Origin: Mermis nigrescens
Lineage: Eukaryota; Nematoda; Enoplea; Mermithida; Mermithidae
Length of the DNA stretch: 64,000 nt
Assembly: GCA_036768485.1 (NCBI GenBank)
Contig: JAVLUZ010000154.1
Span: 24,789,637 to 24,853,636, forward strand
Direction: 5' to 3'
Translations under genes and position numbers: made by a program
Part shown: in pieces, positions 1-64,000 of the stretch
Position numbering within the stretch: the first letter of the stretch is position 1
How the letters are laid out: each line of letters opens with the position of its first letter
The notes under the pieces: model-generated
Seen by the model: the letters and a program-made list of their open reading frames with translations, nothing else
The model's database searches: none
Told to the model about the DNA's origin: nothing

Positions 1-87
1 ACTGCAAAAGCGAGCACAACAATGGCTACAGTTCTGCCTTTACTTATCTTATTTCGTTTGTTCGTTTATTTCTTCGACGCTGTTTTC

Positions 88-167
88 TTATTTATAGTAA
101 TAAAAGTTTTTAAGTGCTTGTTCAGCCATATTTTTTATAAACTTTTCCAAGTCTTCATCAAAGGCAA
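88..167 (-). CDS. Candidate last exon of the L1-domain gene
   Basis: Read on the minus strand, an AACAAG acceptor is followed by a short open stretch of 26 codons including the stop. It begins in phase 1, which is exactly the phase in which the exon at 1189-900 ends. The peptide is acidic and then basic, starts V-A-F-D-E-D-L-E-K and ends in three Tyr and a Lys before TAA. An AATAAA-like hexamer lies about 20 nt after the stop. The L1 family has a variable C-terminus, so similarity cannot confirm the exon. The phase match and poly(A) signal are the only support. It could be a chance open stretch, with the true C-terminal exons beyond the window. Confidence 0.35.
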
Positions 168-382
168 CTTGTTAAATTAAGTATGTTTTCATGCTGCTGA
201 CTTTATTCAATAAATCCTTCACACATTTAATCAACTATTATTGAAAATAAAAATGAATTGTTTGACATTCGATAAAGTGTTTAATATTACGATTATTCTC
301 TAGCTCATGTGCACACAAAATATTCCAAGAGTACTATTTATGGGTATAGGTATATAAGCTTGACCCTCGGCATTACCCTCAA

Positions 383-453
383 CCTCGGCCTCGGCCGAGG
401 CCGAGGCCGAGGCCGCAGGATTTTAAGTCGCCTCGGCTCGGCCGAGGCCGAGG
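383..453. repeat. GGCCGA hexamer repeat with palindromic phase
   Basis: Two clusters of (GGCCGA)n and its complement (CCTCGGCC...) are separated by about 10 nt of unrelated sequence. Because GGCC and CGAGGCCTCG-type units are self-complementary, the tract can fold on itself. The GC-rich block stands out from the AT-rich surroundings. No gene is attached to it. Confidence 0.8.
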
Positions 454-611
454 GTCCAAAAAGTACCCTCGGTCCGATCACTGACCTCATCCAGCTTTAT
501 CCATTCGATTGGCATCAAAAATGATGAGAAATGACAAAAAAGTCATCCATATTGTAAGGATATTTGGTTTTTGGATCTAACACCCGAACTACCACACCCA
601 CGTGTTGGCAC

Positions 612-857
612 CACATCTGGGCGTTATAGGGGTTTGGGGGTAAGCACCCCCCCCCCCGGAGAAACCAAAATACCCCCCCCCCGAATTCACTTTTTGAAAT
701 TTTTTTGTTTTTTCGCAATTTTTGATGCCAATAGATAGTGCTCGATCAGAGACGTTGAAAAATGGTGTTTTTTCGCCATACCAACATTCTTAAGGCCATT
801 TTTTGATCTTTGAAAAATCTTGCACCCCCCCCAGAATTTTGGTGCCGCCCACCTATG
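612..857 (-). mobile_element. Family A hAT-like miniature element, reverse copy
   Basis: The copy begins CACATCTGGGCG and ends GCCCACCTATG, matching the two ends of the family A elements found intact elsewhere in the window. The inside has the family features: C-runs, an AAATGGTG/GGCCATTTTT segment and a GAATTC followed by A/T-rich sequence. Flanking octamers gttggcac and gttggctg match at 6 of 8 positions, a decayed 8-bp target duplication. It lies in the last intron of the L1-domain gene, 42 nt downstream of a splice donor. Confidence 0.75.
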
Positions 858-899
858 GTTGGCTGGCACTGTTATTAGAAGTTGATCGATCTTGCTCAC

Positions 900-1189
900 C
901 TGTTGACACGTAAACGGGAAGCATCGGACAATCACCAACGTTGATGTCCACGGATCTGACATTATTAAATGAGCCGGGCAAATGTTTGTCGACAGATTTT
1001 ATCACCGCTTCAAAATTTTGTAGCAATTCATCTGCACTTTGATCAACATGACCAAATCGAACACAACTAAAAATTAAATACTTACTACTAGACACAACAT
1101 CAGTACGATGACATTCACACGTAATTTTAAATAAGGTAATCCAGACGCGTAAGTGGATCACGTGTTTAATTTTAAAAGACAGAGGCAGC
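900..1189 (-). CDS. Ribosomal L1-domain protein, fourth exon (RSL1D1-like)
   Basis: Encodes the C-terminal half of a ribosomal-L1-type fold. It opens with Leu-Pro-Leu-Ser-Phe and then has the V-R-F-G-H-V core strand, an N-F-E-A-V helix and the I-N-V-G-D...L-P-V-Y strand typical of RSL1D1/Utp30-type nucleolar proteins. These act in ribosome biogenesis, not as ribosomal subunits. The donor is strong (ACAG|GTGAGC at 899). The start is set by matching the phase left by the exon at 4855-4707, but the bases before it read AATCAC instead of ending in AG. An intron-like 19-nt stretch inside (GTAAGT...TTTTTAG) must stay in, because removing it breaks the frame needed on both sides. Confidence 0.7.
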
Positions 1190-2273
1190 GTGATTTTCCC
1201 AAAATAGTTGCACATTCAGCAGAAAATTTCGATTAATTGCGCCTAAAATAAAATAAGAAAAATAAAAATAAAAATGCAAAATACAATATTGATGATAAAA
1301 TTAAAAAACCCAATGCTTCACCACGAATAGAGGGTGGCCCATTTAAGAATCCTTACCTAAATTTATTCAGAACTTGACCAATTATTGACTTTGTTATTTG
1401 TTAATTAAGTGATGTCTTTTTAATGGGAAGCTTTACTTTTATCAATATTAATTCTAATGTTTAAAATTGAATCTGAATTAAAACATACGAAATTCAAAGA
1501 CAGTTAAAAAAGTTTAAATAAAATTTAGATAAGGAAACTAAAGTGGGCCAACCTACTTTAAAAAATCGCCTATCGTCCGAATACGTAACTTTAGCAACTA
1601 TTACAAGAATGTGATAATTTGAGCCGAAAAATTCTTAGCTAGCTTCCTATCTTTATCTTAATCGAATGTGAAAGAGTCATCATCTGCAAATAGTACACAA
1701 AACGCCTACAAAAATTCATAGGTAAGCGGCTTGAAAAGTACAAGGGCCAAAATGATTAAATCAAAAATGACATCAATCAAAAACGAATAAATAGACTTCA
1801 GTCTAAATTTAAAAATGCTTTAAACGAATTTTTCTATTTTAGAAGGTCATTTCCATAACAGAAAGGTTTTCGGTACTTTTCCGATAGAAATAAATCAAAT
1901 AACATCACTCGAGAAAAATAAAATAATAACACTCGAGAACATGACGAATTCGTTATTTTCTTCCAGTGCTAAAAATCGCACGAATAGTAATTGAAATCAA
2001 GATTGTTCAAAACACAATATTACTCTTTATTATTTAACTTTTTGGCGAGGTCTTGTACACCATCTATTACACGTATTTCACCATCAATTTTCAGCCCTAA
2101 TAAAGATGGATACAAAAGAGGTTTTCATATGTGCTACAGTATTACTACGTGATAAAAATTTCTGCAACCCTTGTTTTCTGTGTGCAATATCACGTCTTCG
2201 CAGCAGTTTAAAGCACTTTTGCAGTCAAGCCGAAGCTTTCGTGAAATAGACTGAACAGTGTGTCATGCATGAC
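1190..2273. other. Intron sequence, nothing recognised
   Basis: AT-rich intron DNA of the L1-domain gene. I see no long frame, tandem array or terminal repeats with duplications. Confidence 0.5.
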
Positions 2274-2550
2274 CATAGATGCGCAGCAAAGCCGATATGG
2301 GGGGTCAGCCGGTCTGGGCGGGGTCAGAAATAGAGATTTTTTGGGCCATAATGAACTCAAAAACTGGTGTAAGCGCTAAAATAGCCTTAAAACTACCTCA
2401 TTACACAGTTTCTGGTCAACTTGAAGCACTTTTTAAAGAAAAATTTCAATTCACATTCATTTTGGGCTTTCATTTTGCCTCATGTTCCACAGAGAATGTC
2501 CCATAGTCCATTCTGAGGAGGGTCTAGATCCCCGACCCCGCACGTGTATG
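2274..2550 (+). mobile_element. Diverged family A-like element
   Basis: Starts CATAGATGCGCAGC and ends near GCACGTGTATG, the same outline as family A. The interior is G-rich at the left, with GGGGTCAG motifs, and ends with CCCCGACCCCGCACG. A related sequence occurs around 34740-34830 and 51900-52110. The flanks (tgcatgac and atcatgac) suggest an eroded duplication of 6 of 8 positions if the end is set a few bases further right. The exact ends are uncertain. Confidence 0.4.
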
Positions 2551-2776
2551 TCTGATCATGACCTAGCAAATGAACCTAAATGTTTGTACCATCTGGTAGA
2601 AAGTTGATTTATATTAAGCCGAGCCGTTCGAAGACATTTCTCGATTCGATTATTCAAGTTGCCTCTTGTAAGTTTGACGGCAAAAGGGAATTTGTCGCAA
2701 AGAAAGCAGATAAAAAGAACAAATTAGCTATACAAAACACGTCAGCGTAACTAAGCCAGATACGAGTATATGCGAG

Positions 2777-2940
2777 CATACATGGGCAACAAGAAAATTC
2801 TGGGGAAGAGTGAAATCACCACAAATTGCCAAAAATAGCCAAAAATAATACTAAAAATAGAATTCTGGGGTCTACAGCAATCTGCAGGAGGTTCCCAACT
2901 TCTGAAGGTGTATACCCCCAGACCCCCACGCCCATATGTG
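2777..2940 (+). mobile_element. Family A hAT-like element, short copy with perfect TSD
   Basis: Begins CATACATGGGCAAC and ends GCCCATATGTG, with the family's AAGAAAATTCTGGGG start and ACCCCCAGACCCCC end. It is flanked on both sides by the octamer tatgcgag (2769-2776 and 2941-2948). An 8-bp duplication with a CA...TG terminus is the signature of hAT transposition. At 164 bp it is an internally deleted derivative of the ~260-bp form. Confidence 0.88.
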
Positions 2941-2948
2941 TATGCGAG

Positions 2949-4706
2949 TCACTAGCAGAAAGCTTATTATATTGATAAAATCATTAGATTTACACCTATT
3001 TTTCAATTCACATAATTATATTTATTTTATATGGAACTTGATTATCCGGATTGTGGCCAACGGTCAGCATAAATCCAGTATAATATTCCAATAAGAAACA
3101 TCAGTAGTATGTAATTTGCTGTTTCAGCTGAGAAATGTGAGATACAAATATTTTGTCCGGCTACTGTTCAATTTCCTAAACTTAATCCAGTCACGTCAAT
3201 CCGGAAGAAATGCTACCATGTCACAATTCAGCTTTTTTCCGGGCTCGATTTTCATCTTTGTCAAAACAGCTTTTTCAAACATTTCATCAAAAATTTAGCG
3301 CGTTGTTTCAAATTTTTGACTTTAGAGAATTACAAAAATTATTTTATTTCTAATAATTTAATTTAGAATAAATAATCCTGATCTGATTTGTAACATATAT
3401 TTACATGACGATTAAGTAGTTAATTCTACGTTTAATCTTTTCACACATACATACGTATGTACATGCACATAGGGGTGAGGGGGATTATATACCCCTACGC
3501 TGAAGGGTCAGCCATACAGGTACTGTCCGGCGATTTTGAGCTGACGGAACGTTTTTTGCATCATTTTTGAGGTCAAAAGCAGTACAGATGTCAAAATTTT
3601 TCTGGCACGGATTAGTAATTTTATGCACTTTTTACCAAAAAATCGCCAAAAATTGATCAATTTCTGTATTTTTTAGTGTTAAAAATGATATAATGTAGTC
3701 AAAATGGAATAAAACTGCTTTTAAAATGCGAAACTACCATGAGAAGACGTTTTATAGACTATTTTAGCCATTTTGGTCGTTTAAACGACAAAAAACTTCG
3801 TAAAATTTAAATTTACTGTTTTGGATTTCTAAAATTTTACCTCCCAGCCGACCCTGACCTTGTGCACTACATATGTTTTCACAACAACATATTTTCACAT
3901 TTTCTCGCTATTTATTGAAATATTATCGTTAGTTAAGTCACAAATTTCCTTTAAAAAAGACCTCGACCAGACATGCAAAGGATAGAAAATCTGGGGAAGG
4001 GGTGAAATTTATTTTTGAGCTAAAAATAGTGGACACGCGTCAAAAAACATCCTTTCTCGGCGTTTCTCACGACGCTCTATCTTTCCAGAGCACAAAAACA
4101 TAAACAATTTCAAAAAACATCAGAGCAATTCTATTGAATTGAACAAACATGATAAAAATGATTCTGAGGCGCGAAGCGCCGAGAATTTGACACTTCTGAG
4201 CAGAGGCTAAAAACATTTAAAAAGCACCTTCTATAAGAATATTTTGGAATTTAATATCTTTTTCTCCTAAAATTTTTTCTAATAAAAATCAACTACAATC
4301 ATAAAACAATATTAAATTTTTTTTCAATTTTTTTAAAATTTTTTTTATAATTATTTTTATTAACTTTTTTAACAATTTTTTACACATTTTAATCAATTGT
4401 ATAGGAGTATAAATTCATCGATTTTGAATCATTCTAATTGATACTGTATTGTCCATGCGCCAAGGGTGAATTCTACAACGTAATATTTCATGAAAAAACA
4501 TGGGAAGAATAAATTATAACCGTAACTGCAATAAAGCGATTTCCTAAAACATAATAACTTGTTTCTCAAGGATTTCCATTTTAATCTATGCTAGAAATTA
4601 TGGCAAACACCGAATTCAGAAGGTTACGAATGCTTTACTTTCCGATAAAGTATGATGATAAATGAAATCTAATCTCAATGGATTGCATAGAATGCAGAAA
4701 TCATAC
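2949..4706. other. Intron sequence with repeat remnants
   Basis: Intron of the L1-domain gene. It contains decayed transposon-like stretches. One at about 3470-3870 starts with a G-rich TGAGGGGG end and finishes with CAGCCGACCCTGACC. Another at 3980-4200 contains the GGCGCGAAGCGCC mini-hairpin (4168-4180). No target duplication could be assigned with confidence. Confidence 0.4.
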
Positions 4707-4855
4707 TTGTTGGCCTCCAAAAATGTTCTACTCAAATACGGTGCAACCAAGTCTGCAATGCGATCGTCTACTAGGAAGACGTCGTACGCAGAGCATAATT
4801 TTCTTCTAGCTTCAAAAGTACGATATTCAATCTTCAACTGTTTGAACGAGATCAC
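4707..4855 (-). CDS. Ribosomal L1-domain protein, third exon (RSL1D1-like)
   Basis: This 149-nt exon is preceded by a clean acceptor (CACTATAG, 4860-4856) and followed by the donor GTATGA. The peptide carries the most recognisable stretch of the L1 family: Q-L-K-x-E-Y-R-T-F-E-A-R-R-K-L, then the D-V-F-L-V-D-D-R-I motif and the P-Y-L-S-R-T-F segment. It enters in phase 0, joining the preceding exon directly at N-E|V-I-S, and leaves in phase 2. The first codon is GTG, which is internal here and not a start. This exon is the best single piece of evidence that the gene is real. Confidence 0.82.
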
Positions 4856-5368
4856 CTATAGTGAATAATTACCGCATATACAACGTACAATATACAAAAA
4901 CATTTTTGAGCGATAATATAGAAATTTCGATCGGAATATTGCTGATAAAATGGAGGGATCTACTGCTCAGCGAATTAAATAATCCTCAATATGCAGGCAT
5001 GTCGTTCCTTTTACTCGTACATAAATACATAGTTAAACTGAAATTCAAGACATTAAGAAAATATGACAACCAATTATTCTTCCAGACTGTTTGCAAATAA
5101 AAAATAGATTAATATTTTTCTGATCATTTAATCGTTTACCGTCAAGACAAAATTCCGCTTAAACTATCATTTGCACCAGCACTTCAGAATTTTTATTGAA
5201 TGTTTTTTCCACCTTCCAAATTGTTTTTAGTTTCAACTCGATGCATAATTAATTGCAATTTAGCCAAAATTTATCTGATTCCTACCTAACTTATCAAAAT
5301 TAAATTCAGTTTTCGAAAGAAAACGTGATGTGTGTACCCGTTCGTAAATATACACGTCAATTTCCAGA

Positions 5369-5790
5369 CAGTGTTTTTGTTTTTACAAGGTCCCTTTGTA
5401 CACATGTACAAAGATGGTCCCCAAAAGTCTTTTTACATGCAAATTTTCTGGTACTGTAATATTGTATAGTAGCATTTTCAGTGTGGTAAAACAGGATTTT
5501 TCAACGTTTGGAAGTGCATTTTAGTCAATTATTGGGTTTTCGATGACAAAAATACTAGAAATTGTTTCAAAACGGCGCGAAGCGCCGAAAAATTGGTATT
5601 TTTGCTTTATAAATGTTATTTCTGCCATTATAAAAAGATATAGAACAGAAAATTACTCAATTCGTGAGAATTTTAGACTTTTCTTCAGTTTTTGTCTTCC
5701 CAAAAAATTCTTGTACATGTGTATACAAAGACGGTCCCGAAAAGTCTTTGTACATCGGAAAAAATCTTTGCCAGATACAAAAAAACCGTG
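5369..5790 (+). mobile_element. Family B hAT-like element, copy 1
   Basis: Begins CAGTGTTTTTG...ACAAGGTC and ends ...ATACAAAAAAACCGTG, an inverted-repeat pair shared with the copies at 10955 and 15249. The inside holds the family's TGTACAAAGATGGTCCCC and AAAGTCTTTGTACAT motifs and the mini-hairpin GGCGCGAAGCGCC (5574-5586). The flanking octamers match at only 5 of 8 positions, so this is an old copy. It sits in an intron of the L1-domain gene. Confidence 0.6.
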
Positions 5791-6296
5791 ATACTAGAAA
5801 ATCTAGTTATTCATGATAATTGCAAGAACAACGAACTGGAATTATATGGCAAGTTAGAACAATTTTGAACATTTAAGTTGAAAACAATATGATTATGCAA
5901 GCAAACTTATACGAGTATAATGCCCTTTATAACGCCAAAACAATGGACGATACTCGCTTCAAAAAGTTCTTGAAGTTAATCAGGAAGGCTGAAAATTTGG
6001 ACTTCTACTGTAAAGAAAAGTAGAAAACCCAGAATGCCTAAATCATAGTAGGTACATATGTACATATATGAACTACCTTAAATTTTGAAGCACGCAATAC
6101 CTTTAAATAAATATGTGAAAATAATATTAGATAAATAAACAAAATAATAGCAAAATTCATCATTCGGAATAGTATCTTTTTTAGTATAAACTAATACGTA
6201 ATTTAAGTGACAAAAGTTATGTAAATGTGTGACCATTACTATTTTGTCGTAAGGTTAAATACATAGAGCAGCCTTTCATTAAAAATGAATATTTAC

Positions 6297-6447
6297 TTCA
6301 TTAATGCAGTCGACATTCTTATTATCGAGCAAAATAGATCTGAAGTGATTAACGCAAGTTTCAGTATCACGCTTCTTCCGTTTATCTAGATCTTTAGTGA
6401 TGAGGCAGATAGACGTTGTGACTTTGTCCAAGAATCCGTTCGGAAGC
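6297..6447 (-). CDS. Ribosomal L1-domain protein, second exon (RSL1D1-like)
   Basis: An open stretch of 151 nt that leaves in phase 0 through the donor GAA|GTAAAT and joins the exon at 4855. The peptide L-P-N-G-F-L-D...S-I-C-L-I-T-K-D-L-D-K matches the L1-family strand in which Leu-Pro is followed by Cys-Leu-x-x-Lys-Asp. No AG lies in the ~90 nt before it. The bases just upstream read TAAATCAC, nearly the same as before the exon at 1189. Joining after that AC keeps the frame with the upstream exon (AT|G). Confidence 0.7.
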
Positions 6448-7511
6448 GTGATTTACGCGAGAAGCAATATATACAAAGATGTTTAATAATAACAAACATC
6501 CATATATGCACAGAGTTAGAAGTAGTGGGAGGAGGAAAACCGAGTTTTTAGGGGGTTAATGAATACTTTATTTTGTTGTTTAAGGTTTAATTCTGGTACA
6601 CAAGTCGTTGTATTTTAGTCATGAATTTTTCTGATTGAATTTGCATGCAAGCAAGAGAAAATAAGGACGATTGAATGACCTGTAACATCAGATACATACT
6701 AATAACGGAAGAAAAGTGTCTAAATGACTGAATAGAACAGTTAAATGGTCAAAAAAGTAAATTTACCAGAAATTATACTGTTAGATGTCGTTTGACGCTT
6801 ATTCATGGTTGGAGCAATAGGCTTTGGTCCAAAACGGCTTGAGAAAGGTTATGCTTTTCAAAAATCCTAGTAGGTTACCCTATACCCCCCAGTGTGCACG
6901 TGTACGAACAACTAATCATTAACATTAAGACTGTAAAATTATTACACAAAGTACTTATTTGATATAAGAACTGAGCTAGCGAAATGTATGGACTGTCGCA
7001 CATAAAAGCATCCTAAATCGTCGATTGACTAAATTTTAATTCGAACGTATGACAGTTGCGTGGTACTAATGAAAATTTTGGCCATCAGCACAATGTGCTG
7101 ACGAGTAGTGCTGCTACTGCTAAGGAGTACAGATACTAGTAAGTCGAGCGTATTTTTCCGTATTATTCAGCAATGATTCCGAAAAATATTCAATGCTAGT
7201 CCCAAACACGCGATTTAAATTACATATACATAGATACTCTGCAATCAATCTTTGTACAGCCTGAAACATATTGCATTTATCTGTTTTCTACTGTTTGAAA
7301 ACTAAATCGGCTCCTTCATGTTTACATTATCATTAAAATTTATGAACGCGGCGGTGTCTGTTGCCAAATTCAAATTAGTTTATGTAAAAGGCAAACGCAT
7401 ATCCTTTCTGATTCTGCAATGCAAATTATTTCAGCCGGAAGGTAATTTACTTCCCCCTAAAAATGACCGGCTACCTCTCCAGAGTTTTTAGCCGTTAGGT
7501 ACACGTACATT
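6448..7511. other. Intron sequence, nothing recognised
   Basis: Continuation of the first supported intron of the L1-domain gene. It is AT-rich with short microsatellite-like runs only. A decayed C-rich transposon edge is possible near 6885, but no ends could be set. Confidence 0.4.
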
Positions 7512-8310
7512 ACGGGCCCGTATCAAGGGGGGCGGGGGGGCCTGCTCCCCCCAAATAGGAAAAAAATTTTGTTTTTTTCAAGGGTCTCCCAAAGTGAAAA
7601 ATGAAAAATTGGCGAAGTGCGTCTGAAACACTGCCAAAACAGGTTTTTAGCGTACTTTTGAGCTAGTAAACTCAAAATTTTTCCGGCGCTTCGCGCCGGA
7701 TTTATTGTTTATGTATAGTTTTGTCTTCTAAACCGCTAAAAATCGTTCAAATTTGAGTTAGACATCGAGAGCATGTCAATTTTTTCCAGCGCTGTGCGCC
7801 GGATCCATTGTTCAGCTATAGTTTTTGCCTTCTAGCTCACTCAAAACAGCTCAAATTCGAGGTTTGACATGGGAAGCATGATATTTTTCCGGCGCTTCGC
7901 GCCGTAGTTATTGTTTATATATGTTTTTTGTCTTCTAGCCCGCTCAAAACCGCTCAAATTTGAACTTGACATGCAGAATATGTCGATTTTTTTCGGCGCT
8001 TGGCGCCGAATTTTCATTATCTGTATTGTTTTTCTCTGTACAGCACAATGATTGAGTGCAAAGGCAAGAGATAAGAAATAATTCGTCGATTAAGTGATGA
8101 GAAATCAGCTTAAATGATTAATTTGCTGTATATCAATATGAAATAGAGTGCAAAATTTTTTGAAATTTTTCTTCACCATCGTATAGAGCTCGCCGAGATA
8201 CGCTCAAAACTGCCTTTATTTTCGCCTTTCGCCTATCTCCTAATGGTTCTCGAGATATCTGGCCTCAAAAGTTTTCGCCCCCCCCAAATAAAATCCTGGA
8301 TACAGGCCTG
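7512..8310. mobile_element. Family D hAT-like element with internal tandem repeat
   Basis: Left end ACGGGCCCGTATCAAGG..., right end ...AATCCTGGATACAGGCCTG, an imperfect inverted pair also seen at 8699, 10195 and 17910. The flanking octamers cgtacatt and cgtacata match at 7 of 8 positions. Unlike the ~370-bp copies, this one is swollen to 799 bp by four head-to-tail ~103-bp units. It lies in an intron of the L1-domain gene. Confidence 0.72.
7680..8012. repeat. ~103-bp tandem repeat, about 3.3 units
   Basis: The landmark GGCGCTTCGCGCC recurs at 7685, 7788 (variant), 7891 and 7995 (variant), a spacing of 103, 103 and 104 bp. Between landmarks each unit carries TTATTGTT..., TTTTGTCTTCTA and CGCTCAAA...TTTGA. 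The repeat lies wholly inside the family D element, so it arose by internal amplification. Confidence 0.82.
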
Positions 8311-8429
8311 CGTACATATGATCTTAATTTGGTCACCAGATTTAAAAAACCCGTTTTTTTGTGCAGGGAGCGACCACTATTAACGAATGAAATGAACTGA
8401 ATTATCACTTTTTCACGCATATTTCTTAC

Positions 8430-8578
8430 ATTTCTATTGTTCGTTTTGGATTGTTGACAGGCAGCTTCTTCAAGTTGAAGTACAATTTGACGTAAGTCTC
8501 TGTAAATAAACATTTGCTCATTTGTTCGGTGGACTCCTTTGCGAAGAATTTCTTCAATGCCGAAATAGCCTCAGCAAC
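8430..8578 (-). CDS. Ribosomal L1-domain protein, first supported exon (RSL1D1-like)
   Basis: This 149-nt open exon begins after CCATTAAAG and ends at the donor AT|GTAAGA. It encodes an N-terminal helix (V-A-E-A-I-S-A-L-K-K-F-F) followed by the hydrophobic strand V-K-L-Y-F-N-L-K-K-L-P, then a basic stretch ending T-I-E. This agrees with the start of the L1 domain in RSL1D1/Utp30 proteins. It begins in phase 0 and has no start Met, so at least one more upstream exon is expected to the right. I could not identify that exon. A shorter exon starting at 8499 also has good splice sites but shifts out of the L1 frame. Confidence 0.68.
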
Positions 8579-8698
8579 CTTTAATGGAATGCATCAGACG
8601 CATACAGACGTAAATTAATTAATTCAAGTATGACGAAACTCTCATATAGATATAATACACTACCAAAGTGAATAAAATAAAATTAATATACCTACTCG

Positions 8699-9064
8699 CA
8701 GGCCCGTATCCAGGATTCGGCCAAGGGGGAAGGACCAAACATAAATTGGTCTATATCTCGGGAAATTCGTCGGAATAGCTCGCAAAAACCGCATTTTTCG
8801 ACGTTTTATGACATGCTCTATCCATTAAGATCGTAGAATTCGAACTTTAAAAAAAATATTTTCCCATTCCAAAAGCTATTAAAAGTATCTCTTTTTTGGT
8901 CGCGCTTAGGCCAAAACTATAGAAAATACTTCACTTGAAATTGCAAGATTTTATGTCAAAGACATGCGATTTTTTCATCGTTCTGTGCATTATCTTACCT
9001 TTCAAAATTTTTTTCCGGCCAAGGAGAGGAGCGGCCACCCCGCCTCCCCTTAAATACGGCCCTG
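8699..9064 (+). mobile_element. Family D hAT-like element, copy 2
   Basis: Begins CAGGCCCGTATCCAGGATT and ends TAAATACGGCCCTG. The octamer cctactcg occurs directly upstream (8691-8698) and again at 9067-9074, two bases after the right end. The inside shows CGGCCAAGGGGG at the left and GAGAGGAGCGGCC at the right, as in other D copies. The 2-nt offset may be a small insertion made at excision or repair. Confidence 0.72.
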
Positions 9065-9074
9065 CGCCTACTCG

Positions 9075-10194
9075 TATATACGTATCAGAAGCTAGCTAAA
9101 TGAGGATCCTCCAAGGGATGCTAAATACCCGCATCCCCTAATTTAGATTATCGGATTTCAATCTGTGTTATTTCATTTTCGCTAAAAGGTAGCTTTTAAG
9201 CCTAATTAGATTTAAATTATTTCACAATTGATTTGAATTCAACGATTTTCAGTTCCACTATCTTACTGCATAAACGATCGACGCCTCCTGACTATGCATC
9301 TACGTAAATTACGCAGATTACTTGAATTTTTTTCACTAAATTCAAGCATAAATATTACTTTTGATAAAAAAGCTATAGTCATTGTGTGCTACCTACAATA
9401 TAAAAGCTTATTGGCTTATATGCATCAAAATCATTTTTGTTAAAACATAGAATAAAGGGAATTTGGATTGGAGTGATTAAATACTTTGCAAAGAAAAAAT
9501 ATTCTTATTTTCAAGACTGGCTTAATGGTTTACAGCAATTCAAAGAAGACATTTTTATCATTAAAAAAGGAAAAAGGAAATACAAAATAATAAAGCGCCT
9601 AATTACATAAATATTAAAAACTCACTTAGAGCAGAGACGAATCTGAATCTGTTTTAAAGGTACCTAATAAGTCAGGATGTATAATCTCGACGTTTAATCA
9701 GATACGTGTGTAAATCCAGCACAATGAGCAATGCAATTACGTTCATTTTAATTACTTGTGCATGAGCGAGAAAGGAGAATTTTGGCAAAGCCAGAATAAA
9801 TATGCAAATTTTTGACTGAGCATTTATATCGTATATGATGCTTTTTATTTTTATACGATGTTTATTCAAGTGGCCAACAAGCAGAAAAACGCTATGCTAT
9901 TAAAAGATAAGTACTGAAAAATTGTTTAAGCATTTAAAATTTTAAAAATTGTAACATGCTTACTATGAAAATAGTTCTTGTTCCGGTTCTACTTTGTTCC
10001 GGATCTACTTCACACGGATCTTAAGATAAATTTACTATGTGAGCTGACTGTGCAATGCTTTCGCACTAATGAGTTGTTTTTTCTGGATCCATTGTCTAAA
10101 AATTCCCTAATTTTATTTAAAAGTGTACAAATGTGTTGCCTATTTGATTTCACCAGAAAGCTTAAATTTAAATCAAGCTTGTAAAAAATGTATG
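9075..10194. other. AT-rich stretch, nothing recognised
   Basis: No convincing exon, RNA gene or repeat boundary. The upstream exon(s) of the L1-domain gene may lie here on the minus strand, but I could not pick one out. Confidence 0.4.
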
Positions 10195-10575
10195 GGGCCC
10201 GTATTCAGGATTCGGCCAAAGGTGGGGAGCGGACCCAACATAAAGTAGTCTATATCTCGAAAAATTCGTCGGGATAACCCGCAAAAACCGCATTTGTAGA
10301 CGTTTCCGACATGCTCTATCCACTTAGATCACAAATTCGAACTTTTCAGGGGAAAAATTTATAATAAGGCCATAAAATATGTCGATTTTCGGTCGAGCTG
10401 GAGCAGAAATTATATTACACACTTCACATCTGGCACAAAGCGCCGAAAATTTGAAGATTTTACGTCAACGACATGCAATTTTTCCATCTTGCATTATCTT
10501 ACCTTTCAAAAACTATTTCGTCCGAGGGTGGGGCGGGGCGGTCGCTGCACCCTCCCCTCTTCAAATACGGCTCTG
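10195..10575 (+). mobile_element. Family D hAT-like element, copy 3
   Basis: GGGCCCGTATTCAGGATTCGGCC at the left and CAAATACGGCTCTG at the right match the copy at 8699, as does most of the interior (TATATCTCGA...ATTCGTCGG, CGACATGCAATTTTT). No target duplication remains. Confidence 0.6.
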
Positions 10576-10954
10576 CATAGTTATAGAAATTAGCGCCAAA
10601 AAATCTGAATCAAACTCTCAAATGAAGAAAATATTTTAATACGGGTCGCACATTGTGATCCAAGTGGTCAGGTAAAAACAGTGCTACAATGATGTTCAAA
10701 AAATCATTGTACGAAACGAGCCTAAAAATCATTGCCTTGTCTCGTACAAAAAAATGACTACCAGAAGCAGTCAAGAAACTTCAGATCAGCCATTTATAAC
10801 ACAACAAACTGCATACCTGTTCCTTCTGCACCGCGCTAACCATTTTTCACGAATAAGACGAGTGACTAACCGAATAAGAAGCAAGTAACGAACTAACACC
10901 AAATAGATTCAAATGTCAATTCGCCTTGGCTAAACTTCAGAACATGGTTATAAC

Positions 10955-11711
10955 CAATGTTTTCTTTGAACAAGGTCAGTTTGTACATGTACAAAGATGG
11001 TCCCCAAAAGTCTTTGTACATTTTGTACATGCAAATTTTTGTGTACTATAATTAGTACAGTAGCGATTTTAGCGTGGTAAAACAGGGTTTTCGATCTTTG
11101 GTAGTGTATTTTAGCTAATTTCTGGGTTTCTGACACCAAAAACTACTGAAAATTGTCTCGAAACGGCGCGAAGCGCCGAAAAATCTGACATTTTTCCATT
11201 CTAAATGCAAATTCTGGCATTTTAAAGACAGATAGGACAAACAATTACTCATTTTGGCGCGAAGCGCCGAAAAATTTTTAGAACTTTACACCTTTTTACA
11301 GTTTTTGTCTTCCCAAAAATCTTTGTACATTTTGTACACACAAATTTTTTGATACTATAATATAGTACAGAAGCGATTTTAGTGTGGTAAAAACAGAGTT
11401 CTTCGACTTTCGGTAGTGTATTTTAGCCAATTTCTGGGTCTCTAGGGACAAAAATCACTAAGAATCGTCTTAAAACAGCGCGAAGCGCCGAAAAATTTGA
11501 CATTTTTCCTTTTGAAATGCAATTTCTGCCATTATAAAGATATATAGAACACACAATTACTCATTTCGGCGCGAAGCACCAAAAAGTTTTGCGAATTTCA
11601 GACCTTTTTTGCAATTTTCGTCTTACCAAAAATCTTTGTACACGTAAGAAGACGGTCCCGAAAAGTCTTTGTACATCGGGAAAAATCTTTGCCGAGTACA
11701 AAAAAACACTG
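10955..11711 (+). mobile_element. Family B hAT-like element, copy 2 (longest)
   Basis: Begins CAATGTTTTCTTTGAACAAGG and ends GAGTACAAAAAAACACTG. The flanking octamers gttataac and gttaagac match at 6 of 8 positions. The interior shows at least two similar sub-blocks, each with a GTACTATAAT motif, TTTTAG(C/T)GTGGTAAAA and the GCGCGAAGCGCC mini-hairpin (11165, 11256 and variants near 11477 and 11564). This looks like internal duplication. There is no coding potential. Confidence 0.68.
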
Positions 11712-11719
11712 GTTAAGAC

Positions 11720-12480
11720 AGAAAATTAGCATATAGATTCAATTCAAACTGTTTTAGTGTTTGTACCTGTGTGCATACCTGGGCAATGACCACAGCTTCG
11801 CCCCATTACGGCACCCAATTTATAAGTTGGTTAATCGATGTTTACAAAATGGTTGCCGTATTTTCTTTAAATACATATATTACTTAGGTACTGTTTTTTG
11901 TGATGGGGAATGTTTTGTATGACAAAACTTGTACTTTTGCTTTCTGAAATTATCTTCATCTGTCCTAATTTCAATCATTTTTACTGATACTGAAGCTTGT
12001 TTTATGAAAGGTATTAAAGCTATGGAGCAAAAAAGATATTCTCTGTAGCCCATGAAAAAATATAGCCCCCATTTAACTCAACCCAGAGGTTGCAGGATCG
12101 GCTCGGTCTGTTGCCAGTCTGTTGCCGATTTAGTGCGGTATGAGTCATTAAGGGTATTAGTATATTACGTGCACAGTTCTCCAAAACTGAACAGCGTACT
12201 GGTTCGCAGGTGCAGTACGTGCACAGTTATAATAATATAGTAGACTTTATGTTATGTCGGGTGTCTTTGCTTAAAGCTACTGACAACCTAATGATAAATA
12301 AGGTGCATAATGACCATAACATGATCACTATTTTGCAGGTCAACTTCCCTAATCGATATGCATACAAAAAAATGGGCACTTATGCAGTAGTCCCTACATG
12401 TCCTAATTATGAAAATGAAAACTGAATTCGCATTTTCTATCCTGTTTTCTAGCTTTTTTCGTGTTGTTTGTGAAACCTGG
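11720..12480. other. AT-rich stretch, nothing certain
   Basis: No exon supported. Two short GTGCACAGT-type motifs (12169-12230) resemble inverted relatives near 13170-13230 and suggest an eroded inverted-repeat element around the SINE at 12481. Confidence 0.3.
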
Positions 12481-12589
12481 TAAACTTGAATGGTTCACTT
12501 ATAACTTCGTTACTTACTCTCAGAATCAGGCGGCGTAGCCGATTGGTGAACGCGTTGCGCTGTAGAGCGAGAGGTCTGAGGATCGCAAC

Positions 12590-13085
12590 CATAGGTGGGT
12601 AGCACCGAAATTCTGGGGGGTGCAAGATTTTTCAAAGGTCAAAAAATGGCCTTAAAAATAGTGGTATGCATACGTGGGCAGCAAGAAAATTCTGGGGGGT
12701 GCAAGATTTTTTGAAGGTCAAAAAATGGCCTTAAAAATGGTGGTATGGCGATAAAAACACCATTTTTCGACGTTTCTCATCAAGCACTATCCATTGACAT
12801 CAAAAAATTGCGAAAAAACGAAAAAACAATTTTCAAAAATTGAATTCTGGGGGAGGTATTTCGATTTCTGGGGGATTTTGGTTTCTAGGGGGGTGCATAC
12901 CCCCAAACCCCCCCCTCCCACGCCTAGGTGTGGTGGTATGGCGGAAAAAAATTCATTTTTCAACGTTTCTCGTCGAGTATTCTCCATTAGCATCAAAAAA
13001 TTGTCGAAATCAAAAATTGAATTCTGAGGCGCTATTTTGGTTTCTGAGGGGTGCATACCCCCTAAACCCCCCAAGCCCACGTGTG
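12590..13085 (+). mobile_element. Family A hAT-like element carrying a nested copy
   Basis: Begins CATAGGTGGGTAGC and ends AAGCCCACGTGTG, flanked by perfect octamers atcgcaac (12582-12589 and 13086-13093). Another family A element (12669-12932) plus its own duplication is inserted within it. Without the insert the host copy is about 224 bp. Confidence 0.92.
12669..12932 (+). mobile_element. Family A hAT-like element nested in another
   Basis: Begins CATACGTGGGCAGC and ends CGCCTAGGTGTG (264 bp), with perfect octamers gtggtatg on both sides (12661-12668 and 12933-12940). It lies in the same orientation as its host copy. The target octamer is the family's own internal GTGGTATG. Confidence 0.93.
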
Positions 13086-13110
13086 ATCGCAACCCGGCAA
13101 TTAACGTTGA

Positions 13111-14067
13111 AAAACAGAAAAAAATTCGGTAAGACCTAAAGTGAAGAAATACCCAAGTACCATTACTTTAACTGTGCACGTACCGCACCTGCGAGCCTGT
13201 GCACTGTTCACAGTGTCTTGGGAACTGTGCACGTAATACACTAATACCGTCATTAAGCAGGTGTGTCTGTGGTGTGTATATGTGTGTTGCATTCCCGAAA
13301 CAATTGACCACAATATTCGTGGAGCTACACAAATTCAAATTTTGGAATCTCTAATTTTTATTAACATTTTTCAATTGAGTTCTTAATTCTCGTTCAGAGG
13401 TCCACTGTTAAAGTCCAGTTGACAGCAATTTTATGTACTTTCATCTAATGATCTACTGAAGTCCCTGACATAAACCTATAGTCGAAAAAAACCGATTCAC
13501 GTTGAATATCATTGTACAAACAAAAGGTAGGTTTACATAAGAGACAATAATACTCATGAATTTTAAGGCTTAAATTTTCACAAAAGTGTCCGAATCTTGG
13601 TTCAGGATTCAGTCGATAAATTGGTAAAATAGATTGGCGCGAAGTGAGGAAATTTTCTGATATTTCCATGCCAGATGACTGAAAAACGAATAGGACACAT
13701 AAGGTGCGAATCTTTTGCAAACTTGTCATGCTACACAGCTTTTCAGAAAATAGGTTAAATCTGTGTGGCGCACGAACTTACTACATACTTTTTAATTTCT
13801 AATCAGAAATGCGAAAATAACCTTTCCATGGCGCCAAAAATTTTGCAGCTCTGTTTTTGGCATTTGCGAAAACTAGACTTTTTGAGTTTAATGGCCAAAA
13901 CTTCGTCGCAGCAGAGCGCTACCTAAAATAATAAGTTTATTTCTGAAAATTCTGAAATTTCGAAGAATGAATTCCCTTCCCCTTCCCCACTCCCTACGTC
14001 ATTGCATCGTAAGTGCCATATAAAATAAAAGATATAATAAATGATATAAATGCGGATTGCGACCGGC
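13111..14067. other. Unassigned sequence
   Basis: No exon, RNA gene or bounded repeat. A GGCGCGAAGTGAGG fragment near 13637 and GTGCACAGTT motifs hint at decayed transposon DNA. Confidence 0.3.
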
Positions 14068-14075
14068 GCGGCGAG

Positions 14076-14333
14076 CATACGTGGGCAGCAAGAAAATTCT
14101 GGGGATGGGGGGTTCAAGATTTTTCAAAGGTCAAAAAATGGCCTTAAAAATGGTGGTATGGCGAAAAAACAGCATTTTCCGACGTTTCTCATCGAGCACT
14201 ATCCATTGGCATCAAAAAATTGCGAAAAAAACGAAAAAAATTTTAAAAACTGAATTCTGGGGGCTATTTTGATATCTGGGGGGTATTTTTGTTTCTCGGG
14301 GGTGCATACCCCCATCCCCCACGCCCAGGTGTG
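14076..14333 (+). mobile_element. Family A hAT-like element, near-consensus copy
   Basis: Begins CATACGTGGGCAGCAAG and ends CGCCCAGGTGTG (258 bp), flanked by perfect octamers gcggcgag (14068-14075 and 14334-14341). The interior runs AAGGTCAAAAAATGGCC, GGTGGTATGGCG, CGACGTTTCTCATCGAGC and CTGAATTCTGGGGG. It is a good representative of the family. No protein is encoded, so transposase must come from elsewhere. Confidence 0.94.
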
Positions 14334-14689
14334 GCGGCGAGGCGACCAGTGTTGCCAACCTCCAGCTGCAAAAAACTCAAAACTCACAAAAAAATCTCAA
14401 AAATGCCAGTCAAAAGTTAAAATATTAGAAAAAAATTTTAACATCGAAGCAAGAATTCCCACTTTCATTAGACATTTAGCAACTCGAATTTCGATTTAGG
14501 TAGGTAGGAAACTGGAAGCAATGCAAATAAATGTTGTTACCTAACTTGGCACTGAACTCAAACTATCGAGTCCTAGATTTTTGGAAAAAACCTTACGTTT
14601 TTTGCCGTTTTTATGTGTTTTTTGGCCGTTTTGGTCAAAAAAATATCTCAACTCAAAAAACTCAGAGCTGAAAAAAATCGAGCCACATT

Positions 14690-14905
14690 TTTCACTTTTT
14701 TCACATTTTTGAAAGGTCTAAAATCGTTCAAAAATAAAGCGCGCCCGTCTTAAAAAATCAGTGGTTTTTAGTAGAAAATCCTATGTACACATGTAATGGC
14801 GGTGGTTAGTACACTTTATGCCTAAAAATTTTGCGCTCCACTAGGAATATCACAATCAGTAATACGTTATTTCCGTTGAAACTTGATTTTCCTACCTTCA
14901 GTAGA
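14690..14905 (+). repeat. Dispersed repeat also found at 22140-22344
   Basis: The block TTTTTCACATTTTTGAAAGG...AAATCCTATGTACACATG...GCGCTC(C/T)AC(T/A)AG is repeated at 22140-22344. There it is split after CAGTATACGT by a LINE and resumes at about 23075 with ATTTCTGTTGAAACTTGA. Comparing the two copies shows where the LINE went in. No terminal repeats could be assigned. Confidence 0.55.
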
Positions 14906-14907
14906 CA

Positions 14908-15085
14908 TAAGCATAGCCAGGATTTTTCCCAGGGAAGTCCTAGAATTTTTTTATCTAAAAAGTCGATAAAAACGTGTAAAAATGCGTCCTATGTCTTGAA
15001 TAATGCCTTTTTTGACTTTTCCTATCGTCCTGCAACAATTAAGATACGAAGAAATAAATTTTTTTAAATTTTTCACAATCAATGC
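14908..15085 (+). mobile_element. Family C hAT-like element, left part only
   Basis: Begins CATAAGCATAGCCAGGATTT, close to the left end of the intact family C copy at 18358. It follows that copy through ATCTAAAAA...CGATAAAAACG and ...CGTCCTGCAACAATTAAG, then breaks off. No duplication is left. Confidence 0.5.
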
Positions 15086-15248
15086 AGCACACTTTGCAAG
15101 TTTTACTACTCGGGTAGGATCTTAGATAAAAGAGAATGCAACATAAAATCCCTCTTTTGGAGCTGGGGGTCTGCGTGGCCAGTGGTGTAGCCAATGAAGG
15201 GTGGAAGGAGGTTACCCCCCTGGGAAAAATTTCGACATGTTCAAGAAC

Positions 15249-15761
15249 CAGTGTTTTTTTGTACAAGGTCCGTTTGTACATGTACAAAGATGATCCCCAA
15301 AAGTCTATGTACATTTTGTACACACAAATTTTCGGGTACTATAATATGGTACAGTAGCGATTTTAGTGTGATAAAAACAGTTTTTCGACCTTTGGTAGTG
15401 TATTTTAGCTAATTTCTGGGTCTCTGATGGTAATAATCACTAAGAATCGTCTTGAGAAAGGCGCAAAGCGGCCAAAAAATTTGACAGTTTCCTTTTGAAA
15501 TGCAAATTCTACTATTATTAGCATACCCGGTATCAATGGGGGCCGGGTCGGAATGAATGGGAAAACCTGTAAGTATCAATGAGTAATTTTCTAATATATA
15601 ACACACAATTACTCATTTCGGCACAAAGCGCCGAAAATTTTTACGATTTTTATTTCTTTTATGCAATTTTTGTCTCCCCAAAAATCTTTGTACATATACA
15701 AAGACGGTCCCAAAAGTCTTTGTACATCGGGAAAAATCTTTGCCTTAAATAAAAAACCGTG
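15249..15761 (+). mobile_element. Family B hAT-like element, copy 3
   Basis: Begins CAGTGTTTTTTTGTACAAGG and ends TAAATAAAAAACCGTG. The flanking octamers tcaagaac (15241-15248) and tcaataac (15762-15769) match at 7 of 8 positions. It is inserted in the family C element that starts at 15180, since the sequence on either side joins to give the intact C order. Confidence 0.78.
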
Positions 15762-15993
15762 TCAATAACTGAGCAATATGGTTGTATGATGCTGTTCTGC
15801 GATGTAAAATCGAAAAAGCCGGCGCCTTGCGCCGATACCTTCTATGTCCTTTTGGCAGTTTCTATCATTTTATCGCAGAAAGATTTTAAAAAATAGCGCT
15901 TCGCGCATAAATAGGCATTTTTCCGTCAAAAACGTAAAACAATTTCAAGAAAAATAATTTTGTTATTGCTAAGTGCAGGACGATGTGAAAAGC

Positions 15994-16400
15994 AATAGGA
16001 GTAGCCAGGATTTTCGTCAGGCGAAGATGATCCAAAAAAATTTTTTGTCTAAAAAACCCATAAAAACGGGCGGGACCGTTAAGTAAGTAACGTGCTTTTT
16101 AGGCTTTTCACATCGTCCTGCACTATCTAAACAATGAAAAAATTTATTTCTTTTAAAATTTTCTTACGTTTTTGACGGAAAAAATGTTTATTATGTGTTC
16201 GAAACGCTAATTTTCTTAAGTTTTTCTGCAATGGAACGATAGAAACTGCCAAAACATAAGAAAAATTGACGCGAAGCGCCGACTTTTTCGATTTTACGTC
16301 GCAGAACAGCATCATGCAACCATGTTGCTCAGTTCTTGATCATGTTGAAATTTTCCTCGGGGCGGGAGGGAATTTCCTTCCACTCTCCCCACTGCCAGTG
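15994..16400 (+). mobile_element. Family C hAT-like element inserted in a second family C copy
   Basis: Begins AATAGGAGTAGCCAGG (a preceding C is shared with the target) and ends CCACTGCCAGTG. The octamers tgaaaagc (15986-15993) and taaaaagc (16401-16408) match at 7 of 8 positions. Its orientation is opposite to that of its host copy, which creates a ~200-bp inverted repeat. Confidence 0.68.
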
Positions 16401-16839
16401 TAAAAAGCCCAAAAAACACGTTATTTAACGGCCTCCATCCATTTTTGGGTTTTTTAGATAGAAAAGATTTAATTTTGGATTTTAACGTCAAAATTTTCAT
16501 AAAATCATCCGAATCTTGATCCCTAATTCAGCTGATTAATAGATAAAATATACTGGCTGAAGCGCGGAAATTTCCTGATATTTCTACGCCATAATGATTA
16601 AAAAATTCTTAAAATGCATGAGATGCGAATCTGACATTTCGGTGACATCTTCAGATTGCAAAGATAAGCGCATAAGATAGTAAAATATGTCTAAGAGTGA
16701 TAAAAAGCGAGTTTTATTTGTGTAGGCTGAGCCCTTACTTTTTCTTTGAGCTCCATATAAAACGATAATGGCTTTAATCTTTGATGCCCGTGACTTTACT
16801 TCATCTTTACCAATTTCCTAAGCTTAGGCTAAGTTATGT

Positions 16840-17640
16840 GCATTCAAATTGGTGTCAGCGCATGGGCTAAGCCTAGGATAAATGGGGCGAAAATAGCGCA
16901 GCGAGCGGAGCATTTTTTGCCCCATTTATGCCTTAGGCTTAGTCAGCATTCCTACGTCTGGTTAACATCTATATACCTTTTGTAAGTGCAGTTAGTTTGC
17001 TGGCAGTAAGCGTATACAGAAGCGCTTAATCGCGATTTTCTTAGGTTTTCGGATGCCCTGATTCCATCAATGACATTTTTAGAAAGCCGCTGCTGCTTGC
17101 TGGACTCGAACAGTGGACCTCTTGATTCAAAGTCCAACATCTTCACTAATCGACGAGGGCCGGTCAATTTCGATATTGGAAGGAGCTTTATTAGACTTTT
17201 TGTATTTTGTATTAATATCAATCGGGATTGCTTGAGAATCTAGCATTGGTGCCAGACATGTGGAAAGCCGAGACATAAATGGGGCGAAAATTGCTCCGCT
17301 CAATTCGCAATTTTAGCCCCATTTATCTCAGGCTAGGCCCATTGCGCTGGCACCAATGTGAATGCACAATCTTTAGAACTATTTGCTAAGCTTAGGAATT
17401 GGGATTGGCACCAGCTACCCTGCTTCCACAGCTGTCCAGACATATATTTTTTATCATGCTGAGGGTTTTAATCGCTCACGCGCTAGACTTTGGAGTTTAA
17501 AAATGACACCGATGGAATCAGCGCATTTGAAAACCTGAGAAGACAGTAAATAAGCGCTTCTACACAAGCTTATTGCTAGCGAACTAACCGCAGACACAAA
17601 AAATAGGTGTCAACCAAATGTAGGAATACTGGCTTAGCCC
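16840..17640. mobile_element. Inverted-repeat element with ATAAATGGGGCGAAAA motifs
   Basis: Left segment 16840-16990 and right segments 17260-17400 and 17540-17645 are complementary. Shared pieces are GTGCATTC...TTGGTG, AAGCCTAGG and ATAAATGGGGCGAAAA with its complement, then CTACGTCTGG and AAGCGCTT. Each arm also has a local hairpin around GCCCCATTTAT. The middle carries a tRNA-like segment. No target duplication was found, so the outer limits are approximate. Confidence 0.5.
17093..17165 (-). tRNA. tRNA-Gln-like pseudogene or SINE head
   Basis: On the minus strand the order is ATTAGTGAAGATG (D-arm-like), TTGGACTTTGAATCAAG (anticodon arm with a TTG anticodon flanked by CT and AA, as in tRNA-Gln), then TGTTCGAGTCCAGC (T-arm and B box). 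The T-stem has mismatches and no acceptor stem pairing is visible, so a working tRNA is unlikely. It lies in the loop of the inverted-repeat element. Confidence 0.4.
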
Positions 17641-17711
17641 ACGTCTGGAACCAATCTAAATTCTAAAGCAATCACAGAAGCTTTCCTAGTCGGTTGTTTA
17701 TGAGACATGCT

Positions 17712-17845
17712 AAGTTTAAACGGTTCATTTATAACTTCGTTACTTACTCTTAAAATACAGCGTAGGCCGGGTGCTGAATGCATTGCGCTCTTAGAGCGAT
17801 TAGGTCTCAGGATCGAAACCCAGCAACTGTAAGTTACTTTTTCTA
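17712..17845 (+). repeat. tRNA-derived SINE, copy 2
   Basis: Uninterrupted relative of the SINE at 12481. It has the leader ATAACTTCGTTACTTACTCT, GTAGGCCGGGTGCTGAATG (A-box region), TTGCGCTCTTAGAGCG (anticodon-arm-like) and CAGGATCGAAACCC (B box). The two copies are roughly 80 percent alike by eye. Confidence 0.58.
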
Positions 17846-17909
17846 TCTAATGAGTATCGAAACCCATATGGTACATAGACAAGACAAGCAGAATGATATT
17901 GGAACCCAG

Positions 17910-18332
17910 GCAGGCCCATATCGAGAGGAGATAGGGGGGCACGTACCCCTCCCCCAAAACAAAATATGAGAATAATTTTTTCCTGTACTCGGCCCTTTGC
18001 TTTTTTAGTCAGAAATCGCAAAAAATTTTCATTACAATTAGAATCTATTTAGTCGCAAGCACGCTGTTTAAACAGTCCATATTTAGTCTTTATACAACCT
18101 AAAGCATATTTTGCATCTATGCCTTCTGCTTTGCTCGGAAATGAGATTTGTTTAAGAGGTGTCCATTGGATTCTCACCATATCTATGGCATCTGGATAGC
18201 AAAATTTACAAAATGTACAGTTCTATTGGTCGTAAAACGTCTTTTTTAATCCATCCTTTGGTCCCTGATTAAGTTTCTAAAGAAATTTGGTCGTGCTCCC
18301 CCCACCGAAACAAAAATCCTGGATACGGGCCT
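17910..18332. mobile_element. Family D hAT-like element, copy 4
   Basis: Left end GCAGGCCCATATCGAGAGG, right end AATCCTGGATACGGGCCT. The octamers gaacccag (17902-17909) and aaacccag (18333-18340) match at 7 of 8 positions. The G/C-rich tracts (GGGGGGC and CCCCTCCCCC) face each other as in other D copies. Confidence 0.72.
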
Positions 18333-18357
18333 AAACCCAGGTATATACTTATAACGT

Positions 18358-18742
18358 CAAAGGCGTAGCCAGGATTTTCGCCATAGGGAAATCCCAAAAA
18401 AAATTTTATCTAAAAACCCATAAACGGGCAGGACCGTTAAATAACCTGTTTTTGGGCTTTTCACATCGTCCTGCCTGCAATATTTAAGCAATAAAAAAAT
18501 TTTCGAAATTTTCTTACGTTCTTGACGGAAAAAATGCTTATAAGGCTCGCGAAGCGCTAATTTTTTTACTTTTCCTGCAATAAAACGATAGAAACTGCCA
18601 AAAGATAGAAGAAATCGGCATGAAGCACCGAATTTTTGGATTTTACGTCACAGAACAGCATCATGCAATCATATTGCTCAGTTGTCGAAATTTTCCCCAT
18701 GGAAGGGAAAAATTCCCCTTCCCTCCCCTAGCTACGCCAGTG
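18358..18742 (+). mobile_element. Family C hAT-like element, intact copy
   Basis: Begins CAAAGGCGTAGCCAGG and ends CTAGCTACGCCAGTG (385 bp), with perfect octamers tataacgt on both sides (18350-18357 and 18743-18750). This is the reference copy for family C. The CA...TG ends and the 8-bp duplication place it with hAT. No transposase is encoded. Confidence 0.92.
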
Positions 18743-19126
18743 TATAACGTGTCCAATGATCAAGGCTAGGTGTCAACCACTTATTGTATGAATGCCGTCT
18801 TGTCATGCTAAGCAGCTTTTTTAAAAACGCAATCTGTACAAGGCGTGCAAAATTTTCTGCATTTATTTATTTCAATTGACTACAAATGTTTGCAAATAGG
18901 TAATCTTCTCATATCGACAAACGTTTTGTAGAGCCTTGTTGACATGAAGGTAAAATAATAGCCAAAACTAGAAGAACTCGGCTTTCCGGTACTTGTGGAT
19001 TTTATTCTCAAAAATCGCCATAGAACAGCGTTACGCAACCGCAAAGCTCCATTTAAGAAAACTCAAGATTTTTCCCATAAGGGATTACCTCCTTTCCACC
19101 TCCGGCAGTAATTATATGCAGTCAAC

Positions 19127-19360
19127 TGCAGGTAATATGGCATACAATGTAAAATTATATGCAGTCAAAAACCAGCGACCTAGACTGCAGGTAATATAGC
19201 ACACAACGTAAAATTATATGCAGTCAAAAACCAGCGACCTGGACTGCAGTTAATATAGCACACAACGTAAAATTATATGCAGTCAAAAACCAGCGACCTG
19301 GACTGCAGAGGTAATTTAGCACACAACGTGATATTATATGCAGCCAAGTTGAATGCATAT
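19127..19360 (+). repeat. 59-bp tandem units in the left foldback arm
   Basis: Units start GCAGGTAATAT and contain AAAATTATATGCAGTC and AAACCAGCGACCTGGACT. Three are complete and one is partial. Their complement forms the right arm tip (20400-20580). Confidence 0.88.
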
Positions 19361-19822
19361 TGGCATGGGAAGCTGGCGCTTCACTCGCATTTTAACCTGT
19401 AGTAGATGGTTTTAGAAGTTACTTTTATTTGGGATGGTCTGGCAGATCTGCTCCCTTGGTAGGGAATGTTTTTACGCTGCATGGGTAGCAGCTTCAATAG
19501 CTGCCCAGTCAACCAATAATGCATTTTGATCGGCCAGCATAAGCTCTGGTCCTGCTTGATAGATATTGAGTAGTTGTTGCTGTTCTTGTCCATTCTGGGG
19601 AATTGTTTTACTGTAGTAGTCCGATAATTGACACAATCGTTGTTTAGCCAGCTACAAAATTACATTTAAACGCAAGAAAAGGGCAAAAATGGCTAGAAAT
19701 AACGTATGTAGACAATGTAGGCATGCACCTCACTTTCCTCTGGTACGTATATATTTGCGAAGCATTTTATTTCCACTACAATAAAACAATTCCCCAGAAT
19801 GAGGGACAAGAACAGCAATAAG

Positions 19823-20180
19823 CATGGGCGTGCGCAGGGGGGGCCGCCCCCACCCTTGGCCCAAAAATAATTTTGAAAAGGTAAGGAAATGCCTGAAAAT
19901 TGGCATCTTTTCACCGAAAAATCTCAAAATTTTCGGCGCAATCATTATTTTCGCTAATGTAGGCTCAGGCGCGGGCCAAAAAATGCAATTTTTCATAGGT
20001 TATTGAGAGAAAATAAATTTTCTTTGTAAAACTTTGAATTTTATGAGCTTATTGGATAGTGCACTTTCGGAAACGTCAGAAAATGCACTTTATCTGGTGC
20101 TCCGGCGAACAAATCCCAAAATATAGGGTCACCAATTTTGGACCGCCCCATCCTCGAAAAAATTCATGTGTACAGTCCTG
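19823..20180 (+). mobile_element. Family E hAT-like element in the foldback arm
   Basis: Begins CATGGGCGTGCGCAGGGGGG and ends TGTACAGTCCTG (358 bp). The octamers gcaataag (19815-19822) and gcaacaac (20181-20188) match at 6 of 8 positions, and the uninterrupted left arm reads gcaacaac at this point. The insertion is therefore younger than the foldback element. It contains facing G-rich and C-rich tracts and no open frame of note. Confidence 0.7.
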
Positions 20181-20811
20181 GCAACAACTACTCAATATCT
20201 ATCATGCAGGACCAGAGCTTACACTGGCCCATCAAAGTGCACTAATGGTAGACTGGACAGCTATTGAAGCTGCTACCCATGCAGCGCTAAAAACAGCTCT
20301 AGTGAGGAAGCAGATCTGCCAGACCATCTCAAATAAAAGTACCTTCTAAAACCATCTACTATAGGTTAAAATGTGAGCAAAGCACCAGCTTCCCATATCA
20401 ATATACATTCAACTTGACTGCATATAATATCACATTGTGTGCTATATTACCTGCAGTCCAGGCCGCTGGTTTTTGACTGCATATAATTTTACGTTGTGTG
20501 CTATATTACCTGCAGTCTAGGCTGCTGGTTTTTGACTGCATATAATTTTACATTGTATGCTATATTACCTGCAGTTGACTGCATATAACTACTGTCTCCA
20601 CCTCCACTGGCTACGCCTGTGTCGGTAGACATTTAATTATAATAATATAATATTTTATTTGGAATAAACGCAAGGATAAAAAAGTCGCAAGGAAAATACG
20701 ATAGCAAAGTGTAAAGTGCGAAATGTCCTGGACACACAGGCAAATAGTGAAATACGCTTACGTGTGCTCCATTAAAAATATTCCCGAAATCAACCTTTTT
20801 CAAAGTTCTCT

Positions 20812-21885
20812 TAATAGAATAGAATAGAATAGTTTATTGGCTGAATTACATGGACGAGACATGTTACAACAAATACCAATACAATAATGCAAAGAATTAT
20901 TAAATGAGCAATTTTAGGAAAGGAATTGTCAATAAATGCAAAAAATAACACGAAATAAGTGAGTTGGTATGTAAATAAAGCCAAGGCGTACAGGCAGTGC
21001 ACTTACATACGCCCCTTAAGAAATTCTAATAAATTAAGCTTTGAAACCAAAACCCTAAACTGTTTAAAATTTCTGCAGTCAGCAATACATTGTGGCAATG
21101 TATTCCAAATTCTAGCCACCCTGTTTGCAAAATCGTTCTTTCTACAATCCAAATGAGATTTTCTAATATACAACTTTATGTCGTTATTTGACCTAGTGCC
21201 CCTGTTAGGTGCAGATTCGAAAAAATCTGAAAAAGAAAGCAACTGTCCCTCAATATCCTAAAAGCAAAAGTAAGGTCAAAATAGATACGCCGTGTTTGAG
21301 TCTTTCAAGATCTAAAAATTCAATCGTTCGCTATAAGACAAATCCTGCTGTTGATGCCGCCAAAGTATTCGTTTTGTAAATTTACCTTGAACATTTTCAA
21401 TTTGGTTGATGTCTTTTATCAGGTAAGGATTCCACACCACTTTGCTATACTCTAGTATCGGTCTTACATAAACTTTAAATGCTTTCACCATCAAATCAAT
21501 ATTTCTGGAAATAAAAGTTTTTTGTATCAAAGAAGCAACTCTGGAAGCTTTGGATGCAATATTCACACAATGAATGCTAGAGGACAGGTCATTACTTACA
21601 AAAACTCCTAAATCCTTGATAGAAGCTTCTGCATCAGCTAGATCTTTTAAGAAAAGGTTATAGATGTTTTTAGGGTTGCCATATTCCAAATACAAGGTTG
21701 CACATTTGTCATAACTTATTTGCAGTTGCCATTTTTCGGTCCACCCATGCAATGAATCAAGGTCTGCTTGCAAGGATCTGAATTCACGTGAAAAATTAAA
21801 TATTTTTAAATCATCAGCAAACAGCATGATATTGCTATGCTTGATACTATCGACCAGGTCGTTAAATATCTCAACATTTAAAGAA
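20812..21885 (-). pseudogene. 5'-truncated CR1/jockey-like LINE, reverse strand
   Basis: On the minus strand the 3' part of a non-LTR reverse transcriptase runs from N-D-L-V-D-S through the catalytic L-F-A-D-D motif (near 21815) to V-R-P-I-L-E-Y and F-T-K-R-I (end near 21312). After a frame break at about 21300-21243 comes the C-terminal R-L-D-C-R-K/F-A-N-R-V-A-R-I-W-N-T-L-P tail (21242-21003). The 3' UTR follows and ends in a (TAGAA)n-type tail at 20812-20830. It lacks the endonuclease and most of the RT, so it is dead. The tail order and the VRPILEY-WNPY region are typical of CR1/jockey-group elements. Confidence 0.8.
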
Positions 21886-21895
21886 TTTCAAATAT

Positions 21896-22000
21896 ATTGT
21901 AGGAGATCGTTCGAAATTCTAGCTGATCTAGTAGCAAAACAATACTTTTTACAATCAAGTCGAAATTTACCTAGATAGATCTGATTTTCAAATGCATTCC
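21896..22000 (-). pseudogene. LINE C-terminal scrap
   Basis: A second, more diverged copy of the LINE C-terminal tail (F-R-L-D-C-K-K...F-A-T-R-S-A-R-I) is joined directly to the end of the fragment at 20812-21885. It ends in a stop and seems to come from another family member. Confidence 0.5.
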
Positions 22001-22344
22001 TCTCTAAATTTAAGGCTTTGAGCCATTCATCATGAGAAATTCCCGTATATCCAAATAGCCTAAGTTGGAAAAAACGGTTTTTATAGGTAACACCGTTTTT
22101 TCCCAGCGATTTGGTTGACATTATAGACCAGACCCAAAATTTTTTTCCACTTTTTCCGACTTTTTTCCACCTTTTTTTTGAAGGTCTAAAAACGTTAAAA
22201 ATAGAGCGCCTGGGCTGAAAAATCAGTGTTTTTTAAGCAGAAAATCCTATGTACACATGCAATAGCGGTGTTTGATGCACTTTTTGCACAAAAAAATTTC
22301 GCGCTCTACAAGAAATATCACGATCAGTATACGTCTATACATCT

Positions 22345-23074
22345 ATATTGCGTCTAAAGCTGCTAGAGTCGCATCCTTAATACACAAAACATTCGTCTCA
22401 AAAAATACCGATTTGATGATCAGAGCTTTTAAAACATACGTTAGACCTATCCTTGAATACGGATCCGTTGTCTGGAATCCATACCAAATTGGAGATATTA
22501 CACGACTTGAAAAAGTACAAAGAAAATTTACAAAAAAATTATTTTGGAATAAAACTTTATCGTATGATGAAAGGTTGAATATCCTAAACTTAGAACGACT
22601 CGAAACCCGTCGTATCCACACTGATCTTGTTTTTGCCTTTAAAATTGTTAAACACAAAATATTGACATTTAATGAATTTTTTGAGCTTGCACCTGATAGA
22701 GGTACTAGATACGTAAATAACATGAAACTGTTCATCAAACAATCACGTTTAGATTGTAGAAAACATGACTTTGCGAACAGAGTGGCTAAAATTTGGAACA
22801 TTCTCCCGCAGAATACAGTTGACTGTAATAACCCAATAGCTTTTAGGAATATGATTTCGGAAATTGATTTTAGTGTTTATCTTAAGGGGCGTACGTAAGA
22901 GCATTGTGCCTTACGCTCCTGGTACCATCGTATTATCTGTTGCTTTATGCACATACTTTGTTTTATGCAGATTGTGTATTATGTTCACATTGACAATGCG
23001 TTTTTACCTACTTTTTATGTGTTTTCTTTAATACTTTTACCGAATAAAATTTTTCTTCTTTCTTCTTTCTTCAT
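22345..23074 (+). pseudogene. 5'-truncated CR1/jockey-like LINE, forward strand
   Basis: An open frame from about 22345 to 22898 gives about 185 residues: A-S-K-A-A-R-V-A-S-L, V-R-P-I-L-E-Y-G-S-V-V-W-N-P-Y, L-N-L-E-R-L-E-T-R-R and the R-L-D-C-R-K...W-N-I-L-P tail. The RT catalytic motif is missing. The 3' UTR ends at a TTCTTTCTTC tail near 23050-23074. It interrupts the dispersed repeat also present at 14690. It is about 60-70 percent alike in protein to the reverse-strand fragment, so it is a different subfamily. Confidence 0.8.
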
Positions 23075-23159
23075 TATTTCTGTTGAAACTTGAATTTCCT
23101 TCCTTCAATAAAGCATTTAAGCCAATTCTGAAGTCGCTTTTGTCAATTAAAATTATAAT

Positions 23160-24060
23160 TTATCAAATGGCGCGAAGCGCCAGAAAATTTTGAAATTTTA
23201 GCTCTCTAACACTCATTTTTGCATTACAAAAACTAACCAAATCCGTGCAGAAGGTAAGGATTTTCAATCGTAGTGAAGTCCTAGGACCAAATTGTCGATA
23301 AAAATGCTGCAATTGGCGCAGCGCGGCTCAAACATTACTAACAAGTAATAATAATAATAATACTAATAATAATAGTTTATTAGCTGAATTACATGGACGA
23401 GACATGTTACAACAAATACCAATACAATAAAGCAAAGAATTATTAAATGAGCAATTTTAGAAAAGGAATTGTCAATAAATGCAAAAAATAACGCGAAATA
23501 AGTGAGTTGGTATGTAAGTAAAGCCAAGGCGTACAGGCAGTGCACTTACATAGGCCCCTTAAGAAATTCTAATAATTTAAGAATCAAATCAATTCGGCGC
23601 GAAGCGCCGAAAATTTTTTGCAGTTTTACCTCTCTAAAACGCATTTTTGCATTACAAAAACTAACCAAATCCGTGCAGAAGATAAGAATTTTCAATCGTA
23701 GTGAAAATCTAAAACAGATTGTCGACAAAAATGCTGCGATTGGCGCGGCGCGGCTGAAATATTAATAACAAGTGAGACTTCAATCAATTCGGCGCGGAGC
23801 GCTGAAAAATTTGTATAGTTTCACCTCTCTAAAACGCATTTCCGCATGACAAAAACTAACCAAATCCGTGCAGAAGATAAGGATTTTCAATCGTAGTGAA
23901 GTTCTAGACCAGATTGTCGACAAAAATGCTGCAATTGGTGCGGCGCGGCTTAAAGATTAATAACAAGTAAGAATTAACTCACTCCGGCGCGAAGCGCCGA
24001 ATAATTTTTGAAGTTTTACCTCTCTAAAACGCATTTTTAACATTACAAAAATTTTCCACA
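23160..24060 (+). repeat. ~195-bp tandem array, four units
   Basis: The units share the order GGCGCGAAGCGCC, CCTCTCTAAAACGCATTT, ACTAACCAAATCCGTGCAGAAG, TTTTCAATCGTAGTGAA and GACAAAAATGCTGC. Landmarks lie at 23169, 23596, 23791 (variant) and 23996. The first spacing is larger because a LINE 3' end (23345-23580) is inserted. The last unit is partial. No coding potential. Confidence 0.82.
23345..23580 (-). mobile_element. LINE 3'-end insertion, ~235 bp
   Basis: Nearly the same as the 3' UTR of the LINE at 20812-21020 (TTTATT(A/G)GCTGAATTACATGG, AACAAATACCAATACAATA), but with a (TAA)n-type tail at 23345-23370 instead of (TAGAA)n. Severe 5' truncation is normal for target-primed insertion. It sits within the tandem array. 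Confidence 0.78.
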
Positions 24061-26818
24061 AATGCCAACCAAGCCCAAAAATTTTTTCCATTCCTAAAAT
24101 TTTGGTTGACAAATAGACCAAAAAGTGGAAAAAAACGGTGGGTAGGAATGAACAAGTCGACGGACGACAATACAATTACAGTAACTATTCTGTAATTTTA
24201 AGCATGCCGTAATTTAGGCTTGTGAAGCAGATCTACGGACAAACGTTTCACAAAACTTTTAGGATGTCCTTTCTATGTTCAGTATAATGATTGTTTCTTC
24301 AATACCTTTAGACGGTACTCTAAAACTCTACCGTTTGTTGTAATTGATTAAAAAATTGTCGACCATCTATTTTTAGCATTTTGGGGATACTGTTGTTGAA
24401 TTATGAGGATGACGCTACGCATGGAAATCAATTTTTCGCGCTTAAGCGAGAACATTAGCTACGAAAATCTTAGGTAGCGTGTTAGCGCGTACCTATAATA
24501 TACTTGGGTACCCCTAACACCTGTGCACCCCCCTACAGCTATAACGGGACACTTCTGGAGTGTGTGGTTTTTTTTAAAGAAAGATAATAAAAAAATTCGC
24601 TGCCTGTGTTTTTTTGTTTTTCTTGAAACTTAAAACTGACTGTGTAAAGAAGGTGTAAGGTTTTTGTGTAACGATATAACATAGGACAAATTTTGGGTCC
24701 TTTTTACTGCGGCATGTGGACAACTGAGTATTGATGACTCGAAAAATTGAACAGCATAGGATAATAGAGGGATGAATTCTACAGATGGCACTTTTTTGTT
24801 TTTTGAAATTCGCATTAGTTATCGAATGGCAGTGTAAAGAGTACGAAAATCTGGGGGTGAAAAAGCACTTTTTGGTCGAGTTTTCAACCTGCTTCTGTCC
24901 GATACTAACTCCGGTTATGAGTTTTTCAAAATGTTTTCTGACAGAAATGTAGAGCGGATCAAGGGCTACATTCTGCATATAAGCAAAGTCTTCTATGCTC
25001 TATGGTGAGTTAGATGCTGGGGTTTAAAGTTTACACTCTAGTGGATGGTGTAAAAAAACGGATTTTAACTAAGATTTCTCTGCCAAATTTTCCCGCTTAT
25101 GAGTGAGGGTGAATATAATACAGTAGTAATAAAGTGCCTCTCAGGGGCTACACATCGCAGCAAACCGCATTTAAAAAACGCAATATTGAGTTATTTATGT
25201 GGGTGTAAAGTTCGGAATCAAAGGTAAAACATGGGCGAAAAAACACGTTTTTTCCGAATTTTGATTAATAAATCATACCAAATAATTTTTGCAAGAGAAT
25301 TTTGGCACACAGGAATGTACTACGATTTAAAAGCTACAAATTGTACAAAACCGAATTTCTTTAAACTCAATGGGGAGTTCGGTACGGAATTTTAAAGTTT
25401 ATAGTGTTCTAAATGATGGAAAATACGTTTTTGTTGCGTGTTTTGTTCGCCACTCTCTCCGTCCAGAAGTCGGGATAAGTCTAATAGGATAAAAATAAAG
25501 TGCTTTATATCGGGTGCATGTCAAAGCAAATTGTCTATACATTAATATTTAGCGAGTGTAAAGTCAAAAATTTGGTGTTTAAAATGCGTTTCTGTCTTGT
25601 TTTTTCTGCCTGCTTCTCCGGTTATGAGTCAGGGACACGATTATTAAGTCTAGAAATGGACTAGGAACCAAATTTGATATGCCAGTCTGGCGCATATGTT
25701 TACACTCTACAGTGTTGTAAAGTGGTTTACACCAATTGTTAGTTTGCCCATAGAACATTATGGAGACTTAATTTTTTTCAGAAATATTAATCGTAATATC
25801 GGACCAATATCAAAATTACGAATATGACCAAAATTTTCTTTACACTGGGTGTTTACATGAAGTTTACACTACATATGTATTTATCTTCGTTTTTGAGCAT
25901 TCCAGAAACCTAATTTTTTCCTGGAGTCTAAAAATTTTTAAAGGATCAAATGTGAGACGTCACGTAGGCGCGTTTGTTTACATCCAACAGTGATGTAAAG
26001 TAGTTTACACTCATTGTTTATTTGTCCTCAGACCATTGTAGAGACATAATTTTTTCATGAATGTTGATCATAATATCCGAGTAATTTTTTACACTGCATT
26101 TTAGCCTTTGTTCTAGAGCATTGCAAAAACCGAAATTTTTTCCTGAGATCTAAAAATTTACAGGGAATGAAATATATACGTCAGTTGCGCTTGCTTGCTT
26201 ACACTCAGCAGTATTGCAAAGTGGTTTGAACCTAATGTTTATTTGTCTTTAAAACATTATGGAGACTCATTTTTCCATAAATGTTGAAAGTAATATCGGA
26301 GCAATATCAAAATTACGAATCCGACTAAAATATTCTTTTCGCTATGTGTTTGTGTAAAGTTTACATTACGTGTTAACCTTAATTCGATAGACTTGCAGAG
26401 ACTTTGTAACTGAAGTCAAAAAATTTTCAAGGATTCATATGTGAGACATCGATTAAGTGAGTTTGTTTACCCTCAAAAGTAATCTAAAGTGATTTAAAAA
26501 TTATGTTCAAGTGTCCTTAGATCATTAAAGAGATGTAATTTGGTCTTAAATGGGTTGAATTAAAGTTAAATCCCTCTTAGCCGTGTTTATAATATGTTTC
26601 ACAAAATCTTGCACATGGAGAGCAATCGTTTAATTCATGTAAATTGCCTGCAAAAGTGGTTTAAAATGAACCAGCAATCACACTACTGTGCACAGAAGTC
26701 GACAAAGATATGCAGCTTTATTGTAATCATGTACATTAATAAGCCGTAAATCGGAAATACACCTTTTGGAATGGAAAAGACTGCAGTTAATGAATACATA
26801 TGTTAAACTTATTATCAT

Positions 26819-26840
26819 AGGTAGCGCGATAGCGCTACCT
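26819..26840. repeat. Perfect 9-bp-stem hairpin
   Basis: AGGTAGCGC and GCGCTACCT pair perfectly around a GATA loop. A decayed version lies at 24473-24495. It marks the start of each duplicated unit in this region and may be the tip of an old transposon. Confidence 0.7.
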
Positions 26841-27826
26841 ATAATATACTTGGCCATCCTTTTTCTTATATGTTTATCACAGCGAGTGCGAAATTTGTGT
26901 CCCCCTCACAGCAACAACGGCACACACTTGGGAGGTGCGGTTTTTTTAATCGATGGATAATTAAAAATTCGATGCCCGTGTCTTTTTCTTTTGTTTACAC
27001 TCAATACTGAGTTAGCAATGAGCGTGTAAAGTGTAAAGCAAAAATCAAATAATTTGCGGAGGGCCAATGTTTTTTGAAAATGTTGCCCCCCCAGCTGTAG
27101 ATTACGAATCGGACCTTAAAATTACTTTACACTCAATGGTTGTTGCACAAAAGTGTAAAGTATACGTGTTTTTTTACTCTTTGCGTGTCCTTCAGCTTAT
27201 CTAACTCAATTTTGGTTTCTGTGCAGTCCAATCGGTTCTATAATGTAGAGGGTTGCAAAATCTCAAATTGATTCTTTTTCTTTCTTATAACGCAATATTT
27301 CTTGATCTGTGATCGTTTTAGTGTAAAGGGTTCGAGACGAAAAACGATATCTCTGCAACTACTCCGCTAAGTAGGCGGAACATGCTAATTATGCTTAAAA
27401 GGTGCCCTGACCTTAGCGTTACAGATCCCAGTTTATTTTGTTTTATACACCCAATATTGCGGTATTAGCACAAGTGTAAAGTTTACACCGAGAAGCATTT
27501 TTGCGCCCAGAGCGTCGTGGATGATGAATTTTTTAAAAATGTTCTCGGAATAACGAATCTGACCTTTAAACTTTTCTACAGCCAGTGTTTGTTGAGGTAT
27601 AAAGAGGTGAACTTTGAATTATATCTACATCTATTTTCTAATGCCGATAGATAACTCCGTATTGCATATTTTTGATCAGATTTTTCGTATTTCAGAGGTT
27701 TTTGACTCGTCTTTAATAAATAATTATTTTTATCATCATAAATGCACTATTCTTAAACTTCAGTAGAATGATGAATATCTTTCAAAATAGGATAATCAAG
27801 CTGAAATCTGCTGATATGTCGAGTTG

Positions 27827-27905
27827 GCGCAGTGGTTGACTACTCCGTTCCCGGATGCGGTATTAAACAAAGAATGATGGGTTCGAATCTTCTGAATGCT
27901 GACTT
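27827..27905 (+). tRNA. tRNA-like sequence (pseudogene or SINE head)
   Basis: The A box TGGCGCAGTGGTTG and the B box GGGTTCGAATCT are both well formed and in order, about 56 nt apart. This would need a long variable arm (Ser/Leu type) or an intron. The T-stem and acceptor stem do not pair well, so I treat it as a tRNA-derived relic. Confidence 0.4.
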
Positions 27906-28720
27906 TTTCATTTTTTAATTCTTTTGGCAAAACCATATACTTCATTTGACTCATATATCTATTTAGGTTCTGCAGATAACACTTTTTTGCTATTTGAATT
28001 TCGCCTCAGTTCTTGAATGGGAGTGTAAAGAGTGCGAAAATCTGGGGGCGAAAAGACACATTTTGGCCGAGTTTTCGACATGTTAATGTCTGCCAACAAC
28101 TCCAGTTATAGTTTTAGGAAATTTTTTCTGACAGAAATGTACTTCGGATCAAGGGCTATCTTGTGCTTACCAGCAAACTTTTCTACAATCAATACGCAGT
28201 TAGTAACAGGGTTTTAAACTTTGCTCTCTAGTGGATGAGTAAAAAAACAGATTTTGTCCAAGATTATTCTGCCAAAAGTTGGGGTTAATTAAATAAAATA
28301 GAAATAAAGTAACTTCTTATGGCTACACGTCGAAGCGAGCCGCGTTCAAAAAGACGTTATATTGAGTTGTTTATGGGGTGTAAAGTTCGAAATCTGAGGT
28401 GTAAAGTGGGCGAAAAAAACAGGTTTTTTCGTATTTTGATTGATAAATCATATCAAATATTTTGCGGAACACAAGTTTGGCACATACAAACCTACTACAA
28501 TCAAAGGGCAACAAACTGGCCAGAACCGAATTTATTTACATTCAATGGGCATTAGATTCAGATTTTTAAAGTTTACAATGTGGTGGACAGTGGAAAATAC
28601 GTGTTTGTACATTTTTTGTTCGCCACTTTCTCTGTTCAGAAGTCGGGCAAGGTCGAATAGGATAAAAATAAAGTAAAATTCTAGTTTTTTTCTACGTAAA
28701 ATCAGAATTGGGAATCTGAC

Positions 28721-28987
28721 CACACCTGGGCGTGGGGGGTTTAGGGGGTATGCACCCCCAGAAACCAAAATACCCCCCCAGAAATCAAAATACCCCCCCC
28801 CCAGAATTCAATTTTTGAAAATTTTTTTCGTTTTTTTCGCAATTTTTTGATGCCAATGGATAGTGCTTGATGAGAAACGTCGAAAAATGGTGTTTTTATC
28901 GCCATACCACCATTTTTAAGGCCATATTTCGACCTTCAAAAAATCTTGCACCCCCCCCCCCCAGAATTTTCTTGCTGCCCACGTATG
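28721..28987 (-). mobile_element. Family A hAT-like element, reverse copy
   Basis: Begins CACACCTGGGCGTGGGGGG and ends TTGCTGCCCACGTATG (267 bp), with perfect octamers aatctgac on both sides (28713-28720 and 28988-28995). It lies inside the duplicated CTTTACAC-rich region, after the block shared with 25470. Confidence 0.93.
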
Positions 28988-29767
28988 AATCTGACTGTTA
29001 GTATTCTCTACACTTAGTAGTTTTGTAAAGTTTGCACAATTCATTTGTTGTTAATATGCAGTTTATACTACAAATTTATTTTACTACCAAATCTGAGCGT
29101 TAGTGTTCCTTACACTTGATATTTGCGTGAAATTTTGGAATTTTTGCCGAAAAACTTTGTTTTTTAATTTACCAACATCCCACCTTTTCAATTTTCTTAA
29201 AGTTTAAAATCTTTTACAATTCTCTTCATGATTTAATGGTAGGTTTAAACTTTAAGTTTCTCTTGGTTTACAACTCTCGCTTAGCAAGCTCATTTTTCAA
29301 AACTTTTTCATAGTGATCAATCTCGTTTAGTTCGGAATTGGTGGACGGCCCTTATTTTATTACTCGGCTTAAATAATCCAAGTGACTGTCTTTTGATTAT
29401 TTTCTTTATCGCAAATTCAAACACCCAAATTTCAATTTAAAAATCATAAAAATTATTTCATAATTTTTATGTAAGATGACGGGCGGAGTAGAGAATACTG
29501 GAAAGTCTCAAATTTTCAAAAAAAACATGTTTTTATGCCTTTTCAAGCAATAATCCTTAACATAGAAGTCGAAAACATTAGCGGAAAACCATGTGAGTGA
29601 AGAAAATCTTTAAAAAATTTTTTTCACATCACATTTTACCGCTGTTTTCGACTTCCACATTGCCGATTACTGCTCGAATCAGCTATCGAATTTTTTCAAT
29701 CTTTTTTAAGATTAGGGTATATACAGGGTGAATTTTTTCCATCTTTTTTTAACACCAGGGTTCTCAC

Positions 29768-29827
29768 ACCTAAGCATCTATACATCGACCTAAGCATCTA
29801 TACATCGACCTAAGCATCTATACATTG
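29768..29827. repeat. 20-bp tandem repeat, three units
   Basis: Three units of ACCTAAGCATCTATACATCG, the third with one change, followed by more CCTAAGC-type words to about 29900. A local minisatellite. Confidence 0.88.
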
Positions 29828-30148
29828 ACCTAAGCGGGAGCGACCTCGACCTAAGCAGCTTAAAACACCTTTTCAGATATACTAAGCCTAAGCCTAAGTA
29901 TATTGGGAGCAAAAACTTACATTTTCCTATATCTTATCAAGTAAATTATTGCAAAAGTTGATTATGAAAATGAAGAAAAAAACTGAAGAAAATCAAAGAA
30001 AATCAAGGATTATATCATATGATAGATATATCATAATGCTGTATATACTCTAATGTTAAAAAAATAGAAAAAATTAGATAGGGGTTAAAGTGAATAAGTG
30101 TCCTTTTTTCGCCCATCCTTAAACACATGAATTTCAATAGCCTGTAAC

Positions 30149-30310
30149 CAGGCACGTAGCTGGCCCTTCTATTTTGGGGGGACCGACACCAATTTTGGGG
30201 GGTCTGAGCCAAAAATAGCACAAAATAACGTGTAAAAAGTCCTATTTTTCCGGTTTTTTCTGAATTTTGGGGGTCCGGACCCCCCAGTCCCCCCCACAGC
30301 TACGTGCCTG
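30149..30310. mobile_element. Short hAT-like element with perfect TSD
   Basis: Ends CAGGCACGTAGCTGGCCC and GCTACGTGCCTG are inverted repeats. The octamer cctgtaac flanks both sides (30141-30148 and 30311-30318). It is 162 bp and non-coding. The ends differ from families A-E, so it is a separate family. Confidence 0.9.
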
Positions 30311-30449
30311 CCTGTAACTCGGTCAATAATGCTGACCGTCGCATAATTCTTTCAAATATGAACTCCCCAGCCCAAACTCAATTAGAAAATGTCCTTGTCT
30401 TAACTTTCTGGAACTTTCCAATCTCCTCTACTTTAGCCAAGATGGCTGG

Positions 30450-30596
30450 CTGGTTGAGAGCTCTTTTTTGTTGTTTTCATTGTTCATTGTGCTCGTAGGA
30501 ACCAGAAAAGAAATAGTTTTTCGCCATAGGTATCTCTCTGGCGAAAGCAAGTTAACAAAGCTCTTTGCGTTAATTATTATTTTGGTCCAAAATAGG
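30450..30596 (+). repeat. LTR-like fragment cut by the assembly gap
   Basis: GAGAGCTCTTTTTTGTTGTTTTCATTGTTCA, AGGAACCA and GCAAGTTAACAAAGCTC follow the order of the Gypsy LTR at 38040-38150 (AGAGCTCGTTGTTGTTG..., AGGAACCA, AACAAGTTAA). It is clearly diverged, so it comes from a related element rather than the same family copy. It runs into the run of N. Confidence 0.5.
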
Positions 30597-30696
30597 NNNN
30601 NNNNNNNNNNNNNNNNNNNNNNNNNNNNNNNNNNNNNNNNNNNNNNNNNNNNNNNNNNNNNNNNNNNNNNNNNNNNNNNNNNNNNNNNNNNNNNNN
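30597..30696. other. Assembly gap (100 N)
   Basis: Exactly 100 unknown bases, the usual placeholder for a gap of unknown size. LTR-like sequence stands on the left and a family A end on the right, so repeats probably caused the break. Confidence 0.99.
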
Positions 30697-30742
30697 GAGA
30701 GGTGCATACTGCATACCCCCAAACCCTCCACGCCCAGGTGTG
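30697..30742 (+). mobile_element. Family A right end after the gap
   Basis: GCATACCCCCAAACCC...ACGCCCAGGTGTG is the standard right end of family A. The rest is in the gap. Confidence 0.75.
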
Positions 30743-31450
30743 GTTCTTGTTTTTTATTCTGCCATTCATCCGATTATGAGTCTGAACATGATCACAAGTC
30801 TAAAAATGTACCTAGGGTCAAATGTCATACGTTCATACGTCAGTTGGGTGCGTTTGTTTACACTAAACAGTAGTGTAAAGGTGTTATCATCAAATATTTA
30901 TTTGTCCTCAGATCATTGCGGCGAGTTAATTTTTTCATGAATAATGATCGTAATATCATAGTACTATCGTAATTACGAAGCCGACTAAAATCTTCCTTAC
31001 ACTCGATGGTTGTGAACAGTTTACACTGAAAATTACATTTTAGTGCTAGAGCGTTGCGGAAGCTAAATTCATTTAAAAATGTTCCATGTAATGTCAGAAT
31101 TACGAATCTGACTGTTAGTTTTCTCTACACTCAGTAGTTGTGTGAAGTATCACTATTCATTTATTGCTGATTTTGTAGTCTACACTACAAATTTATTTTA
31201 CATTCAGAGCATTGCAATAGGTGAATTTTTTCAAAATATGTTCTGCAAGGCTAGGATTACGAATCTGACTTTGTGTTTTCTTTACACCCAGTAGTTATAT
31301 AAAGTCTACACTGAAAATCAATCTAACTTTTACACGTTGCAAAAGCATAATTTTTTCAAAATGAGTTACGAATCTGAGTATAAGTGTTCCTTATGCCTTG
31401 TAGGTACTTGCGTGAAGTTTACGCTGAAAACATTTTATCTGCTCAAATAA

Positions 31451-32214
31451 AGTAAGGCTGTTTTGTCTAAAGAGATAATGCTAAAGTTCAGAACATAATT
31501 GTTTTCCGCGTTCTGTACTGCTGTCATTATTGTGGCGTGTTACCGTATGCATTTACTGACTGATTTACTCAAATCATGCTAGATAAAAAGTAGGGTACTA
31601 GCAGAGAAAAATGCTCCGATTGAACAAAAGGTACGACTATACTTGAAATTACGCATCACTGAGGACATAAAAGAAGGGGACTAGGAAAACTTACCTACAA
31701 AGTACGTATACCTGTGAAAGTTGTACATAATAATCTATCAAAGATAAGACTTCCGCTAAAAAACGCTAAAAGTCGTAGTAGATTCTGCGGCTTCCGAAAA
31801 ACGCACGCCTTCACAAAAATTGTTTAGTGGCTCAGATAAAAATGATTATAAGGAAGCCTTGATTGTTTCAATAAGCGATTTATTTTCATATCAATATCAA
31901 TTTCACTAACATTTACATAGTTAATCGTCAATGACTGAATAAGTGAATTATGACAGGCACACCATCTTGTTAATTGACGCCCCCATACAACGCATACCAT
32001 ACTGGCGTAAGAATGCACATTATGTCGTTTTCTCATTATTGATAGCTTCTTATTCATGTTATATATTTTTGCGTCGGAGGTGCAACTCCCTTCTGCAGGC
32101 CGCAGAATTCCAAGTATGTTCGTCCGTTTTGTTCCGTCGGAGCATTTTCTCTGCTAGTTTAAATATAACTAAAATTGATCGTTTAATAGCTAGAAAATTT
32201 TTCAGAAAATTTAC
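31451..32214 (+). other. Possible 5' exon region of the gene at 32487
   Basis: Mostly plain AT-rich DNA. The stretch 32060-32214 is less AT-rich and ends in a perfect donor, ATTTAC|GTAAGT. No frame there joins in phase to the next exon, so it would be untranslated. No promoter element is clear. Confidence 0.3.
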
Positions 32215-32486
32215 GTAAGTTTTCATGTACGAGTGCTATAAAAGTCAAAATTAGTGTGAAAACTCCCGTAATTAACAATATATGATCGATTGCATGCATT
32301 TTTTGCTACAAAGTTATAACTCTAGCTTGTTTTTCACCTACTTTATTTCCCTGATTGATCTTTATTAATAATAACTTAGTTTTTCAAGCTAATAAATTTT
32401 GCAATAGCTAAAAACCGCGAATTCTATCATTTGCTGTTTTCAAGTACCTCGAAGAAGGTGAACGTCTGGGTCAGTGTCATAGAGAA

Positions 32487-32897
32487 ATGCGAAGACAATT
32501 TTGGAAAATGGGTCAAGTCATTCGCAGGGCTACTAAACCAATTGATAAGGTAGCAGTACCAGATGCAAAATCGGCGTCTGAAATTCCTGTAAAGGCCATA
32601 GAAAAGGTTCCAAAAGCACGTATCAAAATGAAACGCAAACGAGTTAGGACGAGGAGCCTCATGTGTGCGAAATGTGTCGAATCTCAAAAGAAAAAGCAGA
32701 AATCATCGGAGGGTTTCAATACAAAAGAAATAATGGCTCTTATATTGAACATAATCAAGAAGGACGAATTGGAAACAGGCGATGTTTACTGTCTTTGCAA
32801 CACATGTGTGGGTCAGTCTTACAAGCTGGTTCATTATTTTACCTTAAATTTACGCTATTCGACCATGAAATTTGTTTCAAGCAATATTATGCGCTAA
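32487..32897 (+). CDS. Unrecognised basic protein with two CxxC pairs
   Basis: 136 codons from ATG to stop, in a stretch that opens after the acceptor TGTTTTCAAG at 32435-32444. The peptide starts basic and amphipathic, has a Lys/Arg cluster (residues ~46-56), then C-A-K-C, a hydrophobic helix (A-L-I-L-N-I-I) and C-N-T-C. The spacing of the two Cys pairs around a helix recalls a ZAD-type zinc domain, but key aromatic positions cannot be checked. The last ~20 residues are low in charge and may be read-through of a missed donor. Function unknown. The splice signals, codon mix and lack of transposon motifs argue for a real gene. Confidence 0.35.
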   Translation: MRRQFWKMGQVIRRATKPIDKVAVPDAKSASEIPVKAIEKVPKARIKMKRKRVRTRSLMCAKCVESQKKKQKSSEGFNTKEIMALILNIIKKDELETGDVYCLCNTCVGQSYKLVHYFTLNLRYSTMKFVSSNIMR

Positions 32898-33643
32898 ATG
32901 CCTCATTTCATAGTCGCTTTTGACGCAGACAGGTTTTCTTGAATAGGTTCAAATTTCAAACTTTTTCGTGAATTGTTATTTTTGTATGTACTCTAAAAGA
33001 CTGCTTGATATTTTAGTCATCTCTTTAAACGTGAATGACCCATCGCGTTTCGAGGAAGCAGAAAGGAGAATGGTAAGCCTGTCCTGTTCTATTTAATTAG
33101 CTAGTTTTATGGATCGAAGAGGAGCCGTCTACGAACTTCAATTCTGTTTTCATATTTGATCCACAAAGCTAAATATGGTGGCTATCATGTATAATAAATG
33201 CCTAATTTTATGTAGGTGACCTTTAATTTTTTAAAGTATATTCAAAAAATCAGCTATGTTGTAGTAGATTTAATCAACTTTTCGTTCAAGTTATTGGATG
33301 CTCATAGATAATTGCAGCTTGAAGCAAGCCTGTTATCCTACTCGTGGTAACTCGGTTACACCATCAATGCGAAAAAATATGTTTGCCGTGCCATACTTGT
33401 TGGAATGAGGCACGAAGAGAAATTTAGAAATCGCTCTAATGATTTGGCCTATTAAGGCGTGTAAAAGTAAAAATCGTTTATCTCTATGAAATCCGAATTG
33501 CGTTCCTGTCAACACATTTTTTGCACTTGGAAATCTTAAAAAATCAGTGTTTCTGGTCATTTTTAATTGCAAGTGCTGCTGAGTCGTCATGAAGACATTA
33601 TTAATTTGATTGACCAATTGTTTCGAGAGATTGGGGGCCATGT
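32898..33643. other. Unassigned sequence with one open frame
   Basis: A 102-codon frame on the minus strand (33641-33333) has an ATG and mixed composition but matches nothing I know. Its start overlaps the edge of the inverted-repeat element at 33644, which makes it doubtful. Confidence 0.25.
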
Positions 33644-34680
33644 GCGCTGCCTAGTCCGAGTGCGCTGCAAGGTCCGAGTGTGCTACCGTAGTCGAGTGCG
33701 CTGACAGGGCCAAGTGCGCTGCCAACATGTAGTTACGCTAGTACCTACGTTAGTAGGTACATCTGTACAATTATGTTTTATCCTACCGTTTTGTCTCTGA
33801 GTAGCTACGATTGATCACAGTGGAATCCATAACATTTTTGGGGAGATTTTAAGGAAGATCAAGACCCCAAAATGGCTTACTGATTCCAACAAAAAGGGAT
33901 TCTTTCAGACCGACCCACCAGAATTCCCAAGCTTTACATACATAGTAATACCGTATTTTAGCCAGCCTCTTAGCAGATGTACAATGGTTACATATTATAA
34001 CTTATTGTTAGTAAGAAATATGTACTTATATGTTATTACAATGCTGCATTCAGCTTATATATCTATTATCGTTTTCCGTCAACAATTTTCGTTTGAGATT
34101 TGTGCACATAGATAAAGTAGGTATCCGTGCTAACGAGTGATTCTTGTGCATGAGTGACATAAAACATTCAATTAACCGATAAGTCGTAGGAACATTGATT
34201 CAAAAACTGATATTAACGCCAATATAGAGTTTATATCAATTTCTGGTATTTTTGAAGAAAGTTTTCAATTTAATCCACTTTTTGCCTTAATTTTGCCATA
34301 TTTTTTCCAGAAAATTTCCAATTTTTTCATTTTGTAGAATCTAAGACCCCCAAAAACCTGCCTCTATCGCACCGAAATGAGGTAATTAGTGCATGATCTT
34401 TGTGCAGTCATCTGCTTCACACTCGTTTTATTGATCGACTTCGTTCTCCTGAAGGTTTGTCAGATACATACCTACGGTAGCAGGTATATAAGTACTGTTT
34501 ACATAAGTAGTCTACTAGAGAAACATCGTTTTTCAGTAATCAGCAGAAATAGTGCGCACGCAAAGCGGTAATATCTATTTGGCAGCGCACTCGGCCCTAT
34601 CAGCGCACTCGACTATGGCAGCTCACCTGACCTCGGCAGCGCTCTCGGACCTGGCAGCGCACTCGAAATAGGCAGCGCAC
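33644..34680. mobile_element. Element ended by short tandem inverted repeats
   Basis: Left end (33644-33725) holds five units of GTGCGCTGCC spaced by GTCCGA-type words. The right end (34578-34680) holds the complement (GGCAGCGCAC with CTCG spacers), also about five units. The arms pair unit by unit over roughly 100 bp. The ~850-bp middle shows no protein. No target duplication was found. The form resembles foldback elements whose tips are short tandem repeats. Confidence 0.6.
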
Positions 34681-34999
34681 TCGGCACCTACCCGTTTCGA
34701 GAGGCCGTGACAGTACCGAGTGGTAAACTCGGACGGTACTACCGAAATTATACCCTCAACGTGGCCGGTCTGGGGGGCAACCGGTCTGAGGGAGCCAGTC
34801 AAGGTTTCATGAGCAAAAGTAGCCTCAAAAACTAATATCAGGGTGGCCAGCAACCCAGGAAAACAGGAAAAAGCGGGAAATACACGGGTATTTTTTCGAG
34901 CAATCGGGTAACCGGGAAAAACCCGAGAATTTCTCCATGAACAGAAATTTTCGAGACAAAAAAGCAAGGATTGCTGAGTTAGAAGGGCAAAAATATTAA

Positions 35000-37378
35000 A
35001 ACTTTTGGCGCTTCGCGCGGCTTTGGTATACTGCTTTTATTTCTTATTTTATAGCTTCAGCATTGTCTCTCAAGGCTTGAATAATCAAAAATATTCTACA
35101 TACTCTTTTTGTTGTAGTTTAACGCATTTATGTCTGCAACGGGTCTGCCCAATTCTGCAACGGGCCGCTGGATTGGGGGCTATCTTTTATACACGGCTGT
35201 AGAGAAAATGAATAAATTCGGACAGACTAAGATGATTTTAAAAAAGCAACATCTCAATTCTCCCATAAAAACATTTTCATCACAAGAAGCAGTAGTGAGC
35301 ATTAAGCAATAAATACTCGTATACATATTTTAATTTTTTGTAAAAATTGACCGACCAACCTAAAAATTGGATGCTGCAACGGGGCGAAGCTCTAATCATT
35401 TCCCAGATATTACCATTGTGAGAATTATTTTGCGCCAATTTGTCAATTTTCTATTTTATTTGTCTTCGTAGTCTCAAAATTGTGTTTCGTACGATTGAGA
35501 ATAACATGATTTTCTGGTGCTTATCGCCAATTCACTTTTCTGTATTATCTGAGGTTAGAAAAGCTAAAAATTGAAGTTAAAAACAATAAAATAGTCTAAA
35601 TTAAAAACAATAAAGTAGTCTAAATTTTTCGACGCTTAGAGGCACATTCATAAAATCTTTAACAAAACATGATAGGGATTTTCCACTTTCACTTTAGTAG
35701 TTTTGCACGTAGTGTATTACCGCGCCGATTATCATATTTATTGTCTGTTTGCGTCTGCGCGCGCTTTTGATACTCTTCAATCAAATATTGTACGATCCCA
35801 AACCTCTTTGAAACTTCGTGTAATTTCCGGTTCTCTGCTCCGTCCGACTCGAATAACACGTTTTCTTAACAAACGTATAGGTACCTAAAATTTAATATGT
35901 TTTGTAAAATAGGCAGAGATTTTTCCCGATCAAAGACTTAGAGGCCATCTTATTTTTACATGTACGAATATTTTCGGGGAACAGGAAAACATTGTGCAAA
36001 TGTCAACAATTTCTTAAAATTTTCGTCTTTTTGTGCCGGAATCAGTAGCTGTTCAATTGTTCTGTATGCCTTTGCAACGGTTAATATACAGTTTAAAGAG
36101 CAAAAACATAAGAAAAAATTTGGCGCTTCCCTCCGCTTACACTGTTATTTATTACCTATTGTGTAGGCAAATTTTTTTATCATTTTTCAGTAGTGCTCCA
36201 ACATTAAATTTAAAATCGCAGAATCGATCATAAGATTCTAGTGCTTTATAATAATTTGGTAATTTGCGTTGTTTATCTCTTAGCCTGAACTTGACTTGGC
36301 ACGCACTAGTAGTGAACATGTCAGTATTTCTTCTACTTCTACGCCATTTTCTATTTTACTTGTCTTCACAATGCAGTCTTTTTGTATTCGGCAAAGATTT
36401 TTCCCTATGCTTAAAGACTTTTCGGAAGCGTCTTTATACATGTGCAAACATTTTTAGTGTGACAAAAACTGTTAAAAGGTCTAATATTCACAAAAATTAT
36501 CATTGTTACGCGCCGAAATGAGTAATTGTTTGTTCCATATATCTTCACAATGGCGAAATTTGCATTCAGGAAAAAATGGTCGAATTTTTTGGCGCTTAGC
36601 GCTGTTTTCAGACAATTTTTAGTACTTTTTATCGTCAGAAATCCAGACATTGTCTAAAATACACTTCGAAATTTCAAAAAAATCCATAAATTTACATATA
36701 CTCGTACATTAACTTTTTGCGAACCATCGTTGTACATATACCTGTACAAAGGTGCCTCATACAAAACACTACTTAACGTTAGTTCAAAAATTATGAAAAT
36801 TAATAAACGTTTTGGCGCTTACGCCAATTAGGGTTTTCTCAGCTCTTTTCCAACAAAAAGGCCGCAAAGTTTGCTTTAAAGTAATGAAAATATCAAGAAA
36901 TTTCAACTCTTTGCGCTATAAATTTTTGTCTTTGTCGTCGCCAGATATCCAGAGAAACTAAACTACACTACAATTTTTTTCGGTCGAGGAACACAGGTTT
37001 ATTACGCATGAGTTCTAAACGCGTTTAAAAAGCTGTATTATGCTATGAACAAAGTGTTTGCAACCTTTTTTGGAGTTTAAAAGTTTAAACCAGCTAAAAT
37101 ATTCTAGTGCTTCATATAAAATTAGTAATTTGCAAAAGACTTAATATGACTTAAACTTATATATGTTGAATACATATGTCAAAATAGTTTTCTACAAATT
37201 TTATAATTTTATGTTTCGTTCCTTCACAAAGCTTCAAAATTATGTATTTTCAGCCCGCAAGATTGCTATAGTACACTAGTAAAGATAAGATTTTGTATAA
37301 AAACGCGTTTTGAATGAATTGTATTATAGTAATCCTAAAATTTACTAGGTTACGTAAAAATGTGCAAAGACTGAGTAG
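35000..37378. other. Interior of the split hAT-like element
   Basis: AT-rich and non-coding. Scattered family B remnants (GCAAAGATTTTTCCC, TGTACAAAGGTGCC) and CTTCGCGC mini-hairpin variants (35009, 36595) occur between 35900 and 36770. Nothing else recognised. Confidence 0.4.
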
Positions 37379-37382
37379 GCAC
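37379..37382. repeat. Target-site duplication, left copy
   Basis: GCAC directly before the 5' LTR equals GCAC directly after the 3' LTR (51756-51759). A 4-bp duplication fits Ty3/Gypsy integrases. Confidence 0.85.
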
Positions 37383-38443
37383 TGTAACTGCGAGAGTTAC
37401 ACGGTAGGCGAACCTGCCTTAGCAGTTCGCGATAGCCATTACATAGCCAATACTAGTAGCTGTCTATGACGGTGCACTGTGGGCTATGCCTTCGGTCTTC
37501 CCATTATTTCCCCAAATTTTCAATAATAAAAAACAATTAGATACTTGTCCGGTATCGTAGAGTTAAGTGTATGATAATAGTAATTGTTTAATGCATACCG
37601 CTTACGTGAATCGAGAACATTCGATCTGAGATAAAAGTCATTTCAGTATTATGTTTAATTGATCGTTGTTTTATTTTACTGTAGGGGCCCTTGAGGCCAG
37701 TGTACTTAAGCTCGTATTGGAGTCTGGCTTTTGGTTTTGCTTTTCGTTTTTGCCAGTCGTACGTGTACATATTCCGTACGTTTACGTTTTTCTTTTTGCT
37801 TGTTTCCCGGCTATAGGCCGTGTGTTCTTCGTCGAATAAAAATATAGAAAACCAACCCAGTGGTTTTGGTTATACCGAGGGTTAGGTCGGCCACCATCCC
37901 TTCGTCGAGGATTTCCACCCGCTTAGTGGACTGATAGGTAAATTCCGTATGATAGTTTATTTTATTCGGAAATCATATTTTATTTCTCAAGCCAAAAATT
38001 GATCAAAAATATTATTTAATCTTTAGGGATGATTGATCAGCATAGAGCTCGTTGTTGTTGTTTTCATTGTTCAGCGTGCTACACAAATTAGGAACCAAAA
38101 ACATTTCTGATCAGGTACTGATTGAAAACAAGTTAAATTACAACTTGAGCTTGAGATAGGTCAACTGACCTCCGCGGCAAATTCCGAGACTAGGTAGGTA
38201 GCCTTAGGTCTTAGGGCGTAGCTGCTGAGATCACCCGACGAAAAGCAGCCAGCAATATTAGGGCTGAGGGGATCGAAGCCGTAAGGTCTGTAAGGGTCCA
38301 AAGATCGAAAGCCATCCAGAGCCGCGCGATCGGGGCCAGCACTAAGCGCAGACTTAAGTACCTACGTACCTAGGTAAATCTCGAAGGCAAATGTATCCGC
38401 CCTGTGCCGATTCTCAGTAGGCATAGACGGCTCTACATTTACA
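37383..38443 (+). repeat. 5' LTR of the Gypsy element
   Basis: 1061 bp, bounded by TGTAACTG...ATTTACA. It differs from the 3' LTR by three substitutions and one 1-nt indel in a T-run (about 99.7 percent identity in aligned bases). AATAAA at 37835-37840 is a likely poly(A) signal. No clear TATA box was seen. A hairpin-prone GTAACTGCGAGAGTTAC lies at the very start. Confidence 0.97.
37835..37840 (+). promoter_or_regulatory. Poly(A) signal in the 5' LTR
   Basis: AATAAA, repeated at 51147-51152 in the 3' LTR, where it would end the genomic transcript. Confidence 0.5.
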
Positions 38444-38444
38444 T

Positions 38445-38462
38445 TGGACGTTCCCTCCTTTA
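38445..38462 (+). promoter_or_regulatory. Putative primer-binding site
   Basis: TGGACGTTCCCTCC starts one base after the LTR. TGG pairs with the CCA tail of a tRNA. I could not assign the tRNA by eye. Confidence 0.5.
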
Positions 38463-39016
38463 GGCTGCTAGCTACAGCCGAGCTGATCAATCATCGTAAA
38501 ATTATTTTTCGATCCAAAAATCATCATTTTGGCCATCTAAAAATGTGTAACGTTTCGTTCACCTTTGTTGTTGTATCGACCGCGATCGTGGCAGTGCGCA
38601 ATTTAAGTAAGCGTCCGTGGTAAAGATTTTGTGTATCGTGGTAAAGTCATCGTTATTTTTCTATTTCCGTCGAAATTTTTATCGACGAAGGCAGCTCTCA
38701 CGCTCGCATTTTTCTATAAACGTCGACCCACAGGCGACGATTCATCATTTTTTCTCTCTTGACGACGAAATTCCGTCATTTAGGTGTTTACCTACCTGTT
38801 TTTCTAACCACGTACACGTTCTTGCGCATTAGGCTTAGTCCTACCTGTTTTCGATCATTTCACGTCTGGTATATCTTACTTCACGTAAGGAAGTACTATT
38901 TACGTGGAAAAACCTGTTTTTCGGATCGACAAAGGCCAAATTCGAAACATTTATTTTGGGGAATAATTTCGACGTACTGAAATTTACTTTACCCAAGGTC
39001 ACATTTTTCGACATTT
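38463..39016 (+). other. Retrotransposon leader with candidate splice donors
   Basis: No long frame. GTAAGC at 38607, GTAAAG at 38620 and within the repeated CGTGGTAAAG near 38640, and GTAAGG at 38885 are possible donors for a spliced ORF3 message. The word CGTGGTAAAG occurs twice 20 nt apart. Packaging signals probably lie here but cannot be recognised. Confidence 0.45.
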
Positions 39017-40348
39017 TTGATATCTAAAAATGGCAGGAAAAAGGTTTTGCGGACACCGCCCGCTAAATTGAAAAAACCTTCTACGCCACCTACTTCAACT
39101 CGCCAATTACCTACCGCGCCTGTTGACTCTAATAGCGCGAGTAATTCTGCGAGTAATGACACAATTACGAAAGACGTAACTACTACGGCGAATAATGATA
39201 GATTACCCGCGTCACTAAATGCCGCGAGTAATACACAGTCCGATGATGAATTGTTATTGACAACTGTGCGATCGCGCATTAATCAAACTTCGATAACTAG
39301 ATCGGACCCTAACATTGATAATTCATCAAGTCATACAATGATTGATAATACGACTACTCATAACACAGCGAATAATCCTGAAACCAGTTCGGAACGCGAA
39401 AATCCCGATTCTGACGTCGAAAGTAATCATAGTCACAGCATAAATGCCGACCAAGAGCGTGCTAATGCTAATGCGACTAATGATCTTCTTTTGAAAGCTC
39501 TACAAGCTATTCATTTACAATTTTCGGATCTTTCTACGCGCTTTGAACAAGATAAAAAGGCAAATGCGGATGAAATGCGTAAACTGCGTTTGGAGCTAAG
39601 CACTATGCTTAAACCCCAACCAGTTCTGAATCGCATAGAGAGTAATCCATCTGAGCGCGTTAACCACTCAATCGATAGCGCAAATTTTTCTGAATTCAAT
39701 GCACAAACTGCGAATCGTGCGCAAAGTACGCATCGTGCATCCTCACTGTTGTCTACTAGCAACAGAGCGTCAAATTCACGCTCACCTTCGGAAACCGTTC
39801 CTGAAAATATAACTCAAAGTTGTACAAATCGCGCGCCTGTGATGTCTAATTTGTCACAGAATCCTTTAAACACGGGTTTGCAACCAGTGCAAAACTCGGG
39901 TTTTTCGGAAAATATACCTACGATTGTGCAGCCGTCGGTATCGATTTCGCAGACGTCGCGATCTCGACCTTCGCTGTCTTTAAATCGTAATGCGCCTTCT
40001 TTCGTACCTAGCTCTTCTACTACGAACTCGCAGCAGCAATTGAATCCTCCTCCGCTGCAATATTTTCCACCTCAAGGCGAAAATTTACCTAATAGCTATG
40101 TACCTAATCCCATAAATGTGGAAATACCACTTAATAATAATATTTTGCATTCTTCCAATATCGAAATGCAACCTGTTGAGATAAATCTATCTGGCATTAA
40201 CACCGAATCTGCACCTCCACCTGAATCGTCTAGTAGGAAAAAACATGTCAAATTCTCTGACGACAGCTCATCTAGTAGCTATGATCGCCCGCGCAGTCGT
40301 CGCTCGCGTCGCAAGGGTCGATCAGCGCAGACGACGTCATCGGCATAG
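39017..40348 (+). CDS. ORF1: Gag N-terminal-like polar protein, no in-frame ATG
   Basis: 443 codons open from 38981, rich in Ser, Asn, Thr and Pro. It has one predicted coiled coil around residues 157-200 (L-L-L-K-A-L-Q-A-I...M-R-K-L-R-L-E-L) and an Arg/Ser-rich end. Coiled-coil plus low-complexity sequence upstream of a capsid domain suits a Gag N-terminal region. The frame lacks an ATG for its first ~100 codons. The best-placed ATG (39030) reads in another frame, separated from this one by a five-A run. ORF1 overlaps ORF2 by 104 nt, ORF2 being in the +1 frame. The product may thus depend on recoding or non-AUG initiation, or this copy has a 1-nt lesion. Confidence 0.7.
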   Translation: MISKNGRKKVLRTPPAKLKKPSTPPTSTRQLPTAPVDSNSASNSASNDTITKDVTTTANNDRLPASLNAASNTQSDDELLLTTVRSRINQTSITRSDPNIDNSSSHTMIDNTTTHNTANNPETSSERENPDSDVESNHSHSINADQERANANATNDLLLKALQAIHLQFSDLSTRFEQDKKANADEMRKLRLELSTMLKPQPVLNRIESNPSERVNHSIDSANFSEFNAQTANRAQSTHRASSLLSTSNRASNSRSPSETVPENITQSCTNRAPVMSNLSQNPLNTGLQPVQNSGFSENIPTIVQPSVSISQTSRSRPSLSLNRNAPSFVPSSSTTNSQQQLNPPPLQYFPPQGENLPNSYVPNPINVEIPLNNNILHSSNIEMQPVEINLSGINTESAPPPESSSRKKHVKFSDDSSSSSYDRPRSRRSRRKGRSAQTTSSA

Positions 40349-43300
40349 TTCAGGTTCTTCATCTGAAAGCTCTCGTGGTGACTCGCGTCTTGCTGATTCC
40401 TTGAATCGCGGACCATTTTTGCAGCAAATGCAATTTGCAATTGCTAATAAAAAATTTTTTGATGGTGATAAATCGGATATGAAAGCATATTTTGCGGAAT
40501 TTGAATCGCTTGCCAATACCTATGATATTGACAAAGCTGATCGTTTAAAATTCGCTACTGGATTTCTTGATCCTTATGCTTTGCGTTTATACCGTTCGTT
40601 ACCTGCTGACATACAACAATCGTATTCAAAAACGAAACAAGCGCTAATAGCCGAATTTTGTCCAATGGACACCGGTGCGCTCTTTAATCGTTTTTTGTCA
40701 CACAAACAGCAGCCTAACGAATCGGTTAAAGCTTATTATCTCTCGCTTCGCGAAGAATTAATTAAGTCGGATCCTTACCTTGAAATTGATTCGCCACATT
40801 TCAATAATTTAATGCGACATCAGCTAAAAGAAGGTTTATTACCACACATTTCGAAAGAGGCATATCACAAAAAACCTAGAGCATCATTAGCTGAATTTTT
40901 GGATAATGCGCTAAGCGCTGAATTTGCTAACAAAGAATTTGAGGATAAAAAGGCAGTAACGCCTTATGTATCGGTAACAGCTGCTCCAGTAGGCAGCGCA
41001 GTACCTAAAGATACTCCTCGCGTATCTAACCAAACTGATTCAAATCGCTCACGTTATAAAACGTTTCATCGCTCATCGCGTGCTGAGAAACCAGAAAGTT
41101 CTTCTCGTAAATATTGCACCTTTTGCAAGCGCATAGGTCACATTTATGAGGAATGTTTCACGCGTCAAAGGCAAGAAGTAACTAATAATACTAATCAGAA
41201 CAATCAAGCAGAGCGAAATAATAATTCTATGGCTCGCAATCGCAGCCAATCGCGTTCTTTTTCGCGTCGAAATCGTTCGCCATCGCGTTCGAATTCGCAA
41301 AATAGACATCGATCTCAATCACGATATCGTAACCCTAGTCAACATCGCTCATTTAACTATGCAAATAATGATAATCGCTTTGAATCAAAGCAATCACGAT
41401 CGAATTTTCGGCAAAATCGTAATGATTATTACCAAAATTCGCGTGCTAATTATCAAAATTCGCGTTACGACAATCGCTATAATAATCAATCGCGCCAAAA
41501 TACACCTTTCGTGCAATTTCCAAATGAACAACGTGGGACATACTATAACTCGAACTATCGCAACGACAATAATTTTAATCGCCCTTATGTTACATATACC
41601 GCAGATAACCAGCCCACCATGAATGCGCCCCCACCGCAGCCAACCCCTACATCTCCTCATGATGTAAACACGGTTACTGCGAAAGGGCCAGAATCTAGCG
41701 CGCGTCCTAATTTATTCGCGTCGCAAGAATTTCTCGAAGAGTACGAACGTTTACAACGTCGTCTTGCAACTTACGAGAAAATAAATCTACCTCCGTCTAA
41801 GATCTTAGATCCTAATATTCCTATTGTAAGTCACGCTGGAACTAATTTACCCACTATTCTCGTCAAAGTTCATGGCGTTGAGGTACCTGCTCTCATAGAT
41901 ACAGGTTCACAGGTCACCATGATGACCACATCTGCATTCTTGCGTCTTGGTTTTAATTTACCACCTAAACAAGTTTCGCAAGTTGTGCATGGTGTAGGCG
42001 AAATTACTGCAGTCGTTCGCTATAAAGTAAATATGACTCTAACCATCGCGGAACAATCTATTACTACCTCAGTTGCTATAATTGATCATTTGCCGGAAGA
42101 CATGCTTTTAGGATATGATTTTTGCGAATCCGCACTCATGTGGGTTAATCCTATTGAGCGTTGTGCTTTTATAAACGGCATAAAGGTTAATTTACTCTCA
42201 TCTCATGAAAAATTGCAATTTCGCACGAAACCCAACGCAACCACCTCTGGTGTTGTGTGTGTGCATGTTTCGTTGCCCGAGCCTGTTATAATACAACCTA
42301 GGCATGAATTAATTACACCTGGCTATATAAGTCATGGTTCTTGCAATTTTGATTTCGCACTATTCGAACCAAATCCTGATTTTATGGAGAAAACATCACT
42401 TTTTGTTGCTCCATCTATAGTCGATGCTTCACAACCTTTAATACCTGTTCGCGTCTGTAACATCTCTAAAGCGCCAATTCGCATTGACTCTGGTGACATA
42501 ATAGGTTCTTTAACCACTGATGCCGAGGTTGTGTCACATGTTTCATCTTTGGATGATAGGACACCAGAACTTTTCGCATCAATAAATAAAGCTTTAAACG
42601 GCTCCGCCGTTGATTCTAGACAACAGCAACAAATTCGTGAATTATGTCTAAAATACGACTCAATTTTTGCACTAAAAAACGAACCTCTCGGTCGTACCCC
42701 CTTGATGAAACATCATATCGATACAGGGGATAATCCACCCGTTGTGGGAAAAACTTATCGTGTCGAACATTCTAGAAGGGAATCTATGCAGAAAATTATA
42801 AATGAAATGCTTGCGGATAAAATTATTCGACCTACAACTAGCCCATGGGCAAGTCCATTATTTCTCATTGGAAAAAAGGACGGTTCCCTAAGGCCAGTCG
42901 TCGATTATCGACGGTTAAATGACGTTACTAAAACACAAGTTTATCCTCTTCCGCAACTAGATGATTATTTTGATACTTTAGGCAGTGCTGCATATTTTAG
43001 CACACTAGATTTGAAATCTGGATACTGGCAAATCCCACTCGATAATAAATCTCGCGAAAAAACAGCATTTATATGTCCTGTTGGTCATTATGAATTTGAA
43101 GTTTTACCTTTTGGGTTAAAGAATGCGCCCGCAGATTTTCAAAGACTAATGGAGCTCGTGCTCGCAGGTCTAAATTGGAAATCTTGTCTCGTTTACATCG
43201 ATGACATAATTATCTTTTCACGCACTTTCAAAGAACATTTAAAAGATCTCGAAAATGTCTTTATTGCTCTTAAAAAGGCAAACTTACGTGTAAAGCCTGA

Positions 43301-45827
43301 TAAGTGCCATCTTGCGCATGCAGAGGTAAAATTTCTTGGCCATAGCATAAGTGCAATGGGCATCGCTCCTGACATGTCCAAAGTCGCGGATTTAATCTCG
43401 TTTCCCGTACCAAAAACCGTAAAATCCTTGCAGAAATTCCTTGGTTTAGTCCAATGGTTTAAGAAATTCGTTAAAGACCTCGCTAAAATTGCTAAACCGC
43501 TATTCCATCTTCTGCGTAAAGATGTCGAATTTTGCTGGAAGGCTGAACACCAAACCGCCTTTGAGCTTCTGAAGAAAGCATTTACGTCCCCACCTATTTT
43601 ACAATTACCGAAATTCGATGATGAGCACCAATTTATTTTAACAACTGACGCAAGTAACTATGCGTTAGGTGCTATTTTGACACAAAAACACTTACCATCA
43701 AAAAATCGTTTTATTCTTAGCTACGCTAGTCGCGTACTAAATTCTGCCGAATGTAATTATGCTACTTCGGAAAAAGAAGCGTTAGCGGTAGTGTGGGCCA
43801 TCAAGCATTATCGACACTATCTTTACGGTAAAAAATTTGTTGTCGAAACTGATCATCAAGCGTTAACCTGGCTAGTAAACGTAAAAGACCCATCGAGTCG
43901 ATTACGCCGTTGGGGTCTCAAATTACAGGAATACGAATATGATATCGTTTACGTTCCTGGTGCATATAATTGCGCAGCTGATCTTCTCTCACGTCATCCT
44001 AAATATGATCATGCAGAACGAAAATATAAAGTCGAGCGCAAAAATATCGTTAACATCGCAAATTTAGAATCAGAAGATTCTGAGTCAGATGATGAATCGG
44101 TTCCACCTGACCGATCGCGCGATAACGCGCCTAATGCACCAATTAATCATCCAAATGCGCAAAATAATGTTCCTACTGCGCAAACCGATCCTACTAATTC
44201 TAAACCACCTACATTTCGCGAACGCTTGTTACTTACCGATGCCGAAAAAGCTGAAATGCTAACACCTGCGCGTTTACTCGCTGAGCAACGTGCAGATGAC
44301 GAATTGCATAAAATTCGCATCGCATTGAACGACTTAACAACGAAAAAATATCGTGACGAATTTTTTCTCGTAAACGATGTACTTTTTCGTCGTTTCCAAC
44401 CTAAGCGCTCACCAACTGTCGTTCATCAAATAGTCATACCCAAATCTTTGCGTCGCTTCATATTAACGGAATTTCATGACTCTATTTTCGGAGCTCATTT
44501 TTCATCGCGCAAAATCTTGCCCGCCATTCAAATGCGTTATTGGTGGCCGCGCATGGAAAATGATGTGATCGCGTGGTGTCGGAATTGTGATGTGTGCTTA
44601 CAACGTAAGGTCGCATTAAATTCCACATCCGTTCCGCTGCAACCAATCGAAGTATCCGCACCCTTTGAACTCATTGCGTGCGATTGTTTGCATATGCCGC
44701 GATCCCCCTCCGGAAATGACCAAATTGTAGTTTTTATGGATTATTTCACAAAATACGTGGAAGCTTTTGCTGTTTCTGATATCAAAGCAACAACTATCGC
44801 AAATTTATTATTACGAGAAATTATACCACGTTATGGAGTCCCCAAGAAATTTTTAACAGATCAGGGGTCAAATTTTACATCTACCCTTATTTCGGAAGTC
44901 TGTAAATTATTAAACGTTCAAAAGATATTTACAACCCCATATCACCCCCAGTGTGATGGGTTGGTGGAACGTTATAATCGAACTTTGATTGATGGTTTGT
45001 CGAAGCTGAGTGCGCGTTCCCAGTATGATTGGGAGCAATTTTTACCTTTTGCATTATTTGCATACCGCGCAACTCCGCAATCATCGACTAATATATCTCC
45101 TTTCGAAATGCTTTATGGTCGCGAACCAGCATTTCCTCTTGACACTTTACTAATAAATGACTTCGTGATAAATCCGAATTTACCTTCCGTTGCGGAAAAA
45201 TATGTCATTGATTTAAAGCTGACTTTACAAGACTTGCATGAAATCGCATCTCAAAATTTAACGCAAGCGCGTAAGCAGCAGAAATCACAATATGACAAGT
45301 CCGTAACGCAAACAAATTTTTCTCTTTCGGATATAGTCTATCTTAATAATACCTCAGTCATTCAACCTGAAATAGGTAAATTATCACCCAAGCGTGTGGG
45401 TCCATACCGAATTATTGACTTACCCACGCCTGAAACTGCGAAAATCGCATATGTCTATAACCCTCTTATCGTTCATCACGTTCATAGGAATAGACTTCTG
45501 CCTGAGCCTAAACTACCTTATTCTGACTTAATTGTGGAAAAACACGCGTACGTCCCTGGCGATTTTGTGTTGGTTAAATTACCACATCGCCCTCTTGCCC
45601 CGGCAGTTGTCATAAGTTTTGAGGATTTACCGGGCAGGGAACAAAAAGCTAAGGACTGCGCGCCTATACGTTTATTAAATGGCTCTAAAACAGCACATGC
45701 CGTACCATTATCTAATGTTTTTCCTTTTGCAGACCCATGGCTGCAGAAGGCACCCCAAGCAAAGAGGCATTGCTGGAGGCAGCTGGTCGCCGATGCAAAT
45801 TCGAAGGGCGTGATCCCGCGTCCTTAG
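40245..45827 (+). CDS. pol: ORF2: Gag-Pol polyprotein (capsid, CCHC, PR, RT, RNase H, integrase)
   Basis: 1860 residues in one intact frame. Capsid-like retrotransposon gag domain ~59-232, RS-rich linker, CCHC zinc knuckle C291-C304 (C-x2-C-x4-H-x4-C), aspartic protease with D552-T-G-S, RT with Y984-I-D-D, RNase H starting near D1135 and integrase. The integrase has a zinc region H1411...C1445-C1448-C1451, catalytic D1480, D1539 and E1575 (exactly 35 residues between the last two) and a G-P-Y motif near 1717. All key residues are present, so the enzyme set looks functional. Gag and Pol are in one frame, so no gag-pol shift is needed. A chromodomain is not evident. The last ~30 codons overlap ORF3 in another frame. 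Confidence 0.97.
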   Translation: MSNSLTTAHLVAMIARAVVARVARVDQRRRRHRHSSGSSSESSRGDSRLADSLNRGPFLQQMQFAIANKKFFDGDKSDMKAYFAEFESLANTYDIDKADRLKFATGFLDPYALRLYRSLPADIQQSYSKTKQALIAEFCPMDTGALFNRFLSHKQQPNESVKAYYLSLREELIKSDPYLEIDSPHFNNLMRHQLKEGLLPHISKEAYHKKPRASLAEFLDNALSAEFANKEFEDKKAVTPYVSVTAAPVGSAVPKDTPRVSNQTDSNRSRYKTFHRSSRAEKPESSSRKYCTFCKRIGHIYEECFTRQRQEVTNNTNQNNQAERNNNSMARNRSQSRSFSRRNRSPSRSNSQNRHRSQSRYRNPSQHRSFNYANNDNRFESKQSRSNFRQNRNDYYQNSRANYQNSRYDNRYNNQSRQNTPFVQFPNEQRGTYYNSNYRNDNNFNRPYVTYTADNQPTMNAPPPQPTPTSPHDVNTVTAKGPESSARPNLFASQEFLEEYERLQRRLATYEKINLPPSKILDPNIPIVSHAGTNLPTILVKVHGVEVPALIDTGSQVTMMTTSAFLRLGFNLPPKQVSQVVHGVGEITAVVRYKVNMTLTIAEQSITTSVAIIDHLPEDMLLGYDFCESALMWVNPIERCAFINGIKVNLLSSHEKLQFRTKPNATTSGVVCVHVSLPEPVIIQPRHELITPGYISHGSCNFDFALFEPNPDFMEKTSLFVAPSIVDASQPLIPVRVCNISKAPIRIDSGDIIGSLTTDAEVVSHVSSLDDRTPELFASINKALNGSAVDSRQQQQIRELCLKYDSIFALKNEPLGRTPLMKHHIDTGDNPPVVGKTYRVEHSRRESMQKIINEMLADKIIRPTTSPWASPLFLIGKKDGSLRPVVDYRRLNDVTKTQVYPLPQLDDYFDTLGSAAYFSTLDLKSGYWQIPLDNKSREKTAFICPVGHYEFEVLPFGLKNAPADFQRLMELVLAGLNWKSCLVYIDDIIIFSRTFKEHLKDLENVFIALKKANLRVKPDKCHLAHAEVKFLGHSISAMGIAPDMSKVADLISFPVPKTVKSLQKFLGLVQWFKKFVKDLAKIAKPLFHLLRKDVEFCWKAEHQTAFELLKKAFTSPPILQLPKFDDEHQFILTTDASNYALGAILTQKHLPSKNRFILSYASRVLNSAECNYATSEKEALAVVWAIKHYRHYLYGKKFVVETDHQALTWLVNVKDPSSRLRRWGLKLQEYEYDIVYVPGAYNCAADLLSRHPKYDHAERKYKVERKNIVNIANLESEDSESDDESVPPDRSRDNAPNAPINHPNAQNNVPTAQTDPTNSKPPTFRERLLLTDAEKAEMLTPARLLAEQRADDELHKIRIALNDLTTKKYRDEFFLVNDVLFRRFQPKRSPTVVHQIVIPKSLRRFILTEFHDSIFGAHFSSRKILPAIQMRYWWPRMENDVIAWCRNCDVCLQRKVALNSTSVPLQPIEVSAPFELIACDCLHMPRSPSGNDQIVVFMDYFTKYVEAFAVSDIKATTIANLLLREIIPRYGVPKKFLTDQGSNFTSTLISEVCKLLNVQKIFTTPYHPQCDGLVERYNRTLIDGLSKLSARSQYDWEQFLPFALFAYRATPQSSTNISPFEMLYGREPAFPLDTLLINDFVINPNLPSVAEKYVIDLKLTLQDLHEIASQNLTQARKQQKSQYDKSVTQTNFSLSDIVYLNNTSVIQPEIGKLSPKRVGPYRIIDLPTPETAKIAYVYNPLIVHHVHRNRLLPEPKLPYSDLIVEKHAYVPGDFVLVKLPHRPLAPAVVISFEDLPGREQKAKDCAPIRLLNGSKTAHAVPLSNVFPFADPWLQKAPQAKRHCWRQLVADANSKGVIPRP
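45719..45732 (+). promoter_or_regulatory. 3' splice site just before the ORF3 ATG
   Basis: The pyrimidine tract TTTTTCCTTTTGCAG ends at 45732 and the ATG follows at 45737. This is a near-ideal acceptor inside the end of ORF2. In gypsy-type errantiviruses env is made from a spliced RNA with an acceptor close to the env start, so the same strategy is likely here. Confidence 0.7.
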
Positions 45828-48800
45828 ATGAGTTTCGTTCGGCGTTGACCAGTATGGCTTTAGAGCGGGGTTTGGTTGTACCAGACCCGCTGCCACAAAA
45901 CGACGATAGTCGTGTTAGCGGTTTACAAGCATTCACTGCTAGATGGGTTAAGCACAAAGTAGCACATAAAATTAAAAATCATACTAAGCGTATAAACGAT
46001 CAACAGCTCTGGTGGGAGAATAGATTTCGTAGATTTCCTTTGGTAACCCCTCGCGTACCAAGGAACAGGCCTATGCCTACGGTCATAGTCTCCGACGACC
46101 AGAAGTCGTTTGCCGCCATTTTGGCGTTAATTCAACCATCAAATTTGACTAATGGCACACTATTTTTAGGCTACGATTCTGAATTTGTTAATGACAGGAA
46201 AGGCAGACACTATAAGACCTGGGACTTGCGTTTTCAGCAATTATGTCCCACCTACCAGGACCTCCATGGCCCATTCGTACGCTACGTCCAAGTTGCGAGC
46301 GCGAACGGTCATGTGTTCTGCTGGGACCTGGCGAAGTTCCCGCAACCTCCGTTCGGGCTTCACCAGTTGCTCGAAACACGTTTGCCAAATGTATATATGG
46401 TTTGTTACGATCCTACGCAAGATCGACTTGCGTACTTTCACGTTTACGGTCCAACTTTTGAGGAAATTTTGGCAATCCCAGATGCAGAAATTCGCAATCA
46501 ACTGCACTGGAAGGATCCATTCATCGCTAATTTTATCGATATTCAGCCATTAGCGAGAGAATTTACTCGTCGTTTTCGCATCACAGCGCGTTCACACACA
46601 TTGAAGCGCTTGGCTGAGTTCCTATTTGACATGTATCTTGACCCGAACGCGCCTGATAACTTCGGACAGGCGTGGAGTTTACCGTTAACTCGGGACATGC
46701 AGAATTATTTAGTGATGGACGCCCTTATAACTATCGATGTTTTTATATTGATAGAAGGGACATCGCAAAATAATCGCATTACTGACGATAGAAAGCCTAT
46801 GTCAGTCTCATTTGTAGGCGATGAATTGCACATTAAGGCCACTGGCCCAAAAGCCAGAGTGCGTATACCATTGTCGACTAGCAAACCACCGCAAGGACAG
46901 TCGACCAGCACAGCTGCTGAAGCTGAAGTCGAAGTTGACTCGAATGGTGAAGAATTAATTAGAGTTGAGGACTTCTATGGCCCGGTTCCGCAACTTCCAG
47001 CGGCCATAGCAGCAGCCACCACCGTTGCCTCAGTAACGGAAGCGTTGGCTCACACTAATGTCTTTGACAATCCTGACCTACAAGTTCAGGATTCGCAGGC
47101 CGTTGCCGACTCAGTTTTGGGCCCGGCTTATGCACCTGATACCGAACCAAAATCTAAACCAACCAGTTCGAGTACACCTGCATCTGCGTTTTCTTCGCAA
47201 ACCGATATTCCATATGATTCGCCAATGATCGATGTAGAACCGATCTCCACTGAAGACGATGATTTATCTCCTAAGCGTTTAGTTATGGCGTTATCCGACA
47301 CCGAGGCGGAAAGACAAGCTAATTTGTCACCACCGCGTTCTACACGCGTGGCATTGGCTAGAAAAGGGGCTGTTACCGTTTCGCAACCGATTGTCTCACA
47401 ATCGCTTGCGGCGGACCAACAAGCGCCCTTGGGCATCAGTTCGCTCGGACCTTTGCCGACTTCACAGCCGGGTCGGGTAGAGCGTGACTCTGAGCCCGAT
47501 GTGATCATGACTGAGATTATCGGTTTTCCGCCGGTGACACAACAAATTTTACCCGCGCACGAAGTACCACAAGTAGCATTGTATACGCAAGTCGCGACTC
47601 ATTCCGCGCCACAAGGCGTGTCGACACCAGATGCTCGTTTTATGGCTCCTATGGCCATGACGGGTGTGTCGAGTACTGTGGCGACTATTCACCCACAGGC
47701 AATTCAAAGTCAGTCATCAAATAGGGAAGTCGCCATACCCCCAATGATGCAAGCTATTCGCGATCGTATGGCCGCGAATGAAAGCGCGAGAGTGCAAAGC
47801 CGCTCGCGCTACGTTCAGCATTTTTTCACCATGATGGAAAATATGACGCGAGAACCTCCGTGCACTGTCGCACCAGTTGTATTGCACGAGTTACATGACA
47901 GTTTGGGTGAGGTTGAAGGAACGCGTGTATATGATCAGCTGGTTGAAGCTGCACAAGTGTACTTCGACCGAGTGTATGCAATCCATTTGCAGCACGCGAC
48001 TTCAACTGATTCCCCGTCGCGTCCATTAGTGTGGCCCTTGACCGCACAGTCTTTGGCTGATGTGGATCGTCCACCCGCACCTCGATTTATCAGCGAATTG
48101 AGTGTGTTTAACCGATTGTTTTATCCCGATCAATATTTTGTGCGCATACGTTTCTTTATTACAACGGGAATGATGTTGTACGAAGTGCCGTTAGAGTATT
48201 TGGTGGTGCACCCGCACCTTGACGCACCGACTGAAGTGTCTGATGGTGTTGCTCATCAGGTTCGCCCGGAGTTATATCCACACAGGATGTCTCCAGCGCC
48301 AGATCACATGGCACCCATCTTAATATCGGCACGTCAGATGGTCGATATTTTCGATACTTTCCGAGAATTTCAAGCATTATATGATTCGGAGTATCGACAC
48401 ATGACGATCTTTTCTTCCATAGACGTCATGCGCGCTACAGCGCTTTTGGAATTCCTGGACAGGAAGTTCCACTTCTTTGCGTACGCCTACGGAAATCCCG
48501 GAATAGGCTGGCGCATGGTGGAGCAGTTACGTCGCATGTTGCGCGTAGCGTTCCTTGGCGAATCTTATACACCTTCGCCAAGTGAGGCTTTTCCGGAATT
48601 CCCGGATTTAACAGCACGAATTGAAAGTCCTCATGTTTTACATAACATGATTCGCCAAATTCGGCTAGCAACCGATCCGCCGCTCGAAGTTCCGGCGCAA
48701 TTCGATCGTTTTAGAGGTCAACAAAAATCGGTCTTTTTCTTAAAACATCGAATTCAAGGCGAATTAGAAAAAATTCGCAGACAAAGGCGACAGGCATCCT

Positions 48801-49891
48801 CGCAGGACCCTAGTGGATCCGTAGCGAGCCTTGAATTGCCAGAAGTCGACCTTTCCTTGGAAGCACAAATTGAAATGCGTAGAACACGCATGACGATCGA
48901 GAAACGCGATCGTGAGAATTTGGCTACGGAAATGCCACGGCGTGTGACGAAATTACGCGCCGCCGGTTCTCTTACTGAAGCTTCCGAGGTTCGTCATATG
49001 CCAGAAGACAAACATAAGGCGAAATTGAACCGATTTTATGACACAAAGTCCGAACACGCTTTGCGTCGACTAAAAAACTTGGAAAAGCAACGAGTCAGAA
49101 GACTCGTTCAAGCTGAAGTTGCAGCTAAATTAAAAGCGCGTTTAGGCCCAAAGGGATCGAGGCGGCAAGAACCGCAATCATCCCGGCAACGCTATGCTGC
49201 AACACACCACCGATCACAATCGCAAGCACAACAGCAAACGCAAGTAAAACCGCATATACAGCAATATACAAGACCGCAAACCCAACCGCGGCAACAACAG
49301 CATTTTACGGAATCGCGTGAGCGTTCCGAGGCGTATGCACAGGCCGATGCTGGTCATCTGTCGCGCTCGCGACAGCAGCAGCCTTACGAGTATCGCCGCC
49401 AACCACAGTCAAACCGCGGAACTCATCAGGACCGGTCACAATCCCGTCAACGGCAGCAATGGGATCAATCGTATCGCTCTCCGTTGGAACAAAGTCAACC
49501 AGCCACCGGGGGTTATCAGCCACAACCTCGACCGGGTCCACTTTTGCCAAAACCGTGGCCTGTTAATCAACAACAACAGCGTCCACGCGAACCTTCTCGT
49601 CAACGAACTTACGGTTTTACGCCGGAGCAATTATTTACTCCGACGCCACCCATACCGCGTCGTTATGCTGACGACTACGAGGACGATGACGATTTTGAGG
49701 ACGACGATCGACCCGTCGATCCACATCAACGCTTACGCCAACACATGTACGGGCGTAGGCAATCGCCATATCAATATCGTGAGCGTTCGAATACGCGTCG
49801 CGAACCGGAATCCGATCAGGAATATTTTCAACGACAACGACGTCGCGGAAAATCGTATGGCTCGAAGGCCAATTACCGCGATCAATATTAA
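45737..49891 (+). CDS. ORF3: DEDDy 3'-5' exonuclease-like protein in env position
   Basis: 1384 residues. Residues ~115-345 fit the RNase D/WRN/Mut-7 exonuclease fold: motif I G-Y-D147-S-E149-F, motif II region Y-D-P-T-Q-D229-R-L-A-Y-F, a helix S-H-T-L-K-R-L-A-E-F, then W-S-L-P-L-T and motif III Y324-L-V-M-D328. All four acidic metal-ligand positions and the Tyr are present, though D225 could replace D229 as the motif II residue. Then come a disordered Ser/Thr/Pro region (~345-660), a globular region I do not recognise (~765-980), a charged coiled coil (~1000-1135) and a Gln/Arg-rich tail with an acidic patch (~1310-1326). No signal peptide or membrane span, so it is not an envelope protein. 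It overlaps ORF2 by 91 nt. Role unknown. Nucleic-acid 3' trimming is the obvious inference. Confidence 0.85.
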   Translation: MAAEGTPSKEALLEAAGRRCKFEGRDPASLDEFRSALTSMALERGLVVPDPLPQNDDSRVSGLQAFTARWVKHKVAHKIKNHTKRINDQQLWWENRFRRFPLVTPRVPRNRPMPTVIVSDDQKSFAAILALIQPSNLTNGTLFLGYDSEFVNDRKGRHYKTWDLRFQQLCPTYQDLHGPFVRYVQVASANGHVFCWDLAKFPQPPFGLHQLLETRLPNVYMVCYDPTQDRLAYFHVYGPTFEEILAIPDAEIRNQLHWKDPFIANFIDIQPLAREFTRRFRITARSHTLKRLAEFLFDMYLDPNAPDNFGQAWSLPLTRDMQNYLVMDALITIDVFILIEGTSQNNRITDDRKPMSVSFVGDELHIKATGPKARVRIPLSTSKPPQGQSTSTAAEAEVEVDSNGEELIRVEDFYGPVPQLPAAIAAATTVASVTEALAHTNVFDNPDLQVQDSQAVADSVLGPAYAPDTEPKSKPTSSSTPASAFSSQTDIPYDSPMIDVEPISTEDDDLSPKRLVMALSDTEAERQANLSPPRSTRVALARKGAVTVSQPIVSQSLAADQQAPLGISSLGPLPTSQPGRVERDSEPDVIMTEIIGFPPVTQQILPAHEVPQVALYTQVATHSAPQGVSTPDARFMAPMAMTGVSSTVATIHPQAIQSQSSNREVAIPPMMQAIRDRMAANESARVQSRSRYVQHFFTMMENMTREPPCTVAPVVLHELHDSLGEVEGTRVYDQLVEAAQVYFDRVYAIHLQHATSTDSPSRPLVWPLTAQSLADVDRPPAPRFISELSVFNRLFYPDQYFVRIRFFITTGMMLYEVPLEYLVVHPHLDAPTEVSDGVAHQVRPELYPHRMSPAPDHMAPILISARQMVDIFDTFREFQALYDSEYRHMTIFSSIDVMRATALLEFLDRKFHFFAYAYGNPGIGWRMVEQLRRMLRVAFLGESYTPSPSEAFPEFPDLTARIESPHVLHNMIRQIRLATDPPLEVPAQFDRFRGQQKSVFFLKHRIQGELEKIRRQRRQASSQDPSGSVASLELPEVDLSLEAQIEMRRTRMTIEKRDRENLATEMPRRVTKLRAAGSLTEASEVRHMPEDKHKAKLNRFYDTKSEHALRRLKNLEKQRVRRLVQAEVAAKLKARLGPKGSRRQEPQSSRQRYAATHHRSQSQAQQQTQVKPHIQQYTRPQTQPRQQQHFTESRERSEAYAQADAGHLSRSRQQQPYEYRRQPQSNRGTHQDRSQSRQRQQWDQSYRSPLEQSQPATGGYQPQPRPGPLLPKPWPVNQQQQRPREPSRQRTYGFTPEQLFTPTPPIPRRYADDYEDDDDFEDDDRPVDPHQRLRQHMYGRRQSPYQYRERSNTRREPESDQEYFQRQRRRGKSYGSKANYRDQY

Positions 49892-50684
<793 letters not shown>

Positions 50685-50693
50685 GTGGGGGAG
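50685..50693 (+). promoter_or_regulatory. Polypurine tract
   Basis: GTGGGGGAG directly before the 3' LTR, the expected plus-strand primer position. Confidence 0.75.
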
Positions 50694-51755
50694 TGTAACT
50701 GCGAGAGTTACACGGTAGGCGAACCTGCCTTAGCAGTTCGCGATAGCCATTACATAGCCAATACTAGTAGCTGTCTATGACGGTGCACTGTGGGCTATGC
50801 CTTCGGTCTTCCCATTATTTCCCCAAATTTTCAATAATAAAAAACAATTAGATACTTGTCCGGTATCGTAGAGTTAAGTGTATGATAATAGTAATTGTTT
50901 AATGCATACCGCTTACGTGAATCGAGAACATTCGATCTGAGATAAAAGTCATTTCAGTATTATGTTTAATTGATCGTTGTTTTATTTTACTGTAGGGGCC
51001 CTTGAGGCCAGTGTGCTTAAGCTCGTATTGGAGTCTGGCTTTTGGTTTTTGCTTTTCGTTTTTGCCAGTCGTACGTGTACATATTCCGTACGTTTACGTT
51101 TTTCTTTTTGCTTGTTTCCCGGCTATAGGCCGTGTATTCTTCGTCGAATAAAAATATAGAAAACCAACCCAGTGGTTTTGGTTATACCGAGGGTTAGGTC
51201 GGCCACCATCCCTTCGTCGAGGATTTCCACCCGCTTAGTGGACTGATAGGTAAATTCCGTATGATAGTTTATTTTATTCGGAAATCATATTTTATTTCTC
51301 AAGCCAAAAATTGATCAAAAATATTATTTAATCTTTAGGGATGATTGATCAGCATAGAGCTCGTTGTTGTTGTTTTCATTGTTCAGCGTGCTACACAAAT
51401 TAGGAACCAAAAACATTTCTGATCAGGTACTGATTGAAAACAAGTTAAATTACAACTTGAGCTTGAGATAGGTCAACTGACCTCCGCGGCAAATTCCGAG
51501 ACTAGGTAGGTAGCCTTAGGTCTTAGGGCGTAGCTGCTGAGATCACCCGACGAAAAGCAGCCAGCAATATTAGGGCTGAGGGGATCGAAGCCGTAAGGTC
51601 TGTAAGGGTCCAAAGATCGAAAGCCATCCAGTGCCGCGCGATCGGGGCCAGCACTAAGCGCAGACTTAAGTACCTACGTACCTAGGTAAATCTCGAAGGC
51701 AAATGTATCCGCCCTGTGCCGATTCTCAGTAGGCATAGACGGCTCTACATTTACA
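50694..51755 (+). repeat. 3' LTR of the Gypsy element
   Basis: 1062 bp, the partner of 37383-38443. The differences are A/G in AGTGT(A/G)CTTAAG, G/A in CGTGT(G/A)TTC, A/T in CCAG(A/T)GCC and one extra T. It is followed by GCAC, the second copy of the target duplication (51756-51759). Confidence 0.97.
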
Positions 51756-51895
51756 GCACGCACGTTTCTGCAAATGTACTATAATGCACTGAATTCACTG
51801 TTCAAAACCGGAAAATTTTCAGCAAATCACCCGGGAAAACCGGGTGAAACCCGGAAATTTCATATGGAGAAATTGCTGACTACCCTGTAATATCA

Positions 51896-52146
51896 ATGCT
51901 AAAATAGCGCACAAACTATCCTACTCCATCAGTCAATTGGAAGCAATTATTATTTTTAATAATTGAAAAAATCAGCTATTTAAAAAAACAATTATTTTTT
52001 ATTATGAAAAAATTACATTATTTTAACATTTATACTAGTTTCTGAGATCATTGTGACTCGATGAAGCTCACTAATTGATCTCTAGGCCGGCTGACCCATA
52101 CATAGATTGGCCATGCTCTGTATATACGATCATAAACCCTCTTAAG
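51896..52146. other. Remains of the element hosting the split hAT copy
   Basis: CTAAAATAGCGCACAAACTATC at the left and GGCCGGCTGACCCATACATAG at the right resemble the element at 2274-2550. The middle is AT-rich. Nothing else seen. Confidence 0.35.
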
Positions 52147-52338
52147 GTACAACTGCGGCTTCAGTTAGAATTGAACAGTGTCGCCGAGCCGGGAATAGGA
52201 CGACGTTCAGCTCGCCCAAGGTACAGCATAATATGAAGCTGCTAAGCAAGTACTTTAGAAAGGTGGAACGCGCAAGGCGTTTGCGTAAAAAGAAGAACAT
52301 GGAGTCAAAGATTACGCCCCAGGACTCGTTTGACAAAG
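52147..52338 (+). CDS. Internal exon of an unrecognised basic protein
   Basis: Opens after the acceptor CCTCTTAAG and has an uninterrupted frame (T-T-A-A-S-V-R-I-E-Q-C-R-R...). A basic helix-like segment follows (L-L-S-K-Y-F-R-K-V-E-R-A-R-R-L-R-K-K-K), then D-S-F-D-K. The donor AAAG|GTTCAA at 52339 is weak, but splicing there to 54138 keeps phase 1 and continues a Lys/Ser-rich chain. Without splicing the frame ends at 52364. I do not recognise the family. The basic composition suggests a nucleic-acid-binding or nucleolar protein, which is inference only. Confidence 0.4.
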
Positions 52339-52364
52339 GTTCAAAAATCTCTCAGAGTACCTAA

Positions 52365-53551
52365 TTCTTTTTTGCGATGCCATACATATGCGTAGTAATC
52401 AGTAATTTATTTTTCGTAGAAGCCAAAATATATGAAGTCGCACATCTCGAGAATCGTCAGAAGCTACACAAAAGTATTGACGTTTTTGAGCTTTTCACTT
52501 TAAGACCTGTTTTCTTACTTAGTGAAGGGGAAATTTGGAAAAAATTTCTACTCAGATTTATTCTCGGGACAAAAATTTACCTTTTGCGCTATCTTTCATT
52601 CTTGAAACAAAAATTTATCGTTTACGCCCTTTGTCTCTTATTTCTTAGCCTCTAGTCCGAATCTTGGCTTGACTCAGATTGATTTTTTTCAATTTTTGTG
52701 CATGCAGTTTATTTCGGTGCATCCGCTGGCAAAATAATAGATAAAAAATAAACATGCGCTAAGCGCCAGAAAATTTTGGCTTTGCTAGATTAAAAGTGAT
52801 GCTCTCTTTTGATGGTCTTCAGTAGATTTCGATTGATGTGACAAACGAATAATCTTGACCTACACGAACATTGTAGATACCAAAGTCGGCGAATTCTTGC
52901 TGACGTCAGTATTAGTACATGTTGGCTCCTAAATCTCTTAAATGACCATTCTTTCAGAACGGACAGCAGATTTGATTCGCTTCGTTTGTACAAATAATCT
53001 GTGTTTATCATCAAAATCTACGGATTGGTTCTAAAAAGTCGCCATAAAAATGTAAAATAGAAAAATGCTTACAAATTAAATTTGGTGGTCTACGGAGGTT
53101 TCTTTCTTTACTGTGGCTTGAAAACTCCCAGATCTCCACGCTGTTTTGTTTTTTGAAGTAGGACTGTGGCGACATAGCTGATTTTGAAAGTCTGCTCTGC
53201 TGTGGTGATATGAACGCGCTGGTAGCAATAAAAGAGCTGAATAAACAAAGAAGTTTTAACATCTTTATACATAACTTCATTTTCTCCTTGATATATGGTT
53301 TAAAGAATTGATGCAGTTCATCAGAAATTAATTCGATTTCAATATAAGGTTAGCCAAAAAATCCTCAGTCGGTCATATTAGGATACTAGCCTCATTTCTC
53401 GTGCCTTATGTTTGATCCAATGTATTCCTAACAGGTGTTTTATTTTCTTTTAATCATGCTTTAGGCCTGAATCTTTTACTGGAAGAATTAATACCTCGAC
53501 TTTTAAAAATATAATATAAAATTGAATGAGTGCGATTGAATGAAATAATCA
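52365..53551. other. Intron-like stretch with one doubtful frame
   Basis: On the minus strand an ATG at 53280 opens a short frame with a signal-peptide-like start (hydrophobic K-L-L-C-L-F-S-S-F-I-A-T-S-A-F). It runs to a GTAAGC donor near 53068, and an acceptor CTTTTTAG follows near 53025. Phases do not join well. No other feature. Confidence 0.3.
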
Positions 53552-53559
53552 ATGCGGAC

Positions 53560-53926
53560 CATACATGTGCAGCATACGAATTCTGAGGGGGTCAGGCCCA
53601 AAAAGTTATTTTTTCAGGCTAAAAAACGATACACGTCAAAAACACTGTCTTTTGACGTTTCGGAGAATGCTCGTTCTTTTTAGGACACAAAAAATTCCGG
53701 AAAAATTTGAATTAAATCCACTAAATTGAACAAAATTTATTCAGAAAATGTGTGGCGCGAAGCTCCAAAAAATTAGCTAAAACGCTTAAAAATGCACACT
53801 TTTTACAATTTTCACGAAAAGTCGACAATTCTGGGGGGTCACAGCCATTTTTCGGGGGTCAATAGCCATTCTTGGGAGGGGGGTCAAAACCCACAAACCC
53901 CCAACCCTTCCCCAGGAGCACGCACG
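53560..53926 (+). mobile_element. Diverged family A-like hAT element
   Basis: Begins CATACATGTGCAGC and ends GGAGCACGCACG. The octamers atgcggac (53552-53559) and atacggac (53927-53934) match at 7 of 8 positions. It is longer (367 bp) than standard family A and contains a CTGGGGGGTCA right part. It is inserted in the intron between the exons at 52147 and 54138. Confidence 0.75.
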
Positions 53927-54137
53927 ATACGGACTATCATACTTCCGTTTACCGCAGTGCACTTGATGCGCATTCTTTCTGACTGTCGTTATGTCATTAT
54001 TTAAAACATCGGCTTCTCTGTTATTTTGCATTCAGGCATTGACGATAACTCGTTATTTTTATGCCTTTTTCAAAAATTTTTGCTCAGCATCAAGCTCAGA
54101 TTTTCTGTATTTATAATACATAATTTTGCTTATTAAG

Positions 54138-54358
54138 AATCACCTGAAAAATCGAAAAAAAGAGGCTCAAAGAAACGAAGATCGTCGTCGAAGAGTAGAA
54201 AGCCAAAAAGGACTGAATTGACTAAGGAGACGAAAGACCGATTTTTAGACAAAACGCCCTCACGGTTTTCGGAAGGAACGCAACCAAGTGTGCCAAGTGA
54301 AAAAACTTTGAACTTGGTCGAAATGCGGAAAGCTCAGGCGGCAACAAGGAGAAAATAA
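54138..54358 (+). CDS. Terminal exon, Lys/Arg/Ser-rich C-terminus
   Basis: After the acceptor TTGCTTATTAAG the frame runs 73 codons to TAA: S-P-E-K-S-K-K-R, a run of basic and Ser residues, then T-K-E-T-K-D-R-F-L-D-K-T-P-S-R-F and a final A-T-R-R-K. A stop just upstream of the acceptor means it can only be read after splicing. Its phase fits the exon at 52147-52338. Nuclear-localisation-like clusters (K-K-R, K-K-R-R) are present. Family unknown. Confidence 0.45.
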
Positions 54359-54647
54359 TATAATCGTAAGCCCGATTCGGCGTTCAAAGTCGTCGTTTAT
54401 TTGGATTTTCTACTACTAACATTATATTCCCATGCTCGTATTACTGAGATTTAAGTAAATCGCTATTAATCCCACGCGTGAAATTTATCGCAATAAATCA
54501 TTGTCCATTAGTTTTCGCATATATGTATGTGCATAAGACATAAATTCAACCGCCTGTTTCACTGATTATTTTTTGGTTTCAAATGCTCCTCCATCCCCGC
54601 AGAAGCTTATTATTCGTACCCACAAAATACTTTTTCGTGCCTCCAAG

Positions 54648-54774
54648 CAGTGGCGATCCAGGATTTTCCTAAAGGGGCGGTACCCCCAAGAAAGGGGGGG
54701 CGGGGCCCTGACTTGAGCGGAAAAATTGAGCAGGGGCGGCGGCCCACACCTGCCTCCCCCTAAATCCGCCCCTG
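54648..54774. mobile_element. Short hAT-like element with perfect TSD
   Basis: Ends CAGTGGCGATCCAGG and CTAAATCCGCCCCTG are inverted repeats. The octamer cctccaag stands on both sides (54640-54647 and 54775-54782). Only 127 bp. Confidence 0.9.
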
Positions 54775-54910
54775 CCTCCAAGGATCGTAAAATGTTTAAA
54801 AATTGTGGCATGTATGAATTTATCTGATTTTCATAGTTTTGACACATTTCGGAACCTTCCATAGCACCACCTATACATGGATGCACATTCGATCTGAGGA
54901 ATCAGTTCAG

Positions 54911-55008
54911 CACATGTGGGCGTGGGTTTTAGACCCCTCCGAGCATCCTGCATTTTGCCAGCTTTGCACCACCCGGACCCTCCAGAGATTGGCCGCTGCC
55001 CATGTATG
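54911..55008 (-). mobile_element. Family A-like remnant
   Basis: CACATGTGGGCGTGGG at the left and GCTGCCCATGTATG at the right match family A ends in reverse. The flanking octamers match at only 5 of 8 positions and the middle is heavily changed. Confidence 0.45.
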
Positions 55009-55759
55009 CCGGTCACACAAGGAGCATCTTGAGTTGAAACGGCCTGGAAAACTGGTGCCTATGCTAAAATGGCATAAAAACTATACCAATACAAATCAGT
55101 TTCCAGTCGGTTTCACATGCTTTTGCGGAAAAATTTTTATTTTCACCTATTGTCGTCGTCTTGCCTACTCGTAACCATGCCTGTGCATATAATTTAGAGG
55201 GGGTCCTAAATATTTTCAAAACAAAAAACTTAATCGATGGCGATGATCAAACATGTACGTGTGAGGTGTGTAACAGGTGCGGGAGGTAGACTCCCAGAAT
55301 ACATAGGAAAGAAAATTTTCCGGTAGAAATGAGGCAAAATGAAGGCCGAGAAAATTTGAAAATTGAATATTTTCTCCAAAGTGCTTAATTTACTAGACTG
55401 AATAATAACGTAGTTTTCACGCTATTTTAGCGCTTAAGGCGCATTCATACTTCGTCCGACTCATTCCGATTTGGTGTCGGAATGCGAAAATTGACAAATC
55501 CGCTCCGACATCAGTCCGACATCATGCGACACGCGTCCGACTTTTCTTTGCGCATGACGTCATAATCTGTGTCGCAATGCGACTTTTTTGGCGGAACGGA
55601 CAAGTTGAGTTGGTTTCAACTTTCGTCCGTCCGACACACGTGAAATGTAAACTACAGCGTATAGGAAGATTGGCGCGACATGTAGCGCATTGCGCGCCTT
55701 GTTTATTTTGTACTATTCATTGTTGCAGTCAATTCATCCTATTTCATCTCTCTATAAAT

Positions 55760-56220
55760 GTATTTTCATGCGTCGGAAATGACTTTTATTGATTGGAGCA
55801 CGGTTTATGAAGATATATCCAGGATTTTGAACAGGAGGAATCCAGAAAAATTTCGTAAAATTTAAAAAGTGCACTTTAATATTGTACTAGCAAATGGGGC
55901 ACTTCGCTACCCCATCTGCTAGAGTGTCTGTAAACAAATAATATATTAACCAGTAATTAGTATAAAAAATTGAATGACTCTGCAATGGATCGGCGAGCGG
56001 TTTTTGTATTTTTTATATCTAGCTAGCTGCCCGGCGTTGCCCTGGCTGAACTTAGGCCTGATAGCTGTATGGGATTGAGATGTCTCTTGTATTTTTTTAT
56101 TTTTCGGGACTTTTGATGCTTTTAGGATATTTTTAAAAAAATTGTTGGTAAAAACATTGTATTTTTTAAATTTTTTAAAACTGTCTTTTGTCATCCATTT
56201 CTTTGATTGAATTCATATTT
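55760..56220. other. Unassigned sequence
   Basis: Contains a hairpin AGCAAATGGGG...CCCCATCTGCT (55889-55921) and AGCTGCCCGGCGTTGCC near 56025. Otherwise nothing seen. Confidence 0.35.
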
Positions 56221-56261
56221 CTGACGTTATAGAATGGTTCTGAGAATTCTTTATCCTAAAT

Positions 56262-56556
56262 CATATTTTTGATGTTCTGAGATGTTCTGGAAATTATACC
56301 ATCAGATGGTTTGGGATGTTTAAAAATTTTGTTTGATCATAACCATATTTTTAACGTTTTGGAATATTAAAAAACTTTTTTGGTCCAAAACCATACTTTT
56401 GATGTTTTTGGGAGTTTAAAAATTTTTTTGGTCGTCGAAACCATATTTTTGATGTTTTGGGGTGTTTAAAAAATTTTTTTGTCAAAACCATTTTTTTGAT
56501 GTTTTGGGATGTTTAAAGATTTTTTTGGTGCAAACCATATTTTTGATGTTTTGGGA
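56262..56556. repeat. ~55-60-bp tandem array, about five units
   Basis: Repeating words ACCATATTTTTGATGTTTTG and GGGTGTTTAAAAATTTTTTTGG with drift between units. Confidence 0.8.
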
Positions 56557-56566
56557 CACCAATCTT

Positions 56567-56797
56567 ACAGCACAGGATATGTTATAGCACTGGGTTTGGT
56601 GTATCATGTCCTATCTTGTAGCATGGGGTATGTTATACCCCGTCCTATCCTGTAACACTGGGTATGTTATATCACGTCCTATCTTATAGCATGGGGCATG
56701 TTAATTCACTTCCTATTGTATAGCATGGGGTATGTTACATCACGTCCTATTGTATAGCATTGAGTATTTTGTATCACGTGCTATCTTATAGCGTCGG
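56567..56797. repeat. ~40-bp tandem array, about six units
   Basis: Repeating words CACGTCCTATCTTATAGCAT and GGGGTATGTTATAT. It follows directly on the array at 56262 but has an unrelated unit. Confidence 0.82.
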
Positions 56798-57994
56798 GTT
56801 CAACTTTGTACAATGTTCAACTTTGCCCTCATTGTAAACAAATGCAAAAAGTTGCATATTAAATTAGCCGCTAGAAGCAAAAACATTTGGATTTGTATTT
56901 TCGAAAGCCGCATGTTTGCTGCTTTCTTTCAAAGCCGCATTTTTGCTGCTTTCGATTGCTTCGCATTAAATTTCACGCGCGCTGGTTTACAAGGTCAAAA
57001 ATTTTGACTTGGTGCAAGCGCTTTTTCAGTGATTGATCATGTTTATAAGTACCCGTACGTGATTTCCTTTCAGCCCGTCTCATACATGTTTTATGATGCC
57101 AGATCGTATATTTAAAGTATGGAATATGGAATCAGCGGTCCCAGAAACCCCAGGGGCCAAATTTCGGAAGCAACAGTCAATCTGTGCTTCTGCAAAAAGA
57201 CAAAAACCTAAATTTTACGCTATGCATAGGGTACCTTTGGGCTTCCGTATCTCAGAAACCAATCCGTGAATTTTCTTCAAATTCTACAGTAAGGTCAGTC
57301 ATAAGATATTAAATAATTGGTGGAAACTTTAAAAAAAATTATCCACTGCGATTCAAGATATTTGATAAAATACACTTGTAAATCACGTTTTTCTTACGGC
57401 ATCACATCAGTTCACACTGTAGTGTAATGTGGTTCACACCAGTCGATAGCGCATAAAAAGTTGATCTAGGGTGGCTTTAAAATTTTACCTGCGGCAATTG
57501 TATAAGCGGCTAGAGCTACCAAAACCTTTTACATACATCCGTAGTTTCCGGGTTTCAGAAGTCCGATCGAGCCATTTGAATCAAAAAATTGTAATTAGCG
57601 CCCGAGAATACCCATTGAGTGAAAATATAAGTATCACAAAATTATCCAGTAAAAACTTTTTTGCCTCAAGCACACACAGACTAAAGGCTCATTCATACTT
57701 CGTCCGATCCGACATCGGACGACACCGCATGTTCCATCCTGTCGGACGCGGTGTCGGACAGAATCGGATGCGACTCTGCCCGACACGCGTTGCGACTCTG
57801 CCCGATACGCGTTGCGACTCTGCACGACACGCGTCCGACAGGATGCGACATGCGATGTCGTCCGAAGTCGGATCGGACATCTGATCCGACTTTCATTCAT
57901 ACTTTATCCGACTTCTTCCGACTAAAAATCAATATTTTCAGCGCAACAAACATTTATGTTTTTATATTGTCTCTCTATCGAACAGCGTTTGTAA

Positions 57995-58495
57995 CATAAG
58001 TGGGCGTGGGGGGTTGGGGGCATACGTGGGCAGCTAGAAAATTCCGGGGAGGGGGGTGCAAGATTTTTTGAAACTAAAAAATGGCCTTAAAAATGGTGGT
58101 ATGGCGAAAAACATCATTTTTCGACGTTTTCATCGATCACTATCCATTGGCATCAATAAATTGCGAAAAAAACGAAACAAATTTCAAAAATTGAATTCTG
58201 GGAGGGGGTGTTTTGATTTCTGGGGGTATTTTGGTTTCTGGGGGATGCATACCCCCAAATCCCCCACGCCCAGGTGTGGTTGGGGGTATGTAACCCCCAG
58301 AAACTAGAATACCCCCAGAAACCATATACTCCCCCAGAATTCAATTTTTAAAAATTATGTTTTTTTATCAATATTTTGATGCCATTGGATAGTGCTCGAT
58401 GAGAAACGTCGAAAAATGGTGTTTTTCGTCATACAACCACTTCTAAGACCATTTTTTGACGTTTAAAAATTTTTTCACCCCCCTCCAGAAATAAA
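57995..58495 (-). mobile_element. Family A hAT-like element hosting a nested copy
   Basis: Left end CATAAGTGGGCGTGGGGGG. The body resumes at 58287 after the nested copy and runs to CACCCCCCTCCAGAAAT near 58495, where the normal terminus (GCTGCCCACGTATG) is missing. Confidence 0.72.
58021..58278 (+). mobile_element. Family A hAT-like element nested in another
   Basis: Begins CATACGTGGGCAGC and ends CGCCCAGGTGTG (258 bp), with perfect octamers gttggggg on both sides (58013-58020 and 58279-58286). Orientation opposite to its host copy. Confidence 0.92.
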
Positions 58496-59265
58496 AATTA
58501 AATGCTGAAAGTATCGGAGTTCGTTTCATGCGCCAATTTATTTAAACTTATTAATTTATTTGAACTTATTTCCCACAAATATGGATGTTCTTTGACAGTT
58601 ATGATTAATAACTCCGTAGTAACGTCGTCAAAATCGCCATTAGCCATTTGCAATTAATTAAATTTTAAACCTGAAAAATACAATAAAATGGATTGACTGC
58701 AACAATAAATAGTACAAAATAAATGAGACACGATATGCCACAGCGCTTTTATACGACTAGTACAGAGCAATAAATTAATCAAAAATTTAAAGCTTGAAAA
58801 ATGAAATAGTACAAAATAAGCAAGGCGTGCAATGCGCTACATGTCGCGCCAATCTTCCTACACGCTGTAGTTTAAATTTCATGTGTGTCGGACGGACGAA
58901 AGTTGAAACCAACTCAACTTGTCCGTTCCGACAAAAAAGTCGCATTGTAAAACAGATTACGACGTCATGCGCAAAGAAAAGTCGGACGCGTGTCGCATGA
59001 TGTCGGATAATGTCGGACTCATGTCGGTGCGTGTCGGAGCGGTTTTGTCAATTTTCGCATTCCGACACTAAATCGGACGGAGTCGGACGAAGTATGAATG
59101 CGCCTTTACACACAACTCGAAATTAACATTATAGATTATAACGTTAAAATATTTACAGCATGGTCCGTATCTTGATCCTAATTCATCCGGTAAATAAGTT
59201 TAAATAAATTGGCGCTTGAAACGAACTTTGATACTTTCAGCATTTAATTCTAATTTAATACATGA
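58496..59265. repeat. Inner inverted repeat around the pair 1 right arm
   Basis: TTAAATGCTGAAAGTATC...GCGCCAATTTATTTAAACTTA (58505-58560) is complementary to TTTAAATAAATTGGCGC...GATACTTTCAGCATTTAA (59196-59250). The pair encloses the right arm of pair 1. Confidence 0.6.
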
Positions 59266-59639
59266 AAAAATAGTAAAAGCCAGCAGCATTTTTAACACCC
59301 TTTCTCCCACCGGCGACGCTACTGAAGATTGAAGTAAAATTTTTCAACGTCAATTCAGTTGAAACTTGCAAGAACAAGTGGCACAATTTGCGTGATAGTA
59401 TAAAAAACATCAATGCTTGTTGCGGTGAAAATATTGATTTTTAGTCGGAAGAAGCCGGATGAAGTATGAATCAAAGTCGGATCCGATGTCTGATGCGACG
59501 CTGCGCGGCACCGCATGCCGCATCCTGTCGGACGCGTGTCAGACAGAGCCGCATGCGGCTCTGTCCGACAAGAGTCCGACAGGATGCGACATGCGGTGTC
59601 GCGCGACGTCGGATCGGACGAATGTATGAATGAGCCTTT

Positions 59640-62132
59640 ACGCCAATTTTTGAGGTTATTTTAGTCCAAAAGAGCTCGATTTTTAATCCCCGCCCTAGAT
59701 CAGCTGTCCCACTCCCCCAATCAGCCACGCTGTTCAGCTATGATATTAATTGGACTTATGTATGTATGTATCTCCAGTCCACGCGCTTTTTAATTGTAAT
59801 CGAAAAAACGGCGAAAAACTTTAAGACCAAATTCTAAAGCTTCACAAGATTTATTCGATCTATGGAGTCAACCACGCCCTTGTATAGTCCGCACTTAAGT
59901 TTAGAGCAAACACGCCCTCTGAAGAACAAGTCAGCTGATTATTCCCGGAATTACTGAGAAAATGTTAAAACAAAATTTTTAACATTGTTTATTAAGTTTT
60001 TAAAATTATTAAAATGTATTGACTTAGAAAATGTTCTCAAGACCCACAGCCGTTTTGAGAGTTTAAATTCATCCTCCGCACATTTATAAATCGCCACGGC
60101 AGAATTTATACTTTCCCAAACTTACGACATTTGCTTTTCAAGCATTTTTAGCGATCTTTTAATTCGTGAATACCTTCTGTTTTAGTATTATGAAAGTTTA
60201 CTCAGTCAGATACATACCAATTCAAAGTATACCCTATTTACGCTCCTAGCCGTACTTTAACCTGGTACAATTTTATTAAATTTTAGGCATGTAGTATTAT
60301 TCCAAAAGGGGAAGTCTCGTCGGGAACGTCCAAATAATAATGCTTTGTTGGGATGGAAACCTGTCGTTCTAAGTCTGTATAAAAGCTCTTTAAAAGAAAT
60401 TTCTGGGCCGATTCTTCGAAATTCTTGGTTTGTGGGGTGAGTCAGCCAGAGAGCGTTAGTCTGTCTGAATGCGTAGCGTAACATTGCATTGATGTCCAGT
60501 TTTTGGTCAATTTTAAGCGTTTTTCCCTATAAAACCATCCTTTTTTGGACTTAATTATGACAAAGCACTTTATGACAAAGCACTTTCAAAATCCTAATTT
60601 TGATAAGTAAAAAGTGTTAATTGTTGCGATCTGAATCATAAGACTATTATTAAGAAATCGCAATAGAAAATATAAATTTAGAATGGCGGTTGCTGTAGCA
60701 TTTTCCTATTTCCAGGCAACAACTAGAAAGTGTTTCTATTGTGAATTTAAGCCGAGGCTCAAATGAAAATGGAATCGTTTTATGCATTAAAAACCCTTGA
60801 ATAAAAATTTTATGCTAAATTTTTTGAAATATTCCAGGACCGAGCTATTCATCCGAGCGTTGCCTATGATGAAATATATTAAACTCGGTCCGCTCTACTT
60901 ATCGCAATAGTGAAAAGGTAATTGTAATGAGTAATGAGTGAATGTGATTAAATTGCAAAATTACTGTTCTATATTAATAAAATTCAGTACAGAAATCATG
61001 TGTCGTTCTTCCAATTGTAAAATCCACTCCACTGGGACTTCAGTAGTTTTTAACATGTTTCAAAATAGTGATTCGTACTGAAATCAGAACTTAGTACAGA
61101 TATCACGCGTCGTTTTTTATCGCAAAATGCAATCTACTTCATTGCGACTTCAATATACTTTAATATACTTCAGAATAGTAGTTCGTGCTTAAATCGTATG
61201 CTGTCGTACAACCCCAGTAAAAGTATGAGGCTTAACTATGCTGAATCTTAAAATTTAATTAAGCCTGGCTTAAACCTGCCCTACACTTCAAATGCACATA
61301 TTCAATTTGAATGTATAGAAACAGCTTTTATTATTTGTCAGTTCTGTATTTATATATGAGCACTCATAAGCGTAGAGGGTCTGGAGGACTCCCAGAATCC
61401 GGTGGAACCCCCCCCCTTTTCCCAAAAAAATCGACAGACCCTGCAGAATTGAATTTTCGAAGATATTCTTAGCCACTTTGCTCCAGTGGACCCCCCAGAA
61501 TTTGGTTGCTGCTTATGTATGCATATGAGCCAGATGTTCACTCGTTGCCTGCACTCTGTTCTCATTGCTTTCGGACCGATTTTAAAGGGTAAAATAAAAT
61601 TTTTATTTTTTTAATTTTAAAGCTTCATCGCCGTATATTAAAAAATTTAAAAAGTGTCGGGTTTGATATTTCCAATAGTTAAAAAAAGTCGCAGACCCTT
61701 TGGATATTTTTACGAATTTCGTTTCCATTTTTCACCATTCTTTTATCAACCTTGAAGCTTGATAAAAAGCATCAAAATTTGCATTTTTATGCCGCCCTTT
61801 ATTATTTAAATTTTTCCAAGCCAACCGGAAGTTTTGCTATTTTGTATCTGCTTGCCATACACGTAACGGCTCTAAATTTAGGGAGGAGAGTTCCCGGCCA
61901 ATAAGGGGGAATAGGGAGGGGTCAATGATCTCTAATCTTTGGGCAAAAAAAAAAAACGCTTAAAAACGGCCGAAAAATCGATGTTTTTCAAAAATTTGGT
62001 GGAGGTCACAAATTTTCTGCCTTTGGGGGGATAGGGGGACGTCCGACTTCGGGTGGCGGATCCACTCCCCCTCTCACGTGTATCTGTCTGCCCATGCCAC
62101 TTGTTTTCAAAAGCGCCGAATCAACTTCATAG
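59640..62132. other. Mostly unassigned DNA with transposon remnants
   Basis: No supported exon. A family A-like relic lies around 61363-61535 (CATAAGCGTAGAGGG...GGTTGCTGCTTATGTATG). A G-rich hAT-type relic lies around 61860-62090 (GTAACGGCTCTAAATTTAGGG...CCACTCCCCCTCTCACG). The rest is AT-rich. Confidence 0.35.
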
Positions 62133-62327
62133 GACTAAATGAGGAGAGTGGCTGAGTTTGCGAAAACGGTCTCTGTACCGCAAGTAGTTCACATTGCAAA
62201 AAGCGGATCTCAGCGTTCCATGAGGATTTGGATTTTCGTTGGCATTCTGACCTTTGTTTGTGCCGCGTGCTGCAGTGGATTGCTCATTTGGAAATTCACA
62301 CTGCATCGTAAAATTACGACTATTTCA
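62133..62327 (+). CDS. Exon with DEG/ENaC (pickpocket-like) channel N-terminus
   Basis: The acceptor ACTTCATAG precedes 62133 and the donor TTTCA|GTAAGC follows 62327. An ATG lies at 62139. The peptide has the layout of a DEG/ENaC subunit start: F-A-K-T-V-S, a short loop, H-I-A-K-S, Arg, then a ~23-residue membrane span (I-W-I-F-V-G-I-L-T-F-V-C-A-A-C-C) leading to K-F-T and T-T-I-S. The family's His-Gly gating pair before the span is replaced by Pro-Gln here. No second exon of the channel could be found to the right. Weak alternative: any single-pass membrane protein. Confidence 0.45.
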
Positions 62328-62738
62328 GTAAGCGCGAGTATGTTTCTTTAGAAATTCATAACACATGGGCGTGATCAAAGATGCACAGCACACATGCGCA
62401 CTGAAGCGTGGTATGGGGGTATCCCCTCTACCACAAAGGCGTACCCCCTCAGGCCATTTGCGGACCAAAACCTATTGTTGGAATTATGAAACATCGCCAA
62501 ACGATGCCCAATAGTATAATCTGAAGTATTTTTCGAGTAGTACTTTGTCCATTCATTCAAGCACTTTTTGCCCATTATTTTGTGCATGTTTGATGGTGAG
62601 CCGACATTAGAGCGCAGCGACATTAGAGCGCGCGACATTGAACGCAGCCATAATGAGATGTTTTCACGTACCTTTACAAAACTTTTATGCTGATAAATGG
62701 AAGAATTCGCCGGTTAAAGCTTCACGGACAGAACGAGC

Positions 62739-62875
62739 ATGCCTTTGAAAAAATTCCTACTGTATCTTACACTCATGACTATATGCAACGATTCATTTAT
62801 TTTCCGATTCAGAATTGGAAACGCTTTCTATTATAACGGGGCAAAGTTAACTACGCATGAATATCTCGGTATCAG
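62739..62875 (+). CDS. Possible first exon of a secreted protein
   Basis: An ATG opens 45 codons with a signal-peptide-like start (M-P-L-K-K-F-L-L-Y-L-T-L-M-T-I-C) and ends at a donor ATCAG|GTAGTA in phase 2. It could equally be chance. No downstream exon was found before the window ends. Confidence 0.22.
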
Positions 62876-63428
62876 GTAGTAAGCAATTTTTAAGCTTTTC
62901 TGCACTGTTCTGGCTGCTCCTACCTAAGTGACTTTTGATACGTTTTTAAACGCATCTTCAAGCTATTCTACACTGTTCTTGCTGCTCTTGCGTGACTTTT
63001 GATGTAAAATTTTTTAAAAATTTTCACTGACTTGTTTGTCACAGAAGTGTATCAAAAATGCATTTTGCCTTTTTAATCTGCACTTAAAATGCTAAAGCGT
63101 CGCATACATGTAGTAGCAGATAAATTTACACTTCTGGCAGATCAGTAAAATGGTTACGTATACAAATTATGCTAAGGAGGGCGCGAAGCGCTAAAGAAAA
63201 TATGGTTGGGGGGTTCAAGGGACACGCTTAAAGACCGCTTGACGGGGTCTGAGGCGGAGCAGCAGAAAATTTTGAGTTCTTGAAGTTTTTAAGGAACAAG
63301 GTAACGATAAAAAATTAAGGAAGGATGTTAAGTCACAACTAGAATTTAGAATTTGAATTTACATAAGTCACCTCACCAACATTTCCATTAATGGTTAGCA
63401 AACTTCCATTCCATCCACCAAGTATGAC

Positions 63429-63984
63429 CACACATGGGCGTGGGGGGTTCGGGGGTATGCACCCCCAGAAGTTGAAATACCCCCCCAGAAATCAAAATAC
63501 CTCCCCCAGAAGAAATTTTTTTTGCTTTTTTAGCAATTTTTTGATGCCATTGGATAGTGCTCGATGAGAAAGGTCGAAAAATGGTGTTTTTTTGCCATAC
63601 AACCATAGGTGGGCAGCGCCAAGATTCTGGGGGGTGAAAAATTTCTGGGGGGTGAAAAAATTTTCAAAGGTTAAAAATGGCCTTAAAAATGGTGGTATGG
63701 CGAAAAAACACCATTTTTCGACGTTTCTCATCGAGCACTATCCAATGGCATCAAAAAATTGCCAAAAAAAAACAAAAAAAAATTTTCTGTGGGGGGGTAT
63801 TTTGATTTCTGGGGGGGGGGGGTATTTCAACTTCTGGGGGGGGGGGGTGCATACCCCCCCAAACCCCCCACGCCCATGTGTGCATACAACCACTTTTAAG
63901 ACCATTTTTTGACCTTTTAAAATTTTTTCACCCCCTCCAGAAAATTTTTCACCCCCCCCAGAATTTCGGTGCTGCTCACCTATG
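63429..63984 (-). mobile_element. Family A hAT-like element hosting a nested copy
   Basis: Begins CACACATGGGCGTGGGGGG and ends GCTGCTCACCTATG, with perfect octamers agtatgac on both sides (63421-63428 and 63985-63992). Interrupted at 63604 by another family A element. Confidence 0.93.
63604..63882 (+). mobile_element. Family A hAT-like element nested in another
   Basis: Begins CATAGGTGGGCAGC and ends CGCCCATGTGTG (279 bp), with perfect octamers catacaac on both sides (63596-63603 and 63883-63890). Orientation opposite to its host. Long G-runs (up to 12) lie near the right end. Confidence 0.93.
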
Positions 63985-64000
63985 AGTATGACTCTCACAT

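Follow-up and report, generated by a model that had tools for sequence, protein, structure and literature searches.

The question raised by this locus is what is encoded by a long open reading frame that takes the place of env in an LTR retrotransposon of the nematode Mermis nigrescens. The frame lies in a stretch of 64,000 nucleotides (hereafter the window; assembly GCA_036768485.1, contig JAVLUZ010000154.1, positions 24,789,637 to 24,853,636 of the forward strand), and a first-pass annotation of that stretch had proposed that it specifies a DEDDy 3'-5' exonuclease with an extension of about 1000 residues and without membrane features.

Organization and age of the element

A complete LTR element occupies positions 37383-51755 of the window on the plus strand, the strand of all features described below except the target-site duplications, and encodes Gag, PR-RT-RNaseH-IN and then a 1384-residue ORF3 at the env position. 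The 5' LTR (37383-38443, 1061 bp) and the 3' LTR (50694-51755, 1062 bp) have TG...CA ends and share 99.6% identity, the differences being 3 mismatches and 1 gap. Flank comparison placed a target-site duplication, GCAC, at 37379-37382 on the left and at 51756-51759 on the right (unstranded). By the LTR identity and the flanking duplication, the insertion is young.

The ORF listing gave ORF1 (39017-40348), a low-complexity, Gag-like N-terminal part, followed by ORF2 (40245-45827), in which Pfam placed the Gag capsid region, PR, RT, RNase H and integrase. The gag frame is broken between ORF1 and ORF2 in the window copy, and is a single frame across the junction in the sister copy L119. The ORF2 matches were RVT_1 (E 1.1e-35), RT_RNaseH (1.3e-35), Integrase_H2C2 (5.3e-19), rve (1.9e-11), Asp_protease_2 (1.1e-11) and Retrotrans_gag (1.3e-4, under its cut-off), and their positions gave the pol order PR-RT-RNaseH-IN, as in Ty3/Gypsy. 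A protein database search with pol returned 1986 proteins at E ≤0.001, the best of which (P0001, 61% identity) came from a 9980-base contig; named relatives included K02A2.6-like and transposon 412-like proteins. No match to pol was found in viral_contigs. On its LTRs, pol order and named relatives the element is classed as a young LTR retrotransposon of the Ty3/Gypsy type.

Pattern scans located two candidate splice donors (GTAAG) in the leader, at 38607-38611 and 38885-38889. A splice-acceptor-like pyrimidine tract ending in CAG (45718-45732) lies just upstream of ORF3, with 4 nt between it and the ATG, and was identical in 15/15 copies compared; the same nucleotides also encode part of pol, and their conservation is therefore no proof of splicing. 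ORF3s of LTR elements are typically expressed from spliced messages, according to the excerpted text of PMC5408684. From these sequence signals, a spliced mRNA resembling that of env is the likely source of ORF3.

The evidence that ORF3 might be an envelope or other membrane protein diverged past recognition consists solely of its location downstream of pol and of the putative acceptor. As the first-pass annotation had observed, membrane features are lacking: the highest 19-residue Kyte-Doolittle mean in ORF3 was 1.64, no segment of transmembrane grade was present in the 1384 residues, and no envelope family was found in Pfam scans. The envelope candidate was rejected on these grounds, and a membrane protein of any kind is considered extremely improbable.

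ORF3 as a gene under purifying selection

ORF3 (45737-49891) is a single uninterrupted frame whose first 91 bp are shared with the end of pol. The genome (523,963,438 bases, 860 contigs) was searched with ORF3, and 34 places were scored of 3975 candidates, falling into a group A (12 places at 95-100% identity) and a group B (22 places at 87-90%). Internal stops were absent from 26 of the 34, a count biased to intact copies by score ranking. For the copy set 28 places were taken, the six left out all having stops; 25 were complete and stop-free, and L089, L108 and L109 were excluded. Three pairs with shared pol breaks were tested; the two members of each also have the same right flank and represent a single insertion that the assembly contains twice. 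Merging the pairs left 8 distinct copies in group A and 14 in group B, 22 in all.

The exonuclease piece alone was also run against the genome, and 146 places were scored of 2736 candidates, all at 91-100% identity. A stop fell within the piece in 3 of the 146, and 35, as counted from the table, lie in open frames of 1385 residues or more; the places are ranked by score, which favours intact copies and cannot show the absence of divergent families, and some insertions are counted twice.

Between groups A and B, dN/dS over the whole of ORF3 was 0.130 (Nei-Gojobori, 22 distinct copies). By segment it was 0.125 for residues 1-99, 0.089 for residues 100-350 (exonuclease), 0.186 for residues 351-660 (linker), 0.117 for residues 661-1005, 0.114 for residues 1006-1140 and 0.128 for the tail. 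Among the 25 copies, variable alignment columns numbered 39/252 in the exonuclease part vs 291/1134 in the rest of ORF3 (Fisher p 0.0004). For scale, PR-IN gave 0.045 and Gag 0.220 (4 A and 7 B copies), so that the constraint on ORF3 lies between the stronger one on the pol enzymes and the weaker one on Gag. ORF3 is a real gene under purifying selection; a chance open frame or pseudogene is ruled out by its overall dN/dS together with the proportion of scored places that are free of stops.

Silent divergence between the groups was about twofold higher in ORF3 (dS 0.46) than in PR-IN (0.24). Of 24 copies, all chosen for an intact ORF3, 21 show one or more changes of frame along gag-pol; the idea that ORF3 stays intact while pol decays was dropped because of that preselection.

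The extension beyond the exonuclease, proposed at about 1000 residues, is real, and was divided by composition and constraint. Residues 351-660 (46787-47716) form an acidic low-complexity linker with a net charge of -17. Residues 661-1005 (47717-48751), which come next, are constrained and of no recognized family, and pieces covering them gave no match in Pfam, NCBIfam or PHROGs. The C-terminal 379 residues are net basic, with Gln, Arg, Ser and Tyr enriched towards the end, and comprise a basic region (residues 1006-1140, 48752-49156, net charge +12) and a basic Gln/Arg/Ser/Tyr-rich tail (residues 1141-1384, 49157-49888, net charge +14). From its basic composition, we infer that the tail may bind nucleic acid.

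A predicted DEDDy exonuclease domain

The predicted domain covers residues 100-350 (46034-46786). The motifs on which it had been proposed were found in ORF3 as described: D147-x-E149 (codons 46175-46177 and 46181-46183), D229 (46421-46423), Y324-x3-D328 (46706-46708 and 46718-46720) and WSLPLT. The order and spacing of D-x-E, D and Y-x3-D are those of the RNase D/WRN/Mut-7/Nibbler family (PF01612). The first-pass annotation had called for other copies in the genome and for selection on the acidic residues; copies are many, and all five residues, the putative metal ligands among them, are invariant in the 25 that are complete and stop-free. The variation in metal ligands between sister copies that the annotation had named as refuting was thus not seen. 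When residues 1-400 were shuffled 20,000 times, a regular expression fitted to ORF3 matched 0 of the shuffles, which is weak evidence, the pattern being post hoc.

When domains from group B were compared with 24,736 models, PF01612 was the sole Pfam-A family matched at E ≤10. Sister copies matched it at E 0.0054-0.008, and one domain piece of the window copy at E 0.19; the scores (11.9-17.0 bits) were below the 23.6-bit family cut-off, and the match spanned the motif-III half of the profile alone. The full window ORF3 gave no Pfam match at E ≤1, nor did a 300-residue piece. There was no ORF3 match in NCBIfam, and PHROGs returned one family of no known function (E 0.14).

Identity to the RNase D family is too low for BLASTP, which against E. 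coli RNase D yielded only short pieces at chance level, and ORF3 has large N- and C-terminal extensions relative to that family. Alignment of the 25 ORF3 copies with 80 close RNase Ds by hhalign was unsuccessful, and a broader RNase D profile was therefore built. The motif-blind alignment to this profile was colinear with bacterial RNase D and set all five residues on catalytic columns in 14 of the 22 distinct copies. Among controls, all five residue types were matched by 7/1000 shuffles with a 15-row profile and by 10/1000 with a 13-row profile, and at least one negative window matched 4/5 types. In the Klenow positive control, the last column was set off the residue that we take to be catalytic. 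With the catalytic columns masked, Z dropped to 2.3-2.9 vs 3.49 for a negative window. Masking thus removes the edge over negatives, and the DEDDy case therefore rests on the motif columns and Pfam.

Structure prediction gave models too low in confidence for use, with a pLDDT of 43.0 for residues 100-360 from a single sequence and of 32.6 for residues 61-360 from 14 aligned copies. Fold searches with the former, itself unusable, returned no RNase H-like exonuclease among the matches listed. PDB sequence searches with ORF3 gave nothing relevant. The protein database held no ORF3 homologue among the candidates sharing short exact words, which alone were scored (full ORF3, E ≤1; exonuclease part, E ≤10), and none was found in viral_contigs or genome_contigs.

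These results bear on the possibility that the motifs are coincidental and that ORF3 has another fold. The Pfam matches below threshold over half of the profile, the unusable models, the likeness of the masked signal to negatives and the empty PDB searches are all consistent with it. It is nonetheless judged unlikely, since one family of 24,736 models was matched in group B and the motifs are both ordered and invariant. The proposed assignment was thus strengthened by the sister-copy Pfam matches, the RNase D profile with its controls and purifying selection, and weakened in that the masked profile did no better than the best negative. Residues 100-350 of ORF3 are predicted from sequence, and judged likely, to form a DEDDy-type domain.

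Possible roles of ORF3 and comparison with known elements

The reading that we tentatively favour is that ORF3 is a DEDDy exonuclease, made from a spliced mRNA, that trims RNAs at their 3' ends within the ribonucleoprotein of the element itself. The predicted env-like message would yield a separate ORF3 product; the basic, Arg/Ser/Gln-rich tail would bring it to RNA; residues 100-350 would fold as a 3'-5' exonuclease; and the nuclease would then shorten, from the 3' end, the RNAs of that ribonucleoprotein. RNA is suggested as substrate, rather than cDNA, because the nuclease would be a separate, probably spliced, basic-tailed product, lying outside Pol and away from RT.

An active exonuclease could instead work on element DNA, trimming cDNA 3' ends or removing misincorporated nucleotides during reverse transcription. 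The conserved residues, Pfam matches and profile alignment apply to this reading equally, DEDDy enzymes act on single-stranded DNA too (PMC5408684, excerpts), and for Dada transposases with a DEDDy domain a role in processing the 3' ends of cleaved DNA has been proposed (PMC3706591, excerpts). Coupling to RT is less natural for a protein encoded apart from the Gag-Pol frame, in an ORF that has a predicted acceptor to itself, and action on cDNA is considered a minority possibility. Dada DNA transposons resemble the window element as mobile elements with a captured DEDDy exonuclease domain; theirs sits within a DDE transposase, whereas here it would belong to a separate retroelement ORF (PMC3706591, in part).

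By analogy with CERV of C. elegans Cer1, ORF3 might be a regulator required for unspliced genomic RNA to be exported or handled, its exonuclease fold serving only to bind RNA. The available portion of PMC10309623 describes CERV as encoded in the env position of a Gypsy/Ty3 element, made from a spliced mRNA and required for genomic RNA export, with a G domain that resembles a GTPase without the hydrolysis residues. Inactive, RNA-binding DEDD derivatives are known in Maelstrom and EXD1 (PMC5408684, excerpts). Binding alone would not demand the candidate catalytic residues, all of which are kept in 25/25 copies, and such a role appears rather improbable. Compared by description, CERV also differs from ORF3 in having 517 residues, exons common to gag and a pseudo-GTPase-like G domain where ORF3 has the predicted exonuclease (PMC10309623, in part).

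A subset of the favoured RNA-trimming reading is that ORF3 serves counter-defence as an enzyme of the Mut-7/Nibbler kind, which the basic tail would bring to the element's RNA and which would trim silencing small RNAs at their 3' ends. We regard this as more doubtful still; if true, ORF3 would be the first weapon of such kind in a Gypsy element.

The precedent named in the first-pass annotation was correct: DEDDy ORF3s were described in 2017 in the bdelloid rotifer LTR elements Juno and Vesta and in Athena/Terminon, with activity undemonstrated (PMC5408684, as excerpted), and are mentioned in the excerpts of two later papers (PMC6431247 and PMC6338049). In open-licence PMC, covered mostly as titles and abstracts, bdelloids were the sole group for which an LTR element with a DEDDy ORF3 was found; the terms exonuclease, DnaQ and Exo occur 0 times in the text of PMC5348765, which is cited elsewhere in this connection. 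The rotifer elements were compared by published description. Like Juno and Vesta, the window element has gag, pol and a third ORF, predicted to be DEDDy, that replaces env and is without a transmembrane domain, and its LTRs are young (PMC5408684, in part). It differs from the published elements in three respects. According to the same excerpts, the pols of Juno, Vesta and TelKA carry a dUTPase between PR and RT, which was absent among the 13 Pfam families found at E ≤1 in the window element; rotifer LTRs measure 159-551 bp, compared with the 1061 bp of the 5' LTR here; and the rotifer catalytic motif is DEED, whereas DEDD is retained in ORF3.

If active, ORF3 would be a selected DEDDy exonuclease in an LTR family without dUTPase, unlike the bdelloid ones, which would suggest a recurring job of such enzymes for LTR elements rather than accidental capture. 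Given the youth of the family and the abundance of its open ORF3 copies, the question put by the rotifer authors, whether these proteins are active and what they are for, becomes testable. The extension of about 1000 residues may reveal the target to which the nuclease is delivered.

Other sequences in the window

Two open reading frames on opposite strands, at 21312-21827 (-) and 22272-22898 (+), were compared by eye and found to have a stretch in common; judged in the same way, this stretch resembles the terminal part of a non-LTR reverse transcriptase. A sequence of 37 bp at 30457-30493, with 89% identity to the LTR of the element, lies near an assembly gap of 100 N (30597-30696) and is possibly a remnant of some related LTR.

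Insertions apparently present twice, and breaks in coding frames

In the window's own genome assembly (G000), the right flank was common to both copies at 99-100% in three pairs, located on contigs C44/C58, C41/C843 and C513/C839. Because of these matching flanks, some insertions seem to be represented two times in the assembly, either as haplotype copies or as segmental duplicates.

Eight of the 34 ORF3 places that were scored carry internal stops, 10 in total, and every one of these is TGA, with no TAA or TAG among them; this would fit decay of CGA codons. In pol (40245-45827 and the sister pol stretches L132-L155), 21 of 24 fetched copies show one or more changes of the gag-pol frame; these copies had been selected for intact ORF3 and do not give an unbiased comparison of decay in pol and ORF3.

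Silent divergence of ORF3 and pol

Between the two subfamilies, groups A and B, dS was 0.46 for ORF3 (45737-49891) and 0.24 for the protease-to-integrase part of pol (within 40245-45827). The value for ORF3 is about twice as high, a hint of module exchange or of different histories.
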